DNA from: a virus
DNA length: 56,790 nucleotides
Direction: 5' to 3' (one strand)
IMG/VR virus record: IMGVR_UViG_3300047157_000001
Location: 1-56,790 of that record
Shown: positions 1 to 56,790 of the stretch, one piece after another
How positions within the stretch are numbered: position 1 is the stretch's first letter
How the letters are laid out: the number at the start of each line of letters is the position of its first letter
Notes under the pieces: generated by a model
The model's database searches: none
What the model saw: the letters and a program-made list of their open reading frames with translations, nothing else
What the model was told of the DNA's origin: nothing
Translations under genes and position numbers: made by a program

Positions 1-193
1 TATACGTACTGGGTAACGGGGGGTGGCCCTCGCAGGGTGGGCATTTTGAAAGCCTTTTTGCTATATTTGCAAGGTGTTTAGCTACTAAGTAACTGTTTTT
101 ACTGCATAAACTAACTGATATATCGTCAATATACTACAAAAAAGTGTTGTAATTCTGCAACATCTCAAGAAGTGTGTCCTTTTTGCAACAGGG
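1..193. repeat. Left copy of 193-bp terminal direct repeat
   Basis: These 193 bases are identical to the last 193 bases of the window. This is either a true direct terminal repeat, as in many T7-like podoviruses, or the overlap left when a circular or permuted genome is assembled. The repeat contains a short G/C-rich hairpin (CCCT-cgc-AGGG) and the 8-mer TTGCAACA, and no convincing gene. Confidence 0.95.
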
Positions 194-243
194 ATGCATA
201 AATACCACACCCACCTAGTGTTGCACAAATGTCACACCCCTCT

Positions 244-317
244 CGCGCACACACGCATACACGCGCACGTACACACACGCGCACACCTGGGCGCATACGC
301 CTGGGCGCACACACGCG
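244..317. other. Alternating purine-pyrimidine tract, potential Z-DNA
   Basis: Bases 244-286 alternate pyrimidine and purine without a break (43 bp of CG, CA and TA steps, rich in CG and CA). Two more alternating stretches follow at 291-300 and 305-317. Such tracts are known to adopt left-handed Z-DNA under negative supercoiling. The composition is very different from the AT-rich surroundings. Confidence 0.75.
286..309. repeat. Direct repeat of CCTGGGCGCA, 14-bp period
   Basis: The 10-mer CCTGGGCGCA occurs at 286-295 and again at 300-309, embedded in the alternating tract. It interrupts the Z-DNA-type alternation twice in the same way, so it may be a short unit duplicated in place or a paired protein-binding site. 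Confidence 0.6.
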
Positions 318-356
318 AGCGCGTTCAGATATCCAAAACAAAAAAACTTTTTAGTA

Positions 357-377
357 GAACGAATCAGGAACGAATCA
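357..377. repeat. Tandem repeat GAACGAATCA x2
   Basis: GAACGAATCA at 357-366 and 368-377, period 11 bp, about one helical turn. Paired sites one turn apart are common for DNA-binding proteins; the function is unknown. Confidence 0.5.
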
Positions 378-761
378 CCCACAACAGAACAAAACAGGAA
401 ACACTAAAAAAGGTTTCGTTTAAAAACAATAACTTACAAGTTTATCAAATTTTATGCTTGCAATGCATGTTGCGGTATGCCCTTAATAGAACATCGAAAA
501 CGACAAGAAACAAAACGCAAGCGATGTAATCCTTCAAAATGTTTCAACGTCTTTTTGACGGCTCGGTGAAATGCCCTAGTAAATATTAACTAACTACTTT
601 GACTACTAATAAACATACGAAAGACTAAACGTTATTTGACAATGGCACTAAGCCCCTTGAATGTTTTACGACATGATGCATTCGACAATACTTTAAAACA
701 TGTCCTTGCTAGGTTACGATAGCTGACAACTATTTAGGACTAAGCTTGCACCGATACTCGA

Positions 762-792
762 CTGAAAGTATATATGCGATAATTGCTTTCAG
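762..792. promoter_or_regulatory. Inverted repeat CTGAAAG-N17-CTTTCAG
   Basis: Perfect 7-bp arms at 762-768 and 786-792 with an AT-rich 17-nt centre. The layout resembles an operator for a dimeric regulator, with half-site centres 24 bp apart, upstream of the early block. No regulator gene can be tied to it. Confidence 0.4.
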
Positions 793-896
793 GTGGCTTC
801 AGCTAATGGCTAGGGGTTTTTACGTTGGAAGGGGTGGCGCTTGGCAAATGAGACCTAACGAAAGTGAAGGTGCAAAAAGCGATAACAAATATTTAC

Positions 897-946
897 TTGA
901 CAGGTAGGCGACTAATGTTGCCTACTCTCTGGTAGATATATTATAG
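897..946 (+). promoter_or_regulatory. Candidate early promoter/operator
   Basis: TTGACA lies at 897-902, followed by a perfect 6-bp inverted repeat GTAGGC (904-909) / GCCTAC (920-925). No good -10 box lies 16-18 bp after this TTGACA. An alternative is TTGCCT (918-923) with TTATAG (941-946), 17-bp spacing. The palindrome would then overlap the promoter like an operator. It is the only plausible signal directly before the early block starting at 960. Confidence 0.4.
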
Positions 947-959
947 AAAGTGAGGTACT

Positions 960-1697
960 ATGACATATAAATTATTAGGTGTTGGAACCAACGCCAAAAC
1001 AATCAAGGGTGATGGTAGCGAATATCTAACCGCTATCTTATATATGACACCTTATAAAGTGATGGTGGATGGTAAGTCATTCAACTCATGCTCTATGGCT
1101 GAACAAGCAAGCTGTATTGATGCGTGTCTATATACAGCAGGACGTGGCAAGTTTAGCAATGTTCAATCAGCTAGACAACGCAAGGCTCAATGGTTTTACA
1201 AGGATAGACAAGCATTCATGGAACAACTGATTGACGACATAGATAGGTTTCAAATCTATTGCATGAAGCGTGGCATTCAACCTTGTGTGAGACTGAACGG
1301 CACTACCGACATACGTTGGGAGTTAATCAAGATTGACGGTAAAAACATATTCGAGATATTCCCTAATGTGCAATTCTATGACTACACTAAGATTGCTAAT
1401 CGTAAGTGTAAGGACATACCCAACTATCACTTGACATGGAGTTACTCCAACGCAAATGCAGACTATGCCAAGCTACTCGACAAAGCATTAGAGCAAGGTA
1501 TGAATGCGGCAGTCGTGTTTAGATCTAACTTCATCCAAGTCAAACCTAAAGCTTGGCATACTTGGAAGGGATACCCTGTAATTGATGGTGATCAAGACGA
1601 TCTAAGATTTCTTGACCCAAGGGGTGGACACATTGTTGCACTCTATGCTAAGGGTGATGCGAAGAGAGACACAAGCGGATTTGTTCAGGAGGTATAA
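960..1697 (+). CDS. GP88/DUF7227-like phage protein
   Basis: First gene of the early block, 245 residues, with a Shine-Dalgarno GAGG six bases before ATG. The sequence has the layout I recognise from the GP88/DUF7227 family of phage proteins: N-terminal LLGVGTNAKTIKG, a cysteine-rich stretch ending CLYTAGRG (about residues 42-62), a central VRLNGTTDIRWE, and a C-terminal VIDGDQDDLRFLDPRGG with KRDTSGF near the end. The molecular function is unknown; the conserved cysteines could bind a metal, which is inference. Its position suggests early expression. Confidence 0.7.
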   Translation: MTYKLLGVGTNAKTIKGDGSEYLTAILYMTPYKVMVDGKSFNSCSMAEQASCIDACLYTAGRGKFSNVQSARQRKAQWFYKDRQAFMEQLIDDIDRFQIYCMKRGIQPCVRLNGTTDIRWELIKIDGKNIFEIFPNVQFYDYTKIANRKCKDIPNYHLTWSYSNANADYAKLLDKALEQGMNAAVVFRSNFIQVKPKAWHTWKGYPVIDGDQDDLRFLDPRGGHIVALYAKGDAKRDTSGFVQEV

Positions 1698-1698
1698 T

Positions 1699-1941
1699 AT
1701 GACAAACCCAAACTTAATAGAAATAGCTTCAGAGCTTGCTGACTATATAGTAAAAAAAGATTATGAACATGAAATCAGATTATATCCCGACTCGTTTACA
1801 TTTAAGGATGAAAACGGCAACATAAGATATAAACCTGATATTCAAGATGTTTTTAATAAGCATTATGACTATGTGTATAACCTATTAGACAGCGCAAGTC
1901 TAAGAGTTAAGGATGAGTTGGAGACAATACATGACAGATAA
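1699..1941 (+). CDS. Small hypothetical protein
   Basis: 80 residues. I place the start at ATG 1699 because AGGAGG lies just upstream (1688-1692) at normal spacing; a longer reading from 1612 would overlap the previous gene by 86 bases. The protein is acidic and tyrosine-rich, probably all-helical, with no domain I recognise. Its 3' end overlaps the methyltransferase-like gene by 11 bases, so the two are likely translated together. Confidence 0.65.
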   Translation: MTNPNLIEIASELADYIVKKDYEHEIRLYPDSFTFKDENGNIRYKPDIQDVFNKHYDYVYNLLDSASLRVKDELETIHDR

Positions 1942-2707
1942 AATCGTAATCAGTCTGTATGACTATACAGGCGAAGCACTCAAGCCTTGGGCAGAGGCAG
2001 GGTATACTTGCCATGCATTTGATATTCAACACGATGAAGCAGGTTGGGTAGATCGCTTTGATGGTGGTGGCTCTATTCGCTATCACAAGTCTGACTTGCA
2101 CAACATCGGTAACCTTGACGCAATCTATGATGCCTTTGATGGTAAGCAAGTCACATTTGCTATGGCATTCCCTGTATGCACTGACATGGCAGTATCAGGT
2201 GCGGCACACTTCAAGCGTAAGCGTGAACGTGACCCATTGTTCCAACGCAAGGCGGCTAACTATGCTATATGGTGTGCTGAATTATTCCAAGCACTCGACT
2301 GCCCATACTTTATAGAAAACCCTGTTAGTGTGCTATCAACTCTATGGCGCAAACCTAACTATAGTTTTCACCCTTATCAGTATGGTGGATACATTGACCC
2401 CGAACAAGCGGAGCATCCCAAGTGGCCTGACTACATTGCGCCTATGGATGCATACCCTAAGAAAACTTGTCTATGGACTGGCGGTGACTTTGTTATGCCT
2501 ACCATATCACCAGTAGAACCAGAGACAGGCCACAGTAGACAACACCTCAAGCTTGGTGGTAAGTCTATGAAGACTAAGAACATACGTAGTGCAACGCCTC
2601 GTGGCTTTGCTCAAGCGGTGTTCAACAGCAACAACTCTACCATGCAATCCCTGCTTGGAGAGTACAAACGTAAAGGAGATAATCATGTTTGTAATACTAG
2701 CAACTAA
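1931..2707 (+). CDS. DNA cytosine-C5 methyltransferase-like protein
   Basis: 258 residues from ATG 1931, preceded by GGAG; an in-frame ATG at 1913 has no such signal. The N-terminus IVISLYDYTGEALKPW resembles an AdoMet-binding start. A catalytic-loop-like FPVCTDMAVSG with the expected cysteine follows, then IENPVSVL, equivalent to the ENP motif of C5 methyltransferases. The C-terminus has SATPRGFAQAV. It is short for a classical Dcm enzyme and lacks an obvious large target-recognition domain, as in many phage homologues. Likely role: base methylation or protection of phage DNA; activity is inferred. Confidence 0.7.
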   Translation: MTDKIVISLYDYTGEALKPWAEAGYTCHAFDIQHDEAGWVDRFDGGGSIRYHKSDLHNIGNLDAIYDAFDGKQVTFAMAFPVCTDMAVSGAAHFKRKRERDPLFQRKAANYAIWCAELFQALDCPYFIENPVSVLSTLWRKPNYSFHPYQYGGYIDPEQAEHPKWPDYIAPMDAYPKKTCLWTGGDFVMPTISPVEPETGHSRQHLKLGGKSMKTKNIRSATPRGFAQAVFNSNNSTMQSLLGEYKRKGDNHVCNTSN

Positions 2708-2912
2708 ACCACTCAATGACGGTACAAAAGGTTTCCGTTTCAACTTCTTCGGTAAGAAGGGTATCATCAGACAGCGAAAGCTACAGTCCAACGGTATCAA
2801 GTTTACCAAGGGTGATTGCATGAATGCCTATCACTTTGGCAAGACTACAATCTACACGGAGCAGTCAACCAATAAGACTACTGCTCGTAAGTTTCACCAC
2901 GTAGCAGGGTAA
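2685..2912 (+). CDS. Small basic hypothetical protein
   Basis: 75 residues, basic, start ATG 2685 with AAGGAG seven bases upstream, overlapping the end of the previous gene by 23 bases. The N-terminus MFVILATKPLNDGTKGFRF suggests a small beta-rich fold. No domain recognised. Part of the tightly packed early run. Confidence 0.6.
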   Translation: MFVILATKPLNDGTKGFRFNFFGKKGIIRQRKLQSNGIKFTKGDCMNAYHFGKTTIYTEQSTNKTTARKFHHVAG

Positions 2913-2922
2913 GGAGGATACC

Positions 2923-3345
2923 ATGACAACTTTTACCAGATCACAACTAACTGAATTACGTAAGCAACTACAATCTGCCCTTGACGGGGCAGTGGATACA
3001 GAAAACATTAATGGTGACATAACTATAGATGTAGGCAACTGCTCATACACAGGTGGTGAGGCTACATTCAAAGTCAAGTGCATACTCAAGGGTGCTAAGA
3101 CTAGGGAACAGATTGACCTAGAATATTACGCTGACTTGCATGGCATCGACACAACTGCCATTGCCAAGCTACAAGGTGAGGACATGAGCATCATTGGCTA
3201 TAAGTCTAGGGCAAGGAAGAAGCCTTGGATACTACAGAGACTACGTGACGGTGCTGAGTTTGTATGTGATGATAACTTAGCTAAGAAGTTCTTTAAGAAA
3301 AGGGAAGAGATAAGAGATCAACCTATTAAAGTAGAGAGGGTATAA
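2923..3345 (+). CDS. Hypothetical early protein
   Basis: 140 residues with strong AAGGAGG before ATG. The N-terminal half is mixed charge with a likely helix (residues 5-20). The C-terminal half is strongly basic (KSRARKKPWILQRLRDG, KKFFKKREE), suggesting nucleic acid contact, though this is only composition. No family recognised. Confidence 0.6.
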   Translation: MTTFTRSQLTELRKQLQSALDGAVDTENINGDITIDVGNCSYTGGEATFKVKCILKGAKTREQIDLEYYADLHGIDTTAIAKLQGEDMSIIGYKSRARKKPWILQRLRDGAEFVCDDNLAKKFFKKREEIRDQPIKVERV

Positions 3346-3347
3346 CA

Positions 3348-3710
3348 ATGAAAAATAGTGTAACAAAAAACAATGCACTCGACTTCACAAACGATGAGTG
3401 GAACCAACTGATCGAGGGCAATGGGCTACTGATAATGTGGTTCATCGAGTGGAACAACAAAGATAAGGACAATCCACTACAAATCCAGGATTTCTTTAAA
3501 CAAAAATATAATATGTCAGCATGTTGTGACCCTTGGCCTATGAAGAATGCTAAGATATCACTTGATGGTAAGTTTGTATCGGAGGGTGATGATGATCTGG
3601 AGCCATACTTTCTAATCAATACTGATGATGGCGTTGGGTACATCTACCCTTATGCTTTCGTTGCACTGCCTAAGAAGTCAGGTGGTCACCATATAGTGAG
3701 GATGGACTAA
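3348..3710 (+). CDS. Hypothetical early protein
   Basis: 120 residues, starting two bases after the previous stop and ending on the first base of the next ATG. Acidic, tryptophan-rich in the N-terminal half, with a CC pair in SACCDPWP. No domain recognised. The tight packing supports it as a real gene of the early run. Confidence 0.6.
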   Translation: MKNSVTKNNALDFTNDEWNQLIEGNGLLIMWFIEWNNKDKDNPLQIQDFFKQKYNMSACCDPWPMKNAKISLDGKFVSEGDDDLEPYFLINTDDGVGYIYPYAFVALPKKSGGHHIVRMD

Positions 3711-4267
3711 TGCAAGAGACATGGAAACCAGTACCAGATTTATTACACAAGCTAACACCAGAACAAAATAGTGAATGGGTTAGTAGATTTGAAGTGTCTA
3801 GTCTTGGAAGGATTAAATCTGTTAAGAATAAAGACAAGATACTTGTACCCTCTAAGCTTCAAAAAGGATACCTAGTTTTATCTACTAAGATAGGTGGACG
3901 TAAAGGTAAGTGTCTAGCTGAGAGGATACACAGACTAGTAGCTAGGGCTTTTATGCCTAACCCAGAGAATAAACCAGAGGTAAACCATAAGAATGGTGAC
4001 AAAGAAAACAATACCGTTCACAACTTGGAGTGGTCTACACCTAGCGAAAACTCTTTACACTCTGTGCATGTGCTAGGTAATAGACCTGCGAAGGGATGTG
4101 ACAATCCACTTGCTAGACTTACAGAGCAGCAAGCTGCCTATGTTAAACTAAAGTACGTACCTAGAGATAGGTTATTTGGTGCTAGGGCTATGGGTAGAGA
4201 GTTAGGTGTACATCATTCAACTATATTAAAATACTTAGAGGAGGATGTTGAAGATGCTACCCGATGA
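3710..4267 (+). CDS. NUMOD4-HNH homing-type endonuclease
   Basis: 185 residues. The N-terminal part (residues 4-60, WKPV...RFEVSSLGRIKSV) is a NUMOD4-type DNA-binding motif. The centre (about 80-115, including VNHKNGDKENNTVHNLEW) is an HNH_3 nuclease motif with the expected His and Asn residues. The C-terminus (about 140-180, ARAMGRELGVHHSTILKYL) is a helix-turn-helix. This is the usual architecture of free-standing homing endonucleases, which cut DNA and spread into related phage genomes. It sits between unrelated small genes, as such inserts often do. Confidence 0.85.
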   Translation: MQETWKPVPDLLHKLTPEQNSEWVSRFEVSSLGRIKSVKNKDKILVPSKLQKGYLVLSTKIGGRKGKCLAERIHRLVARAFMPNPENKPEVNHKNGDKENNTVHNLEWSTPSENSLHSVHVLGNRPAKGCDNPLARLTEQQAAYVKLKYVPRDRLFGARAMGRELGVHHSTILKYLEEDVEDATR

Positions 4268-4466
4268 AATGGAAGCTGAGAAAAACAGAAAGGTAATACT
4301 ATCTCAGGCTAATACAATAGAAATACTTCAGCGTAATGTGCGTGACTTACAAGGACAACTCAATCTACAGTACGTTAAGAACAAGAAACTAATAGAACAG
4401 AACGCTGAAGCTATGGTAATCATAGGTCACTTACAGCAAGAGATAGACTCAATGGAGGAAGTATAA
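4254..4466 (+). CDS. Small coiled-coil protein
   Basis: 70 residues from ATG 4254, chosen because AGGAGG (4239-4244) sits nine bases upstream; ATG 4245 would be too close and ATG 4266 further away. The whole protein is a predicted coiled coil with regular heptads (ILSQANTIEILQRNVRDLQ). It overlaps the homing endonuclease gene by 14 bases. No known function; it may dimerise or bind a partner. Confidence 0.55.
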   Translation: MLPDEMEAEKNRKVILSQANTIEILQRNVRDLQGQLNLQYVKNKKLIEQNAEAMVIIGHLQQEIDSMEEV

Positions 4467-4735
4467 TGCAACCAACAAACACTAACGCACATCAACGTGT
4501 AAAGCATGAGCCTACAAGACTAAATCAATATGCGTATGGGATACAGAAAGGTAAACCTTGTAGGTTGTTTGGTAATAACTTTGATAGTGTAGCACAAGCG
4601 GCTAGGCATTGGGGTATCTCATACTCTTGGGCTAGAGAAATGATTGACAAAGGTATGCATCAAGAGGCAAAGCCAAAGAGACAGATACACAAGGGATACA
4701 GATCAAGATGGAGAAAGCAACATGAAACTGTATAA
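4466..4735 (+). CDS. Small basic protein with possible helix-turn-helix
   Basis: 89 residues, basic. The stretch SVAQAARHWGISYSWAREMI (about residues 41-60) resembles a helix-turn-helix or excisionase-like DNA-binding segment, preceded by a short N-terminal arm and followed by a lysine/arginine tail. It starts on the last base of the previous gene. It could be a DNA-binding early regulator; this is inference from pattern only. Confidence 0.5.
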   Translation: MQPTNTNAHQRVKHEPTRLNQYAYGIQKGKPCRLFGNNFDSVAQAARHWGISYSWAREMIDKGMHQEAKPKRQIHKGYRSRWRKQHETV

Positions 4736-5039
4736 GAATAGCAATGGTGTGTGGGCAGGTACACAAGCTGACGCACGTAAGTATTGCGGCAAGGACTACA
4801 GCACTGTCGATGTACCAACTGACAAGCCTAATCTGTTAGGGTTTCTTAACCTCAATCAGGTGGGTAGTCTAGCCAGTAGTCCTACCTTGGAAGAGGTAAG
4901 AACTGGTAAGCCTAACAAGGAAGCAATGTCCTGGTTTAGGTGGGCGCATGACTGTATGCTACGAGGGCAGTATGAAGATGCAAAAGAAATGTTAAGGAAA
5001 GGATTGATAGATGATAGAGCTACTACTAGCAGTGATTGA
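4722..5039 (+). CDS. Hypothetical protein
   Basis: 105 residues from ATG 4722 (GGAG nearby); the earlier in-frame ATG at 4644 lies deep inside the previous gene. The N-terminal 25 residues (MKLYKNSNGVWAGTQADARKYCG) look like a small beta module, and the C-terminus is helical (YEDAKEMLRKGLIDDR). No family recognised. It overlaps both neighbours, as is typical of this early block. Confidence 0.5.
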   Translation: MKLYKNSNGVWAGTQADARKYCGKDYSTVDVPTDKPNLLGFLNLNQVGSLASSPTLEEVRTGKPNKEAMSWFRWAHDCMLRGQYEDAKEMLRKGLIDDRATTSSD

Positions 5040-5298
5040 AGAACAGAACCCTATCCATAAGTATTGCATGGACAAGCATGATCACTGGACAGGTAGGGCA
5101 GCGTGTGTCCAAGAGTTACGTCATGCCCAACGCAAGATGGAAGTAGAAGAACTAAGAGAGTTCTTGAAAGCTAACCCACATTACAAGTATCCAGGAATGG
5201 CATTACCTAACGGTAGAATAAAACCACTTGACGTATGCTGGGGATCTGATAAAACTTATTACATAGGAACTGACAAAGTTAAAAAGGAGAAGTGCTAA
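5011..5298 (+). CDS. Hypothetical protein
   Basis: 95 residues with an AAGGAAAGG sequence before ATG 5011. The N-terminal half has a helix with HKYCMDKHDHWTGRAACVQEL, holding several His and Cys residues that could bind a metal. The rest is a helix and a short beta tail. No domain recognised. Confidence 0.5.
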   Translation: MIELLLAVIEEQNPIHKYCMDKHDHWTGRAACVQELRHAQRKMEVEELREFLKANPHYKYPGMALPNGRIKPLDVCWGSDKTYYIGTDKVKKEKC

Positions 5299-5453
5299 TG
5301 TCTTATGAAGTATGGTTTGGTAAGAATGGTAAGTGGTTTGGTTACCACTCATTCAAGCATCGTATGGATGCTGTACGCTATGAACTACGGTATCTAAATG
5401 TATTCAAAGACTTAACTGTAGAGATAAGGAGGAGGGAACATGAGAGTCAGTAA
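5298..5453 (+). CDS. Short hypothetical protein, 51 aa
   Basis: ATG 5298 to TAA 5453 with AAGGAG upstream. The product (begins MSYEVWFGKNGKWFGY, ends VEIRRREHESQ) is an aromatic-rich beta-type N-terminus followed by a charged helix. Short but well placed: its start overlaps the stop of the previous gene and its 3' end overlaps the next gene. Confidence 0.5.
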   Translation: MSYEVWFGKNGKWFGYHSFKHRMDAVRYELRYLNVFKDLTVEIRRREHESQ

Positions 5454-5610
5454 GGTTGTACCCATAGACAGGGTACTCAATGAGTGTAGACGTAGGGCAG
5501 ATGATGCTTGGTGGGATGGCAAAGATGATGAAGCCAAGCTACATGAGCAAGAAGTAAAACTATATGAACAAGATAAACAGGAGGGTGTACTATGGGTTCC
5601 GAACTTTTAG
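5440..5610 (+). CDS. Short charged hypothetical protein, 56 aa
   Basis: ATG 5440 follows AGGAGGAGGG, one of the strongest ribosome-binding sites in the block. The product (MRVSKVVPIDRVLNECRRRA...) is helical and highly charged with a double tryptophan in the middle. Function unknown. Overlaps the genes before and after. Confidence 0.5.
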   Translation: MRVSKVVPIDRVLNECRRRADDAWWDGKDDEAKLHEQEVKLYEQDKQEGVLWVPNF

Positions 5611-5693
5611 CAGCAGCATTCCCATTGGTACTAGCAGTGGCATGGACAATAGGCTTTGTCTTATTGTGGATAGCAAATCTAAATGGAAAGTGA
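5592..5693 (+). CDS. Single-span small membrane protein, 33 aa
   Basis: ATG 5592 after CAGGAGGG. The product has one hydrophobic segment (about residues 5-29, LLAAAFPLVLAVAWTIGFVLLW) and a short polar tail. Small single-span phage proteins in early blocks often modify host membrane complexes; nothing more specific can be said. Confidence 0.5.
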   Translation: MGSELLAAAFPLVLAVAWTIGFVLLWIANLNGK

Positions 5694-5862
5694 TGACGAT
5701 GCAGAGGATACGAACACGCCTTTCGATGATGTTACACATTGGGTGGGTAACCTACCTCGTAAGGGTACTGATAGCGATGAGCGTACTAACAAACGTAATA
5801 CTAGGAGGAAGACTAAATCAAACTTTCTCCGCAAGAAACTGGGATTGGAAGAGAAACAATAA
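5683..5862 (+). CDS. Short hypothetical protein, 59 aa
   Basis: Reads MESDDDAEDTNTPFDD at the start and ends FLRKKLGLEEKQ: an acidic N-terminus and a very basic C-terminal half. The start overlaps the small membrane protein gene by 11 bases. The ribosome-binding site is weak. A different-frame reading covers the same DNA (see 5777-5953); the two cannot be separated without homologues. This one has the more normal composition. Confidence 0.4.
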   Translation: MESDDDAEDTNTPFDDVTHWVGNLPRKGTDSDERTNKRNTRRKTKSNFLRKKLGLEEKQ

Positions 5863-5953
5863 ACCTAATGTAGTGCGTCCATTAGACGCATTGCTAGGGG
5901 ATGGACATTGTAGTAGAGCTTGGGCTTACTGGAAGGTTAGGAGAAGATGGTAA
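5777..5953 (+). CDS. Possible overlapping small protein, 58 aa
   Basis: Out of frame with 5683-5862; ATG 5777 to TAA 5953, whose stop overlaps the integrase start by seven bases, the usual spacing here. The tail (NVVRPLDALLGDGHCSRAWAYWKVRRRW) looks protein-like and fills 5863-5946, which otherwise has no gene. No clear ribosome-binding site, so it may be a fragment or a non-coding shadow. Confidence 0.25.
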   Translation: MSVLTNVILGGRLNQTFSARNWDWKRNNKPNVVRPLDALLGDGHCSRAWAYWKVRRRW

Positions 5954-6873
5954 ACAAATATAAGAATATCCCGAAGCATAGTGCCACACTGGAAGAGGTG
6001 ATAAACTTCTACCGTAACTCAGATGTGTATCGTAGGTTGTCCTCCTCCTCACAAAAAGACTACGACAACCATCTGAGTGCTACCTTGATTACTGAGGTAG
6101 AGGGCAAGATGCTTCGGGCATATCGCTGTAAGAACTTGAAGGTTCGACACATCACACAAGCGTATGAGCAGTGGCTACAGATTGGTACACGCACAGCTAA
6201 CTACAGGCGCAGTGTATTATCTGCAGCCTGGAAACACGCCATGCGACATGATGTGATGATTCATAATCCAATCTCTTTGGTTGAGACAGTTGCAGAAAAA
6301 CCAAGGAGAGTGCATTGGAGTCGTGAACAAGTGTCAATCTTTCTTGACACATCTTACAGTGACTTTCGTTGGCGTAGCATTGGACTGATTGTGCATATGG
6401 CATACGACTGGGGTCAACGTGTAGGTGACATACGTCTACTTACATGGGATAGTTTAGACCTAAACCATTGTCGTATTGATATGACTCAGAGCAAACGTAA
6501 TGCAGAGGTACACCTCCCTATCTCTCAAGGTTTGTGTTCAATGTTACGTCAACAGAAGGAGGAGTTTGGCTTTCAAGAGTACGTAGCACCAAGAGTCAAG
6601 CCAAGAGCAGGAGCATATACACCCTATGACAAAGAGGAAGTATCGTTATATATCAATAAGATCCTGGACGAAGCTAATCTACCTAAAGAACTTACGGCTA
6701 TGGATCTACGTAGGACAGCGGTGACTGAGATGATGGAAGGTGGTGTTGACATGGTGGGTATCATGCAGGTGACAGGCCACCAGAATACAGCATCAGTCAA
6801 GCCATACATGGTCAACACATTCAGTGGTGCAAGCAAGGCACTAGCAGCGAGAGGGGTAAAGGAAGATGAATAA
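5947..6873 (+). CDS. int: Tyrosine recombinase/integrase
   Basis: 308 residues. An N-terminal SAM-like core-binding domain (about 8-105) is followed by the catalytic domain. Catalytic set: Arg158 in WGQRVGD, Lys183 in QSKRN, box II MDLRRT with Arg255, His278 in TGHQ, and nucleophile Tyr287 in KPYMV. The first box II histidine (usually HxxR) is Met252 here, a substitution tolerated in some members. The enzyme would integrate or resolve phage DNA. HMO-2011-type phages are known to carry integrases although several are propagated lytically. No att site or tRNA gene was found nearby. Confidence 0.9.
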   Translation: MVNKYKNIPKHSATLEEVINFYRNSDVYRRLSSSSQKDYDNHLSATLITEVEGKMLRAYRCKNLKVRHITQAYEQWLQIGTRTANYRRSVLSAAWKHAMRHDVMIHNPISLVETVAEKPRRVHWSREQVSIFLDTSYSDFRWRSIGLIVHMAYDWGQRVGDIRLLTWDSLDLNHCRIDMTQSKRNAEVHLPISQGLCSMLRQQKEEFGFQEYVAPRVKPRAGAYTPYDKEEVSLYINKILDEANLPKELTAMDLRRTAVTEMMEGGVDMVGIMQVTGHQNTASVKPYMVNTFSGASKALAARGVKEDE

Positions 6874-7204
6874 AAGAGTTAGGACTAAAGAATACAAAAC
6901 TTGGGATGCTGAAAGAAAAAGAAAAACTTATCAGCGAGGTCAAAGAATAATAAGAAGGTTTAAGTTATTTAAAGGTTGTGCTGAGTGTGGATACAAAGAA
7001 CATCATTCAGCATTAGAGTTTAATCATATAATTAGATCACTTAAAAAACATACGGTGGGAAAGCTTGCACATAAAGCAGTGTTAAAAAATGGAACTAAAG
7101 GAAAGGAAGAGTTAAAACTTGAAATGTCTAAATGCGAAGTGTTATGTGCTAACTGTCATAGAATAAAAACATTTACAGAACAACATTGGGATACAGTAAG
7201 ATGA
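6866..7204 (+). CDS. HNH endonuclease
   Basis: 112 residues with two CxxC pairs framing an HNH core: CAECG (about 39-43), LEFNHI (about 51-56, first His and Asn), and CANCHRIK (about 96-103). The N-terminus is strongly basic. The gene is clearly richer in A and T than its neighbours, which with its position between integrase and primase suggests a recently acquired mobile nuclease. It overlaps the integrase by eight bases and the primase start by four (ATGA). Confidence 0.8.
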   Translation: MNKRVRTKEYKTWDAERKRKTYQRGQRIIRRFKLFKGCAECGYKEHHSALEFNHIIRSLKKHTVGKLAHKAVLKNGTKGKEELKLEMSKCEVLCANCHRIKTFTEQHWDTVR

Positions 7205-8043
7205 CTGCATACGTGAAGAAGACTAACATCAGAGAGTTTATCAATAGCCTTGACCTCAAGGATGGTGAGCGTCACAGGTGTGACTGCCCTTCACCTGACT
7301 GTCGAGGTAAGAATACATTTACTGTAGCTAATATATTTGGTGACATAAAGTACAACTGTTTCAAGCTAGGCTGTAGAGTTGGTGGTATATACGACACTGG
7401 TATGACAGCAGCAGAGATATTCCTACACATGAATGAGTTACAATTTAAACGTGCGTATACAAACATAAAGAAAGCGAAAGAAACTATGGAGATACCTGAG
7501 TATGTAGTCACACCTAAAGCAACACACACCAAGCACCAACGCTACATAAGACGTTGGGGCATAGCACTAGGTGATACTATGTATGATGTAAAAGATGAAC
7601 GTGTAGTCTTTCCTATCAAGCATGAAGGTAGGATCGTTGATGCTGTAGGTAGGGCAGTAGGTAAGAAGCAGAACCCTAAGTGGTATCGCTACACAGGTGA
7701 GGCTGACTACTACACAGTAGGTGATGGCTCTACCCTGCTCATAGTTGAGGACGTTGTGTCTGCTGTGATTGCAGTACAAGAGATGCCATACATCACAGCT
7801 ATGGCTATCCTGGGTACGTCAATGAACCCCAAACATTTTGAGAAGATAGGTGAGTATGACAAGGTAATCATTGCACTTGATCCTGATGCTATTGGTAAGA
7901 CAGTAGAGTATCGCAGAGAGATAGAGTTGTGGACAGGACGTAAGACAACTGCTATGAACCTACAAGATGATATCAAATATAAGATGGAAGAAGACTTAGA
8001 GAAACTAAAGGAGTTATGTAATGAGATTAGCAATAGTGATTGA
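7201..8043 (+). CDS. DNA primase, zinc-binding and TOPRIM domains
   Basis: 280 residues from ATG 7201; a TTG at 7186 is possible. The N-terminal zinc-binding part has Cys27, Cys29, Cys34, Cys53 and Cys58 (CDCPSPDC...NCFKLGC), as in T7 gp4-type primases. The TOPRIM part has Glu183 in LLIVEDVVSAV and Asp227/Asp229 in IIALDPDAIGK. It makes RNA primers for lagging-strand synthesis, working with the helicase encoded next but one. In T7 primase and helicase are one protein; here they are split. Confidence 0.85.
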   Translation: MTAYVKKTNIREFINSLDLKDGERHRCDCPSPDCRGKNTFTVANIFGDIKYNCFKLGCRVGGIYDTGMTAAEIFLHMNELQFKRAYTNIKKAKETMEIPEYVVTPKATHTKHQRYIRRWGIALGDTMYDVKDERVVFPIKHEGRIVDAVGRAVGKKQNPKWYRYTGEADYYTVGDGSTLLIVEDVVSAVIAVQEMPYITAMAILGTSMNPKHFEKIGEYDKVIIALDPDAIGKTVEYRREIELWTGRKTTAMNLQDDIKYKMEEDLEKLKELCNEISNSD

Positions 8044-8299
8044 CGTTGATGGTGACATCATGTATGTACCAGAGGGTGCAGTGTTTGAGAACTACCCCAA
8101 ACCTAAACTGTTCGACAACTTAAAGGATGCACAAGAGGAGTGCGCTAAGTGGAACACTGGTATAATAGTAGACTTTGATACAAATAAAACTGTACCAATA
8201 GTAAGAAGCTTCGATGATGAGGAACGAAGAAGATCAATGGAACGAGAGGAGATGAACCAAGATGATGGAACTAGCACTACTAAAGACGCTACTCAGTAA
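8021..8299 (+). CDS. Small acidic hypothetical protein
   Basis: 92 residues, start ATG 8021 after AAGGAG, lying between and overlapping primase and helicase genes. The N-terminal half looks like a small beta-alpha fold (RLAIVIDVDGDIMYVPEGAVFENY...); the C-terminus is disordered and charged. No family recognised; its location suggests a replication accessory role. Confidence 0.55.
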   Translation: MRLAIVIDVDGDIMYVPEGAVFENYPKPKLFDNLKDAQEECAKWNTGIIVDFDTNKTVPIVRSFDDEERRRSMEREEMNQDDGTSTTKDATQ

Positions 8300-9482
8300 A
8301 GATTTTTACGATCAACACAAAGGTATACGATGCCCAGATAAAATCTTTACCAAGGATGTGCGTAAGATAAAGCAAGCACTAGATGCAGCTATGGATACAT
8401 ATGGTGGTGACCTATCTGTGTCTGACTTACAGGCTGTGTTCAACCGTATCAATGCAAGCATGACCACCGCTACACGTACTGCTTATGAAGATCTCTTCAA
8501 GCGTATTGAGATAGCTGAACCTATCAAAGGTGAGATAGCAGAGGACACATTGTCGCAGTTGTTTCAGCAGCATGTGGGTGACCTTGTAGCTAACCTTGGC
8601 TTTGACTTTGTGAATGGTGCAGAGAATAGCCTTGAACCTTTACGTCAACTACTAGAGGAATACAAAGATGACTTTACTCCAAATCTTCGTGTCGAGTGGG
8701 ATGATCATAGTCTTGATACTATCCTTGATGCAACGGCACTTGAATCGAAATGGAAGTTTAACATATCCAGTCTGGCTCGTAGGGTGGAGGGTATCAGTGG
8801 CGGTCATCTTATCTTGGTTGGCGCTCGTCCTAATACTGGTAAGACTAGCTTTCACGCCTCACTTGTAGCAGCAGACGGTGGCTTCGCACAACAAGGTGCA
8901 AAGGTTACAGTGCTGTGCAATGAGGAAGCTTACACACGTGTAGCTGCACGATACATTAGTGCCTCATCCAACATGACAATGACTGAGGTACGTACCAACA
9001 AAGCACTGGCTAACAAGAGATACCACCCTGTGTCAGAGAACATACAGTTCAAGGACAGCACAGGTAAGGGTATGGACTGGGTTGAGTCAGTGGTAAAGTA
9101 TGAACGTCCTGATATACTTATCCTGGATATGGGCGACAAGTTTGCCGACATCAGGTCAGAACGATCAGACATAACTCTCAAGGCAGCAGCTATCCATGCA
9201 CGTAACATAGCCAAGCAGTATGACTGCTCTGTGATATGGATGTCTCAGCTATCAGCAGAAGCAGAGGGCAGGGCTGACCTGAACCAAGCTATGATGGAAG
9301 GTAGTAAGACAGGCAAGGCAGCAGAGGCTGACCTCATGGTACTAATAGGTAAGACACAACAAGCAGAAGGAGAAGAGGATGATCCTATAAGATACTTAAA
9401 CATAGCCAAGAACAAACTTAATGGCTTCCAAGGTAAGATTACTTGTGTGCTTGACGGTTCCAGATCAGTGTATTCAGCATGA
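8262..9482 (+). CDS. DnaB-like replicative helicase
   Basis: 406 residues. An N-terminal helical region is followed by a RecA-type core: Walker A GARPNTGKT (187-195), Walker B DILILDMGD (284-292), and SVIWMSQLS (about 325), the DnaB/gp4 H3-like motif with sensor Gln. It unwinds DNA 5'-3' as a hexamer in the phage replisome. It overlaps the small gene before it by 38 bases and the polymerase gene by four (ATGA). Confidence 0.85.
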   Translation: MMELALLKTLLSKDFYDQHKGIRCPDKIFTKDVRKIKQALDAAMDTYGGDLSVSDLQAVFNRINASMTTATRTAYEDLFKRIEIAEPIKGEIAEDTLSQLFQQHVGDLVANLGFDFVNGAENSLEPLRQLLEEYKDDFTPNLRVEWDDHSLDTILDATALESKWKFNISSLARRVEGISGGHLILVGARPNTGKTSFHASLVAADGGFAQQGAKVTVLCNEEAYTRVAARYISASSNMTMTEVRTNKALANKRYHPVSENIQFKDSTGKGMDWVESVVKYERPDILILDMGDKFADIRSERSDITLKAAAIHARNIAKQYDCSVIWMSQLSAEAEGRADLNQAMMEGSKTGKAAEADLMVLIGKTQQAEGEEDDPIRYLNIAKNKLNGFQGKITCVLDGSRSVYSA

Positions 9483-11530
9483 GGTTGGTGTTAGACGTAG
9501 AGAATACGACAACAAAGCGTGACGATAAGTTACACCTAGATCCGTTTGAACCTGACAACTATCTAGTACAGGTAGGCTATCTTGATGCCGATGATCCTGA
9601 AGCTACTCTCTCTATCAGAACACTAGATCATAACGAATCAAAAGATGATATAGGATTTGAAAGACTAGAGATACAGTGGACACTAGACAATACCAAGCTA
9701 CTGATAATGCACAACGCACAGCACGACTTGATGTGGTTGTGGGAGTGTGGTTACAAATATGATGGTGACATCTATGACACTATGCTTGGTGAGTATATAC
9801 TAGATCGTGGACAGAGAAGAGGTCTAAGCCTTGAGGCTTGTGCGGAACGTAGGCAGTTAACATTTAAAAAGCAAGACACACTAAAGAAATACTTTAAGGA
9901 AGGAAAGAACACAAATGAAATACCTTATGAGGAGCTTTGTGATTATCTCAAGTATGATTTGCTTACTACTTGCGAGTTGTTCCATGCCCAAGAAAAAGAA
10001 TACAGCCAACCCGATGCCGCCTCTCTCAATACCGTTAGACGTGTTACCTTCAACACCTGTAAAACCCTTACAGAAATCTATATGGCTGGATTCAAAGTCA
10101 ATCTTCAAGAGTTGGACAGAGTAGCAAAGGAGTACGAGCATGAGAAAGCTGAGATCGAAACACGTCTGCAAAAGAAAGTCAGGGAAGTTATGGGCGACAC
10201 TCCGATTAACCTTCGGTCACCTGAACAGAAGTCACAAGTCCTCTTCAGCAGAAGGGTACATGACAAGAAGGAATGGGCTGATCTCTTCGAGTTCACACAA
10301 ACACAAGAAGAGTTTAAGGATGCCGTTGCAGCCAACTCCTCACCGATCTACAGGACAACGGCTTACACCTGCACAAGTTGCGAAGGGCAGGGTAAGGTAT
10401 TCAGAACTAAGAAAGATGGAACAAAGTTTGCAAGAGCTACTAGATGCAAGGATTGTGATGCACAAGGGTATAAACTAAAGAACACAGAACAGATAGCAGG
10501 ACTACGCTTCACTGCACCAAGCAAGAAGTGGGTCAGTGCCAATGGATTTAACACAGGGAAGGATGAACTAGATGTACTATCTTCAACTGCTAAACAGAAT
10601 AAAATGGACGAAGCTATCAGTTTCCTTTCTGATCTTAAACGTCACAATGCTATCTCTTCTTATCTATCTGCTTTTGTCAACGGAATACGTACATACACCA
10701 AGGACAATGGATTCCTGCACGTTGGACTTACCCAACACATTACAGCCACAGGCCGTTTCAGTGGAAGAAATCCCAACATGCAGAACATGCCAAGAGGAGG
10801 TACATTCCCAGTAAAGAAAGTATTTGTATCAAGATTTGACAACGGATTAATTATGGAGGCAGACTTTGCACAACTCGAATTTAGGACAGCAGCGTTCTTG
10901 GCACAGGATGAAACAGCGATGCAAGAAATTTCAACTGGCTTCGATGTACATGCTTACACAGCAAAAGTTATTACTGATGCAGGGCAACCAACAACACGTC
11001 AAGCAGCTAAAGAACACACGTTCGCACCACTCTTTGGAGCAAGCGGTTACGGACGTACAAAAGCAGAGGCTACGTACTACAAGCACTTCAATGATAAGTA
11101 CAAAGGGATAGCCAACTGGCACAGTAACCTAGCTGATGAGGCACTACGCTTCCTCAAGATAACAAACATATCAGGTAGACAATACGCTTTCCCTGATGTG
11201 ACAAGACGTCACAGTGGTATACCAACTCACTTCACTATGATAAAGAACTACCCAGTGCAAGGCTTTGCTACAGGTGACGTAGTACCAGTGGTGTTGAATG
11301 AGATGCATGAACGTTTGCGACATATGAAGTCGTGTTTAGTCAATACTGTACACGATTCTATGGTGGTTGACGTACACCCTGACGAGAAAGACTTAGTATT
11401 GTCAATGGTGTGGACTATGAACCAGGATTTAAACAAAATAATAGAGGAGACATATGGAATAAAGATGAATGTACCAATGCTTTTAGAAGCAAAGATAGGA
11501 GAGAATTGGCTTGACACAGTGGATGTTTAG
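9479..11530 (+). CDS. polA: Family A DNA polymerase with DnaJ-type zinc finger
   Basis: 683 residues. A 3'-5' exonuclease domain has Asp6 and Glu8 (exo I), Asp83 (exo II) and Tyr156-x3-Asp160 (exo III). Polymerase motif A has Asp462, motif B Arg507-x3-Lys511-x3-Phe515, and motif C His625-Asp626-Ser627. Between exonuclease and palm lies CTSCEGQG (298-305) and CKDCDAQG (323-330), a half DnaJ-like zinc finger not present in T7 or E. coli enzymes. This insert is the known hallmark of HMO-2011-type phage polymerases. The position matching E. coli 762 is Phe515, a variant associated with fast-replicating virulent phages. Confidence 0.95.
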   Translation: MRLVLDVENTTTKRDDKLHLDPFEPDNYLVQVGYLDADDPEATLSIRTLDHNESKDDIGFERLEIQWTLDNTKLLIMHNAQHDLMWLWECGYKYDGDIYDTMLGEYILDRGQRRGLSLEACAERRQLTFKKQDTLKKYFKEGKNTNEIPYEELCDYLKYDLLTTCELFHAQEKEYSQPDAASLNTVRRVTFNTCKTLTEIYMAGFKVNLQELDRVAKEYEHEKAEIETRLQKKVREVMGDTPINLRSPEQKSQVLFSRRVHDKKEWADLFEFTQTQEEFKDAVAANSSPIYRTTAYTCTSCEGQGKVFRTKKDGTKFARATRCKDCDAQGYKLKNTEQIAGLRFTAPSKKWVSANGFNTGKDELDVLSSTAKQNKMDEAISFLSDLKRHNAISSYLSAFVNGIRTYTKDNGFLHVGLTQHITATGRFSGRNPNMQNMPRGGTFPVKKVFVSRFDNGLIMEADFAQLEFRTAAFLAQDETAMQEISTGFDVHAYTAKVITDAGQPTTRQAAKEHTFAPLFGASGYGRTKAEATYYKHFNDKYKGIANWHSNLADEALRFLKITNISGRQYAFPDVTRRHSGIPTHFTMIKNYPVQGFATGDVVPVVLNEMHERLRHMKSCLVNTVHDSMVVDVHPDEKDLVLSMVWTMNQDLNKIIEETYGIKMNVPMLLEAKIGENWLDTVDV

Positions 11531-11538
11531 TGTATAAC
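11511..11538 (+). promoter_or_regulatory. Sigma70-type promoter TTGACA-N16-TATAAC
   Basis: TTGACA 11511-11516, 16-bp spacer, TATAAC 11533-11538, at the end of the polymerase gene. It begins TTGACACAG like the late promoter at 56503-56530 and has the same spacing and -10 box. It would drive the gene at 11574 and those after it (nucleases, ribonucleotide reductase). Confidence 0.65.
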
Positions 11539-11573
11539 TAAGATCTCTTTGACTCTATAAAAAAGGATATAGA

Positions 11574-12449
11574 ATGAGTAATGAACTAGCAGTAGCAAAT
11601 GAACGTGGTCAATCAATGGCTGAACTAATGGGAGTGTCTGTCAAGACAAGTAACGCAGACTTCCTGCCATCCATATCACGTTTAGGAATGTTACATCAAC
11701 CTATCATGGGTGAGGTAGATCTCAATGGTAAGATGATAAAGACAGAGGTAGTACCAGTAGGTGCATTCACCCTCAAGACAGGTGATGATATAGTCTACAG
11801 TAATGGTGCTACAGTTCGTGTCTTTGCCCAACGCAATCAATGGCAGAGATGGAACAGTGAGACAGAAGAGATGGAGAAGTCTGTGATGTCTAACTCTCTC
11901 AACGGTGACTTGAAGGATAGCATTGGTGGCTTCAACTTAGGTAGACCATCAGGTTACATCGAAGACTTCAACTCACTACCTGATGCAACCAAGCAACTGA
12001 TGCGCTCAGTCAAGCGTGTCATGGTGTACTACGGTACAGTTTCATTGGACAGCCCTATGAATGAGAAGGGTGAGCCAGTAGATGCTGCAGCAACTATACC
12101 GTTTGTCATGGATGTAAAGAACCGTGACAGCCTGAAGAGTATCAATGGTGTGATGAGTAACTTCAAGAAGAAGAACATGTTACCTATCATGTCTACCATC
12201 AAGCTAGAAGGTATCGAAGATAGCATACCTACTGGTGCTAAGTTTGGTAAGATACAAGCAAGCACAGGTGATAGTGTAGAACTTGCCAAGGAAGACAACG
12301 ACACACTCAAAGACTTCTTAGAACTTATTGAGTTTAGCAACGGTAAGATACTAGATCTACACCATGAACGTGCCAAGATGGGTACAGATAATGATGCAGA
12401 ACTTGTCGGTGAGATCCTCAACAATGACTTCGTAGAGGTGGCTGAGTAA
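11574..12449 (+). CDS. Hypothetical replication-region protein, possible ssDNA-binding protein
   Basis: 291 residues, with its own promoter and AAGGAT before ATG. The middle is predicted beta-rich (PVGAFTLKTGDDIVYSNGATVRVFAQ, about 62-88), and the C-terminus is acidic and ends LNNDFVEVAE. Position between polymerase and recombination nucleases, separate strong expression and an acidic tail match T7 gp2.5-type single-strand-binding proteins, but I see no decisive motif. Treat the function as inference. Confidence 0.5.
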   Translation: MSNELAVANERGQSMAELMGVSVKTSNADFLPSISRLGMLHQPIMGEVDLNGKMIKTEVVPVGAFTLKTGDDIVYSNGATVRVFAQRNQWQRWNSETEEMEKSVMSNSLNGDLKDSIGGFNLGRPSGYIEDFNSLPDATKQLMRSVKRVMVYYGTVSLDSPMNEKGEPVDAAATIPFVMDVKNRDSLKSINGVMSNFKKKNMLPIMSTIKLEGIEDSIPTGAKFGKIQASTGDSVELAKEDNDTLKDFLELIEFSNGKILDLHHERAKMGTDNDAELVGEILNNDFVEVAE

Positions 12450-13312
12450 TGAATCACCCTGCTGAACTACAAGTCTTTAGCTACTTGCAAAAGGCTATGA
12501 AGGGTGAAGCTACAATGACAGAGGAGGTGACCGACTTGGTTGCCTCCGATGTTAAGGCTGCTATGAACAAGCAGTTTAACTCACCACCACGTGATGCGTT
12601 CAGACTACGTATGTCTAACATAGGCAGACCTAAGTGCCAGTTGTGGTTTGAAAAGAATGACCCTGAAGATAAGTTACCTTTGCCTCCACACTTCCTGATG
12701 AACATGATACTAGGTGATCTAGTTGAAGCTGTGTTCAAAGGGTTACTACGTGCAGCAGGTACTGAGTTCAAAGACAATGATACTGTCACACTCAAGCTAC
12801 CTGATGGACAGGAGATCAAGGGTGAGTACGACATGGAAATGGATGGCAAGATAGATGATGTTAAGTCTGCATCACCTTGGTCATACACAAATAAGTTTGA
12901 CTCATTCGAAGCATTACAAAAGGGTGATGGCTTCGGATACATACCACAATTAGTAGGTTACTCTAAGGCTGCAGGAAAGGAAGTAGGCGGTTGGTGGGTG
13001 GTCAACAAAGGCAACGGTGAGTTTAAGTATGTCAGTGCTTCGGAGGTTGACTCTGATAAGGTCATAGAAGATATTCAGGAAACGGTAAATTATATAGAGA
13101 AAGATGAACCGTTTGAAAGATGCTTCAAGCCTGTGCCTGAGACATTCTACAAGAAGCAAACAGGTAACATGGTACTCAATAGTTCCTGTAGATTTTGTAG
13201 CTTCAAACATAAGTGTTGGGATACTTTAAAAACAATACCATCAAGAGTATCTAAGGCTAAGAACCCACCGCAGATTGACTACGTTTTAATAGGTGATGGC
13301 CTTGCCACGTAG
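12449..13312 (+). CDS. Cas4/RecB-like PD-(D/E)xK exonuclease with Fe-S cysteines
   Basis: 287 residues. Nuclease residues: Asp132, Asp137-x-Lys139 in DGKIDDVKS, and Gln167-x3-Tyr171 in PQLVGY, the RecB-family motif. Cys63 plus Cys247, Cys250 and Cys256 form the split four-cysteine 4Fe-4S site of Cas4 and AddB-type enzymes. The likely role is 5'-3' DNA resection in phage recombination or host DNA breakdown, in the place where T7 has gp6. It starts on the last base of the gene before and overlaps endonuclease I by 17 bases. Confidence 0.8.
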   Translation: MNHPAELQVFSYLQKAMKGEATMTEEVTDLVASDVKAAMNKQFNSPPRDAFRLRMSNIGRPKCQLWFEKNDPEDKLPLPPHFLMNMILGDLVEAVFKGLLRAAGTEFKDNDTVTLKLPDGQEIKGEYDMEMDGKIDDVKSASPWSYTNKFDSFEALQKGDGFGYIPQLVGYSKAAGKEVGGWWVVNKGNGEFKYVSASEVDSDKVIEDIQETVNYIEKDEPFERCFKPVPETFYKKQTGNMVLNSSCRFCSFKHKCWDTLKTIPSRVSKAKNPPQIDYVLIGDGLAT

Positions 13313-13730
13313 ACATAACAAAATGTTATACCGTAGCGGTCTTGAACAAGAGGCTGCTACGTTTCTAAAGACTAGACAGAAGACAGTAGAGTATGAGAAG
13401 ATAAAGATAGAGTGGGAAGACTTACGCTATAGAACATACACACCTGACTTTGAGTTAGACAACGGTATCATAATAGAAACCAAAGGAATATTTAGTGCAG
13501 CAGATAGACGAAAACATATAGAGATACAGAGACAGCATCCTAAGTTAGACATCAGGTTTGTATTCAGCAACGCTAAACAAAGATTATATAAAGGAGCTAA
13601 GTCTAGGTACTGTGACTGGTGTGAACAGAAGAACTTCAAGTGGGCACATCGTGTTATACCTGAAGGGTGGCTACTAGAAAAAGGCAACCGCATGAAAGTG
13701 CAGCGTGTCATAGTTAAAAGGAGAACCTAA
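13296..13730 (+). CDS. Endonuclease I (T7 gp3-type Holliday junction resolvase)
   Basis: 144 residues from ATG 13296. The sequence aligns along its length with T7 endonuclease I: RSGLE (Glu17), TYTPDF (Asp51), IETKG (Glu61, Lys63), DRRKH, HPKLDIRFVFSNAKQRLYKG and VIPEGWL. Glu17, Asp51, Glu61 and Lys63 match T7 Glu20, Asp55, Glu65 and Lys67, so all catalytic residues are present. It resolves branched DNA before packaging and helps break down host DNA. Confidence 0.92.
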   Translation: MALPRRHNKMLYRSGLEQEAATFLKTRQKTVEYEKIKIEWEDLRYRTYTPDFELDNGIIIETKGIFSAADRRKHIEIQRQHPKLDIRFVFSNAKQRLYKGAKSRYCDWCEQKNFKWAHRVIPEGWLLEKGNRMKVQRVIVKRRT

Positions 13731-14086
13731 TGGGTTACGAACTAAAGGATGGTGACGTTGCTATAATCATCAGCCCTGAGACAGAAGAAGATGGATCATG
13801 GACAGGTATACTAAAGACAGGTTTAATCTTTGGTGATGAGCAACACCCTATAGCTATGAGAGCAGCTATGGATTATGCACTGACTATGGCAGCAGCATCT
13901 GAGGTACTGGAAGAGTATCCTGATCTGATAGAATACTTTGATGATGCAAGGCATGAACTGTTAAAGGAAATGTTTCCTAAACAATATGCTGAAACACAGG
14001 TTGAACTTTCTAAAGAAATGGATTATGAAACAGAAGGTAACGTAATTAAATTAACCAAGTGGACAAAGACTTTAGGTGAAGCATGA
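13730..14086 (+). CDS. Hypothetical protein
   Basis: 118 residues, acidic, with AAAGGAG before ATG. An N-terminal beta part (ELKDGDVAIIISPETEEDGSWTG) is followed by helices. The layout resembles small phage proteins of unknown function found near MazG and DUF3310 genes. It overlaps the next gene by four bases (ATGA). Confidence 0.6.
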   Translation: MGYELKDGDVAIIISPETEEDGSWTGILKTGLIFGDEQHPIAMRAAMDYALTMAAASEVLEEYPDLIEYFDDARHELLKEMFPKQYAETQVELSKEMDYETEGNVIKLTKWTKTLGEA

Positions 14087-14373
14087 GTAAAGAAGAAGAG
14101 TTTGAAATAGACTTTGATGTAGAGGATATGTTTAAGGACTTTGATGAAATGGAAAAAGATTTGGTAAACCATCCACCACACTATAACCAAGCAGGTATAG
14201 AATGTATTGATGCTATCCTTGCTGCAACTAACCACAACAAAGAAGGATACCTACAAGGTAACATACTAAAGTACGTATGGAGGTATGACTACAAGGGTGG
14301 CCTAGAAGATTTACAAAAGGCACAATGGTATTTAAACAAACTCATAGAGGTATACAAAGAGAAGCACAAATGA
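14083..14373 (+). CDS. DUF3310 family protein
   Basis: 96 residues. An acidic N-terminus is followed by the DUF3310 signature: VNHPPHYNQAGIECIDAI (about 31-48), then GNILKYVWRYDYKGGLEDLQ and KAQWYLNKLI. The family is widespread in phages, often annotated as nucleotide-kinase linked, with unproven biochemistry. Its place beside MazG and ribonucleotide reductase fits nucleotide metabolism. Confidence 0.85.
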   Translation: MSKEEEFEIDFDVEDMFKDFDEMEKDLVNHPPHYNQAGIECIDAILAATNHNKEGYLQGNILKYVWRYDYKGGLEDLQKAQWYLNKLIEVYKEKHK

Positions 14374-14540
14374 AACGTAAGTTTAGTGTTACATATATGA
14401 TGGAGGTAGATGAAGAGAATAACTTCTTATCCTCCCACCAAGAAGGTCATAAGGAAGACGTGTATGATTTAGTAAGTAATGTCATGCATGATGTAGATGA
14501 TATAAAGATACAGAATCTAGTAGTGAAGGAGAGACAATGA
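14370..14540 (+). CDS. Small hypothetical protein, 56 aa
   Basis: Starts at ATG 14370, overlapping the stop of the DUF3310 gene (ATGA), and ends four bases into MazG. The product begins KRKFSVTYMMEVDEENNF and is acidic, likely a beta-beta-alpha fold. A longer reading from 14325 is less likely because it would lie within the previous gene. Confidence 0.5.
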   Translation: MKRKFSVTYMMEVDEENNFLSSHQEGHKEDVYDLVSNVMHDVDDIKIQNLVVKERQ

Positions 14541-14893
14541 TAACACAGGAAGACATAGACCATTTCGCAGACATGCAATCACCCATTATGGACATGGGGT
14601 ACTACCAAAAGGAAGCAGTAAAGACTGCTATCTATACTGACCCTATCATCTACCCTGCGTTGGGCTTGGGTAATGAGGCAGGTGAAGTACAAGGTAAAAT
14701 CAAGAAGATGTTGCGTGATGATACGTTTAACAAAGAAGACATAGCAGCAGAGATAGGTGATGTGCTATGGTACATTGCTGCACTGTGTCGTGACTTAGAG
14801 ATAGACATGGCAGAGGTAGCGTTAAATAACCTAGCTAAGTTAAAGAGTAGAAAAGAACGAGGAACTATAAAGGGAAGTGGGGATAACAGATGA
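14537..14893 (+). CDS. mazG: MazG-like nucleotide pyrophosphohydrolase
   Basis: 118 residues. The metal-binding helices of the MazG/all-alpha NTP pyrophosphatase fold are visible: GNEAGEVQGK (Glu47 and Glu50) and EIGDVLWYIAAL (Glu72 and Asp75), an ExxE...ExxD set. Such enzymes hydrolyse (d)NTPs to monophosphates; in marine phages they are proposed to adjust nucleotide pools or alarmone levels. It lies in a nucleotide-metabolism group with ribonucleotide reductase. Confidence 0.85.
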   Translation: MITQEDIDHFADMQSPIMDMGYYQKEAVKTAIYTDPIIYPALGLGNEAGEVQGKIKKMLRDDTFNKEDIAAEIGDVLWYIAALCRDLEIDMAEVALNNLAKLKSRKERGTIKGSGDNR

Positions 14894-14976
14894 CTGACAT
14901 GACACAGATACATTTAGGTATGACCATAATTCTTTGGATAGTTGTGATGGTCATATGGAATAGGTACTACAAGTGA
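14890..14976 (+). CDS. Very small membrane protein, 28 aa
   Basis: ATG 14890 overlaps the MazG stop (ATGA). The product has one hydrophobic helix (about residues 8-24, LGMTIILWIVVMVIW) and a basic end NRYYK. It overlaps the next gene by four bases (GTGA). Too short to assign; a coupled pair with the following lipoprotein-like gene is likely. Confidence 0.4.
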   Translation: MTDMTQIHLGMTIILWIVVMVIWNRYYK

Positions 14977-15182
14977 CACCAAGGGAATCAGCAGAGATAG
15001 AAGCAAAGAAAACATTTGAACTGTTTATACTTTGGTCAAAGAGAACACTATACTTTTTTACAGCTTTTTTATTAGTAGTTGTGGTAGGCTGCAATAACGG
15101 AGTGGAGACAGGTAAAGGTGCAACAGGAAGTAAATATAATGGAGAGGTGTACGCACCAACAAATATAGGGGAAGACAAATGA
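14973..15182 (+). CDS. Putative lipoprotein, 69 aa
   Basis: Starts with GTG 14973 and ends four bases into the ribonucleotide reductase gene. It has a hydrophobic segment ending in a lipobox-like VVGC (Cys40), then a polar Gly/Asn-rich tail. The n-region is long (about 25 residues) for a lipoprotein signal, so it could instead be a membrane-anchored protein. Together with the 28-residue gene it resembles small lysis or membrane cassettes, but no function is shown. Confidence 0.45.
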   Translation: MTPRESAEIEAKKTFELFILWSKRTLYFFTAFLLVVVVGCNNGVETGKGATGSKYNGEVYAPTNIGEDK

Positions 15183-17077
15183 GTAACTTACTACCAACAG
15201 ACTATCAAAGTTTTATACACCAGTCACGCTACGCTAAGTATGTAGATGGCAAAGGCCGTGAGTCATGGGCTGAGACAGTAGGGCGCTACGTTGATAACGT
15301 GGTACGTCCGAAGCTAGGCAACGACTCATGGGTTAACCAGATAGAGCAAGCTATCATAGGGTTAGATGTAATGCCAAGCATGAGGGCCATGATGACTAGT
15401 GGTCCTGCGTTGGACAGAGATAACACAGCAGGGTACAACTGCTCATACCTACCTGTCGATGACCCTAAGTCTTTCGATGAGGCTATGTTCATACTGTTGT
15501 GTGGTACAGGTGTAGGCTTCAGTGTTGAGCGTCAGTTCGTGCAGCAGCTACCTGAAGTACCTGAGTTGTTTGACAGCGAGACTACCATTGTAGTTAAGGA
15601 TAGCAAGGAAGGTTGGGCTAAGTCTTTCCGTCAGCTACTAGCATTACTATGGGCAGGTGAGATACCCAAGTGGGATGTCACTCGTGTACGTCCTGCAGGT
15701 GCTAGGCTCAAGACGTTTGGTGGTAGAGCCAGTGGTCCTGGACCTCTTGTCGAGTTGTTTAACTTCTCAGTCAACACGTTTAAGAATGCACAAGGACGTA
15801 AGCTTACCTCTATGGAATGCCACGACTTGATGTGTTTCATTGGACAGATAGTTGTAGTAGGAGGTGTACGTAGGTCAGCCATGATTAGTTTGTCTAACCT
15901 AAGTGATGATCGTATGCGTCACGCTAAGTCAGGACAGTGGTGGGAGACAGCACCACACAGAGCATTAGCTAACAACTCTGTATCATACACAGAGAAGCCA
16001 GACATAGAAACATTCATGCGTGAGTGGACAGCATTAGTAGAGAGTAAGTCAGGAGAGAGGGGAATATTTAATCGTGAAGCATCTAAAGCACAGGCTGCTA
16101 AGTATGGTAGGCGTGATCCTGACTGGCAGTTCGGAACTAATCCATGCAGTGAGATCATACTTAGACCCTACCAGTTTTGTAATCTTACGGAAGTTGTTGT
16201 TCGTTCCACTGATACGCTTAAAGACTTGGAGCGTAAAGTCAAAGTCGCCACAATACTTGGCACAATCCAAAGCTCGTACACAAAGTTTCCGTACCTGCGT
16301 AAAGTGTGGCAACGTAATACTGAAGAAGAGAGATTGCTTGGTGTGTCGCTGACAGGTATCATGGACAACCCATTGATGACTGCTGTTAACTCTAACTTGG
16401 AGAAGCTATTAGATGACTTACGGAATATCGCACTGGCTACTAATCATGAATACGCTGACTTGCTTGATATACCTCAGTCTGCTGCTATTACCTGCGTCAA
16501 ACCTTCGGGTACTGTCTCGCAGTTGGTGGACAGTGCCAGTGGTATACATGCTCGTCACTCTCCATATTACATCCGTACTGTACGAGGTGATAATAAAGAC
16601 CCACTTACACAGTTTATGATTGACAACGGTGTACCTAATGAGCCTTGTGTATTCAAGGGTGACACTACAACAGTGTTCAGCTTTCCTGTACGATCACCAG
16701 AGAATGCTATAACACGCAACGACATGACTGCTATTGAACAGCTAGAGACTTGGCTTACATACCAAAGACATTGGTGTGAGCATAAGCCCTCAGTTACAAT
16801 TTCAGTACGTGATGATGAATGGCTTGAGGTAGGAGCCTTTGTCTATAAACACTTTGACGAAATGTCAGGTGTATCTTTTCTACCACACTCAGACCATACC
16901 TATCAGCAAGCTCCATATCAAGATTGCAGCAAGGAAGAGTATAAAGAATTACTCAAGACCATGCCGAAAAAGATTGACTGGAATAAACTTTCAGAGTATG
17001 AACAAGAAGACAACACGAAGTCCAGTCAAACATTTGCTTGCTCTGGTGACGTGTGTGAAGTAGTAGATATAACATAG
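15179..17077 (+). CDS. Class II (B12-dependent) ribonucleotide reductase
   Basis: 632 residues, single chain. Active-site features: Cys88 in YNCSY, the thiyl loop NPCSEI with Cys323 and Glu325, a PSGTVSQ substrate loop, and a C-terminal redox pair CSGDVC near the end. No class I metal-binding subunit or class III glycyl radical motif is seen, and the compact form resembles monomeric adenosylcobalamin-dependent RTPR enzymes of marine phages. It converts ribonucleotides to deoxyribonucleotides for phage DNA. Host B12 would be required. Confidence 0.9.
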   Translation: MSNLLPTDYQSFIHQSRYAKYVDGKGRESWAETVGRYVDNVVRPKLGNDSWVNQIEQAIIGLDVMPSMRAMMTSGPALDRDNTAGYNCSYLPVDDPKSFDEAMFILLCGTGVGFSVERQFVQQLPEVPELFDSETTIVVKDSKEGWAKSFRQLLALLWAGEIPKWDVTRVRPAGARLKTFGGRASGPGPLVELFNFSVNTFKNAQGRKLTSMECHDLMCFIGQIVVVGGVRRSAMISLSNLSDDRMRHAKSGQWWETAPHRALANNSVSYTEKPDIETFMREWTALVESKSGERGIFNREASKAQAAKYGRRDPDWQFGTNPCSEIILRPYQFCNLTEVVVRSTDTLKDLERKVKVATILGTIQSSYTKFPYLRKVWQRNTEEERLLGVSLTGIMDNPLMTAVNSNLEKLLDDLRNIALATNHEYADLLDIPQSAAITCVKPSGTVSQLVDSASGIHARHSPYYIRTVRGDNKDPLTQFMIDNGVPNEPCVFKGDTTTVFSFPVRSPENAITRNDMTAIEQLETWLTYQRHWCEHKPSVTISVRDDEWLEVGAFVYKHFDEMSGVSFLPHSDHTYQQAPYQDCSKEEYKELLKTMPKKIDWNKLSEYEQEDNTKSSQTFACSGDVCEVVDIT

Positions 17078-17085
17078 GAGTTATC

Positions 17086-17202
17086 ATGGAAGTAATAGTA
17101 TCAGCAGTAATAGCTTACTTTGCAGTAGGCGCAATAGCAGAGAAGTATCTTGAACCTTGGGTCAATGATAAAGTAGAACAGTATTACGAAGCAAAGGAAT
17201 AG
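17086..17202 (+). CDS. Small membrane-associated protein, 38 aa
   Basis: ATG 17086 after AGGAG. One hydrophobic helix (about 2-18, EVIVSAVIAYFAVGAIA) followed by a charged amphipathic tail ending EQYYEAKE. Position directly after ribonucleotide reductase; function unknown. Confidence 0.45.
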   Translation: MEVIVSAVIAYFAVGAIAEKYLEPWVNDKVEQYYEAKE

Positions 17203-17205
17203 CAC

Positions 17206-17403
17206 ATGGCTTGGGTATTAGTAGCGCTCTTTATATTTAATGGAGAGCCATTGATTATGAGCGACAACATCTTATATGAAAACAGAGAAAAGTGTAATGC
17301 TGCTGTGTCTGCACGTACCAAATACTTAGAGGCTACTAGACCTAAGTCTATGTGGGAAGCAGACTACTGGGTATGGTGTACCCAAATACCACAGGAGGTA
17401 TAA
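17206..17403 (+). CDS. Small hypothetical protein, 65 aa
   Basis: A short hydrophobic start (AWVLVALFIFNGEPLIM) and two cysteines (Cys30 in EKCNAAV, Cys58 in WCTQIP) spaced as in small secreted phage proteins that form one disulphide. Three bases after the previous stop. Possible periplasmic location is inference. Confidence 0.5.
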   Translation: MAWVLVALFIFNGEPLIMSDNILYENREKCNAAVSARTKYLEATRPKSMWEADYWVWCTQIPQEV

Positions 17404-17404
17404 T

Positions 17405-17950
17405 ATGAAATGCTGTATAGGTTGTGAAGTAGAACTAGAAGTAGGAGTTAATTGGAAAGAAAGTGGTAGAAGAATTGCACACTATTATTGCACACCTTGT
17501 AATTCTAAACGTAATAAAGGCTACCAAAACAGAAACAAAAATAGGATGTGGGTAAATGGTAAAATTATATCAACTAAACATCCCTTACACAAACCTGGAC
17601 GCTACAAAACTTTTAATGATGCAGCCTTTGATGGTACGTATAAGTTAGACTCTATTAAAGAAGGATATGTATATGCCATAACTAATCCTGCTTGGCCTGA
17701 GTGGGTCAAGATAGGCATGGCTGTTGATGCTGATGATAGATGTAATGGCTATCAGACTAGCAGCCCCTTCAGAGACTACTCACTAGAGCATGTGGTTGTG
17801 TCAAACAATAGACGTGTATCAGAAGCACAAGCACATAAAGCAGCAGCTAAGATAGCTGAAGAACAAAGAGGTGAATGGTTTAAGATAAGTATAGAACAGG
17901 CTAAAGATGTATTAAATAAACTATCAGTAAATTTAGAAAAGGCAGCTTGA
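17405..17950 (+). CDS. T5orf172/GIY-YIG-like nuclease with zinc-finger N-terminus
   Basis: 181 residues. Residues 3-32 hold two Cys pairs (CCIGC and CTPC), a likely zinc site. The centre (about 87-165) matches the T5orf172 branch of the GIY-YIG superfamily: GYVYAITNPAWPEWVKIGMA, then RCNGYQTSSPFRDYSLEHVV, with EAQAHK and GEWFKIS later. Family members are DNA-nicking or homing-type nucleases. The basic linker (KRNKGYQNRNKNR) would help DNA binding. It overlaps the last early gene by one base. Confidence 0.75.
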   Translation: MKCCIGCEVELEVGVNWKESGRRIAHYYCTPCNSKRNKGYQNRNKNRMWVNGKIISTKHPLHKPGRYKTFNDAAFDGTYKLDSIKEGYVYAITNPAWPEWVKIGMAVDADDRCNGYQTSSPFRDYSLEHVVVSNNRRVSEAQAHKAAAKIAEEQRGEWFKISIEQAKDVLNKLSVNLEKAA

Positions 17951-18141
17951 TGAAACTGGAACGTGAAGCTACAAACTACATGCAAGCCAAGCGTAATCAG
18001 TTCAAGAAAGACTTGACTGATGCTATAAGAGTAGTAGATAAGTTTTTATTGGATAATCTTGAGGACAATGACCAGCGCAAGAAAGCTAGAGATAAACTCC
18101 TTGAGTGTAAGATGTGGGCAGGGCATAGCTATAGATCATAG
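17950..18141 (+). CDS. Small helical protein at the end of the early block
   Basis: 63 residues from ATG 17950. Two helices: KRNQFKKDLTDAIRVVDKFLL and a C-terminal stretch with KLLECKMWAGHSYRS. The C-terminal pattern (charged helix, then MWA) faintly resembles the end of small Acb2/Tad1-type phage anti-defence proteins (DUF7681), but similarity is too short to claim. Its stop overlaps the stop of the convergent late block by six bases. Confidence 0.5.
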   Translation: MKLEREATNYMQAKRNQFKKDLTDAIRVVDKFLLDNLEDNDQRKKARDKLLECKMWAGHSYRS

Positions 18142-18145
18142 CTTG
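18125..18145. other. Palindrome at convergent gene junction
   Basis: AGCTAT and ATAGCT arms with a five-base loop span the overlapping stop codons of the last early gene and the last late gene. No T-run follows on either strand, so it is a poor intrinsic terminator, but it is the only structure where the two blocks collide. Confidence 0.35.
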
Positions 18146-21100
18146 CCTACCTCGTCCTCTGCATCTTTGATAAACTGTGCGTAACGCATAAACAACTCAA
18201 GCTCTCTGAAGCTAAGATCTTCTAGCTGTCCAGTTATACCGTAGTCTTTCTTTAACATTTGCATAGCTTCTCTTCTAGTCTCTTTACTATAGCTTCTAGT
18301 TAGAGAGGCTGCTTTGTTTAGAATACTACCTTCGTATCCTGCGTAGCCTCTATCCATGCTCTCACGAACTCTGGCTTTAACATCAGACATTCTTTTCTTG
18401 AGCATACCACGCTTTTGTTTTATGCTTGCGTCTTGAAACTTAGGATTGTTTAGCAACTCCTGAGTGTAAACTTCAAGCATAGGTGCTAACATACCATTGA
18501 AGATTTTATCATAGGCAGGTATGTTTGTCCTCTCACTAGCTTTCCAAGAAGCCATGTCAGCCATAGAGTATACCGTTTCTGTAGCTGTCTTGCTAGGCTT
18601 TACTGTTAATCCAAACAGTCTTGCAAAAGGATTAGCATCATATATCTCTCCTGATCTGGTAGCTACAGATAACTCCTTACCTGTTATGGCATCCTCACCA
18701 CCTAGTCCAATCTTTGTAAAAGTATCATTTGTTATAGCGTCTACCGAATCAATGAATGTCTCTAGTATATTGTCTATATACTTAGTAGAAGTTTGTGAGA
18801 ATGTATTGATACCTTCAGCTTGACGTACATCTTTAGCTGTGTCTGTACCTGTAGCAAAACCTACAGCTTTGTTTAGTACATCTAGTGGTCTAGTAAAACC
18901 TGCTACAAAGTTACCAGTAACCTTATACATACCATCTATAGCTGCTGCTCTCTTGTCTATGTCTACATTAGTTAACACATCTAACATATTGTTTATGTCG
19001 TTAGCAAACTGTGTGTCACGTGCAAGCTGACCAACAGCTAACTGTGTACCTATCTCTCTTTGTAAGTCTGCTGATACCTGCTCACCATTTCTCATAGTGT
19101 TTAGTACCCTACCTGCTGCAAGCCATAGAGAGAATGGGTAGGTGTTCTTGGCATCTACAATAGTACCACCACCTACATCTACTTCATATACACCTAAATT
19201 CTTTTCTCTTCTTTCGTTGTCATACTGCATAGACAGACCCAACGCTGTATTACCCACAACGAAACGCGCAAAGGCTTCTCTCTCTGTTATGTCAAGGTTC
19301 TTTGGTCCTTTGCCTCTCACACCATTAACAGCATTCCTAGTGAACTTATAGAAGTGTTCTGGTGCAGCCAGCAGTGACCACTGGTATGAAGTGGCTATGA
19401 CGTTGTTGAAGAACCTACCAAACGGTAGGAGTGTACCAAAACCTGGAGTGTTAGAAAAAGTTTCAGCCATCTTAGCAGCAGTTCGTAGTAGCTCTGGCTG
19501 CTCTGTAGTTGTGTAGTCTTTAGAGAATACAGACTTGAGCGTAGCATCTAGCGCACCTTGGATAGCGTCTAGGTCAGGCTCTTCACCCTTTACCATAGCA
19601 TCTCTAAAACTTATACCTTTATTTATACGCATATACTTATCCATCTCAGTCATAAACATCTGAGACTTAGTAAAGCTATCCTGTATACGTACACCAGATA
19701 TATTACTTGCTGCATTAGAACCAGCTTCTATGTTTCTAAATAGTTTGCTATTAGGGTCCATGCCGAATCGTTCACCCTGAACTTCTACACCACCTGACAT
19801 AGTTTCGAATAACTTCTTACGTGTTGTTTCGTTGTTAGATTCTTTTAAGAACCTCATGTATGAATCGTGTGTAGTGTATGGGTCTAGTAAGTTTCTAAAC
19901 TTCTGTGATTGTATCTGTGTATACGCACGTGCTTGTCGCATTGTTTCTCTAGCAGCAGTAGTATCATATGTAGATTGACTAAGAGCTTTCATACTTAGCA
20001 TACCAAAGTTAAACAAGTCAGCCATACTCTGACCTACATAGTATTGAGCAAAGCCAGCCACGTTGATCATGGTAGTAGCAGGAGATGAAACAAGTAAACG
20101 TTTCCACACAGACTGTCCATACTTTAACGGCTGTGAATTATTCATCTTGTCTACTTCTTGGGTAGCCTCTGCTATATCATCCTCTAAAGTTCTTTTAGTC
20201 TTATCACCAGCAGCTACAATACCTGAGTTAACAATACGCTTTGTTTGAGAAAGAACGTTTAGGATCTTACCTGCTTCACTAGAATCTTTTGATAGTAAGT
20301 CTCTTAGGTTAATACCTTTAGTGTCAGCTAACTCTCCTAGTGTTAGTTCTGTATACTTACCCATAGCCTTGTTTATATTTACCAAGTCTTCTTCAGGTAA
20401 GAACCTAACCACATTAGTTACTACATCCGCTGTTAGTTTATTAGAGTGTATCTTCAAGCCTCTATCATTCATCAGCTTTGCTAGTCCACCCTTACCATCT
20501 GCACCTAGCATTATATTAGAAAACAAATCTGATGGCATAACAGAAGCCTCTAGTTTTAAACCTCTGTCTACCTTTGAGTTCCATGCCTCAATGTCTTCTA
20601 GCATTTGTTTGGTAACTTTTTTACTATCCTGTCTGGAGAGTATAGATGAGTTACTTTCTATAACAGTCTTAGCTATATCACCTAGTGTATCTGTAGGTTC
20701 TTCAAGTCCTGACAAACCACGAAACTTACCGAAGCCTAACTGTGCTGCACCTGCTACACCACCCAACAAAGAAGAGAAAGCTGTTTGTGTTTTACTGTAC
20801 TGTTCTTGAGCGCCAGCTTCCATCAATGTCTTCTGTGCTAGACTATCCTGTAGCATAGCAAAACCTGCGTCTGCTCCTACGGTTACCTTTAAAGATGTGC
20901 CTCTTGCCTTGTCAAATAATGCTTCCTGTTTGCCCTTCATGGCATCCAGTGCTATTTTTCTGCGTCCTTCTTTAGTAACCTCTTGTGTTACTTTCTCTGC
21001 TGCTTTCTTAGACTGACCTTTAGATAGTCCTGCTTTGGCTGCTCTTCTAGCTGCTTGCATCCCAGCTTTCTCTGCTGCTTTTCTAATCTGCGTAGAATTA

Positions 21101-21657
21101 GCACCATCTCTTGCAGCCTGTAGTCCTGCTCTCTTTACTGCATCTAGTACAATCTTCTTACCTGCTACTGTGTAGCTACCTGCAAGAAGTCTACCAACAC
21201 CACCAGTGATAAGACCTACATAGTTAGTAGGGTCTTTAGCTGCAGCAAAGATATAATCCTTTATACCATCAACAGCACCCATAGCCCCATCATTCTGGAA
21301 CACATTACCTAGTTGTTCATATAGCAGATAAGCATCCCTAGCAGTTTTCTTCATCTTATCGTCTGCTTTATTTATAAACCTTAGTTCACCTGTGGTGCTA
21401 ACAGCGTTGGAATTAAAGTACCGCATGTGTTGTACAAAGTCATCTACAGTTTCTTCTACATCTTTGTTTTTATAGCCAACACCTTTACGTCCTGCCATGT
21501 ACCTGCGTACCTTAGCTAGGTTCTGACCCACCTTGAGATCATCCTTCTTTAGAGTAACATTCTTATCTATGTAAAAGTCTTCTTCCCTACTAGGCGCACT
21601 AGAAGTGCCACTAAATAGTTCATCCATACTTCTCTTATTATCTTGGTAGCTTGCCAT
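18136..21657 (-). CDS. Large internal virion protein, 1173 aa
   Basis: Last gene of the late block, AAGAAGAGA before ATG. The length and position match the large internal or ejection proteins of podoviruses (as T7 gp16), but I see no lytic transglycosylase motif. An alanine/lysine-rich helical part (about 160-260, with repeated KAGLxAAR-type units) is followed by a long helical body. A PFGRFFNNVIATSYQWSLLAA segment (about 755-775) might insert in a membrane. Likely ejected with DNA or part of the inner core; this is inference from order. Confidence 0.6.
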   Translation of the reverse strand: MASYQDNKRSMDELFSGTSSAPSREEDFYIDKNVTLKKDDLKVGQNLAKVRRYMAGRKGVGYKNKDVEETVDDFVQHMRYFNSNAVSTTGELRFINKADDKMKKTARDAYLLYEQLGNVFQNDGAMGAVDGIKDYIFAAAKDPTNYVGLITGGVGRLLAGSYTVAGKKIVLDAVKRAGLQAARDGANSTQIRKAAEKAGMQAARRAAKAGLSKGQSKKAAEKVTQEVTKEGRRKIALDAMKGKQEALFDKARGTSLKVTVGADAGFAMLQDSLAQKTLMEAGAQEQYSKTQTAFSSLLGGVAGAAQLGFGKFRGLSGLEEPTDTLGDIAKTVIESNSSILSRQDSKKVTKQMLEDIEAWNSKVDRGLKLEASVMPSDLFSNIMLGADGKGGLAKLMNDRGLKIHSNKLTADVVTNVVRFLPEEDLVNINKAMGKYTELTLGELADTKGINLRDLLSKDSSEAGKILNVLSQTKRIVNSGIVAAGDKTKRTLEDDIAEATQEVDKMNNSQPLKYGQSVWKRLLVSSPATTMINVAGFAQYYVGQSMADLFNFGMLSMKALSQSTYDTTAARETMRQARAYTQIQSQKFRNLLDPYTTHDSYMRFLKESNNETTRKKLFETMSGGVEVQGERFGMDPNSKLFRNIEAGSNAASNISGVRIQDSFTKSQMFMTEMDKYMRINKGISFRDAMVKGEEPDLDAIQGALDATLKSVFSKDYTTTEQPELLRTAAKMAETFSNTPGFGTLLPFGRFFNNVIATSYQWSLLAAPEHFYKFTRNAVNGVRGKGPKNLDITEREAFARFVVGNTALGLSMQYDNERREKNLGVYEVDVGGGTIVDAKNTYPFSLWLAAGRVLNTMRNGEQVSADLQREIGTQLAVGQLARDTQFANDINNMLDVLTNVDIDKRAAAIDGMYKVTGNFVAGFTRPLDVLNKAVGFATGTDTAKDVRQAEGINTFSQTSTKYIDNILETFIDSVDAITNDTFTKIGLGGEDAITGKELSVATRSGEIYDANPFARLFGLTVKPSKTATETVYSMADMASWKASERTNIPAYDKIFNGMLAPMLEVYTQELLNNPKFQDASIKQKRGMLKKRMSDVKARVRESMDRGYAGYEGSILNKAASLTRSYSKETRREAMQMLKKDYGITGQLEDLSFRELELFMRYAQFIKDAEDEVGKL

Positions 21658-21658
21658 A

Positions 21659-23161
21659 TTATCTCTTCTTTAAGTTAGGTGATCCATCTGGGTTGTGTGT
21701 ATCTCCGTAGAGTATATCCCACTCTTCTTGTGCTGTCACTTTCCTAGTTTTTCCTGGTTGCCTAATACCAAATTTATTTACCGACTCTACTTCTTTGTCT
21801 TTAGGCCCACCTTCAGCAGGTCTTGGGTCTACCATAATCTTCTCGCCTGTTATAGGATCTAGTTTACCTGCATAGTCTTTATCCCAAGCGTTAACACCAC
21901 CAGCATCTAGTGCATCTTTTAGTGTACCTTTGCTTTCTGGTCTAGGATTTGGTACAAACTCTTCAGTGCTTTCTTCTGTAGGTATCGTTGTTTCTTGAGT
22001 TTCTGAATCGGGCGTTGGCGTTTGAGTATCTTCTTGTTCGATAACTCCTGCTTGTGTTCTTGCTTCGGCTTCCTCCATTCCAGTTTTGATTGCTTCGAAA
22101 CTACCAAGGTTTTCCTCTCTATCATTTAACTGTGTATTGTTTTCTTCTGGTTGATTAAAACTATTTAACAATGCTAGTTCATCTTCTACAAACTGGTCAC
22201 CCATAATCTTTCTAATTAGATCTACAGATGGTTGATGATCAAACAGTCCAGTCTGACCAAAATTTCCTATAGTTCCTTGTATAATACTTCTAGCTTGAGT
22301 TTGAATCAAGTACTCTCTAGCGTCTTGCTCTTTCTGCATAGGAGTAACGCCCTCGTTTCTAGCAGCATATCCCTCATCATATGTTTCACTACCTTCACGC
22401 ATCTTTTCCATGTGTGCAGTACGAGCAGCTTTAATAAAATCTTCAGCAGCCGTTCCACTAGCAGCATCCATCTCTATATCAGTAAGTGTTTTTAGAAACT
22501 CACTAGCTGCCTGTGGTCCATAGAACTCTTTGTCAAAGAAGTTAACACCCAAGTTAGGAAAGAGAGAATCATAATCTGCTTGTGCAGCAAGCTCATTCAC
22601 ATCAGCTATAGACATGTTGCCTATATAATTTGTGTCTCCTAGTCTTTGCTTTGCTTGGCTCATAGCGTTTGTACCAAACATGGAAGCAAGTAGGCTGTCA
22701 CTTGATTGGACATCTGATTGTTCTGTTGCAAGAGTTGGGTCTGTCTTAGCACCATATTGTATCTTAGCAAGTTGATTGAGATTCATGTCTATATATTCAG
22801 GGTTTATCTCAAACACTTCAGGCATATCTATAATAGCTTCTACATCAGATGGGCCTAGTGTCTGCATGCCTTTTTGATTTGCAGCAGCTAGTAGTTTCTC
22901 ATAAAAAGTTTTTATACCCAGCGCACCAGAACCCATAGCAGCTACAACTTGTTCTTTAGTAGCGCCTAGGTTTATAGCTTTCTGTGCCATAGACCCAACA
23001 TTATCTGCTAATAGAGTTCTCTCAGCTATTGCTTTCCTATTTGCTTTAGCTAGATCTTCTTGTTCCTCTTCATACTCTTCAGCATCAGTCCTTCTTTTTC
23101 TGATACTCTCTGTCTGCTTGTCTAAGAAGGCTGCTCCAAAAGCTTTCCAATCAAATCCCAT
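21659..23161 (-). CDS. Internal virion protein, 500 aa
   Basis: Helical N-terminal half with a charged coiled coil (EEYEEEQEDLAKANRKAIAERT). The C-terminal third is low-complexity and acidic (Thr, Glu, Pro-rich), ending in a basic tail. Sits one base upstream of the 1173-residue gene, as internal core proteins do in podoviruses. No named domain recognised. Confidence 0.5.
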   Translation of the reverse strand: MGFDWKAFGAAFLDKQTESIRKRRTDAEEYEEEQEDLAKANRKAIAERTLLADNVGSMAQKAINLGATKEQVVAAMGSGALGIKTFYEKLLAAANQKGMQTLGPSDVEAIIDMPEVFEINPEYIDMNLNQLAKIQYGAKTDPTLATEQSDVQSSDSLLASMFGTNAMSQAKQRLGDTNYIGNMSIADVNELAAQADYDSLFPNLGVNFFDKEFYGPQAASEFLKTLTDIEMDAASGTAAEDFIKAARTAHMEKMREGSETYDEGYAARNEGVTPMQKEQDAREYLIQTQARSIIQGTIGNFGQTGLFDHQPSVDLIRKIMGDQFVEDELALLNSFNQPEENNTQLNDREENLGSFEAIKTGMEEAEARTQAGVIEQEDTQTPTPDSETQETTIPTEESTEEFVPNPRPESKGTLKDALDAGGVNAWDKDYAGKLDPITGEKIMVDPRPAEGGPKDKEVESVNKFGIRQPGKTRKVTAQEEWDILYGDTHNPDGSPNLKKR

Positions 23162-23162
23162 C

Positions 23163-23693
23163 TTATAAACCTTTCGCCATCAAGCCCATTGGCTTCTCTT
23201 CTGGTGTGTCTTCTTCCTCTGGCTCTTCTTCAACCAAATCACTTAACATTCTTTTTCCTGGATCTGAACCATCATCAGGATTATCTTTTAGGTATGCTCC
23301 TACTATAGCTTGGAAACGTTGTAGCTCTCTATCTTCTGCTTCCTTCTGATAATCTTTACCATCATCTGAAACCTCAACGCCTACACTTGTGATAGCTTGC
23401 TTTAGGAACTCATGTATAATAGGCTTGACTAACATAGCTACATCAACTGAGTGGATACCATTCATAGTACCTGCACCTACAATAGTATTTACTATAGGCT
23501 TGAGAGATAACCCTGCCTGACATACAGCAGCTAGATCATCTATTACTTCTTGGTTAGCCATGCTCTCTATATAAAACATAGTAACATCTTCTACACTGGA
23601 CATCTCTGCTGGCTGTTCCCAAGGGTTATTCTTAGGTTCACCTGTTAAAGACTGGCCTGGAATTGGTTGATCAAATATTGCTAATGTCTTCAT
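23163..23693 (-). CDS. Conserved-type virion-associated protein, 176 aa
   Basis: The N-terminus FDQPIPGQSLTGEPKNNPWEQP is a motif I recognise from marine phages, including T4-like cyanophages and pelagiphages, where the role is unknown. A central helical region is followed by an acidic tail (EEEPEEEDTPEEKP) and the end MGLMAKGL. Placed among internal virion genes; a morphogenesis role is likely but not shown. Confidence 0.55.
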   Translation of the reverse strand: MKTLAIFDQPIPGQSLTGEPKNNPWEQPAEMSSVEDVTMFYIESMANQEVIDDLAAVCQAGLSLKPIVNTIVGAGTMNGIHSVDVAMLVKPIIHEFLKQAITSVGVEVSDDGKDYQKEAEDRELQRFQAIVGAYLKDNPDDGSDPGKRMLSDLVEEEPEEEDTPEEKPMGLMAKGL

Positions 23694-23702
23694 TTTGTTT
23701 TC

Positions 23703-24125
23703 CTATTTAGTAAATCCTGCACCAAAGTATAAGCCTACTATAGCAGATACTATGTGCGTGTCTAGTGGTGTGATAACGAAACCTCGTGCAGCTTGCCATT
23801 GTACTGTACCGTCACCACCAAATAGCCAGTTAAATAAACCGCCATGTACTTCTGTGTAACCTACGATAACGCTTACGTCAGGATACCATACAGCTACCAT
23901 CTTTGGCAAGACAATAATAGCAAAGACTGCAGATAAAGCTATGATCCTACGTGTCCATGCAAAGTGTATGTCTTTACTGCCATGCTCTCTGGCTTCGTTG
24001 ACTGCACCTATTAAAGCCTTTTGTTGTTCAGCTTTATTCTTAGCATTCTGTCCTATTAAAGACATAACTCCACCTAGTACGGTAGAGAAAAGCATTGTTA
24101 TAAGTTCTAGTGGTAGTCCAAACAT
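23703..24125 (-). CDS. Putative 3TM-type holin
   Basis: 140 residues. Hydrophobic segments at about 4-24 (PLELITMLFSTVLGGVMSLI), 58-82 (RRIIALSAVFAIIVLPKMVAVW) and 112-138 (a glycine-rich span), separated by a charged coil (KNKAEQQKALIGAVNEAREHG). The layout matches the GTA-type three-span holin family found in alphaproteobacterial phages. It would form the membrane lesion releasing the endolysin encoded one base away. Other marine phage homologues are annotated only as membrane proteins. Confidence 0.6.
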   Translation of the reverse strand: MFGLPLELITMLFSTVLGGVMSLIGQNAKNKAEQQKALIGAVNEAREHGSKDIHFAWTRRIIALSAVFAIIVLPKMVAVWYPDVSVIVGYTEVHGGLFNWLFGGDGTVQWQAARGFVITPLDTHIVSAIVGLYFGAGFTK

Positions 24126-25741
24126 TAAGGTCTTCCTAACGGTCTAGCTTTAGGGCGAAGAGAGGTAGATGGGTTTGTATCTTCATTTATTACTATCCCT
24201 TTAAAACCTTCAGGTCTTTGTTTCGGTTTTTTAGTAGGCATAATTGTTCCATACATTTCTTCATATATCTTGCTAGCTTTGTTCCACCTTCGGATACCCT
24301 CTTTTCCTTTTGGATTTGAGTGCCCTACTACAGCCGCAAGTTCGCTTGCACTTGATACACTATTAAATTTTTTCTGTTGTAGGTAAGCCATTGTTGCTTT
24401 GAGAGCTACGTTTTTATCTGTTATTAAAAGGTCTGGGTTTTTTACTAAATCTACACCAATGGCATCTCCTACTTTTTTATAGTTTTCTTTACCTGTTAAC
24501 ATTATTGGACCTCTTCCTCGATAGGTAAAACCATCACCAGAAGAAGTATTTCCTAAGCGATTTCCATAAACTATATTAAATATTTCTTCAGAGTCTTTAG
24601 CTTTTTCTATTTTCTTTTTTCTTTCCTTCATTGCTGCAGAAAGTGTACCGTCTTTTCTTCTATTAGCTTCAACAAAAACTCTTACAGCATCTTTCTTGCC
24701 ATAACCATTTTCAACTAAATCTTTACCACTACCTGTCTCTGCTTCAAAGGTAGCAACAAAAGCAGCAGCTTGTACAGGATCAAAGTTTTCTTTTGCATAC
24801 TCTTTTATTTCATCCACTGTTATTTCAAACTTTTGTGGTTCTTTTTTTCCAAATAAAAAATCCCAAAAACCAGCTTTGACTGGTGTCATATCTTCAAGCA
24901 TTTCTTTTGTAGCTGCATCCATAAATTCTGTACTGGTAGGATTAGTACCTAACCCAGAAGGTTTTCTTCTAATGGGTATATCTATTACTACACCTGCATC
25001 TATCTCATCTACTTTTTCTATATTGTTTATATCTGCTAGTTCTTCAACAGTAGTACCTGTCATCTTAGCTATATCAGATAAAGTATCACCAGACCTTATT
25101 GTATATGGAGCAGTAGGTTCATCAGGTATAGGTAATATTCCCTGAGATAATGCTCTAGTTTTAGGGTCCATGTTGGCTGGCACATCTGTTGATGTAGGTA
25201 GCTCTGGCATATCTGTTCCACGTGTAAAGCCACGTCTTACACCAAACATATTTAGAGCAGGGTTGTTATCACCAGACGGTAACGTAGGAGATGGGTAGCT
25301 TGGTGATACTTCCCCAAGTATAGGCATACCTAAACGATACTGCTTCTTACCAGCATCCCCACCAAACGGTCCTATGCGTACAGTAGGATCATACCCACTA
25401 AACAGTGGCCCTTGATATACTCTCTTGCCATCAACTATCAAAGCTTCTGGTTCTTTAGCTCCAAAGGACTTGAATAGATCTACAGTCTTTTCATATACTT
25501 TAGCTACAGTAGGTTTGTTTTCATACTCATCCCTGTTTGGATTGTTGTCCTGTCCACCACCAAATGTATTAGAAGAGTAGTCAGGACGTTTAGCACCTAT
25601 ACCACTAGTGTTTCTACCACCACCTCCAGCTTTCATACTGTCAGCAAATTGCTTTCCAGGATTAGGCTTAGTCTTAGTAGTCTCACGAGAGCTACCATAC
25701 TGGTCATACATTTGTTTTTGTGTAAACTTAGGATCGTACAT
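24125..25741 (-). CDS. Endolysin/virion lysin: LysM plus GH19-like lysozyme
   Basis: 538 residues from ATG 25741 (AAAGG upstream); a reading from 25867 would run 116 bases into the neighbouring gene. The N-terminal 200 residues are low-complexity with Gly/Asn/Pro. LysM is at about 213-256 (YTIRSGDTLSDIAKMTG...). The lysozyme part (about 305-500) has AAAFVATFEAETGSG with the likely catalytic Glu, and YGNRLGN, FTYRGRGPIMLTGKENY, typical of GH19-type phage lysozymes. The long N-terminus and place among structural genes make a virion-bound lysin possible. Confidence 0.8.
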   Translation of the reverse strand: MYDPKFTQKQMYDQYGSSRETTKTKPNPGKQFADSMKAGGGGRNTSGIGAKRPDYSSNTFGGGQDNNPNRDEYENKPTVAKVYEKTVDLFKSFGAKEPEALIVDGKRVYQGPLFSGYDPTVRIGPFGGDAGKKQYRLGMPILGEVSPSYPSPTLPSGDNNPALNMFGVRRGFTRGTDMPELPTSTDVPANMDPKTRALSQGILPIPDEPTAPYTIRSGDTLSDIAKMTGTTVEELADINNIEKVDEIDAGVVIDIPIRRKPSGLGTNPTSTEFMDAATKEMLEDMTPVKAGFWDFLFGKKEPQKFEITVDEIKEYAKENFDPVQAAAFVATFEAETGSGKDLVENGYGKKDAVRVFVEANRRKDGTLSAAMKERKKKIEKAKDSEEIFNIVYGNRLGNTSSGDGFTYRGRGPIMLTGKENYKKVGDAIGVDLVKNPDLLITDKNVALKATMAYLQQKKFNSVSSASELAAVVGHSNPKGKEGIRRWNKASKIYEEMYGTIMPTKKPKQRPEGFKGIVINEDTNPSTSLRPKARPLGRP

Positions 25742-25751
25742 TGTTATACCT

Positions 25752-27884
25752 TTACTTAGGGAATGGTAGATACTTACCGATGATATAAGAGGCTGCACCT
25801 GTGACAAGCTCACCAACAAAATTACCAGCAGAAGTCTCAAGCAGTGATTGTGATTCACCATTTGCATCTATCTCTGCCTCTAGTATTTTTGTTATTCTGT
25901 CTCTCTCGCTTTCGCCAGACTGCCATGCCCATGCTAACAGATCACGCTCACGTTGTATAGCATTATTATACATTGTGGATGTAAGATTGTTAGCTACTAG
26001 TGCTGCATCTCTGTTAGCTTGGTTAGCTGCTGCGTTGGCTGCTGTAGTAATAGCTTGCGCCCATGCTGCGTTAGCTTGTGCAACTACAAGATGGTTCTGT
26101 GCATTGAACTGGTCACGTGCATTAGTTTGTGCAGTGTTGAACTGTGATACTGCATTAGTCTCACCTGCATTGAAACGGTTGATAGCGTTGATCTGCTCTG
26201 CGTTAAACCTCTGTACCTGTGAACCTAGTCCTGCAAAGAATTGATCTGTCTGGTTCTGGGATGAAGCATTAAACTGTCTTGAAGCATTTATTGCAGCACC
26301 ATCACTTAGTATAGCTTGAGCAGTTTCCTGCGCTTTAAGAACTTGCATCTGCTGCTCATTACTTAGGTTAGTCAGGTCCATTTGTAGGAATGACTTAGCA
26401 TTCTGTACGTTAGCCTGTTGCCTGTTGTTCAGGTTAGATAAGTCTATCTGTGACAGTGTAGCTGCATCAGCTAAAACTTTACCCTGCCTAGCATCTAGGT
26501 TAGCTAAGTCTACAGTCTGTGCCATCCTAGCATTCTCTAATGCTATCTGTTGTTCTGCTGTAAAGTTTATGTTAGCTATCTCTGATATACGTGCTGCATT
26601 CCTTACCTTGGCTTGGAACTCTTGGTCAAACTCCATGCCTAAGAAGCTGGCACGTTGTTCAGCATTCAGTAAAGCTACTTCTTGTTTGTTGGATGCATCT
26701 ATCTGTGCAATAGGTAATGCTGCTTCCATACCTGCCTGTACAATAGCCATACCTGCCATACTAGAAGCTGACAACCCACGTGCAGCCATTGCTGCTGATG
26801 CATTACGCATAGCTCCTGCAGCCCATGAGGGTGTGTTACCACCAGCAAAGTCCTGCATCAAAGTGTCTAGCTCTGTCTTTACAGATGCAGCTTGGTTCTT
26901 TGCTATAGTAGCATCTACCTGTGCCTGATCTACAGTAGAGCCAGAGACTAGCTGATCCTGTGATACCTGTAAAGGATTAGGAGCTTGTACTGTTTGTGGC
27001 TCTGCTATTTGTGCAGCCTGTAGCTGTAGTGCTGCTGCTGTAAAAGGGTCCATTTGTGCAGGATCTACAATAGAGTCAGGACCAACCTGCCCTTGTGCTG
27101 CTAAGTAATTCTGTAAGGCTGTCTGTAATGCTTGTTGTGATTGATAAGCTTGATACTGCGCTGGTGACATAGCAGCAATTTCTTCTGCTGTTGCAGCCCC
27201 TGCTGCTGTTGCTACACCTGCTTGTGCTGCTGCACCTGCTTGACCTGTACCACCTGCTATAAGTGCGTTTGGTCCACCATCTGCTGCTACAACGTTTGCT
27301 TTGGTTACACTTGCAGTTGGGTCAGTGCCTATCTGTTTTGATAGTAGTGAACCGCTTGGCATTTGTGTACCAGTCGGGCCTGTATATTGACCACCTAGTG
27401 TAACTGAACCATCTGGATTTGTAGTAGGGCCACCTGCTGGTCCAATATATTTACTACCACCTGGTAGGTATTCTGGTGGCGTTGGACGTGGTGTAAGATA
27501 ATTAGGTGCGCTAGGATTAGTAGATTGGTATTGTACAGGAGAGGCTTGCTGTCGTGATCCTCCACCACCACTATCTTGTGTGCCTATAGCTCTAGCCATT
27601 TGACGAGCATCCATACCTGCAAAAGGATTATTAGCTTTTTTTATTTCTTTTGATACAACTTTTGCCGCATCTGCTACACTCATACCTCTAGCCGCATTGA
27701 TACGCTTGCCCTCAACCATCTGTCTAGCTGCCATAGTGTACTTACCCATCTTGGCTGCTGCTGCAGGACTAGCTGCTAGGAAAGCATTGATAGACTTTTG
27801 ATCACTAGGTCCATTGTAGCCCAACGCTGGTAGTATCTTGTTTGTCATTGTCTCAGGCTTGAAACCCATAAACTTTTTAGCCAT
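25752..27884 (-). CDS. Ala/Gln/Asn-rich helical virion protein, 710 aa
   Basis: Middle and C-terminal parts are long helices with short repeats: QxDLxNLxNxQQ units (about 480-530) and RFNAxxxNAxxQFN units (about 570-615). Repeats of this sort form elongated coiled structures in virions. The N-terminus is disordered, rich in Gly, Pro and Ala. A hydrophobic end (FVGELVTGAASYIIGKYLPF) could contact membrane. It lies among internal proteins; probably a core or ejection component. Confidence 0.55.
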   Translation of the reverse strand: MAKKFMGFKPETMTNKILPALGYNGPSDQKSINAFLAASPAAAAKMGKYTMAARQMVEGKRINAARGMSVADAAKVVSKEIKKANNPFAGMDARQMARAIGTQDSGGGGSRQQASPVQYQSTNPSAPNYLTPRPTPPEYLPGGSKYIGPAGGPTTNPDGSVTLGGQYTGPTGTQMPSGSLLSKQIGTDPTASVTKANVVAADGGPNALIAGGTGQAGAAAQAGVATAAGAATAEEIAAMSPAQYQAYQSQQALQTALQNYLAAQGQVGPDSIVDPAQMDPFTAAALQLQAAQIAEPQTVQAPNPLQVSQDQLVSGSTVDQAQVDATIAKNQAASVKTELDTLMQDFAGGNTPSWAAGAMRNASAAMAARGLSASSMAGMAIVQAGMEAALPIAQIDASNKQEVALLNAEQRASFLGMEFDQEFQAKVRNAARISEIANINFTAEQQIALENARMAQTVDLANLDARQGKVLADAATLSQIDLSNLNNRQQANVQNAKSFLQMDLTNLSNEQQMQVLKAQETAQAILSDGAAINASRQFNASSQNQTDQFFAGLGSQVQRFNAEQINAINRFNAGETNAVSQFNTAQTNARDQFNAQNHLVVAQANAAWAQAITTAANAAANQANRDAALVANNLTSTMYNNAIQRERDLLAWAWQSGESERDRITKILEAEIDANGESQSLLETSAGNFVGELVTGAASYIIGKYLPFPK

Positions 27885-27888
27885 ATTA

Positions 27889-28128
27889 TTATTTCCCTAT
27901 TTGCATCCACAATGATGCTGCAATGAATGTTATTACTGCTACAGTTGACATCTTGACCATAGTTGACCACACACCTTTACGTGTATCACGCCATGCTTCT
28001 AGCAAGTTACGCATCTCTGTTATGTCTTTACGAGCATCATCATCATGTAGTCCTACTTCACGCAGTGCTATCTTAGCACCACGCTTTGCTGCACGATCTA
28101 GCATAGCTTCTATTTCTTCAGGTGTCAT
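27889..28128 (-). CDS. Small membrane protein, DUF6127-like
   Basis: 79 residues: an acidic helix (TPEEIEAMLDRAAKRGAKIALREVGL), a charged middle with DITEMRNLLEAWRDTR, and one C-terminal membrane span (TVAVITFIAASLWMQI). This arrangement occurs in small membrane proteins of alphaproteobacterial phages and gene transfer agents (DUF6127-type). A role as accessory holin or spanin is possible. Confidence 0.5.
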   Translation of the reverse strand: MTPEEIEAMLDRAAKRGAKIALREVGLHDDDARKDITEMRNLLEAWRDTRKGVWSTMVKMSTVAVITFIAASLWMQIGK

Positions 28129-29087
28129 TATGTTGATCCGTATATTGTGCCACTATTATTAAGCGTTCTTGATGTTCCTGTTATAGCTGCACCTCCTGCG
28201 CCTCCAGCGTAACGACCACCACCAAGCGCACCAGCCGCACCCCAGCCGCCTCCACCTCCTGCAAGGCTAGAGACGGTACTACCAGGGGAAGTCGCAGCAT
28301 TTCCTGCTGAACCACCATTTCCACCACCTACACCTGGCAAAATTCGTCCACCGCCACCACCACCAAACTGATGTCCTCCACCGCCACCGCCAGCGCCTCC
28401 ACCATTATCTACTGGGTTATTTGCATTACCACCATTACCACCGTCACCACCTTCTGCGTTCAATGCACCACCTGGACCTTGTTGCCAAAATCCATAATTT
28501 ATTCTTCCTCGACCACCAACGCCACCGCCAGCGCCACCACCACCTCCTGCGTGGGCATCACTAGGGTTACTATAGTCTGAGTATGCACCACCGCCACCAC
28601 CGCCTCCAGCAATGTAAGCGCCAGAGCTATTTGTGATAGTTACACCTGAAGCAGTTACGCTAATTGCAGGACCACCAGCCGTGGCTCCTGGGTTTGAAAA
28701 TCCCCAACCACCATTGCCACCCTTACCAATAATTTTACCGTCATTAATAACAGTACATGGTATATCTATTATTAAAGCTGCTACTGATGTACTGTCTGAC
28801 CAAACCCACATATTACTAGGTACACGTAAAGTCTCTCCTGATGATATATAGCTTGACGCTGTAATTTGTTGTAGTTGTACTTGTCCGTTGACCTGACTAC
28901 CGCCAGTAGGTAAGTTTGTCTCAGAAGACACACCATAATACTGTTGTATACTTTGCTGTCCACTATCCCCTACACTTATCAATGCACGAATGTCAGCATC
29001 ATTTAAAGAACAGGTAGTACCACTAGTACCACCCACTTCTACATGCATGTCATCTAAACTTATAGCACCACTAGCTTGGAGAGCCAT
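28128..29087 (-). CDS. Glycine-rich tail fibre adhesin
   Basis: 319 residues. The N-terminus LQASGAISLDDMHVEVGG is a common marine-phage fibre start. A beta segment (about 85-160, ending in VTITNSSGAYIAGGG) is followed by about 150 residues very rich in glycine runs (160-300). This composition matches T4-type gp38 adhesins, whose tip is a sandwich of polyglycine II helices carrying variable receptor loops. The variable-looking short loops between Gly runs would contact the receptor. Confidence 0.75.
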   Translation of the reverse strand: MALQASGAISLDDMHVEVGGTSGTTCSLNDADIRALISVGDSGQQSIQQYYGVSSETNLPTGGSQVNGQVQLQQITASSYISSGETLRVPSNMWVWSDSTSVAALIIDIPCTVINDGKIIGKGGNGGWGFSNPGATAGGPAISVTASGVTITNSSGAYIAGGGGGGGAYSDYSNPSDAHAGGGGGAGGGVGGRGRINYGFWQQGPGGALNAEGGDGGNGGNANNPVDNGGGAGGGGGGHQFGGGGGGRILPGVGGGNGGSAGNAATSPGSTVSSLAGGGGGWGAAGALGGGRYAGGAGGAAITGTSRTLNNSGTIYGST

Positions 29088-29911
29088 TACTCACACTCAC
29101 ACTTTTTACACTTACACTTATTTAGTTCTTCTTTTAATTCTTTTACAGCTTCTATAAGCACACCTACTATATTACCATATGCTACAGATAAGTACTCACC
29201 CTCTTCTACAACCTCTGGCATAACTTGTTGCATCTCTTGAGCTATAACACCTGTGCCACGCTGACCATCATTTAGTTCACTTTTATAGTTGTAGGTTACC
29301 CCACGCATCTGTGACACTTTATCTAGCGCACCTTCAATAGTTTCTACGTTTTCTTTTAGTCTTTCATCTGAGAAAGCTGTTACGTTACCTGTTGCAGTAA
29401 AGCTACCAGATAGGTTATTACCGTTGTTTGATAAGTTAGACAATCCTACTTCTGCAGGAGTATCAACAGTACAAGTAATAACACCAGTACCACTGTTGTA
29501 AGATATACCAGTACCTGCAGATACAGAAGCTCTTGCACCAGCAGTAACACCACTACCTGTTAGGTTCCCAGCTACACTTAGGTTACCTGCTATTGCAGCA
29601 TTCTCATCTACAGTAAGTGTGTCTGTTTTTACTGTGCCATCAAAGAAAGCATCTTTGTATTGTAGTGCTGTTGTACCTAAATCTACAGCGTTAGTAGTCT
29701 TAGGTCTAAGTACAGATGCTGTAGCTACTATGTCTTGTGATGGTCCTATCTTTTCAATAGCTGCACCTTCTGCTGCAGTGCCATCGTGGGTGTGACCAGT
29801 ACTAGCATTGAATGCTGACTGTACCTGATTGTACTCATCATTAAAATCATCAGCGTCAATAACACTTCCTGTAGCTATGTTAGCTGCTGCTTGTCTTGTA
29901 TAACCTGCCAT
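29087..29911 (-). CDS. Tail fibre with S74 intramolecular chaperone
   Basis: 274 residues. The N-terminal and middle parts are beta-helical fibre repeats (SVAGNLTGSG...). The C-terminal domain starts at SDERLKENVETIEGALDKV (Ser181, Asp182) and continues GVIAQEMQQVMPEVV, the S74 peptidase/chaperone that trimerises fibres and cuts itself off. The last residues NKCKCKKCECE carry four cysteines in a CxCxxCxC pattern, unusual for S74 domains and a possible metal or disulphide clamp. Confidence 0.85.
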   Translation of the reverse strand: MAGYTRQAAANIATGSVIDADDFNDEYNQVQSAFNASTGHTHDGTAAEGAAIEKIGPSQDIVATASVLRPKTTNAVDLGTTALQYKDAFFDGTVKTDTLTVDENAAIAGNLSVAGNLTGSGVTAGARASVSAGTGISYNSGTGVITCTVDTPAEVGLSNLSNNGNNLSGSFTATGNVTAFSDERLKENVETIEGALDKVSQMRGVTYNYKSELNDGQRGTGVIAQEMQQVMPEVVEEGEYLSVAYGNIVGVLIEAVKELKEELNKCKCKKCECE

Positions 29912-29913
29912 AA

Positions 29914-31509
29914 TTACTGCCTATCATTTTGTCTATACTCAAGAATTGCCGTGTCAAGAGTAAAGGTTGGATTTGTTGAGTTATCTGTAATACGCATTGA
30001 AATTGTTTTGAATGACCCTACTAAGTTTTCTTTATATATCTGATCTAGTACACCACCAAACTTTGCACCACCGTATACAGCGCCAGACTGACCAAATAAG
30101 AATACACCGCCACCTGCTGCTGCTGAAGATACTGTTATAGTAGGAGGCTGTACAATACTTGGATCATTACTTGAGTCAAAGTCTATCTTAAAGTTTAAGC
30201 TTAATGCCATAGTTCCTGTTGGCTGTGCATATAGTGTTAACTTGTACATAGTCTTACGTACTTGTGGATCTGTAATTGGCATGAAAGGTGATTCATATAT
30301 TGACTCTATTGTACCACCATCAAAAGAATTACCTGAGTCCATCTTATAACAGAAGCCATCATCATTGCCAAACATAATAGTTTCTTGTGCGCCTGAGTAT
30401 GTACTATCTGCTACGTTTACCTTTAGTCCTTTTGTTGTTGACCAAGCTATACCACTACCACCCTGTGCAATAAATTTAGTAGCTATTAAACCTGAAGCAC
30501 TAGATGCTTGTACAGAAGGTATATATGCAAATAGTCTATATTGAGATTTACCTCTGACTAATACAGAACAGAACACATCTGTCTGTGATATAAATTCATT
30601 AGCATCTTTATAGATGTTATCAGAGGCTACGTCAAGAGCTAAGTCACCAATACGGTCAGTAGCACTAAGTAAACGTATTCCATCAGGGGATAGGTAGGCT
30701 ATGTCACCACCAAATTCCTGTATGCTATCTGGGTTGATACAACCTATTCTATCTGTGATAGGCTCTAACTTAAAGTCAGATGAAGTATTACCTACAAGCT
30801 TCTTGATTGTGTCTGTAGTAAAGATGATAAGCTGTTCACGAAAGCCTATCATACCTGTGACATCAAAGCCTACATTTATTGTACCAGCACCATTACCTGT
30901 AGCAAAGTCATCTACTGTGTTAGGTGCTGTAAAGAATATCTTACTACCCTTAGAGTAGAAAGCATGGTTCTTGAATACTACAACATTCTCTGCGCCCTGT
31001 ACGTCTGTGCTATTTGATGAAGATAATTGTGTAGTACTACTACCACTAGCATTAAATATTATAGGATAACTTTTACTATCAACAAAGATTGTTTTATCTT
31101 CTTGAGTAAAGTTAAAGGATGCGTATCTTGCTTTTAATGTATTTGTGGAAGAGCTTGTACCTACATGCGCCCAAGAAGTTCCTGTGCCATGATAGTATGC
31201 TGTTTTGTTTAGATCACCAGAGGCTAGTGTACCATAGGCTGCTACTGCAGCAGCATTAACTTTCCTAGCTACAACAACTCTGCCTGAAGATACAACCTTC
31301 ATAGCTAAGACTTCACCTGTACCCGGAACTGCTGTGGTACTAAACTTGCTATAACCTTTTAGCTTACTGTAACCACCCTCTCTATCAGACTCAAAGTTCT
31401 GTAGTATAGTAGCAGAGCCTACAGCATTAGTACCCTGTTGTAGTGGAGTAAGGTTGGAGATTAACCCACCCTTGAACTCCATAGGGAATGTAGTCCATTG
31501 TACTGCCAT
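29914..31509 (-). CDS. Tail nozzle/tubular-type protein
   Basis: 531 residues, beta-rich throughout, starting with FKGGLISNLTPLQQGTNAVGSATILQNFE and ending VLEYRQ-like. The opening, the length and the place directly after the adaptor gene resemble T7 gp12 or P22 gp10 tail proteins that form the nozzle of the short tail. Assigned by features and order, not by a diagnostic motif. Confidence 0.6.
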   Translation of the reverse strand: MAVQWTTFPMEFKGGLISNLTPLQQGTNAVGSATILQNFESDREGGYSKLKGYSKFSTTAVPGTGEVLAMKVVSSGRVVVARKVNAAAVAAYGTLASGDLNKTAYYHGTGTSWAHVGTSSSTNTLKARYASFNFTQEDKTIFVDSKSYPIIFNASGSSTTQLSSSNSTDVQGAENVVVFKNHAFYSKGSKIFFTAPNTVDDFATGNGAGTINVGFDVTGMIGFREQLIIFTTDTIKKLVGNTSSDFKLEPITDRIGCINPDSIQEFGGDIAYLSPDGIRLLSATDRIGDLALDVASDNIYKDANEFISQTDVFCSVLVRGKSQYRLFAYIPSVQASSASGLIATKFIAQGGSGIAWSTTKGLKVNVADSTYSGAQETIMFGNDDGFCYKMDSGNSFDGGTIESIYESPFMPITDPQVRKTMYKLTLYAQPTGTMALSLNFKIDFDSSNDPSIVQPPTITVSSAAAGGGVFLFGQSGAVYGGAKFGGVLDQIYKENLVGSFKTISMRITDNSTNPTFTLDTAILEYRQNDRQ

Positions 31510-32198
31510 TAGAAGCTAACTCTTCTATCTCTTAGGTATGGTGTTCTATTTATATTTATAGCTCTTAAATCTTTTATTTGTTTCTCAAACTTATCTAAAG
31601 CTAAACTTGCAGCTTGGGTATCACCTCTAAACTGGAATGCGTAATACATAGCACCGTCTATTATAGCAAACCTATACTGCTGTGGTAGTGACGGTACATC
31701 TAAAGGGTTCTCTAAATCATAGCCCATTGAGTAATACTCATAAACTATGGTGTAAGATTTGTCAGGTACAGGGTGACAGATTAGCTCCCTACTAGGTGTA
31801 CGTACAATAAACTCAGGAACACCACGTATACTTGTATCTGTATTAAACTCATCATCAGCGTACTTCTCCAACCATTCTTCATATACTAGTGACTTTAGTT
31901 TTACTGTTCCTGTGTTGAGACTATTGTCTCTCTTTACACGAAACGAGTTCATGTTAATTGTTTTAGCATCTGTAGGATAATAATACTTCATAGAACCTGC
32001 AGCTAATATAAGCTCAGACTGTACATGGTTCCAAGGCCATTCAAACTCTTCTTGATTGATATGTCTGACTGCAGAGTTGACTGCATCTTTAGCTATACTG
32101 TAGTAGCCAGTAGCTGCTGCAAAGTTTGTAGAGGTAAGTGCTACCTCATTTAGTCTGTGGTTAATGTCGTTAACTAAGCCAACAAAATCATAAGCCAT
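31509..32198 (-). CDS. Tail adaptor (T7 gp11-like)
   Basis: 229 residues. Mixed helical/beta, with IAKDAVNSAVRHINQEEFEWPW near the N-terminus and PQQYRFAIIDGAMYYAFQFRGD near the C-terminus, a layout typical of podovirus tail adaptor proteins (T7 gp11, P22 gp4-type) that bind the portal. It overlaps the nozzle gene by one base. Confidence 0.65.
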   Translation of the reverse strand: MAYDFVGLVNDINHRLNEVALTSTNFAAATGYYSIAKDAVNSAVRHINQEEFEWPWNHVQSELILAAGSMKYYYPTDAKTINMNSFRVKRDNSLNTGTVKLKSLVYEEWLEKYADDEFNTDTSIRGVPEFIVRTPSRELICHPVPDKSYTIVYEYYSMGYDLENPLDVPSLPQQYRFAIIDGAMYYAFQFRGDTQAASLALDKFEKQIKDLRAININRTPYLRDRRVSF

Positions 32199-32200
32199 GT

Positions 32201-32518
32201 TTATCTTTCCCTAATAGGTAATATTACAGAACGCTCGTATGTAAGTCCTTGAGTAGTGTTTATACGAACAGTAATATTATACCGTACATTGTTTGTTCCT
32301 AAGCCAAAACGTGCAGTAGCTACGTTTCCAGAAACAGTACCTGCTATAAACTGTAAGTTATTTACTATTTGAGCAGTTGATACTTGAGTCTTTGTTCCAT
32401 CTGCAGCATCTACAAAGAAAACTGCTGACGCTATAGTGTCTGATCCTAGAAACCTAGACCAGTCTACACTAAAGTCTGCTGTTTCATCTGGGTCTTTTTC
32501 AGGCCATTTGTAAGACAT
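32201..32518 (-). CDS. Fibre-tail adaptor-like Ig-fold protein
   Basis: 105 residues. The N-terminal WPEKDPDETADFSVDWSRFLGSDTI is a signature I know from small phage proteins annotated as fibre-tail adaptors; the rest is a single Ig-like beta sandwich (VNNLQFIAGTVSGNVATARF...). It would attach a fibre to the short tail. Two bases from the adaptor gene. Confidence 0.6.
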   Translation of the reverse strand: MSYKWPEKDPDETADFSVDWSRFLGSDTIASAVFFVDAADGTKTQVSTAQIVNNLQFIAGTVSGNVATARFGLGTNNVRYNITVRINTTQGLTYERSVILPIRER

Positions 32519-32527
32519 TTGTTATCC

Positions 32528-33562
32528 TTAGTTTAGTATGTATACTACGTTGTCTGTTCTTACAGGACTTATAGTTACTGTTCTGTTTTCTGCTGGAATG
32601 TATACAGTTCTATTACCTATAGTAGGTGCAATTATTGTTACCGTTCTACCTCTGCTAAAGTTTTCTGCGAAGTCATCAAACGGAAAGAGTACACCAGTAG
32701 GGTCATCTAAGTTCTGCGCTATACTAGCATTTACATCAGGTAATGTAAAGAACGCTAAACCTGTTATGCTTGGTACTACTTTGTCTATCACAGCAGCTAC
32801 AGATGCAGAAGTATGTGTAGCTTTACCTTGTGCTACTAACGACACTGCAAACGCACTTGTTGTAATTGTGTTGCCCATGCCATTACCATGAACAGTACAG
32901 TAATATCTTAATCCTATTCCAGGTGCATCAGAAGGTACAGCAAATACTACGTTAGCACCAGATGTTCCGGGATTGCCATTGCTTGTTACACCTGTTGTGT
33001 AACTATTGTTACCACTCTTAAATGCTAATGGGTGTCCAGATAAAGAAGAATGACTAAGATCAAATGTGTATGTTAGCCCTCTTACAAGAGTAATTGTTGG
33101 AGCCTCTACTCCATCAAAGTAAAACTTATTACCAGAACCACTATTTGCTACAGTTACAGTAATGTTTGTAGCTTGAGCTACTTCACCTTCAACAGTACTG
33201 TCTAATGCACCTTGTGATGGTAGGTTTGTATTAGCTACACCTGTTATGCTTGGTGTGTTAGGTGTAAACGTTCCTAGTAGTGAAGGATGTGCAACGTTTG
33301 CTTTGCCTGATGTTGTTATTGCTGCTATACTTGTAGTGCTTGCTACGTTAGCAGTAGTTATATTTGCTTTACCGTTAATGTCAAGTACAGTGTTAGCTAA
33401 TGTAGCAGAAACCCCTGTTAAAGCAGGGAGATTAACACCACCAGAGAACTGGGGAGCGTTTAACGCAGAAGCTGCAGACACAGAAGCAGGAACAACACCT
33501 ATGGTGTACTTAGTAAGTTCTGCTGAGAGTGGTGTCTCTGCTACTGCTGCGAAGCCAAACAT
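32528..33562 (-). CDS. Virion protein with cupredoxin-like domain
   Basis: 344 residues. Flanking parts are beta-rich fibre-type repeats (ITGVxxxxLP units). Residues about 133-232 form a plastocyanin/cupredoxin-like domain: FDLSHSSLSGHPLAF and YYCTVHGNGMGN. His177, Cys222, His225 and Met229 match the four ligands of a type 1 copper site. Similar domains are known in marine phage structural proteins. Whether it binds copper or is only a binding scaffold is not known. Confidence 0.7.
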   Translation of the reverse strand: MFGFAAVAETPLSAELTKYTIGVVPASVSAASALNAPQFSGGVNLPALTGVSATLANTVLDINGKANITTANVASTTSIAAITTSGKANVAHPSLLGTFTPNTPSITGVANTNLPSQGALDSTVEGEVAQATNITVTVANSGSGNKFYFDGVEAPTITLVRGLTYTFDLSHSSLSGHPLAFKSGNNSYTTGVTSNGNPGTSGANVVFAVPSDAPGIGLRYYCTVHGNGMGNTITTSAFAVSLVAQGKATHTSASVAAVIDKVVPSITGLAFFTLPDVNASIAQNLDDPTGVLFPFDDFAENFSRGRTVTIIAPTIGNRTVYIPAENRTVTISPVRTDNVVYILN

Positions 33563-33732
33563 TAGTCGGCCTCTGCTATGGTGTTACCCTCTGCCACCCA
33601 TGCTTGTAGGGCTATCCAGTGTCGGTTGCCTGTATCTTGAGGTACATAAATGTCTTCACCATCTATTGTAGCCTTAACAACAGAAGTATTACCTTGACTG
33701 TCTTTTACAAATTGTGCGCTTGTAATATTCAT
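33562..33732 (-). CDS. Small conserved-type phage protein, 56 aa
   Basis: ATG 33732 to TAA 33562; the stop overlaps the next gene start by one base. Contains VPQDTGNRHWIALQAWVAEGNTI, a pattern found in small proteins near marine-phage fibre genes. Acidic C-terminus. May help fibre assembly; unproven. Confidence 0.55.
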   Translation of the reverse strand: MNITSAQFVKDSQGNTSVVKATIDGEDIYVPQDTGNRHWIALQAWVAEGNTIAEAD

Positions 33733-34818
33733 TTATAACTCCGCATCTGCTTTCCAACAAAATGCATCTCCGTTAGTGTTTAAGTGTGTAGCTGTTCCTG
33801 CAGTTAAAGAATCTGTAGTAATGTAAAACTCACCACTGTTATCACTAAGCTGACCAATACCAACTGCTGATTTACCTCTAGAAGCGCCAGTATTATATAT
33901 ATTATAATTGCTTAAAGAGTTCATTGTTATTGTTGGAGCTGTTCTCATAAGTTTCCACCATCTTTGATTTGCATAGGCGTTAGTGGCTGTGAATTGATTA
34001 AAAACTATTCCATAGGTTCTGCCTGTACCAGAGATTTGATAATAGCGTTGGCATTTTTCTAGGGTGGTATCATATGGTTCATGCTCAAACGGTGTACTTT
34101 GCGGCCCAACTTCTAGCTGAACGCCAGTGATAAACAAATTATTTGATGTTGAAGAGTAAAAGTTAGTTTGATTGCTAGTAGCTCTTTTTGCTCCACTAAC
34201 AGACCAAGTTTTGTTTGTCAAAGTGTTATAAGAGCTTCCAGCCATTAAAGTTATTTGTACTTCTATTCCAGCCGCTGTACCAGTAGCTGTAGTAGCGTGG
34301 CTACTAGTAGTGGTGGCAGGAATTTTAATTTCGTGTCTGGCCCATGAAGTGCCTATGGTTACTTCTTCAAAGTAATTACCTCCACCTGGCATTGCGATAC
34401 CTGCACAAAATACTCCACCACCTGTTGGCGCTTTTGCATAAAAAGAAAGGGTAATTGCTTGAGCGTTTGCTGTGCCAATACCAAACCTAAGTATGTTATC
34501 TGCTTCTAATCGAGTATTTAATCCATAAGACTCAGTTGATCCAACACTTGTGTCTGCCGTAGTTACTTGTAATTTTAGTGCTTTAGTAAATCCCTTTAAG
34601 TCAGTAATTGTTTCTTGTGTTGAAGTAGAACGCCCTACCATACCACCAACAGAAGCAAATTGTCTAAATCTATCAACATTTGTAAAAGTATCAATGCCAA
34701 CGCCTGTTTGTGAGGAGCCACGTTGAGCTACAGTCATACCACCATTTACAATAACATTGCGTCCAGAGAGACTGCCCTCAGTAGGAAGATTGTCTGCTAG
34801 TTTTCTTGCGTTGCTCAT
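33733..34818 (-). CDS. Tail fibre with carbohydrate-binding type domain
   Basis: 361 residues. The N-terminus NARKLADNLPTEGSLSGRNVIVNGGMTVAQRG is a frequent fibre start. A jelly-roll carbohydrate-binding type domain follows (about 40-245, ending LFITGVQLEVGPQSTPFEHEPY, a pattern common in phage receptor-binding proteins), then CQRYYQ and a short beta tip. Likely contacts surface glycans. Confidence 0.7.
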   Translation of the reverse strand: MSNARKLADNLPTEGSLSGRNVIVNGGMTVAQRGSSQTGVGIDTFTNVDRFRQFASVGGMVGRSTSTQETITDLKGFTKALKLQVTTADTSVGSTESYGLNTRLEADNILRFGIGTANAQAITLSFYAKAPTGGGVFCAGIAMPGGGNYFEEVTIGTSWARHEIKIPATTTSSHATTATGTAAGIEVQITLMAGSSYNTLTNKTWSVSGAKRATSNQTNFYSSTSNNLFITGVQLEVGPQSTPFEHEPYDTTLEKCQRYYQISGTGRTYGIVFNQFTATNAYANQRWWKLMRTAPTITMNSLSNYNIYNTGASRGKSAVGIGQLSDNSGEFYITTDSLTAGTATHLNTNGDAFCWKADAEL

Positions 34819-34836
34819 GTGTTCCTCCTAACTTAA

Positions 34837-35862
34837 CTATGCAATTTTACATATACTAAATTCGTTAAATTTATCATTACTCTGATTGTATAACTTACCT
34901 GCAATTAGACGAAAAATTATATAATCGTTTGCAGCAAGATCAACTACACTATGTAAAGCACCACTATCATATGTGGTTTGATTAGTATAAAAGTGTCCTC
35001 TGTGATTTGTATAAAGTGGAGTATCTGTATTTACCCCTATTAAAATTCTATGCGGTCCTTGGGAACCATATACAAAAGGTGTCAGCATTATACTGTAAAC
35101 GCCAGCCGTGGGAACTGTAAATCTTTTTGTTGTACTGTTAAAAGTTATACCTCTATTAACAAAGAAATCATTGAAACTTAATAAAGTATCGCTAGTTGGA
35201 GCCGTCATAGCCGTACCCATTGTACCAGATATGATAGGCTGTCTATGATTTGTAATGTGACCACTGATGTTCATTGTTTGAGTAAGGTGGTTAGCAATAG
35301 TATTACCACCACTAAACATCTCTAAGTCAGCAGCAGCTTTTAGTTTAAGATCACCATGACTAGTGTATATATACCTAGAACCAGACCAATCACCACCCGA
35401 ATATGTTGATCCTATAGAACCTAAAATAATTCTTTGATTGATGTCGTTGCCTATATGCATTTCAGCATAACCAGAAGAAACAGTACCCTGTTGTACTTTT
35501 GCAAACTCATCGGCACTTGTGTTTACCGTAGTACCATTAACACCTAAAAACCTATTCTCAGCACCATCTAGTTCGTAACGTGCATCGGCTGCTGCTTGGT
35601 TGAGTGCATCACCAACGCTAAACGTATTGTATGCAACAACTTCTATCTCATCACCTGCTGCTGCACCTGATGTAAGTGTTACTGCTGATCCGTTGCTTGT
35701 GTAGTCTACTGTTTCATCCAAGAGCAAGCCATTCATAAACACTTGTACAAATCCCTGTGTGTGGGATATAGTAAAGGCTGTCTGTCCTGCAGTAGCTGTG
35801 AACGTAGTACTGCTGTAATTGCCAGAACCTATGAGGTTAGCTACATCTCTTGCTCTTGTCAT
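34837..35862 (-). CDS. Tail fibre with C1q-like tip
   Basis: 341 residues. N-terminal module FTATAGQTAFTISHTQGFVQVFMNGLLLDETVDYT (about 20-80) recurs in two other fibre genes here. The middle is shaft-like. The C-terminal ~130 residues (from about 210) have the C1q/TNF-type jelly-roll pattern (FTVPTAGVYSIMLTPFVYG ... VDLAANDYIIFRLIAG). It lies in the fibre array. Confidence 0.65.
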   Translation of the reverse strand: MTRARDVANLIGSGNYSSTTFTATAGQTAFTISHTQGFVQVFMNGLLLDETVDYTSNGSAVTLTSGAAAGDEIEVVAYNTFSVGDALNQAAADARYELDGAENRFLGVNGTTVNTSADEFAKVQQGTVSSGYAEMHIGNDINQRIILGSIGSTYSGGDWSGSRYIYTSHGDLKLKAAADLEMFSGGNTIANHLTQTMNISGHITNHRQPIISGTMGTAMTAPTSDTLLSFNDFFVNRGITFNSTTKRFTVPTAGVYSIMLTPFVYGSQGPHRILIGVNTDTPLYTNHRGHFYTNQTTYDSGALHSVVDLAANDYIIFRLIAGKLYNQSNDKFNEFSICKIA

Positions 35863-35871
35863 GTGTTTCTC

Positions 35872-36948
35872 CTAACCTATTAATGCAATACTTGCTGATG
35901 AATAATTAGAAGTAGTGTTTTGCAGGTAAACATCGAAATCACATCCAAAAACAATATAATCATTTACAGCCATTGGTACTATGCTTGAAAAACTAGCTCC
36001 TCTACCACCTTCAGGATAATGTCTTGCATAAAGAGTTCCGTTTTTATACATATAGATTTCGTGGTTTGCGCCAGTTGCTATTATAGTTTGTAACGTAAAA
36101 AGATATGTGCCTGTAACAGGTGCAGTATAAACACCGTTACTTGTATTAAAACCAGAAGTACCCTGCCCTCTAGCAAGATTAAAAGGAATAGCGTTAGTTG
36201 TTCCTCCTGCTGTAATTCTAGCAGAATACCCATTTTGAGTGCCTACAATATTAAAAGCTGGCTGATTAGGCATTGTCACAGAACCATTTGCGTTAATTAC
36301 CATGTTTAAGGTATTGTTTGTTGCAAACTGCATAGGCGCATTTTCATACAGCCAGTGATAGACACGGTTGCCAGCCTCCATAGCTACAGCATAACCATCA
36401 CCGTTAGTAGCTCCACTTTCATTTGTAGTCATTTGAATACGAGCTTGAGAGCTTGCTGTTGCTTTGTGAATTTGTAGATCATGCACAGGCGTTGTAGTTC
36501 CTACACCTACTCTATTGTCTGCCACATCAACATGAAACGTGTTAGTATCAACAGTAAGATCACCTGTCATAGTTGTTGTACTGCTATTAGTTACTGTACC
36601 ACTGTGAGTTACGTTACCACTATGCGTTACAGCACCAGTAAACGTACCACCTGAAGCAGGTACATAATTACTGTCAGGTATGTTAGTCTCAAAGGATACA
36701 ACATTAACAACGTCATTCAAGTTAGCTGCAGATGCTAGTGTGACTGTACCAGTACCAGTTGTGGTGAAGTCACTGTCATCCATGAGGATACCGTTGACGT
36801 ATACCTCTATCTGTCCAACAGTAAAAGCTAATACCTTACCGTCATCATCAGCACCAGTAAACGCTGTCTGACCCTGCGTAGCAGTGTAGTCAAACTTAGT
36901 TCTGCCAAATGATCTTATGTCTTTAGGTTCAGTGCCGATGTATGACAT
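35872..36948 (-). CDS. Tail fibre with C1q-like tip
   Basis: 358 residues. N-terminal module (TATQGQTAFTGADDDG ... IEVYVNGILMDDSDF, about 22-80), then shaft repeats (VTHSGNVTHSGTVTN) and a VTMPNQPAFNIVG joint shared with the gene at 39709. The C-terminal C1q-like domain is at about 235-358 (YTAPVTGTYLFTLQTII ... VPMAVNDYIVFGC). Confidence 0.65.
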   Translation of the reverse strand: MSYIGTEPKDIRSFGRTKFDYTATQGQTAFTGADDDGKVLAFTVGQIEVYVNGILMDDSDFTTTGTGTVTLASAANLNDVVNVVSFETNIPDSNYVPASGGTFTGAVTHSGNVTHSGTVTNSSTTTMTGDLTVDTNTFHVDVADNRVGVGTTTPVHDLQIHKATASSQARIQMTTNESGATNGDGYAVAMEAGNRVYHWLYENAPMQFATNNTLNMVINANGSVTMPNQPAFNIVGTQNGYSARITAGGTTNAIPFNLARGQGTSGFNTSNGVYTAPVTGTYLFTLQTIIATGANHEIYMYKNGTLYARHYPEGGRGASFSSIVPMAVNDYIVFGCDFDVYLQNTTSNYSSASIALIG

Positions 36949-36957
36949 TGATATTCC

Positions 36958-37218
36958 TTACTCTGGTTTGGACTCTTCAACTTCAGATGCTTTCTTAACA
37001 ACCTTTAAGTCAAACGCTTGTGTTACCTGTGCGTCTTCACCAACAGCTAGTGCTACTGAGTTAGCATTGCAGTGTGTTACAAGAGCAGCAATGATCTCAT
37101 CCTTGGCTATTCTAGCTCTGTTAGTCAAAGCATTGTCTGCCCAGTCCTGTGGAACTGCTGCTGCATATTCTAGACACTTTAGTTCTGTGTCGGTTAGTGT
37201 TACTTTAATCTCTGCCAT
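36958..37218 (-). CDS. Small helical phage protein, 86 aa
   Basis: Starts EIKVTLTDTELKCLEYAA and has NALTNRARIAKDEIIAALVTHC, a helical pattern common in small proteins next to fibre genes in marine phages, of unknown function. Acidic tail. Next to the assembly-chaperone-like gene, so a joint role in fibre or tail assembly is plausible. Confidence 0.55.
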   Translation of the reverse strand: MAEIKVTLTDTELKCLEYAAAVPQDWADNALTNRARIAKDEIIAALVTHCNANSVALAVGEDAQVTQAFDLKVVKKASEVEESKPE

Positions 37219-37227
37219 ATTATACTC

Positions 37228-37611
37228 CTAGGGTTTTGTGGGCCAAGTTACATCATCTAATGATGTTGCGCTTTTAGTTATGTCACGCAAGTCAGTTCTG
37301 TATTTCTTCTGTGCATCAGTCATGGTTAGGTCACTTGATGCCCACCAGTCTGTCTCTGCTATTCTACGGTTACGTTCCTCACGCAGTAGCTTCATGGGTT
37401 CTGCTGCTACAAGGGCATCCTTCTTAGCTTTGACTGCATCCCACGTTGTACCGAAATGTGATGGGTCTGAGCTTTCTATGGCAGAGCCGTTGCTGTCTGC
37501 GCCCATAACCTTGCGGAACATAGTCTCGAACTCAACCTGAGTCGTTGGCTCTCCACGTAACACCCATTCGGTTACGCCTAGTTCTGTTAATGCTGTTGCT
37601 ATATCTGTCAT
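37228..37611 (-). CDS. Tail fibre assembly chaperone-like protein
   Basis: 127 residues. The C-terminal part RNRRIAETDWWASSDLTMTDAQKKYRTDLRDI with final VTWPTKP is the characteristic pattern of phage tail assembly chaperone proteins (DUF4376/XkdW-type). It probably helps fold or assemble one of the neighbouring fibres. Confidence 0.7.
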   Translation of the reverse strand: MTDIATALTELGVTEWVLRGEPTTQVEFETMFRKVMGADSNGSAIESSDPSHFGTTWDAVKAKKDALVAAEPMKLLREERNRRIAETDWWASSDLTMTDAQKKYRTDLRDITKSATSLDDVTWPTKP

Positions 37612-37620
37612 TTGTTTATC

Positions 37621-38187
37621 CTATGTTACTGGTGGTCCAACCCACTCAAAATAAATAACTGTGTCGTATTCGTTAGACGCACCTCTTATGTTCAAACCTG
37701 CAACAGACTGTGTGCCTACTTGAACTTTATCGTTAGCGTGAGTAAAATTAAAATACCTAATTCTATGAGCCGTATGGTAGGTTGTATCATTAGAAACAAT
37801 TCCAATATGATCATATAAGTCACCACCAACAGCCGAACCGCCATTGGGAGTAAATAATAATCTTAAATCTATCCACCTTGCATTATTGGATGAGTTCATA
37901 TGTAACTCTAAAGTTACTTTGTAGACACCAGGTTTAGTAGTAGTAAAATTACCACCACTATGACTAAACTGAGTACCTACGTTTGGAAATCCAAAATAAG
38001 TAGAGTTCATCTTTGTCCAATTAGACATATAAGTAAAACTACCAGTGCTGACGGCAAAAGTAGCATTATTATAAAAGCCAGTAATATGATTGCTGCTTGG
38101 TAAATTTACATGACCACCATTATCTATGGTTAACCCAGTAGTACCGCCAGTATTCTGTATCGTATCAACTTTTAAGATAGAACTCAT
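37621..38187 (-). CDS. Short tail fibre with C1q-like domain
   Basis: 188 residues. The start SSILKVDTIQNTGGTTGLTID is shared with the next gene (SILKVDTINEKTSG). The remainder is a C1q-like beta domain (PGVYKVTLELHMNSSNN...). It overlaps its neighbour by four bases. One of a tandem group of short fibres. Confidence 0.6.
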   Translation of the reverse strand: MSSILKVDTIQNTGGTTGLTIDNGGHVNLPSSNHITGFYNNATFAVSTGSFTYMSNWTKMNSTYFGFPNVGTQFSHSGGNFTTTKPGVYKVTLELHMNSSNNARWIDLRLLFTPNGGSAVGGDLYDHIGIVSNDTTYHTAHRIRYFNFTHANDKVQVGTQSVAGLNIRGASNEYDTVIYFEWVGPPVT

Positions 38188-38696
38188 TGGGCTATCTCCA
38201 TAGCTGTAATTATAGTTTGCCCAACACTTGCACCAGACGTTGCTCCAGAATCATCGTTTATAGTAAACGTACCAGAGTTTGTAGTCCTAAATGCAATTTG
38301 CCATTTGTAAGTGTGGGCTGATGTTGATGATGGACTATCAATATACTCTATAACGTGTGACTGTACATTCCCATTTGATATGGTTGAACCACCCCTATGA
38401 GCAATATTGCTAAAATGTTTTAAAACTGTACTGTCTCGTAATATTCTAAAGTCAATACCTAAACCAGACGTTATATTACCGCCATGTAAAACTATTCTAA
38501 CATATATTTTAGAAGATGTTTTAGTAGGAGTAATAGATACAGTACCACTAATGTCTGTAAATCCAGATGATTGATTGGTTGTTATAACTTGTTTCGTGTG
38601 ATTATCTGTAGATACAAACTGAACAACATGACCAGGAATATGAACACCATTACCACTAGTCTTTTCGTTTATGGTGTCTACCTTTAGGATGCTCAT
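38184..38696 (-). CDS. Short tail fibre/tip protein
   Basis: 170 residues from ATG 38696, whose ATGA overlaps the stop of the previous gene; an in-frame ATG at 38726 would lie inside that gene. N-terminal SILKVDTINEKTSGNGVHIPGHVVQ, then a beta-sandwich with SSKIYVRIVLHGGNITSG. Probably a receptor-binding tip. Confidence 0.6.
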   Translation of the reverse strand: MSILKVDTINEKTSGNGVHIPGHVVQFVSTDNHTKQVITTNQSSGFTDISGTVSITPTKTSSKIYVRIVLHGGNITSGLGIDFRILRDSTVLKHFSNIAHRGGSTISNGNVQSHVIEYIDSPSSTSAHTYKWQIAFRTTNSGTFTINDDSGATSGASVGQTIITAMEIAQ

Positions 38697-39235
38697 TGTT
38701 TGATCTCCGTCAGTTTTACTGTCCACCTATGATCAGGAGAGTGGGTAGACCCATCGTTAGGAAACCACATACCGTGACCAGCGGGATTAAACTGAAAAGT
38801 ACAAGTTATAGCGTTAGTGCTACCTCCTACAAACTCACATTGATAAGGTGTGTCCCAAGTAATTCCTCCACCGCCTGTATAATAGCCGTCACCCCATGTA
38901 GCAACAGTGTTAGTGTTTCCACCAGAACAAACAATTCTTACCCCAAAGTATGCTCCACCACTACTACGCCAAACGGCTACTGTTGCAAACAATCTAATTA
39001 TGCTGTTAGAGAATTTTGGTGTTATTGAACCTACAACTACTGAGTTAACCCATGCACTACCAGAAGAAGTAACGTTATTATTACCTTTAGTAAAAGTTTC
39101 TTGTACTACTTGTCCGACACCTGGCGTTAACGTTCCTGCACTAACGTCTATAGTCTGACCAGACGGTACAATAATCTTATTGGCATTACCGCCAGAGCTA
39201 AGACCTTTTAAGTTTTCTACATGTAAAGTACTCAT
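38693..39235 (-). CDS. Short tail fibre/tip protein
   Basis: 180 residues. Starts STLHVENLKGLSSGGNANKIIVPSGQTIDVSAGTL, a shaft-type start, followed by a beta domain (FSNSIIRLFATVAVWRSSGG ...). Similar in plan to the gene at 38184, so the two are probably paralogues that diverged in the tip. Overlaps neighbours by four bases on both sides. Confidence 0.6.
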   Translation of the reverse strand: MSTLHVENLKGLSSGGNANKIIVPSGQTIDVSAGTLTPGVGQVVQETFTKGNNNVTSSGSAWVNSVVVGSITPKFSNSIIRLFATVAVWRSSGGAYFGVRIVCSGGNTNTVATWGDGYYTGGGGITWDTPYQCEFVGGSTNAITCTFQFNPAGHGMWFPNDGSTHSPDHRWTVKLTEIKQ

Positions 39236-39699
39236 ATGATTGTCAAGTTCCCACTAACTGTAAGCGTCACACCAGATGTCACCGCAAGAGGTCCGTTACA
39301 ACTAGCATTCTCTGTGCTTGCTATGGTTACGTTATTTGACAGTGTTTGATCATTAGTCTGAAACAATGCCAGTTTAGTCTTATGTTGTTCACTATCAAAC
39401 AGTGTAGCTCTAATGCTGCTTGCAAATGTACCACCACCTGATAGTGTGGGTGCATCTGCTACGCTGAATATGTTGTGAGATACAATAGTCATCTCATCGT
39501 TTAGTGCAGCAGCAGCGCCTAACACAACTGTAGTTCCTGTGGTAGCTGTGTAATCAGCAGGTTGTAATAGTATTCCGTTTTGATATACGTCTAGGTTTCC
39601 AATAGAGTATACAGCATTAAATGTGGTTTGTCCAGCAGTAGCTGTATATGTTTGCGCCCTTCTTGTACCTTCGGTTAGAGATTGTCCTATGTATGCCAT
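39232..39699 (-). CDS. Short tail fibre protein with shared N-terminal module
   Basis: 155 residues. Residues about 18-75 (YTATAGQTTFNAVYSIGNLDVYQNGILLQPADYT) are a third copy of the N-terminal module found in the genes at 34837 and 35872. No large tip domain; it may act as a connector carrying other fibres. Confidence 0.6.
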   Translation of the reverse strand: MAYIGQSLTEGTRRAQTYTATAGQTTFNAVYSIGNLDVYQNGILLQPADYTATTGTTVVLGAAAALNDEMTIVSHNIFSVADAPTLSGGGTFASSIRATLFDSEQHKTKLALFQTNDQTLSNNVTIASTENASCNGPLAVTSGVTLTVSGNLTII

Positions 39700-39708
39700 G
39701 TCTGTGTC

Positions 39709-40452
39709 CTAACTTAGTAACTGCATGCTAAAGTTGCTATATATACCATTAACACCGTACATGTTCAGGTTATCAACATATATGTCAACATAATCATTAG
39801 CACTTAGGCTAATTACACCTGCCCAACTAAACTGATGATGAACACTACCACCACTAGAACTATATATATTTTTATAAGCTGGACTTACATTGTTTATTCT
39901 AAGTCTAATATACCTATTATCATATGTAGCATCATTGTTAGTCATTAACCAAAAAGTTAGAAGGTACTTTCCTGCTACTGGCACTGTTGCTCTACCATTG
40001 GATGAGTTATACATGTTTCCGACATTATAATGAGTGTGATCAAAAACATAAACATTGCCTCCAGTAACATGCCCTGCATCTCTGTATGCAGAAAAACTAG
40101 GCTGATTAGGCATTGTCACACGGCCTGAACTGTCTATCTGTAATCTAGTAGTACCACCTGTTAAGGCATGATTTGTGCCAGTGTGTAAGTTGACTGTATC
40201 TGCGCCACCTATATACATAGCCTCTGCACCAGACCCATTAGTGTAAGAAGTAATGTAGCCTGTGTCTGTACCAGCAACTTTAAACTGTATTCCACCATAT
40301 ACACCACTATCTACAGTCAGGTTTGTACTTGTAGCAGTATCAACAGTCAACGCACCTGTCATCGTATCGCCAGCGGTATTTACATATCGTGTATCACTTT
40401 CAGTCTGATCCTGATATGCTGCGCCTGAAGCTAAATCTTTAGACTTACCCAT
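39709..40452 (-). CDS. Tail fibre with C1q-like tip
   Basis: 247 residues. N-terminal shaft (TRYVNTAGDTMTGALTVDTAT), a VTMPNQPSFSAYRD joint shared with the gene at 35872, and a C-terminal C1q-like domain (VPVAGKYLLTFWLMTNN ... ISLSANDYVDIYV). One base overlap with the next gene. Confidence 0.65.
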   Translation of the reverse strand: MGKSKDLASGAAYQDQTESDTRYVNTAGDTMTGALTVDTATSTNLTVDSGVYGGIQFKVAGTDTGYITSYTNGSGAEAMYIGGADTVNLHTGTNHALTGGTTRLQIDSSGRVTMPNQPSFSAYRDAGHVTGGNVYVFDHTHYNVGNMYNSSNGRATVPVAGKYLLTFWLMTNNDATYDNRYIRLRINNVSPAYKNIYSSSGGSVHHQFSWAGVISLSANDYVDIYVDNLNMYGVNGIYSNFSMQLLS

Positions 40453-40784
40453 TAGGTAATCTCCAATATACTCATCATTACATCACAAGAGGAGGCAGCA
40501 CTTGATGTCACTTTAATCTTATCGTTTGTTTGTAGAACGACTTTTTGATCACCTCCTACGACAACAAGACTGCCTCCGCTAGGTACTGTAGCTTGTTTAA
40601 CTAAGAACGTATCATTAGATCCGTCATTGTGTGCTACATCAACTGTTATAGCTGCAGTAGTTCTATTAGCACAAGACAAACCGATAACGGTTGTAGCTGT
40701 GCTGCTCCCTACTGTGTAGCTTCCCACTATGGTGGCTGATGTGCCTATGCTACGTGAAGTCTTTCTAAGAAATGTATTTGCCAT
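40452..40784 (-). CDS. Small beta-rich virion protein
   Basis: 110 residues, beta-rich, with ITVDVAHNDGSNDTFLVKQATVPSGGSLVVVGGDQKVVLQTNDKIKV. This pattern is frequent in small structural proteins of marine phages. Located between fibre and capsid genes; may be a tail or head decoration protein. Confidence 0.5.
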   Translation of the reverse strand: MANTFLRKTSRSIGTSATIVGSYTVGSSTATTVIGLSCANRTTAAITVDVAHNDGSNDTFLVKQATVPSGGSLVVVGGDQKVVLQTNDKIKVTSSAASSCDVMMSILEIT

Positions 40785-40788
40785 ATTG

Positions 40789-41292
40789 CTATCCCAAAGC
40801 TATTGCTAGTGCAACGGCTGAACCTGCTGCATCAAAAGCTGTTGATGCCGCTACACGTGCATCTGCTCTAGCGTTTGTGAAGTATAAATTAGTAGACCCT
40901 TCTGATAGATCATCTGTGTCGTGATTACCAAAAGAGATTATAGAGTTTAAATCGTGATCGTTAGATGCAGGGTCAAGGTGAGCAGCAACACTAGCAGGTA
41001 AAGTTATGAATACAAACTTAGTTCCTGCTGAGAAGTTTGTTGCTGATCCACTGTTTGAACTTGATAGTACTGTAGTTCGTGTTAGTGTGTTAGTGCCACT
41101 GTATGTACCTAGTCCTACTTCCCACTCATCAGTACCATTAGCTGTATGCACAATGGCGTAGTAAGTCGTATCATTAGTAGACATGACTGATGCGAATGTA
41201 TCGAAGGTAGCACTTGCACCACCAAGAGTTAGGTTTGATGTTCCTGTAGTAGTAGTGGTTTCACGTACACGGTCTTTTAGTACTAATGCCAT
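40789..41292 (-). CDS. Fibre-type virion protein with DLSEGxxNLYFTNARAD motif
   Basis: 167 residues. The beta-rich first 110 residues look like a decoration or fibre base domain (TRTTVLSSSNSGSATNFSAGTKFVF). Then TDDLSEGSTNLYFTNARADARV, a linker repeat found in many phage fibres, and a hydrophobic end. Likely a fibre base. Confidence 0.6.
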   Translation of the reverse strand: MALVLKDRVRETTTTTGTSNLTLGGASATFDTFASVMSTNDTTYYAIVHTANGTDEWEVGLGTYSGTNTLTRTTVLSSSNSGSATNFSAGTKFVFITLPASVAAHLDPASNDHDLNSIISFGNHDTDDLSEGSTNLYFTNARADARVAASTAFDAAGSAVALAIALG

Positions 41293-41302
41293 TGTATTAC
41301 CT

Positions 41303-41743
41303 TTACGTTATACGTATGACTGCATTGGATGCATCTGCTGTAGGAAAGATAACAGTAAAGTCACCTGCTGTTGAGGCTACGTTTGAGCCAAACGAGAATA
41401 CAGCTATAGCTTTGTTACTGACTGAACTGTTATACAGTAAAGCTCCAGCAGCAGTAATTGTTAAATTAGAGAATACTTCATCTGCAAAGTCTACAAGTGC
41501 CGTATCCCCTGATAATGAAATGACAGGCGAATCCAATCCCTGTCCTCCTGCACTATAGTTTGTTCCTGTAGCTTCATCTGAGTTAGCTGTAAGGTCTGAA
41601 TAGTTAGTGGTAGCTTTACTGAAGCTACTTGTAGGAGAGGGTTTAATTAAAGCTATCTTTAATGTGTGTGTGTCTAAGTCGTGAACACCCCCAAGTAGCT
41701 CTTGCTTGAAGCTGTTGCACATTGCTGTAGTAATAGTACCCAT
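41303..41743 (-). CDS. Beta-rich virion protein
   Basis: 146 residues. Contains LKIALIKPSP, VDFADEVFSNLTITAAGALLYN and VFSFGSNVASTAGDFTVIFP, a combination common to phage virion proteins found beside capsid genes. Role probably in head or fibre attachment. It is the first gene downstream of the capsid gene, after a hairpin. Confidence 0.6.
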   Translation of the reverse strand: MGTITTAMCNSFKQELLGGVHDLDTHTLKIALIKPSPTSSFSKATTNYSDLTANSDEATGTNYSAGGQGLDSPVISLSGDTALVDFADEVFSNLTITAAGALLYNSSVSNKAIAVFSFGSNVASTAGDFTVIFPTADASNAVIRIT

Positions 41744-41770
41744 GAGAATGTCCTTTTGTTAAATGCACGA

Positions 41771-41794
41771 AGAGGCCAGCAAAAGCCAGCCTCT
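41771..41794 (-). terminator. Hairpin after the capsid gene
   Basis: On the minus-strand RNA a 10-bp stem with a four-base UUUU loop forms (arms 41771-41780 and 41785-41794) using two G-U pairs; on the plus strand the same positions are mismatches, so selection for minus-strand RNA structure is likely. No U-tract follows, so it may be a processing or partial terminator that sets capsid level above the fibre genes. Confidence 0.5.
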
Positions 41795-41807
41795 AAGTTT
41801 ATCTTGA

Positions 41808-42881
41808 TTATGCAACGTTGTAACGTGCTGTGACAAGTCCTTGTGGGCGTAGAATCTTACGTCCATATAGGTGCATACCACGTACGATGTCTGCAAATGA
41901 GTCAGGATCTCTGTAGTTTTCAACTTTGTTGATCTGCTCTGCAGAAGCAACTGCGTCTTCTTGTCCAGCTAAGATCACACCGTAATGTGCGTTCTGAGCT
42001 AGTGCGCCAGCGTGTCCTGCACCGTTACCTTTTGAAGGTAGGTTGTTAGATACGTGGACTCTGAAGCCGTGTAAGTTGTTCATTACTAGACCGTTCTGTA
42101 GACCTGCTCCACCGAAGTCAGCATTCAAGAGACGTGAGTCTTCGTCTTTCATCATTTCCATGAAGATAGAGTCAACAACTATGTAACGTCCACGTGAGTC
42201 AACATTTGCTGTATCCATTTGACGTGCCATACGTGCGACAACGGACAAAGGTGATACAGTAGCTGTTGATAATGCTGTAGCGCCAGGTAAACGTACTGCT
42301 AATGGAATAGAATCATTAGTAGCATATGCTGTAGATGCAGCGTCTGCTGAACCTAATGAACCAAAGTCAGTAGCGTCTAATTGGTTAACCTTTAAAAATT
42401 CACCATTTATTTCGCCAGCCGTTGGGTGCTGTGCTGTACCTGCTGCGGCGGTTGAGTACTCACCGTTTGCTAAGTGACCTGACATGTAAAGAAGTAAGTC
42501 TACATCCATTGCGTCAGCCATTTTATATGCTGCTCTATCTGCAGCTAGGCTTACGAAATCAACATTTGCAAACTGGTCTTCAATGTCATCCATTTTAAAA
42601 GCAAAGTAGTTAGCTTGATCAATGGTGAGTGTGAACTCAGAATCATCTAGGTCTTCTACAGAGATTGCTGTTTTACGCTCAAGAGTGTTAACTGTTACGT
42701 CAGGCTCTTTTTGAATGCGTACAACATCCCCTTGATTTGCAATGTCACCAAAGTAGTTACTGTTGGTAATTGCTGCTGCAACAGAAGCTTTACGTAAAGC
42801 GATCTGTGCTTGTTTGGAATAGATAATCGGGCTGAAATTGCCGTCAAATCCTGATTTGCCAGAGGCGAGTGCTATAGCCAT
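41808..42881 (-). CDS. Major capsid protein
   Basis: 357 residues. The sequence has the features of HK97-fold coat proteins of podoviruses: an N-terminal arm, IALRKASVAAAITNSNYFGDIANQGDVVRI, a TIDQANYFAFKMDDIEDQFANVDF spine-helix region, and a C-terminal DPDSFADIVRGMHLYGRKILRPQGLVTARY. Its position after the scaffold gene, a private promoter, and a long leader agree. No signal for a prohead protease cleavage site is visible. Confidence 0.85.
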   Translation of the reverse strand: MAIALASGKSGFDGNFSPIIYSKQAQIALRKASVAAAITNSNYFGDIANQGDVVRIQKEPDVTVNTLERKTAISVEDLDDSEFTLTIDQANYFAFKMDDIEDQFANVDFVSLAADRAAYKMADAMDVDLLLYMSGHLANGEYSTAAAGTAQHPTAGEINGEFLKVNQLDATDFGSLGSADAASTAYATNDSIPLAVRLPGATALSTATVSPLSVVARMARQMDTANVDSRGRYIVVDSIFMEMMKDEDSRLLNADFGGAGLQNGLVMNNLHGFRVHVSNNLPSKGNGAGHAGALAQNAHYGVILAGQEDAVASAEQINKVENYRDPDSFADIVRGMHLYGRKILRPQGLVTARYNVA

Positions 42882-43043
42882 AGTTAAATCTCCTTATAGA
42901 TATGGCGTTGAAGTAATGCTACATATCCACCATGAAGAGGCTCTTTGTAATAGGGTAGTCAACTTTGCTTCTAGGCTGCGCTGCCTGTCTGCGTTGGGCC
43001 TGTACTTAGAGGTAGTTCTTTTGTGTGGCTAGTGCTTGAGTTA

Positions 43044-43072
43044 AGCATACACACTAATGTTGTGTATATGCT
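43044..43072 (-). promoter_or_regulatory. Stem-loop at the start of the capsid transcript
   Basis: Arms of 11 bp (43044-43054 and 43062-43072) with a seven-base loop. The single non-Watson-Crick position is a G-U pair in minus-strand RNA but a mismatch on the other strand. It falls at about +1 to +26 of a transcript from the promoter at 43076-43103. A 5' stem-loop here could stabilise the capsid mRNA or serve as an operator. Confidence 0.5.
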
Positions 43073-43075
43073 ATA

Positions 43076-43103
43076 GTTTTATCTATGATACTTAGAATGT
43101 CAA
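43076..43103 (-). promoter_or_regulatory. Candidate capsid promoter TTGACA-N16-TAAAAC
   Basis: On the minus strand TTGACA (43103-43098) directly follows the scaffold stop codon, then a 16-bp spacer and TAAAAC (43081-43076). The -35 box is perfect, the -10 box has four of six matches. It would give extra capsid transcription. Confidence 0.55.
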
Positions 43104-44072
43104 CTACTTTCTTGACATATCATAAATAAAGTTTCCGTTACGTTGGGCATCCATGATTTCATCTGCCCTCTTCTCATATTCTTTGATTGACATGTTAGCT
43201 ACCTCAGACTCACGAATCATCTTAGCTGACTCATCTGGTTCTGGTGCTGCTGCACTTTTTGTCTTGACAGAAGATGCTGCTGCTTTCTCATCAGGTTTAG
43301 CTTTCTTCTTGTTAGTAATACCTTTGTCAATTTTGTATAAGTCTATTACACGTGCTACAGATTTTGCATCATCAACGTTTTCATACAAAGCATCTTGTAC
43401 CCACTTAGGTTGTTCCTTTGCCCAATTATGAAACGTATCGTCTTGACGTATCTCTATAAAGTCAGGATGTATCTTAACAAGTTCTGCTTCTGCTTTATCA
43501 CGATGTGCATCTTGTCGCATCTCTTCTAGTTCAATCATACGATCTTCTATATCTTTAGCTGCACTTTTAGATTTCTTATCAGCTATAGTTTCTATAATAG
43601 ATGCTATATCAGGATATTCTTTAGTCCAAGCCTCTAGCTCTTCATCAGTCTTTGGGAGTACAAGCTGTTTCTTAGCAGCTTTACTAAGTTGAGATTCTAA
43701 TGCTTCTATCTTAGCAGTAAACTCTTTCTCTTTGTCCTGCTGATGTCTGCGTAGATCACCATAACGTTTCTTAAAGTTCTTCTCTTCAGCACTTAGCTCA
43801 TCATCTTCTTGTGCTTTGGCTTCTGGTTTCTCTTCTTGTTTGGTATCACTCTCTGCCTGAACTGGTTCAGCTTGAGGTTCTTCGCTACTGGGTTCAGCTT
43901 CAGAGGCTTCTTCTTCTGGCTCATCTACTATACCTTTAGCTTCTTTGGCTTGCTTTATTAGCTCTGCTAATTCAGCTTCATCTTTATTAATACGATCTTC
44001 GTTACGTGCATATGATGCTGACTGCATCGGCACTTTCTTTATGTTTACTTTTTCGTGTTGCATCTCTGCCAT
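43104..44072 (-). CDS. Scaffolding protein
   Basis: 322 residues, highly charged. Acidic low-complexity stretch (about 48-100, rich in Glu, Pro, Ala), then a coiled coil (NFKKRYGDLRRHQQDKEKEF ... KIEALESQL), a conserved-looking middle (LPKTDEELEAWTKEYPDI) and a basic C-terminus. This is the usual podovirus scaffold composition and the gene lies between portal-side genes and the capsid gene. It shapes the procapsid and is then lost. Confidence 0.8.
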   Translation of the reverse strand: MAEMQHEKVNIKKVPMQSASYARNEDRINKDEAELAELIKQAKEAKGIVDEPEEEASEAEPSSEEPQAEPVQAESDTKQEEKPEAKAQEDDELSAEEKNFKKRYGDLRRHQQDKEKEFTAKIEALESQLSKAAKKQLVLPKTDEELEAWTKEYPDIASIIETIADKKSKSAAKDIEDRMIELEEMRQDAHRDKAEAELVKIHPDFIEIRQDDTFHNWAKEQPKWVQDALYENVDDAKSVARVIDLYKIDKGITNKKKAKPDEKAAASSVKTKSAAAPEPDESAKMIRESEVANMSIKEYEKRADEIMDAQRNGNFIYDMSRK

Positions 44073-44094
44073 TTGTTTTTTCCTTATGTTGGGG

Positions 44095-44108
44095 TCAGCC
44101 GTAGCTGA
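44095..44108 (-). promoter_or_regulatory. Small hairpin with UACG tetraloop before scaffold
   Basis: Minus-strand RNA forms a five-base stem UCAGC/GCUGA closed by C(UACG)G, a member of the very stable UNCG tetraloop class. It sits about 22 bases before the scaffold ATG and after the stop of the 1016-residue gene. A role in mRNA processing or stability is possible. Confidence 0.4.
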
Positions 44109-44120
44109 GTAGCCTTATAG

Positions 44121-47100
44121 TTATTTGGATTTTTTCTTCTTCTTCTTCCTCATCATGCCGCCTTTGTAAACACCTGTTGAGTCATCATCATAATCACCTG
44201 CTGCAACATTATCATATATAGGTGAGGGTTTAGCTGCAGGTGTAGGTGGTCTGGAGATAGGTGAATCATTATTGTCATTTGCAGATGTGGGTGGTAAGAA
44301 AGAGTCTGGGTCTTGTTTAACAGCCTCAATGAAGTCATCGTTACCTACAGGTTTAACAGTTTTACTTGGGGAGCCAAAAGCTGCACTTGCAGCGTCTGCA
44401 GATGCTTGTTCAATTTGTGTTTTAAGCTCATTACTAAGCCCATCATCTACTCCCGGAGTTGTAGTTTGACTTGCTGTTTGATCATTTGGTGTGTAAACAC
44501 TTCCTGCTCCAGGTGTGTAAGGTTGTCCACCAGCCATAGTAGGATCAGCAAAATCTGTATCAGGTGTTACTGGTTTAGGTATTTGACCTACAGTTTTTTC
44601 AAAGTCTCTTCCTAGTATCTTATCTAGTAGTGTAGGTGTTTCTCTTTCTGCAATCTCAAGTAAGTTTTGATAGCGCATCTTATCTACATTTGAAGTTTCA
44701 TTAGATGTTAATCTACGTTCTATCTCTCTCTTTACTTGTCTTGTTTGATTCCACATTGCAAACTTAACTGCTGCGCCCATTAAAGGATTTAGTAATCCCA
44801 AACCTGTTGCTATTACATCACCTTTCAAATCACCTTGACTATTTACCATGTCAGTTAATTCCTCAAGACTTAGCTCTTTATAGTTAACAGGATCTGGTGT
44901 TGGCATATCCATACCTCCTCCAGAATCAGAACCACCGCTACCGCCTATTGCAGGGGTAGGAGCTACAGCTACACCTTCACCCACTGGATAGTAACCAGCA
45001 GGTATTTCCATTTGTGCTACACCATCTATAAAGGTAATAAATATTCTGTGACCTTCATCGTTCATGTACTCACGCATCTCAAGTAGAGGACCACCACCTG
45101 TACTATCACCATAGTCTACATAGGCGTTCTCCATGTCAAAGCCACCCTTTTGATCAGGGGCATAGAACGGTTGATTGAACTGGGCTTCACCACCTATGAG
45201 GTTTGTATCTTCGTCTGGTACAAGCCCACCTTCATCAAAGCCTAAACCTTCCATAAGTCTTTTGTAGAATGGTTGTTCATAGTAACGTACTGAGTTATTT
45301 ACAGGCTCTTGGCCTCCTGTATATGTACCTGCTACTTGACCTGCTCTTAGTGATTCATTCTTTGTTGCTGATGCTGGTGACCCATACTTACGTGCTGCAC
45401 GTTCCATAGGGTTACCACTAAATCCAAAGTCAAACCTAGATTGATTGTCATCATCATCTTTAAATACATCTCTTAGTCTGTTTCGTATAGCTTCAAATCT
45501 ATTCTTTGGTTTATCTTTTCTAGCCTGAACTCTAGCAGATATAGCTGCTGGAGAGTTGTCTTTACGTGAATCAGTATTAGAACCAAAAGCTTGAGCCATT
45601 ATCTCTGCGTGTGTCTTACGTGGTGCAGTACGTTTAGGAGCTTTTATATTTCTATTCTTTGCTACATCTTTGTAGTCAGCCATAGATCTTCCACCCCTGT
45701 TCATTTGTACAGGTGCTTCATCATCCATTACTTCTAAGTCTAACTCAGAAAGTTCTATGTCCATACCCATGTCATCATCCATAGGCTCACCACCCATACG
45801 TCCATCTTGTGCCATTTCTTGGTAGCCCATCTTAGCTTCAGCACGTAGGTCTTCAAATAGTTTTACACCATGAAAGTTTACTACGTCAGCAGCTACAACT
45901 ATCTCACCTTCACTTAGGTTAGCTGGTATATCATCTCGTACATTCTCTGCTGTAGAACCCATCGGTATCTCATTACCTGACACAGGATCTATGCCTATTG
46001 TATTATCAGGTACATCACCAAAGTTCATGTTCATCTGTTCTTCTAAAGCCATACCGCCCTCACTAAATGGGAATGCTTCTGCATCCATCTTTTTTGCATT
46101 ACGTGCTAATACTAAGTGTCCTACTTGAACTACTGTATCTGCTGCTACTATTGCTTCTCCTGTTTCTCTATCATAGAAGAAGCCCCTACGTGTAGGGTCA
46201 TAACCTACCTGTGTAAATTCAGGATTGTCAAAAACATCCTGTGCAAGCTTGTATGCTTCATCGTCTGTAGCTTCAACATACTTACCTGTCATAACAGCAA
46301 AAGGTGCTTTACCTCCACCTTTAGCTACACCTAAAGCTTTTTTAGGCTCTCTTCCTTCGGGTTGTATAAACTTTACATCTTCTAATACAACAGCAGGTTT
46401 ATAAACTGTTTTTAGTTCAGGGTGCGTTAGAGTAGGAACCCATACATCATAATCTGTATATGCATCTATATCTAATCTTGCAGTTACTTGATCACCGTCT
46501 GGTATAGAAGCATTTAAGCCAATCATAGGTTTCTTACGTTTACCTGCATTCAAAGCACTTACTGCTTCTACAAATGTAGCTGGCTTTGGTACTTCTTCTA
46601 CTACACGTATCGGCCTAAGTTCATCAGCACGTTTTCTGTAGGTACTAGTAAATACTCTACCTTCTTCTACTCCTGAAGCTAACTCTTGTAGTTCTTCATT
46701 ACGGCCTTTTAACTTTTTACGAAACTCTTCCGATGTAGCATTTTTTTCACGCCATTCTTCAATAGCTTCATCTGTAAGACCTGCAGCTTCTACAGTTGGT
46801 ACGTCTTCTTTTACTTTAGGCTTTAACCTAACATTACCACCCATCATACCTACAGCATCAGGGTCAACCTCAATACGTTTTATCATATCTGCTGCTTTAC
46901 GTATACCTTTAGCAGCAACATCTCCAATACCTGGAACTGCACCTACTAGAGCAGCGCCACCTAGTACAGCAACAAAGCGGTAGTCAGGATCTTCTTTCTG
47001 AAGCTCGTCATAGATCTCTTTTGCTGCCATAGCATCTCCTATTATAGGAGTCATCTCAGCTACAGTCTTAGCAGCATCTTTAAATGTAAGATCAGTCTTT

Positions 47101-47171
47101 ATGTCTGTTACAGGTTCTACACCATAAGACTTTACAAACTCAAGACGTTCTTCCTCAGTTGGTTGGTCCAT
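44121..47171 (-). CDS. Large multi-domain virion-type protein, 1016 aa
   Basis: Between portal-side genes and scaffold. The N-terminus has a hydrophobic segment (VAVLGGAALVGAVPGIGDVA). The centre has DRETGEAIVAADTVVQVGHLVLARNAKK and, further on, LSEGEIVVAADVVNFHGVKLFEDL followed by GYQEMAQDGRMGG, motifs I recognise from large proteins of marine podoviruses with unknown role. Several short blocks of the type FDEGGLVPDED, NRGGRSMADY and SEGGMALEEQ recur. The C-terminus is low-complexity and ends in MRKKKKKKSK. A head or internal protein is likely. Confidence 0.55.
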   Translation of the reverse strand: MDQPTEEERLEFVKSYGVEPVTDIKTDLTFKDAAKTVAEMTPIIGDAMAAKEIYDELQKEDPDYRFVAVLGGAALVGAVPGIGDVAAKGIRKAADMIKRIEVDPDAVGMMGGNVRLKPKVKEDVPTVEAAGLTDEAIEEWREKNATSEEFRKKLKGRNEELQELASGVEEGRVFTSTYRKRADELRPIRVVEEVPKPATFVEAVSALNAGKRKKPMIGLNASIPDGDQVTARLDIDAYTDYDVWVPTLTHPELKTVYKPAVVLEDVKFIQPEGREPKKALGVAKGGGKAPFAVMTGKYVEATDDEAYKLAQDVFDNPEFTQVGYDPTRRGFFYDRETGEAIVAADTVVQVGHLVLARNAKKMDAEAFPFSEGGMALEEQMNMNFGDVPDNTIGIDPVSGNEIPMGSTAENVRDDIPANLSEGEIVVAADVVNFHGVKLFEDLRAEAKMGYQEMAQDGRMGGEPMDDDMGMDIELSELDLEVMDDEAPVQMNRGGRSMADYKDVAKNRNIKAPKRTAPRKTHAEIMAQAFGSNTDSRKDNSPAAISARVQARKDKPKNRFEAIRNRLRDVFKDDDDNQSRFDFGFSGNPMERAARKYGSPASATKNESLRAGQVAGTYTGGQEPVNNSVRYYEQPFYKRLMEGLGFDEGGLVPDEDTNLIGGEAQFNQPFYAPDQKGGFDMENAYVDYGDSTGGGPLLEMREYMNDEGHRIFITFIDGVAQMEIPAGYYPVGEGVAVAPTPAIGGSGGSDSGGGMDMPTPDPVNYKELSLEELTDMVNSQGDLKGDVIATGLGLLNPLMGAAVKFAMWNQTRQVKREIERRLTSNETSNVDKMRYQNLLEIAERETPTLLDKILGRDFEKTVGQIPKPVTPDTDFADPTMAGGQPYTPGAGSVYTPNDQTASQTTTPGVDDGLSNELKTQIEQASADAASAAFGSPSKTVKPVGNDDFIEAVKQDPDSFLPPTSANDNNDSPISRPPTPAAKPSPIYDNVAAGDYDDDSTGVYKGGMMRKKKKKKSK

Positions 47172-47352
47172 TCACCGTTTCCCTCAGTAACTTTAACTTT
47201 CTTAGTACGTCTATTGCACCCTGCTGTCTATGTATAACATGAGGTTCATTAGCTGTCTCTAGCGCACGTTGTCTAGTTTTAATTAGTTCATCTATATGCT
47301 GTTGAAACTGTTCGTAACATTCTTTATCATTGACCAACTGCTTGAGGTGCAT
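47155..47352 (-). CDS. Small helical protein, 65 aa
   Basis: Helical, charged, with YEQFQQHIDELIKTRQRALETA and a second helix GAIDVLRKLKLLRETV. Overlaps the portal gene by 26 bases and the 1016-residue gene by 17. Small genes in this place occur in many podoviruses; function unknown. Confidence 0.55.
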   Translation of the reverse strand: MHLKQLVNDKECYEQFQQHIDELIKTRQRALETANEPHVIHRQQGAIDVLRKLKLLRETVNGPTN

Positions 47353-49441
47353 TGCCTGTAAATCCTTGCTCTTCTGGTAGTGGTGCTGTACCCATACCTA
47401 TTTGTGATCCTCCACCACCAGTAGTATCAGCTACACTTTGTGGGCCTTGACCTTCAGGACCAGCTACGCCTTGCTCTGGTGTTGGCGCTGGCGCTTGAAA
47501 ACCTTTTAAGATTTCAGCTTGTATAGCTGCATCAGCAATAGAGTTAGTCACCTTGTCAGGATCTAAGTCCATGCTCTTAGCAATCTCACGTATAATATAA
47601 TCCATCTTAGCAAATGGTGCAAGTACTGGATTCTGTGCTACTTGTAAGAACTGCATCAAACGTTGACTACGTACTTCGTTAGCCATCAAGCTTTCTGTAC
47701 CTGACGCATGTACTTCTAAGTCACCCTTTATATTCTCATCAAAGTCAAACTGCATGTTGAATGCAAAGAATGCTTTGCCTAATGGTCTAATTAGATAGTC
47801 ATCAACATTCTTAACAACGGTACGGATACTACCGTTAGCAGCAGACATAAGCATAGAGATTCCAGAAGCAGTACGCCCAACTCCTTGAACTCCTGTTTGA
47901 CCATGTGCAAAAGATGGGAATCCAGTAGACTCATCAGCTAGTACCCTCGCTTTATCAAATAGTTGCATGTTCTCTTGTGCTACATTTGGAAACTTTGTAC
48001 CAAAGATAGCTTGTCCTGGAGCGCCACCCTGTCTCCTGAATATCTTTCCAGGATATACAGATAGGTCTTGGCCGGGAACTAAGTTAGTCTCATCTACTTC
48101 TATGATTAGATTACCAGACATTGCAGCATTGTCAATAGCCATTCTCATAAAGCCATTCATCAATGTCTGTGTATCATCCATGTTCTCAGCAATACCAACG
48201 CCAAAGAAGGAGTATGGGTTATGCTCATATGGCACAGCGTAGTAGGGTATACGTGTAGGCTTGAATGGGTTTAGTACAAATCGTAGTACTTCATCGTTAC
48301 ATACCCATACGTTACAGTTGACTTCATCTAGGTCACTAAGCTCACTAGGTATATCTACACCATGTTCTTCTAATAACTTAGTATCAACAAAACCCCAGAA
48401 CTCTAATACTTCCCAACGTTCTGATGTTGGCTGGGTGTCATCGTCTTCCATAGTCATTTCCCAGTACTTCTGCACGTAGTCTGGGCCTTTGTCTATAGCA
48501 AGCTGGACACCGTCATTCATAAAGAAAGGACGTGTCTTTAGTTTGCGTAGTTGTGTTCGTGACATCTTATGTCTTTGTACAACATACTCTGCCTCATCCA
48601 TGTCTTTGGCTTCAGGGTCAGGATAGAAATCCCATATAGAAACGTGGTCACATTCTGGAACAGTTTTTACTATAGGTTCATACTCGCCATCTTCATTCCA
48701 GTTAGGGTATTCTTTATCTACAGCAAACGCACCTTTCATAACACCTGTACCAAGTAGTGCCATTTCAAATGCCATACTTCTTAGGTGTGTAGTAGCTCCG
48801 CTTTCCTGTAGCTGATCATGGATCTTCTTCTCCATCTTCTTAGCTGCAACCATAGAAGGATGAAATGTAACTGTCGTGGCTGTAGTACCATCACCCTCTA
48901 TAATCTTCTCAGACACAGGTGCTAGTTTCTCTTCCATGCCACCTAGCCTAGCCTGTAGATCCATAAGTGTTTCACCAGGTTTTAATTCTGTATCGCCATC
49001 TATTAGATAGGGCTTTGGCGCTGGTGATCCCATAGCTGCACTAATAGCAGCCTGTCCTGCTTCTACTCTAGGGTCTATGTTTATATGTACAGACTCAGCA
49101 ACACCATCAGGTAGTACTGTAGGATTTACAGATAGAGGAAACTTATTGTTACCAAATAGTACATCTACTATCTGTCCATATGCTGCTAGTGTTTTTGTTT
49201 TAGTAACCTTTACAAAGATACGAGACTTCTCTGCGTCAGTAAATTGTACATCACTACCATACAAGCCTCTGTAGTTTCTGTATGCTCTAAGCCATCTTTG
49301 CTCATCAGCATATCTAGAGTCTTCAGACCTTTTGTACCGTTCTTTTATAAAGCCAATTACACTATCTTTTTCTTTAAAGATTTTATCGTCTGCATCTTCT
49401 GCTGCAACGACATCATCTGTTTCAAACATTTCTTCTGCCAT
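47327..49441 (-). CDS. Portal protein (head-tail connector)
   Basis: 704 residues. Portal features: ADEQRWLRAYRNYRGLYG in the N-terminal helical wing, WDFYPDPEAKDMDEAEYVVQRHKMSR and PYYAVPYEHNPYSFFGVGIAENMDDTQTLMNGFMRMAIDN in the body, and GVGRTASGISMLMSAANGSIRTVVKNVDDYLIRP in the stem and crown region. Gly/Pro/Gln-rich C-terminal tail. Forms the dodecameric ring through which DNA is packaged; next to the terminase gene as expected. Confidence 0.9.
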   Translation of the reverse strand: MAEEMFETDDVVAAEDADDKIFKEKDSVIGFIKERYKRSEDSRYADEQRWLRAYRNYRGLYGSDVQFTDAEKSRIFVKVTKTKTLAAYGQIVDVLFGNNKFPLSVNPTVLPDGVAESVHINIDPRVEAGQAAISAAMGSPAPKPYLIDGDTELKPGETLMDLQARLGGMEEKLAPVSEKIIEGDGTTATTVTFHPSMVAAKKMEKKIHDQLQESGATTHLRSMAFEMALLGTGVMKGAFAVDKEYPNWNEDGEYEPIVKTVPECDHVSIWDFYPDPEAKDMDEAEYVVQRHKMSRTQLRKLKTRPFFMNDGVQLAIDKGPDYVQKYWEMTMEDDDTQPTSERWEVLEFWGFVDTKLLEEHGVDIPSELSDLDEVNCNVWVCNDEVLRFVLNPFKPTRIPYYAVPYEHNPYSFFGVGIAENMDDTQTLMNGFMRMAIDNAAMSGNLIIEVDETNLVPGQDLSVYPGKIFRRQGGAPGQAIFGTKFPNVAQENMQLFDKARVLADESTGFPSFAHGQTGVQGVGRTASGISMLMSAANGSIRTVVKNVDDYLIRPLGKAFFAFNMQFDFDENIKGDLEVHASGTESLMANEVRSQRLMQFLQVAQNPVLAPFAKMDYIIREIAKSMDLDPDKVTNSIADAAIQAEILKGFQAPAPTPEQGVAGPEGQGPQSVADTTGGGGSQIGMGTAPLPEEQGFTGNAPQAVGQ

Positions 49442-49443
49442 AT

Positions 49444-51033
49444 TTAATACCCGAATGTTGAGTCACTGGCTTGGAAACCAGATCGTTGTTTGGCTGGGTT
49501 GTAATCCCATATACTACTGCGTGGTCTAGTCATTATACCATAACGAAGAGCATCATACAAGTGATCTTCTGCTTTGGTGTCAACATCTTCTGGATTCTTT
49601 TTGTCCAGTGGGATGCTTGGTATCTGTGCTATGGTGTTTACACAGTTATTCATAAATACTAACATAGGCTTTTCTATAAAGTCATCTACCTTCAAACGCC
49701 TATGTATCTCGTTTTTTCCTGCGATACGTGACCCTCTTGAACGATCAGAAGGACGCCAACGGCAACCCTTCATGTTCATTTGTTCAGCTAGTGATGGCCC
49801 AGTATCGCCTCGGTTGTGCCATAAAGAACTATCAAGCACACCGTATCTCATACCACCGTCTTGAGCTTCTGCCTCTAGTATCATATCAGCTAGATCTGTA
49901 GCTGTAACTTTAGAGACATACATTTCCCTGTAGACTATAAGCTGTTCATCAGGAGCCACAGTAAACCACAGAACCCCAGTATAAGAACCATACCCATAGT
50001 CACAAGCGCGAAACCTTGACCACGACTTAGGAATGTCAAAGTGTTCGATAACGTGGGCAGTTCTGTCAAATTCGGGAAATGCTGCTCCCTCGTTGATATC
50101 CCAGTTTCCTTCAAGGAGTTGCTTTCTCTGATGCTCTGGTAGTGATAAGAGCATGGCCTCATAGTCACCCTCTTCGGCAAGGTACGGGTTATCGAAGAGA
50201 GATGCAGGTATAAACCTACGCTTGAATAGAGGCTGACCTTCCTTGCTGTGTCCTTTAGGGAATGTAATTGTTTTACTTGATTCAATGTCTGTAGCCCAAA
50301 AGTCTTTACCTGCAGGTGCAGGATCTATAAACATCTTCTTTACCCAACTATGTCCAGCACCACCTGGGTTTGTTGTAGCTCTCATGTACAGACCTAACTC
50401 TCTACCGTGTGCACTACGAAGACGTGACCTCATATAATCCCAAGCGTAAGGTGTAGGCCATTGAGTAAGTTCGTCAAATCCAATCCAGTTAAAAGCTTGT
50501 CCTTGGTAACGTGTGACATCGGTATCCTTGTCCAAATATGACATCCATAGTCTTCCACCTCTAGGAGAGATCCACTGTGACTTACGCTCTGACCATTTGA
50601 TTCCTGGTATGGCACGTGGGTATAACTCCTGTGACTTCTGTATTAGTTCCCTTAGTTCTTCAGTTGTGTGTCGTACAAGGAGTCCAGAGAAGTGTGGATC
50701 GTTAAGGCCGTGTAATGGGTCTGCTAACATAGCATATGATTTACCACCACCTGCTGCCCCTCCGTATAGTACTTCTCTCTCAGACGAACTCAAGAAAGAT
50801 GTTTGTGGACCTTCGTTAGGTTTAAAGACAACTTCCTGTGCTTCATCTACGTCATACTCAGGTGCTACTACCTGCGCTGGGATAGGTTCAGTTTGGGGGG
50901 CTTCTATCTCCGCTGGCTTCTGAGTATGCTCCGACCCCTTGTGTTTCGAGCTTCTCGATTTGCGAGAGCGTCTCTTGGAGCCACTTGGCAAGCTTACGTT
51001 TAATTGCAGATGCTTTTCTACGTCTTTGCTCAA
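49444..51033 (-). CDS. terL: Terminase large subunit
   Basis: 529 residues. ATPase: Walker A GGAAGGGKS (91-99), Walker B WIGFDE with Asp187 and Glu188. Nuclease: Asp345 in ACDYGYG, Asp401 in GVLDSS, Asp494 in EDHLYDALRYG. It drives DNA into the capsid and cuts it. The first ~48 residues, rich in Lys, Arg and Ser, lie in a 146-base out-of-frame overlap with the gene before. No later ATG, GTG or TTG occurs before Walker A outside the overlap, so the overlap seems real. Confidence 0.92.
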   Translation of the reverse strand: MSKDVEKHLQLNVSLPSGSKRRSRKSRSSKHKGSEHTQKPAEIEAPQTEPIPAQVVAPEYDVDEAQEVVFKPNEGPQTSFLSSSEREVLYGGAAGGGKSYAMLADPLHGLNDPHFSGLLVRHTTEELRELIQKSQELYPRAIPGIKWSERKSQWISPRGGRLWMSYLDKDTDVTRYQGQAFNWIGFDELTQWPTPYAWDYMRSRLRSAHGRELGLYMRATTNPGGAGHSWVKKMFIDPAPAGKDFWATDIESSKTITFPKGHSKEGQPLFKRRFIPASLFDNPYLAEEGDYEAMLLSLPEHQRKQLLEGNWDINEGAAFPEFDRTAHVIEHFDIPKSWSRFRACDYGYGSYTGVLWFTVAPDEQLIVYREMYVSKVTATDLADMILEAEAQDGGMRYGVLDSSLWHNRGDTGPSLAEQMNMKGCRWRPSDRSRGSRIAGKNEIHRRLKVDDFIEKPMLVFMNNCVNTIAQIPSIPLDKKNPEDVDTKAEDHLYDALRYGIMTRPRSSIWDYNPAKQRSGFQASDSTFGY

Positions 51034-51316
51034 CTTCTATTCTCTTCTTTAGACCCATGTGTGATATGTATCGGTCTGCTTCTTTGCTCAACCACTGAGC
51101 TACTGCTCTGTAACTATACTGCTTTAGGTGTTGCTTTGCAAGCTCTAATGCATCTAACTCATGTTCTATAGGAACAAGTAGTCTATCATTATTTGGATCT
51201 ACTTCATAGCCGAACGGAACCTTTACAGTAGTCCTAACTATTACGTGCCACTCTTTGTTGTGTCCTTTGGGTGGCAGAGGTAACTGCCAGAATCCCAGTT
51301 CTCTTTGAGGTATTAT
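50888..51316 (-). CDS. Terminase-linked helix-turn-helix protein with apparent ATA start
   Basis: 142 residues if read from ATA 51316. The protein (IPQRELGFWQLPLPPKGHNK..., LKQYSYRAVAQWLSKEADRY, GLKKRIEVEQRRRKASAIKRK) has the look of small phage proteins found just before TerL, with a helix-turn-helix near its middle (RAVAQWLSKEADRYISHMGL). No ATG, GTG or TTG lies before a TTG at 51091, which would remove half of it. ATA 51316 is nine bases after AGAAGG and overlaps the TerS stop exactly where ATGA would be. Real use of ATA, or a single-base change, is likely. Confidence 0.6.
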   Translation of the reverse strand: MIPQRELGFWQLPLPPKGHNKEWHVIVRTTVKVPFGYEVDPNNDRLLVPIEHELDALELAKQHLKQYSYRAVAQWLSKEADRYISHMGLKKRIEVEQRRRKASAIKRKLAKWLQETLSQIEKLETQGVGAYSEASGDRSPPN

Positions 51317-51681
51317 TCGTTTGTACCTTCTTTAGGTGGTAAATAAAAAATGCCACCTCCACTGGTGACATCTACTTTGTCTACTTTACCAAGACCTGCT
51401 CTATCAAGCACGTCCTTGGCAGCTATCATTTTTTCTTTGATACCCAACTGAGTGGGGTCTTGCAAAGCGCCCATAAGCGCGAAAGCAGCTTTCGGGGCAG
51501 TCCTAGCAAAGTAAGTCCTAGTTTTTTCAGCGATTTCATCTTTAAGTGCCTCCACTATAGAAGTTGTACTGGAGTTGTCGCCATACCCAGCTAACTTCTT
51601 AGCCTGTACAACGTCACCTCCAGCATCATCAAATAATACATCCAAGAACCTTTGTTGTCTTTCAGTTAATGTCCTTGCCAT
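51313..51681 (-). CDS. terS: Terminase small subunit
   Basis: 122 residues. N-terminal helix-turn-helix-like region (LTERQQRFLDVLFDDAGGDVVQAKKLAGYGDNSS), central helices for oligomerisation (EIAEKTRTYFARTAPKAAFALMGAL) and a C-terminus ending GGIFYLPPKEGTNE. Matches phage terminase small subunits that recognise the packaging site and bind TerL. The gene overlaps DUF1127 by 20 bases. Confidence 0.8.
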   Translation of the reverse strand: MARTLTERQQRFLDVLFDDAGGDVVQAKKLAGYGDNSSTTSIVEALKDEIAEKTRTYFARTAPKAAFALMGALQDPTQLGIKEKMIAAKDVLDRAGLGKVDKVDVTSGGGIFYLPPKEGTNE

Positions 51682-51823
51682 AAATTGCGTTCCTTATTTG
51701 TGATCTGCCTATGCCTAGATCATTTAGTTGTCTATCATCCAACATGTGTAGCATTCTAAAGTCTGCACGTTTTTGTTGTCTGATTACGTGGTTATCCCAC
51801 ATTCTTTGTAATAGTTTTTTCAT
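51662..51823 (-). CDS. DUF1127 domain protein, 53 aa
   Basis: Starts at ATG 51823 with AAGGAG upstream. C-terminal FRMLHMLDDRQLNDLGIGRSQIRNAI is the DUF1127 signature (R-x-L-x(2)-L-D-D-R-x-L-x-D-I/L-G-I), a short arginine-rich motif common in alphaproteobacterial small proteins that act in RNA and metabolism control. Phage copies are uncommon. A longer reading from 51862 has no ribosome-binding site. The start is controlled by a hairpin (see separate entry). Confidence 0.7.
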   Translation of the reverse strand: MKKLLQRMWDNHVIRQQKRADFRMLHMLDDRQLNDLGIGRSQIRNAIYGKDIN

Positions 51824-51830
51824 GTACTTT

Positions 51831-51848
51831 CTCCTTGTTTGTACAAGG
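51831..51848 (-). promoter_or_regulatory. Hairpin covering the DUF1127 ribosome-binding site
   Basis: Perfect 6-bp arms CCTTGT (51843-51848 on minus) and ACAAGG (51833-51838) with four-base loop. The second arm contains the first four bases of the Shine-Dalgarno AAGGAG (51831-51836). Folding would hide this site, so translation could depend on ribosome passage or an RNA-binding factor. Confidence 0.5.
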
Positions 51849-51899
51849 GTAGTTATACACAAATGTTAAAGTTGTAGTAGTGCTAAGTTGGAATAGCCG

Positions 51900-52199
51900 C
51901 TATGACTTTTTTGCTTTCTTTTTCTTAGGAGCTACGCCACCTTCCCAAGCTTCATTCTCTGGAGTAGAAGGATCGTCTGCCATTAGATGTCCTTTCTCAT
52001 TCCTAGCTCTTTTGGGTGGTACGTTTTCTATAGTAGCTTCATCTAATATGTTTAATAAGTTAGGATCAGTACAGTAAACATTACCAAAGCGATCTTCTGA
52101 TGCTGCTTGGTTACCCATAGCATCACGCACATTACTTTCCATGTCTAGTGTATATCCATGTTTTTCTAAAACATCTTTATACTTTTCGTAATACTTCAT
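51900..52199 (-). CDS. Small hypothetical protein, 99 aa
   Basis: KYYEKYKDVLEKHGYTLDMESNVRDAMGNQAASEDRFGNVYCTDP at the start, ending in a lysine tail (APKKKKAKKS). It shares a lysine-rich end with neighbouring late genes. No domain recognised. Confidence 0.55.
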   Translation of the reverse strand: MKYYEKYKDVLEKHGYTLDMESNVRDAMGNQAASEDRFGNVYCTDPNLLNILDEATIENVPPKRARNEKGHLMADDPSTPENEAWEGGVAPKKKKAKKS

Positions 52200-52405
52200 T
52201 ACTTACCCTTTTTCATTGGACGTTCAGCAGGGTTAGATGCTCCACACATCATTGCACCTTTAGCATAGCCCATCTTCTTAGCCATACCACCATTCATCAT
52301 GCCCATCTTTTTCTTAGCCATGCCACCATACATGTAGCCCATCTTCTTAGCTACGGCTGGTGCTTCTTTCTTTAGTGCTTTCATACCTTCATTCATCTTC
52401 TTCAT
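52199..52405 (-). CDS. Met/Gly/Lys-repeat protein, 68 aa
   Basis: From ATG 52405, which overlaps the previous stop. Starts KKMNEGMKALKKEAPAVAKKMGY then repeats GGMAKKKMG-type units (about three copies); Met, Gly and Lys make up most of the protein. Small repeats of this type occur in marine phages without known function. The Met-rich, basic repeats may bind membrane, nucleic acid or copper; all inference. Confidence 0.55.
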   Translation of the reverse strand: MKKMNEGMKALKKEAPAVAKKMGYMYGGMAKKKMGMMNGGMAKKMGYAKGAMMCGASNPAERPMKKGK

Positions 52406-52662
52406 GTTCGCTTCCTTCCTGATGCGGTTACAGACCATTTAACTTTCTTTGGTCCTGTCTTCTTTGCTGCTTCTGCTTTACTAATTCTACCTGCTACCTT
52501 TGCTGGTCTACAAGCTGGGTATGGTCTACTCTTGTCCTTAACACTTTTTCTTCCACACTCCTTGCCTGTCTTTACGTCACGCCAGTCTTCCTTGAACCAT
52601 TGAGTTAGTCCACCTTCACCAAAGGATCTACGACTTTGTAGTACGTGTCTTGACTTGTGCAA
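52402..52662 (-). CDS. Small basic DUF5872-like protein
   Basis: 86 residues from TTG 52662, chosen because AAAGGAGG is just upstream; a GTG at 52692 has no such signal. Contains SFGEGGLTQWFKEDWRDVKTGKECGR and KSRPYPACRPAKVAG, with two cysteines, resembling a domain known from large dsDNA viruses and phages. Very basic, so DNA contact is plausible. Confidence 0.55.
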   Translation of the reverse strand: MHKSRHVLQSRRSFGEGGLTQWFKEDWRDVKTGKECGRKSVKDKSRPYPACRPAKVAGRISKAEAAKKTGPKKVKWSVTASGRKRT

Positions 52663-52810
52663 CTGATCCTCCTTTACTGTAAGTACCCCCACGCTTTTTG
52701 TAGGTCTTAACTAACCAAGCACTTCCATATGCGCTGGGCCACTTAAACTTCTTCTTAGCTTCTGTCTTTACTCTAGAATACAAAGCTGCGTTCTTAGGTT
52801 TGTTCGCCAT
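52628..52810 (-). CDS. Small basic protein, 60 aa
   Basis: ANKPKNAALYSRVKTEAKKKFKWPSAYGSAWLVKTYKKRGG: a helix-rich, strongly basic sequence similar in type to small phage proteins found with the previous family. Overlaps the next gene by 35 bases. Possibly a DNA-binding component. Confidence 0.6.
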   Translation of the reverse strand: MANKPKNAALYSRVKTEAKKKFKWPSAYGSAWLVKTYKKRGGTYSKGGSVAQVKTRTTKS

Positions 52811-52980
52811 TACTTCTTAGCTTTCTTCTTTGCTGTTGCACTCAGGTCTTTAAAGTGAACAACTTGTTTGCTATTCTTACCATGTGTTGCACCAGAATGC
52901 AACTGTCCATTTGGCATCTTGTGTGTACCACCTTTATGTTCAGTGCCGTCTTTGAAGTAATGCTTTTGAGCTTTTGCCAT
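52810..52980 (-). CDS. Small His/Lys-rich protein, 56 aa
   Basis: ATG 52980 to TAA 52810. MAKAQKHYFKDGTEHKGGTHKMPNGQLHSGATHG..., ending in KKKAKK. Seven His residues spread in GTxHKGG-type turns. Overlaps both neighbours by one base (TAATG-type). Function unknown; part of a cluster of basic late proteins. Confidence 0.6.
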   Translation of the reverse strand: MAKAQKHYFKDGTEHKGGTHKMPNGQLHSGATHGKNSKQVVHFKDLSATAKKKAKK

Positions 52981-53366
52981 TACTTTTTCTTTCTTTTCTT
53001 AGCAACGCCACCTTTATTCATAAGTGTCTTTTTTGACAATGCAGTTTTAGAATACTCTTGTGGCATCTTCATACTACCACCGCCACCACGACCAGTGAGT
53101 TTAACACGTCTATTTGCAGCGGCTGCTCTTGCTTTCTTTTGAACTGCTGCTCTTTTTTCAGCACCAGTTTTTTGTCCTGTAGCTTCTCTTAGTAATCTTC
53201 TTGCTTCTCTAGATTCTGCTTGAGTAAATCTATTACCCATATAGGATTCCATCCGAACAGTAAACTTTTGTTTAGCTTCATCTACTCTGCCAGCCTCTAT
53301 TAACCTTTTAATAGGACCAAAAAAACTTTTTACTTTTGATTTAGAGTTTGAACTTAGTTCTGCCAT
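52980..53366 (-). CDS. Basic protein, 128 aa
   Basis: Strongly basic, with a helical centre (EAKQKFTVRMESYMGNRFTQAESREARRLLREATG) and a C-terminal tail GRGGGGSMKMPQEY ... KKRKKK. Neighbours start and stop within a base. Possible packaged DNA-binding or internal head protein. Confidence 0.55.
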   Translation of the reverse strand: MAELSSNSKSKVKSFFGPIKRLIEAGRVDEAKQKFTVRMESYMGNRFTQAESREARRLLREATGQKTGAEKRAAVQKKARAAAANRRVKLTGRGGGGSMKMPQEYSKTALSKKTLMNKGGVAKKRKKK

Positions 53367-53635
53367 TATGTCCTCTTAGATTTTGTACCAGCACACTTCC
53401 ACTTCTTACGAGATAGACGTAGTGGGCTGTTTGGATTAGCTGCTGCCTTTGGATGTTTCTTCATTTGTCCTGCGCTTCTTGCACAATACGAGTCACCTTT
53501 ACCTGTACCTGGACGTATACGCTTACCACCGTCCTTGGCTTTACCTGCCTGACCGTAGCTTACCTTTACCTTACGCCCTGTCTTAGGGTTGGTAGTTGTT
53601 TTGGCAAACATTTTGCCTTTACGTGGAGTAGCCAT
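53366..53635 (-). CDS. Basic conserved-type protein with cysteines, 89 aa
   Basis: TPRKGKMFAKTTTNPKTGRKVKVSYGQAGKAKDGGKRIRPGTGKGDSYCARS ... NPNSPLRLSRKKWKCAGTKS. I recognise this as a conserved small protein found in many large phages and marine phages (DUF6321-type). Two cysteines far apart. Function unknown. Confidence 0.65.
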   Translation of the reverse strand: MATPRKGKMFAKTTTNPKTGRKVKVSYGQAGKAKDGGKRIRPGTGKGDSYCARSAGQMKKHPKAAANPNSPLRLSRKKWKCAGTKSKRT

Positions 53636-53644
53636 GTCTATCCT

Positions 53645-54289
53645 CTATAGTGGGTTACTTGACATTTCATCATAAGCTTTCCAGATGTCATCTATCTCCG
53701 TTTGAATAACATCTAGCTTATCACCTATGCCATCTGTAATAGTAGTAGCTTTATCTACTTGTGAGCGTAAGTCAAGTAAAACTTTCTGTTGCTCTAGTAT
53801 CTGCTGCATGTTTGTAGCTAGTTGTGCAAGCTTAGAGTTTAATCCTCTGACATCATTATCTACTATAGCTTGCTCTACTGTTTGTATCCTACTTGTTGCT
53901 GTAGATTCTAGTTCGTTTAGCTTCTGAGTTAACTGTTGCATTTTTGCAACACTATCATCACTTAGGTTTGTTTCGACTTCTTGTAATTCTTTTCTTATTG
54001 CTTGACTTGCTGTTGTTAATTGATTTGACGCAAATGTTTTATTAGCTGTTCGTTCTCTTGCTGTGTCGTTATTTAACTTAGTTAAGCTTTTTTGTAGCTC
54101 TGCAATTTGTTTTGCGTTTGCGCTGGTATTACCTAGTGCTTCACCAACGCCACCCTCTACACCGTAAAACCTGTTGAGAGTATCATAACCAAAGTATACA
54201 CCACCAGAAACTGTAGAGAGAACTGGCAGAGCCACCGCAACCATCCAGCCTTTGACATTAAAGCCTCCTATGCTAAACTCCATAGCCAT
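53645..54289 (-). CDS. Membrane-anchored coiled-coil protein, 214 aa
   Basis: From ATG 54289, whose TTAATG overlaps the stop of the previous gene (a second ATG is at 54283). N-terminal membrane span (GWMVAVALPVLSTVSGGVYFGY), then a long coiled coil (residues ~45-205 with regular heptads of Leu and Gln). Similar plan to i-spanins, but there is no matching outer lipoprotein gene overlapping it. It may instead be a periplasmic spacer in entry or lysis. Confidence 0.55.
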   Translation of the reverse strand: MAMEFSIGGFNVKGWMVAVALPVLSTVSGGVYFGYDTLNRFYGVEGGVGEALGNTSANAKQIAELQKSLTKLNNDTARERTANKTFASNQLTTASQAIRKELQEVETNLSDDSVAKMQQLTQKLNELESTATSRIQTVEQAIVDNDVRGLNSKLAQLATNMQQILEQQKVLLDLRSQVDKATTITDGIGDKLDVIQTEIDDIWKAYDEMSSNPL

Positions 54290-55131
54290 TAATTTACAGG
54301 CTGTGGCATAGATCCATACGTTTCTATATATGTGCCAGCAGAGAATAGCTCGGAGGCAGACACCATATCTTCTGATAGGTAGCCTTGCCAACCAGAGCCG
54401 AAGCCATCATCATCCCAGTTAATTACAAATTCATCTACATTCTGTGTGTATGTGATGGCTGTATAGTTACCAACTACAAAGTTATTCTGTGTAGCGTAGC
54501 TGTCTATGCTTGCTGTTAGTTCTGTATTATTAGCTGCAGCCATGAAAGCACCAGCTTGTTGTGCGTAGCTTTCTACTTGTGCTACAGCTTGGTTGTACGC
54601 ATCTACTTCTGCTTGGTCTATGCTATACTCATCTGTACCCATCATGCCTTGCAACGCTGTCTGCTCTGGTGATGTGTCTGCTGTTGCAGCAGTCTCCATA
54701 ATACCAGTAGCTGTTAGTATCTCTGCAGAAGCATCTGCTAGTAAGTCTATTGCCGCATCCAAGTCATTCATTGCACCTTGGTATTCTTGTGTGAACAACT
54801 GCTGTGCTGTAGTAGCTGTCTCGTAGTCGTGTCCTATTACAAGAGCGTGTGCAGCTAGGTAGTCATCTAACTCTGTTTGGGTAATAATACCATCATCAAA
54901 TGCATCATCTACTATAGTACCGCCTAGTGCTGCATATCCTACAGCACCTACTGTCATTGTACCTGCGTCCGTCACCCTATTCTTGATAGCACCTAGAGAA
55001 GTTATTAATGCATCAATCTTTTCCTGCCCCGTCATTGTCAACGCTGGGTCCGTCACGTCTGCGTTTGCTGCTCCTGAACCTATCACTAATGGATAACTTA
55101 GGAGTAGTATCTTCCAAAACGATCTCTTCAT
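54289..55131 (-). CDS. Exported protein, 280 aa
   Basis: From ATG 55131. Signal peptide MKRSFWKILLLSYPLVIGSGAANA with likely cut before DVTDP. The mature part is acidic, rich in Ala, Thr and Asp, with helices such as DDAFDDGIITQTELDDYLAAHA. It ends with an aromatic domain (NWDDDGFGSGWQGYL). The first 119 bases, including the whole signal peptide, lie inside the 3' end of the preceding exported gene. Function unknown. Confidence 0.6.
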   Translation of the reverse strand: MKRSFWKILLLSYPLVIGSGAANADVTDPALTMTGQEKIDALITSLGAIKNRVTDAGTMTVGAVGYAALGGTIVDDAFDDGIITQTELDDYLAAHALVIGHDYETATTAQQLFTQEYQGAMNDLDAAIDLLADASAEILTATGIMETAATADTSPEQTALQGMMGTDEYSIDQAEVDAYNQAVAQVESYAQQAGAFMAAANNTELTASIDSYATQNNFVVGNYTAITYTQNVDEFVINWDDDGFGSGWQGYLSEDMVSASELFSAGTYIETYGSMPQPVN

Positions 55132-55819
55132 CTTCGTATTCCTCTCCAACTCGTAATAGAGCATCCCAAAATTCTTTATCCTCTGAATACCCTACTACAA
55201 ACATGGCAGGGTTTTGCCTGTACTTATCAATAGCGTTTTTGCCCATCAACAACTTACCAGTACGTGTGTCATTTATTGGACATGGAGTATTTGCTAACAT
55301 CATACTCCTAAACACTGTGGCATCTTGGCACATCACTGAGATGGCAGACACCTGTAATCCTAGCCCTCCAACCTGTTGAGGCAACCCCAGTAATCTAGCA
55401 TTCTTCCTGCGATTACAATTAGGGTCTTGCATCATATCCCCAGAGCTTAGGCCAATTATGTTTAATTGTAACCCCTTTGTCGTAGGAATCAAGCAAGAGT
55501 CGTTACCTCCCCCACCCATTACTGTCGGAGCTATGCTGGACATTACAGGGCTGCTGCCCGGTGAAGATCCTGCTCCGTTGTAGTTTGTGACTTGACTCTG
55601 ATTGTTAGAATCTACAGTAGAATCTTCGTAGTTGTTAGAGAAGTCACCCTCTATATCGTTGCCGTTGTCTGTCGTAGTAGTGTTATTGTTAGTTATTCCG
55701 TCATCAAGGGGTACTTGTTCCTGTGCATACCCCAGATTGTAACTCAGTAATAGCGGTATCGCTACACATAAGCTCCGTAGCAGCGTCCGTATGTCCGATA
55801 AGTGCGAGTGTTCTTGCAT
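55013..55819 (-). CDS. Exported protein, 268 aa
   Basis: From ATG 55819. Signal peptide (DIRTLLRSLCVAIPLLLSYNLGYAQ) cut before EQVPL. Low-complexity Asn/Thr/Ser region (about 45-100), then a Cys-rich domain SCLIPTTKGLQLNIIG, DPNCNRRKNARLLGLPQQVGG, SVMCQDATVFRSMMLANTPCPI and DKYRQNPAMFVVG, a pattern I know from exported marine-phage proteins of unknown role. Overlaps the lipoprotein gene by 116 bases and the next by 119. Confidence 0.65.
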   Translation of the reverse strand: MQEHSHLSDIRTLLRSLCVAIPLLLSYNLGYAQEQVPLDDGITNNNTTTTDNGNDIEGDFSNNYEDSTVDSNNQSQVTNYNGAGSSPGSSPVMSSIAPTVMGGGGNDSCLIPTTKGLQLNIIGLSSGDMMQDPNCNRRKNARLLGLPQQVGGLGLQVSAISVMCQDATVFRSMMLANTPCPINDTRTGKLLMGKNAIDKYRQNPAMFVVGYSEDKEFWDALLRVGEEYEDEEIVLEDTTPKLSISDRFRSSKRRRDGPSVDNDGAGKD

Positions 55820-55940
55820 TTTGGTTTCTCTGACATACAACATCCCCCACTCGACACGATGCAGTATAGTTTATTGTTTGACAAGCTGTTAATATTCCTA
55901 ATGTACATAGTTGTATGGATACAGATCTTAATGTCAACAC
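55704..55940 (-). CDS. Small lipoprotein with paired cysteines
   Basis: 78 residues. Signal peptide ending LTAC (lipobox, Cys20), then TINYTASCRVGDVVCQRNQNARTLALIGHTDAATELMCSD ... GVCTG, with four more cysteines that could pair. Small lipoproteins with this RVGDVxCQRxxNARTLALIG pattern occur in marine phages beside the exported gene that follows. Possible superinfection exclusion or outer-membrane role, not shown. Confidence 0.65.
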   Translation of the reverse strand: MLTLRSVSIQLCTLGILTACQTINYTASCRVGDVVCQRNQNARTLALIGHTDAATELMCSDTAITELQSGVCTGTSTP

Positions 55941-55964
55941 TTTATTTATCCAACACTAACAAAG

Positions 55965-56225
55965 TTAGCCTACCCCAGGTCTTTTTCTACCCGGGTCTAA
56001 CACTTCATGTCGCTTTAAGTGGCCCTCTAAGTACATAGCTCTTTCTACGTGGTCTAAAGTAAAGCTTTTTCCTAGTCTAACTTTCAATGCTTCACGCACA
56101 TAGAACACATCTGACTTAGGAATGTGTACTCTCCGTAGTCTTTTACTGTCACCGTCTGCTATAGCATCGTAGAACTCTTCTATTACGTCTTCAGAAGAGT
56201 ACATACTGACTTTATTCTTATACAT
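55965..56225 (-). CDS. First late gene, small helical protein, 86 aa
   Basis: From ATG 56225 with AGG upstream; a longer reading to 56327 has no such signal. Contains DVIEEFYDAIADGDSKRLRRVHIPKSDVFYVREALKVRLGKSFTLDHVERAMYLEGH, probably a helical protein with a winged-helix feel, and a basic end. As the first gene after the late promoters it could be regulatory. Unknown function. Confidence 0.55.
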   Translation of the reverse strand: MYKNKVSMYSSEDVIEEFYDAIADGDSKRLRRVHIPKSDVFYVREALKVRLGKSFTLDHVERAMYLEGHLKRHEVLDPGRKRPGVG

Positions 56226-56363
56226 ATTGTTACCTAAAAGGCGGTATGTACCATAAACTACGTGTTGAGGAGGAGGATGTGAGGAAGAAAGACACCCAGC
56301 ATATGATACATACCTAGTATAACACAAGTTATTGGTTATAATTATGAATGTGTTACTAGATTT

Positions 56364-56392
56364 AGTATACAGGAGGTTAGTATAACTGTCAA
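56364..56392 (-). promoter_or_regulatory. Late promoter P1 TTGACA-N17-TATACT
   Basis: Minus strand: TTGACA 56392-56387, a 17-bp spacer and TATACT 56369-56364. TATACTA also appears inside the spacer (56384-56378) and at 56321-56315 in the leader, giving three copies. Near-consensus, so host RNA polymerase should use it. Confidence 0.75.
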
Positions 56393-56483
56393 GTTAAACT
56401 TTCCTATGTCCAACATCTTTTATATAGTTAAACTATTTATATATATTTACTATTTATTATGTTAAAACATCAAATGTTAAACT
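56393..56483. repeat. GTTAAA repeats with 34-bp spacing
   Basis: GTTAAACT at 56393, GTTAAACT at 56427 and GTTAAAAC at 56461 are spaced exactly 34 bp, and GTTAAACT again at 56476. The intervening DNA is strongly AT-rich. The pattern resembles iterons or repeated operator sites next to the late promoters. Confidence 0.55.
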
Positions 56484-56502
56484 AACCTGCTCCTGCTCCG
56501 CA

Positions 56503-56530
56503 GTTATACCCGGAAATAAGGCTGTGTCAA
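56503..56530 (-). promoter_or_regulatory. Late promoter P2 TTGACA-N16-TATAAC
   Basis: Minus strand: TTGACA 56530-56525, 16-bp spacer, TATAAC 56508-56503. It begins TTGACACAG like the promoter at 11511 and shares its spacing and -10 box. It lies 138 bp upstream of P1, on the far side of the GTTAAA repeats. Confidence 0.7.
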
Positions 56531-56597
56531 GAGGGTTTTTGTATACCTGCGACAGTTTGTCACCCTTTAAAAAAGCACTTCTGTGTGTTTGTGTATA

Positions 56598-56790
56598 TAT
56601 ACGTACTGGGTAACGGGGGGTGGCCCTCGCAGGGTGGGCATTTTGAAAGCCTTTTTGCTATATTTGCAAGGTGTTTAGCTACTAAGTAACTGTTTTTACT
56701 GCATAAACTAACTGATATATCGTCAATATACTACAAAAAAGTGTTGTAATTCTGCAACATCTCAAGAAGTGTGTCCTTTTTGCAACAGGG
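56598..56790. repeat. Right copy of 193-bp terminal direct repeat
   Basis: Exact copy of bases 1-193. With it removed the unit genome is 56,597 bp. Its presence indicates that the window is a complete phage genome rather than a piece of a chromosome. Whether it is a physical terminus cannot be decided from the sequence alone. Confidence 0.95.

Follow-up and report, generated by a model that had tools for sequence, protein, structure and literature searches.

Passages of PMC3024258, which cites Rahmouni and Wells (1989) and Jaworski (1987), place Z-DNA-forming sequences near transcription starts and describe Z-DNA at susceptible bacterial sites under local supercoiling. The phase-variable nadA promoter of Neisseria meningitidis has a variable repeat tract with operators close by, a known repressor and a shown effect on expression, according to part of PMC2791445. 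Temperate phages controlled by host LexA, e.g., GIL01, carry boxes of the host LexA form in their control regions (excerpts of PMC4551915 and PMC9437464). The Caulobacter LexA box has the form GAAC-N7-GAAC (GTTC-N7-GTTC) in portions of PMC12700426 and PMC9578287, and in the roseobacter Dinoroseobacter shibae the predicted LexA sites were sorted into GTTC and GAAC consensus motifs (a section of PMC6473078). For the phage group considered here, a search of titles and abstract openings, with most subscription journals outside its range, found no paper on Z-DNA, repeats or LexA boxes, and the words LexA, SOS, Z-DNA and operator are absent from the main text of PMC9038755 and PMC6918029.

The tract studied here lies in the window (the whole stretch of DNA analysed, 56,790 nt) and is a degenerate, length-variable, GC-rich pyrimidine-purine (YR) repeat within the mosaic control region of a CRP-207/HMO-2011-type phage. 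Like the sequences in the passages of PMC3024258, it is GC-rich, alternating and non-coding, lies by divergent units and has similar energetics; unlike them, it is natural phage DNA, its Z-form is predicted and it is absent from most of the relatives examined. It resembles nadA, as partly described in PMC2791445, in its variable length and the operator-like sites close to it, and differs in the repressor and the expression effect just named. The window has a box of the LexA operator form (GTTC-N7-GTTC or its complement, spacing exactly 7) at 357-371, as phages of the GIL01 type do in the excerpts cited; unlike there, LexA binding is a prediction from the sequence and the Z-prone tract is an extra component. 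In the control region of the isolated phage CRP-207 (MZ892987.1), a homologous tract occupies the same place, right after a ACCACACCCC-type motif and before CGAATCA repeats; there, unlike in the window, the tract is longer (runs of 16, 18, 42 and 12 nt) and no exact GAAC-N7-GAAC box is present.

DNA and protein matches place the window near the Roseobacter phages CRP-207, CRP-2 and CRP-603 and the Puniceispirillum phage HMO-2011 (the host of CRP-207 is a Rhodobacteraceae strain, that of HMO-2011 Puniceispirillum), and its PHROG matches include an integrase, a replicative helicase, a DNA polymerase, a ribonucleotide reductase, a terminase, a portal and a major head protein. The ends overlap by 193 bp, giving a circular genome of 56,597 bp. 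Two contigs, L094 (3,021 bp at 100%) and L085 (11,818 bp at 99.975%), align unbroken through the junction; the window can therefore be read as circular, and the joined-ends reasoning of the initial annotation is sound. As that annotation had placed it, the tract is flanked on the circle by leftward late-side genes, starting from about 56,230, and rightward early-side genes, starting from 960, within a divergent region of about 1.3 kb across the junction that is without a convincing gene and probably governs the switch between early and late genes. An assembly artefact is ruled out by the related tract in the isolate CRP-207 together with contigs L085 and L094. Searches for tRNAs and Rfam families found nothing, and no relatives were found in bacterial genomes via the integrase or the control-region pattern.

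Table 1 Features of the divergent control region and its flanking genes, in window coordinates
Feature	Position	Strand	Basis or remark
88-codon stretch of the first late-side gene	55968..56231	-	Anchor of sample 2
Sigma-70-like promoter TTGACA-17-TATACT, facing the late-side genes	56364..56392	-	11/12 consensus positions; 4 sites in the stretch against 3.1 expected from shuffles
Element A, landmark CTGTGTGTTTGTGTATATATACGTA	56581..56605	+	Start lies 260 bp ahead of the tract, counted over the junction; variant forms common to many relatives
Operator-like block: palindrome TGTTGTaattcTGCAACA (145-162), TTGCAACA (183-190), TGTTGCA (219-225)	145..225	.	Sequence; putative function
Perfect YR alternation of 43 nt; steps 8 CG, 11 CA, 2 TA	244..286	.	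Run scan
CCTGGGCGCA, two copies 14 bp apart (286, 300); 10-nt YR run 291-300	286..309	.	Sequence
13-nt YR run 305-317 and short inverted repeat ACGCG-AG-CGCGT (313-324)	305..324	.	Sequence
GAAC-N7-GAAC box GAACGAATCAGGAAC, form of the Caulobacter LexA operator	357..371	.	Sequence; downstream of the tract
First early-side gene, 245 aa, PHROG 1617, function unknown	960..1697	+	Anchor of sample 1

The initial annotation had described 43 bp of perfect alternation with two further runs, a repeated sequence and AT-rich non-coding surroundings, a description that agrees with what we found. The runs are exact at 244-286, 291-300 and 305-317, with a further short one of 6 nt at 319-324, and CCTGGGCGCA recurs at 286 and 300. 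GC content is 0.69 in 244-317 vs 0.41 in 1-243 and 0.37 in 318-950. The next longest YR run anywhere in the 56,790-nt window is 17 nt, and a 40-nt YR pattern matches the window only within 244-286 and none of 100 dinucleotide-preserving shuffles of it. Of the features that mark a phase-variable repeat, a length difference between close relatives is present and a near-perfect short unit is absent, the repeats reported by TRF being degenerate (66% matches at period 8, 75% at period 14). Period 14 is one of the two strongest in the five alleles examined, a weak periodicity taken without a shuffle control. The nadA repeat is a tetranucleotide.

A 111-aa ORF (194-529) spans the tract and is probably not a gene. 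A coding explanation was set aside because the frame is short in several relatives, where the same ATG opens 8 codons in CRP-207 and L092, 17 in L087, 23 in L096 and 7 in L089. The long frame is kept in L005 (115 aa), L006 is without the start pattern, and in L201, where the available stretch stops 38 codons into the frame, its length is uninformative. A single-strand hairpin was also set aside as unconvincing, with z-scores of -1.80 for DNA (8 of 200 shuffles as stable) and -1.42 for RNA (13 of 200).

Z-DNA prediction, proposed as a check in the initial annotation, was carried out with a single-segment B-Z model, using the Z-Hunt dinucleotide energies and 5 kcal/mol per junction, on 25 hand-picked regions. 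The same junction energy is given in a passage of PMC3024258. By this energy model the tract has the highest B-to-Z propensity of the genome: segment 244-286 is predicted to convert at a superhelical density (sigma) of about -0.042, the least negative value in the genome when melting of the AT-rich segment 56419-56480 is left out of this simple model, and 305-324 is the second-best site of the window, at about -0.046. The critical sigma is also -0.042 in CRP-207 and L029, -0.043 to -0.051 in the eight further carriers among the regions modelled, and between -0.053 and -0.060 in the 14 modelled regions without a tract or with an element-A-like run alone; the model references are -0.032 for (CG)16 and -0.047 for (CA)30. 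Two features of a Z-DNA-forming regulatory sequence are present, a long GC-rich alternation (43 nt) and, in this simple model, a predicted B-Z transition at moderate negative superhelicity. On the model values, the tract should flip to Z-DNA first among the sites of the genome. The predicted sigma of -0.042 calls for stronger negative supercoiling than the usual unconstrained level of about -0.025, which we counted against a torsion-absorbing role.

Relatives were drawn from IMG/VR. Sample 1 consists of the best 80 loci anchored on the first early-side gene, of which 6 with less than 700 bp before the anchor were dropped and to which 13 regions were added (87 regions, 66 clusters); sample 2 consists of the best 80 loci anchored on the first late-side gene, with 21 dropped (less than 650 bp) and 4 added (63 regions, 50 clusters). 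A pooled set was selected from 124 candidates (samples 1 and 2 and part of L103-L116) for element A, 450 bp after element A and non-redundancy, leaving 47 regions; L201 did not pass on length. With contigs in common, samples 1 and 2 are not independent, and sample 2 is part of the pool.

In sample 1, the upstream regions (89,517 bp) hold 11 YR runs of at least 18 nt vs 0 in the 264,754 bp from the anchor gene on. Such runs occur in 10 of the 66 clusters (mean 0.49 and maximum 3 in 100 shuffles), including L019, whose run sits in an apparent element A. The initial annotation had named relatives lacking the tract as evidence against its proposal, and most of the relatives examined do lack it: 40 of the 47 pooled regions have no run of at least 18 nt after element A, and in sample 2 alone, among clusters whose first 700 bp contain element A, a run at +200 to +450 is present in 4 of 31 and missing in 27. 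With 7 of 47 pooled regions carrying it, the tract does not have the distribution of a conserved element, i.e., one present in most relatives. Since most relatives examined, some of them close, are without it, the tract is not a required switch and, in the group as sampled, is not supported as a general device. L024 is 97.4-98.5% identical to the window on both sides, yet has no tract; 534 bp of other sequence (no blastn match) replaces window 197-955. Other DNA occupies the place in L004, and the operator-like start is shared by L087, L093 and L096, in which the tract is absent. Against window 197-955, whole control-region blocks are thus missing or replaced in the otherwise similar L024, L004 and L087, which suggests cassette exchange.

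Among the carriers, the family of the window and CRP-207 includes L005 (27 + 17 nt), L092 (16 + 18 + 28 + 12 nt) and L201 (40 nt). Tracts of different sequence have runs of 18 nt in L021, 22 nt in L028 and L030, 41 nt in L029, 21 nt in L031 and 22 nt in L032 and L010, and CA-rich or TG-rich tracts of different sequence occupy the same slot in a few other lineages. Contigs sharing GCGCACACACACGCGCG gave 17 stretches, of which L092 is a member of the group and L117-L132 were checked for run length alone. Another 13 contigs match the junction pattern: L085, L091, L094 and L095 were already in the set, L216 (the contig of L201) and L217 appear by eye to be group members, and L213-L215 and L218-L221 were set aside for their different sequence.

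Element A provides a reference point for the position of the tracts. Within 900 bp after it, the pooled regions contain 8 YR runs of at least 18 nt, in 7 of 47 regions, and all start at +260 to +322; the slot is constant and its occupancy low. L029, L031 and L032 have a tract and no recognised element A, so that their slot is not comparable. Long runs also occur off the slot, one of 29 nt lying 1,795 bp before the anchor gene in L067 and TA-rich ones measuring 22 nt in L184 and 18 nt in L179, and 25-nt runs span element A in L147 and L151. Element A is itself a TA-rich, mostly alternating 25-mer, followed shortly in relatives by GTGGCCC or a similar sequence, and is perhaps a promoter.

Comparison of the tracts indicates which of their properties persist. 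Long alternation is present in the window and in CRP-207 alike, even though their aligned upstream flanks match in only 153 of 258 ungapped columns. The ratio of transitions to transversions in two close pairs is 9:3 in the tract vs 33:49 in the flanks (Fisher p = 0.03), and between the window and CRP-207 it is 19:7 vs 102:158 (p = 0.001), a comparison in which the alignment favours in-phase matching; the transition excess may stem from mutation bias or alignment. TA steps make up 16 of 157 YR steps in 11 tracts, which are not independent (the window, L005, CRP-207 and L201 are one family and L028 and L030 a close pair), vs 38% expected from the local composition of the window under alternation alone; three element-A runs have 5/8, 5/8 and 4/7 TA steps. 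C exceeds G in the window, L005, CRP-207, L201, L010, L021, L031 and L032, and G exceeds C on the same strand in L028, L030 and L029. The alleles of the window, L005, CRP-207, L092 and L201 form one family, and we judge the independent gains to be perhaps 3 to 6. The kept alternation, the scarcity of TA and the differences in polarity together suggest that the recurring feature is GC-rich alternation itself, not a particular sequence or strand. Z-propensity would require GC-rich alternation, but expansion of GC-rich dinucleotides would also give much of it.

Several candidate regulatory sites surround the tract. Upstream, inverted TGTTGCA/TGCAACA sequences lie at 145-225; at this place, several copies of TGTGATCACA-type palindromes replace the TGTTGCA-type sites in CRP-603, L008, L010, L021 and L065, which is consistent with lineage-specific repressor operators whose specificity has been swapped between lineages. 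Downstream, the GAAC-N7-GAAC form occurs on either strand in 31 of 50 clusters of sample 2 (53 matches) and 20 of 66 clusters of sample 1 (37 matches), while each of the other spacings (N4-N6 and N8-N12) gives 0-5 matches; the clusters are related by descent and the events are not independent. Spacer position 3 is A in all 29 distinct GAAC-oriented boxes. These LexA-like boxes beside the slot are more widespread among relatives than the tract, and we infer that host LexA binds them. CRP-3, of the same phage group, is reported in part of PMC6918029 to integrate at a host tRNA-Met gene, which makes SOS-linked control plausible. For rightward transcription only weak promoter matches (9/12) were found, one in 1-1000 (shuffle mean 2.0) and one at 56419, and no intrinsic terminator was found in 1-1000.

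We tentatively read the tract, with a probability of about 0.38, as an optional, length-variable, torsion-absorbing spacer between the operator-like sites (145-225) and the LexA-like boxes (357). Late (leftward) and early (rightward) promoters firing apart would cause negative supercoils to accumulate between them, and the tract would flip to Z-DNA, taking up some seven to eight turns (the model values being 0.18 turn per bp over 38 bp, with the junctions added) and limiting promoter coupling and unwanted melting. Changes in tract length would also shift the spacing between operators and boxes. Because close relatives do without it, the tract would be an optional modifier, at most an optional tuning part. 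Counted for this reading are (i) the highest Z propensity of the genome, (ii) the tract in CRP-207, (iii) the excess of runs in sample 1, (iv) the excess of transitions and (v) the statement in section 3.6 of PMC4060949 that YR patterns are most strongly under-represented in groups including alphaproteobacteria; counted against it are the tract-less relatives, the off-slot runs and the membership of the alleles in one family. Neutral repeat drift is almost as likely. On that account, slippage and short tandem duplication produced a GC-rich CA/CG repeat in an unconstrained spacer of a recombination-prone control region. The alternation would then merely result from expanding dinucleotides and later transitions, with no Z-DNA role. 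Its absence from most relatives examined fits this account, as do the replaced or missing adjoining DNA in L004, L024 and L087 and the repeat-like length changes between close relatives (16+2 bp between the window and L005, 14 bp between CRP-207 and L092, with the weak 14-bp period). The growth by slippage proposed in the initial annotation accords with these length changes, as does recombination. The interpretation given there is supported in part, for Z-proneness, placement and change in length, and its supercoiling sensor or boundary is a hypothetical role. Drift explains less well why tracts that differ in sequence and in CA/TG polarity recur at +260 to +322 in several lineages, and why the window and CRP-207 share long alternation despite their diverged flanks; recurrence at one slot, polarity differences and scarce TA steps slightly favour the torsion-absorbing spacer. 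We consider doubtful the broader proposal that Z-forming tracts have been gained, lost and swapped again and again among related marine phages in a single fixed slot, some 260-320 bp past the conserved landmark and adjoining boxes of the host LexA type. In that proposal the tracts would serve as an adjustable torsional buffer, either keeping lytic-early and late transcription apart or setting an SOS-responsive switch.

It is unlikely that the tract matters through its length alone, with the distance or phasing of operator, LexA-like box and promoter being decisive, as in phase-variable promoters, and sequence and Z-form irrelevant. The first GAAC box does lie at varying distances from element A (373 bp in the window, 355 in L005, 344-345 in L028 and L030, and 260-294 in some tract-less relatives, such as L165, L147, L163 and L142), and NadR operators flanking a variable repeat tract offer a precedent (part of PMC2791445). 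However, ordinary DNA gives comparable spacing in relatives without a tract (L006 355, L151 355, L160 356), and Z-prone sequence is thus not needed for spacing. A protein-binding array or replication-origin element, in which the repeats would be sites for a phage initiator or nucleoid protein, appears more improbable still: the minimum of the cumulative GC skew falls at the joined ends and direct repeats were found near the tract, but the skew follows gene direction and is confounded, the repeats are degenerate at the TRF match levels given above, and the sequence differs between lineages. Hardly credible, finally, is a Rho-utilisation (rut) leader, i.e., a C-rich, G-poor RNA from 200-290 (C 42%, G 15%) that would recruit Rho and attenuate rightward transcription, as G outnumbers C on that strand in the tracts of L028, L030 and L029.

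If the torsion-absorbing spacer does flip in infected cells, it would provide a natural test of a regulatory role of Z-DNA in bacteria and phages, for which nature already supplies homologous control regions with a long, a short and no tract, one being that of a cultured phage. A neutral tract would be no more than an ordinary spacer repeat. This marine phage group is abundant, and the LexA-type boxes found in many of the relatives would tie its life-cycle decision to DNA damage in the host.

A motif like ACATCGAAAGCGACAAG (window 491-507) recurs, by eye, about 400-530 bp after element A in several relatives, and a conserved RNA or promoter may lie in the leader that extends to 960. Elsewhere in the window, a 36-bp repeat is present in two copies at 52275-52345, between the listed ORFs 51900-52199 and 52402-52692.
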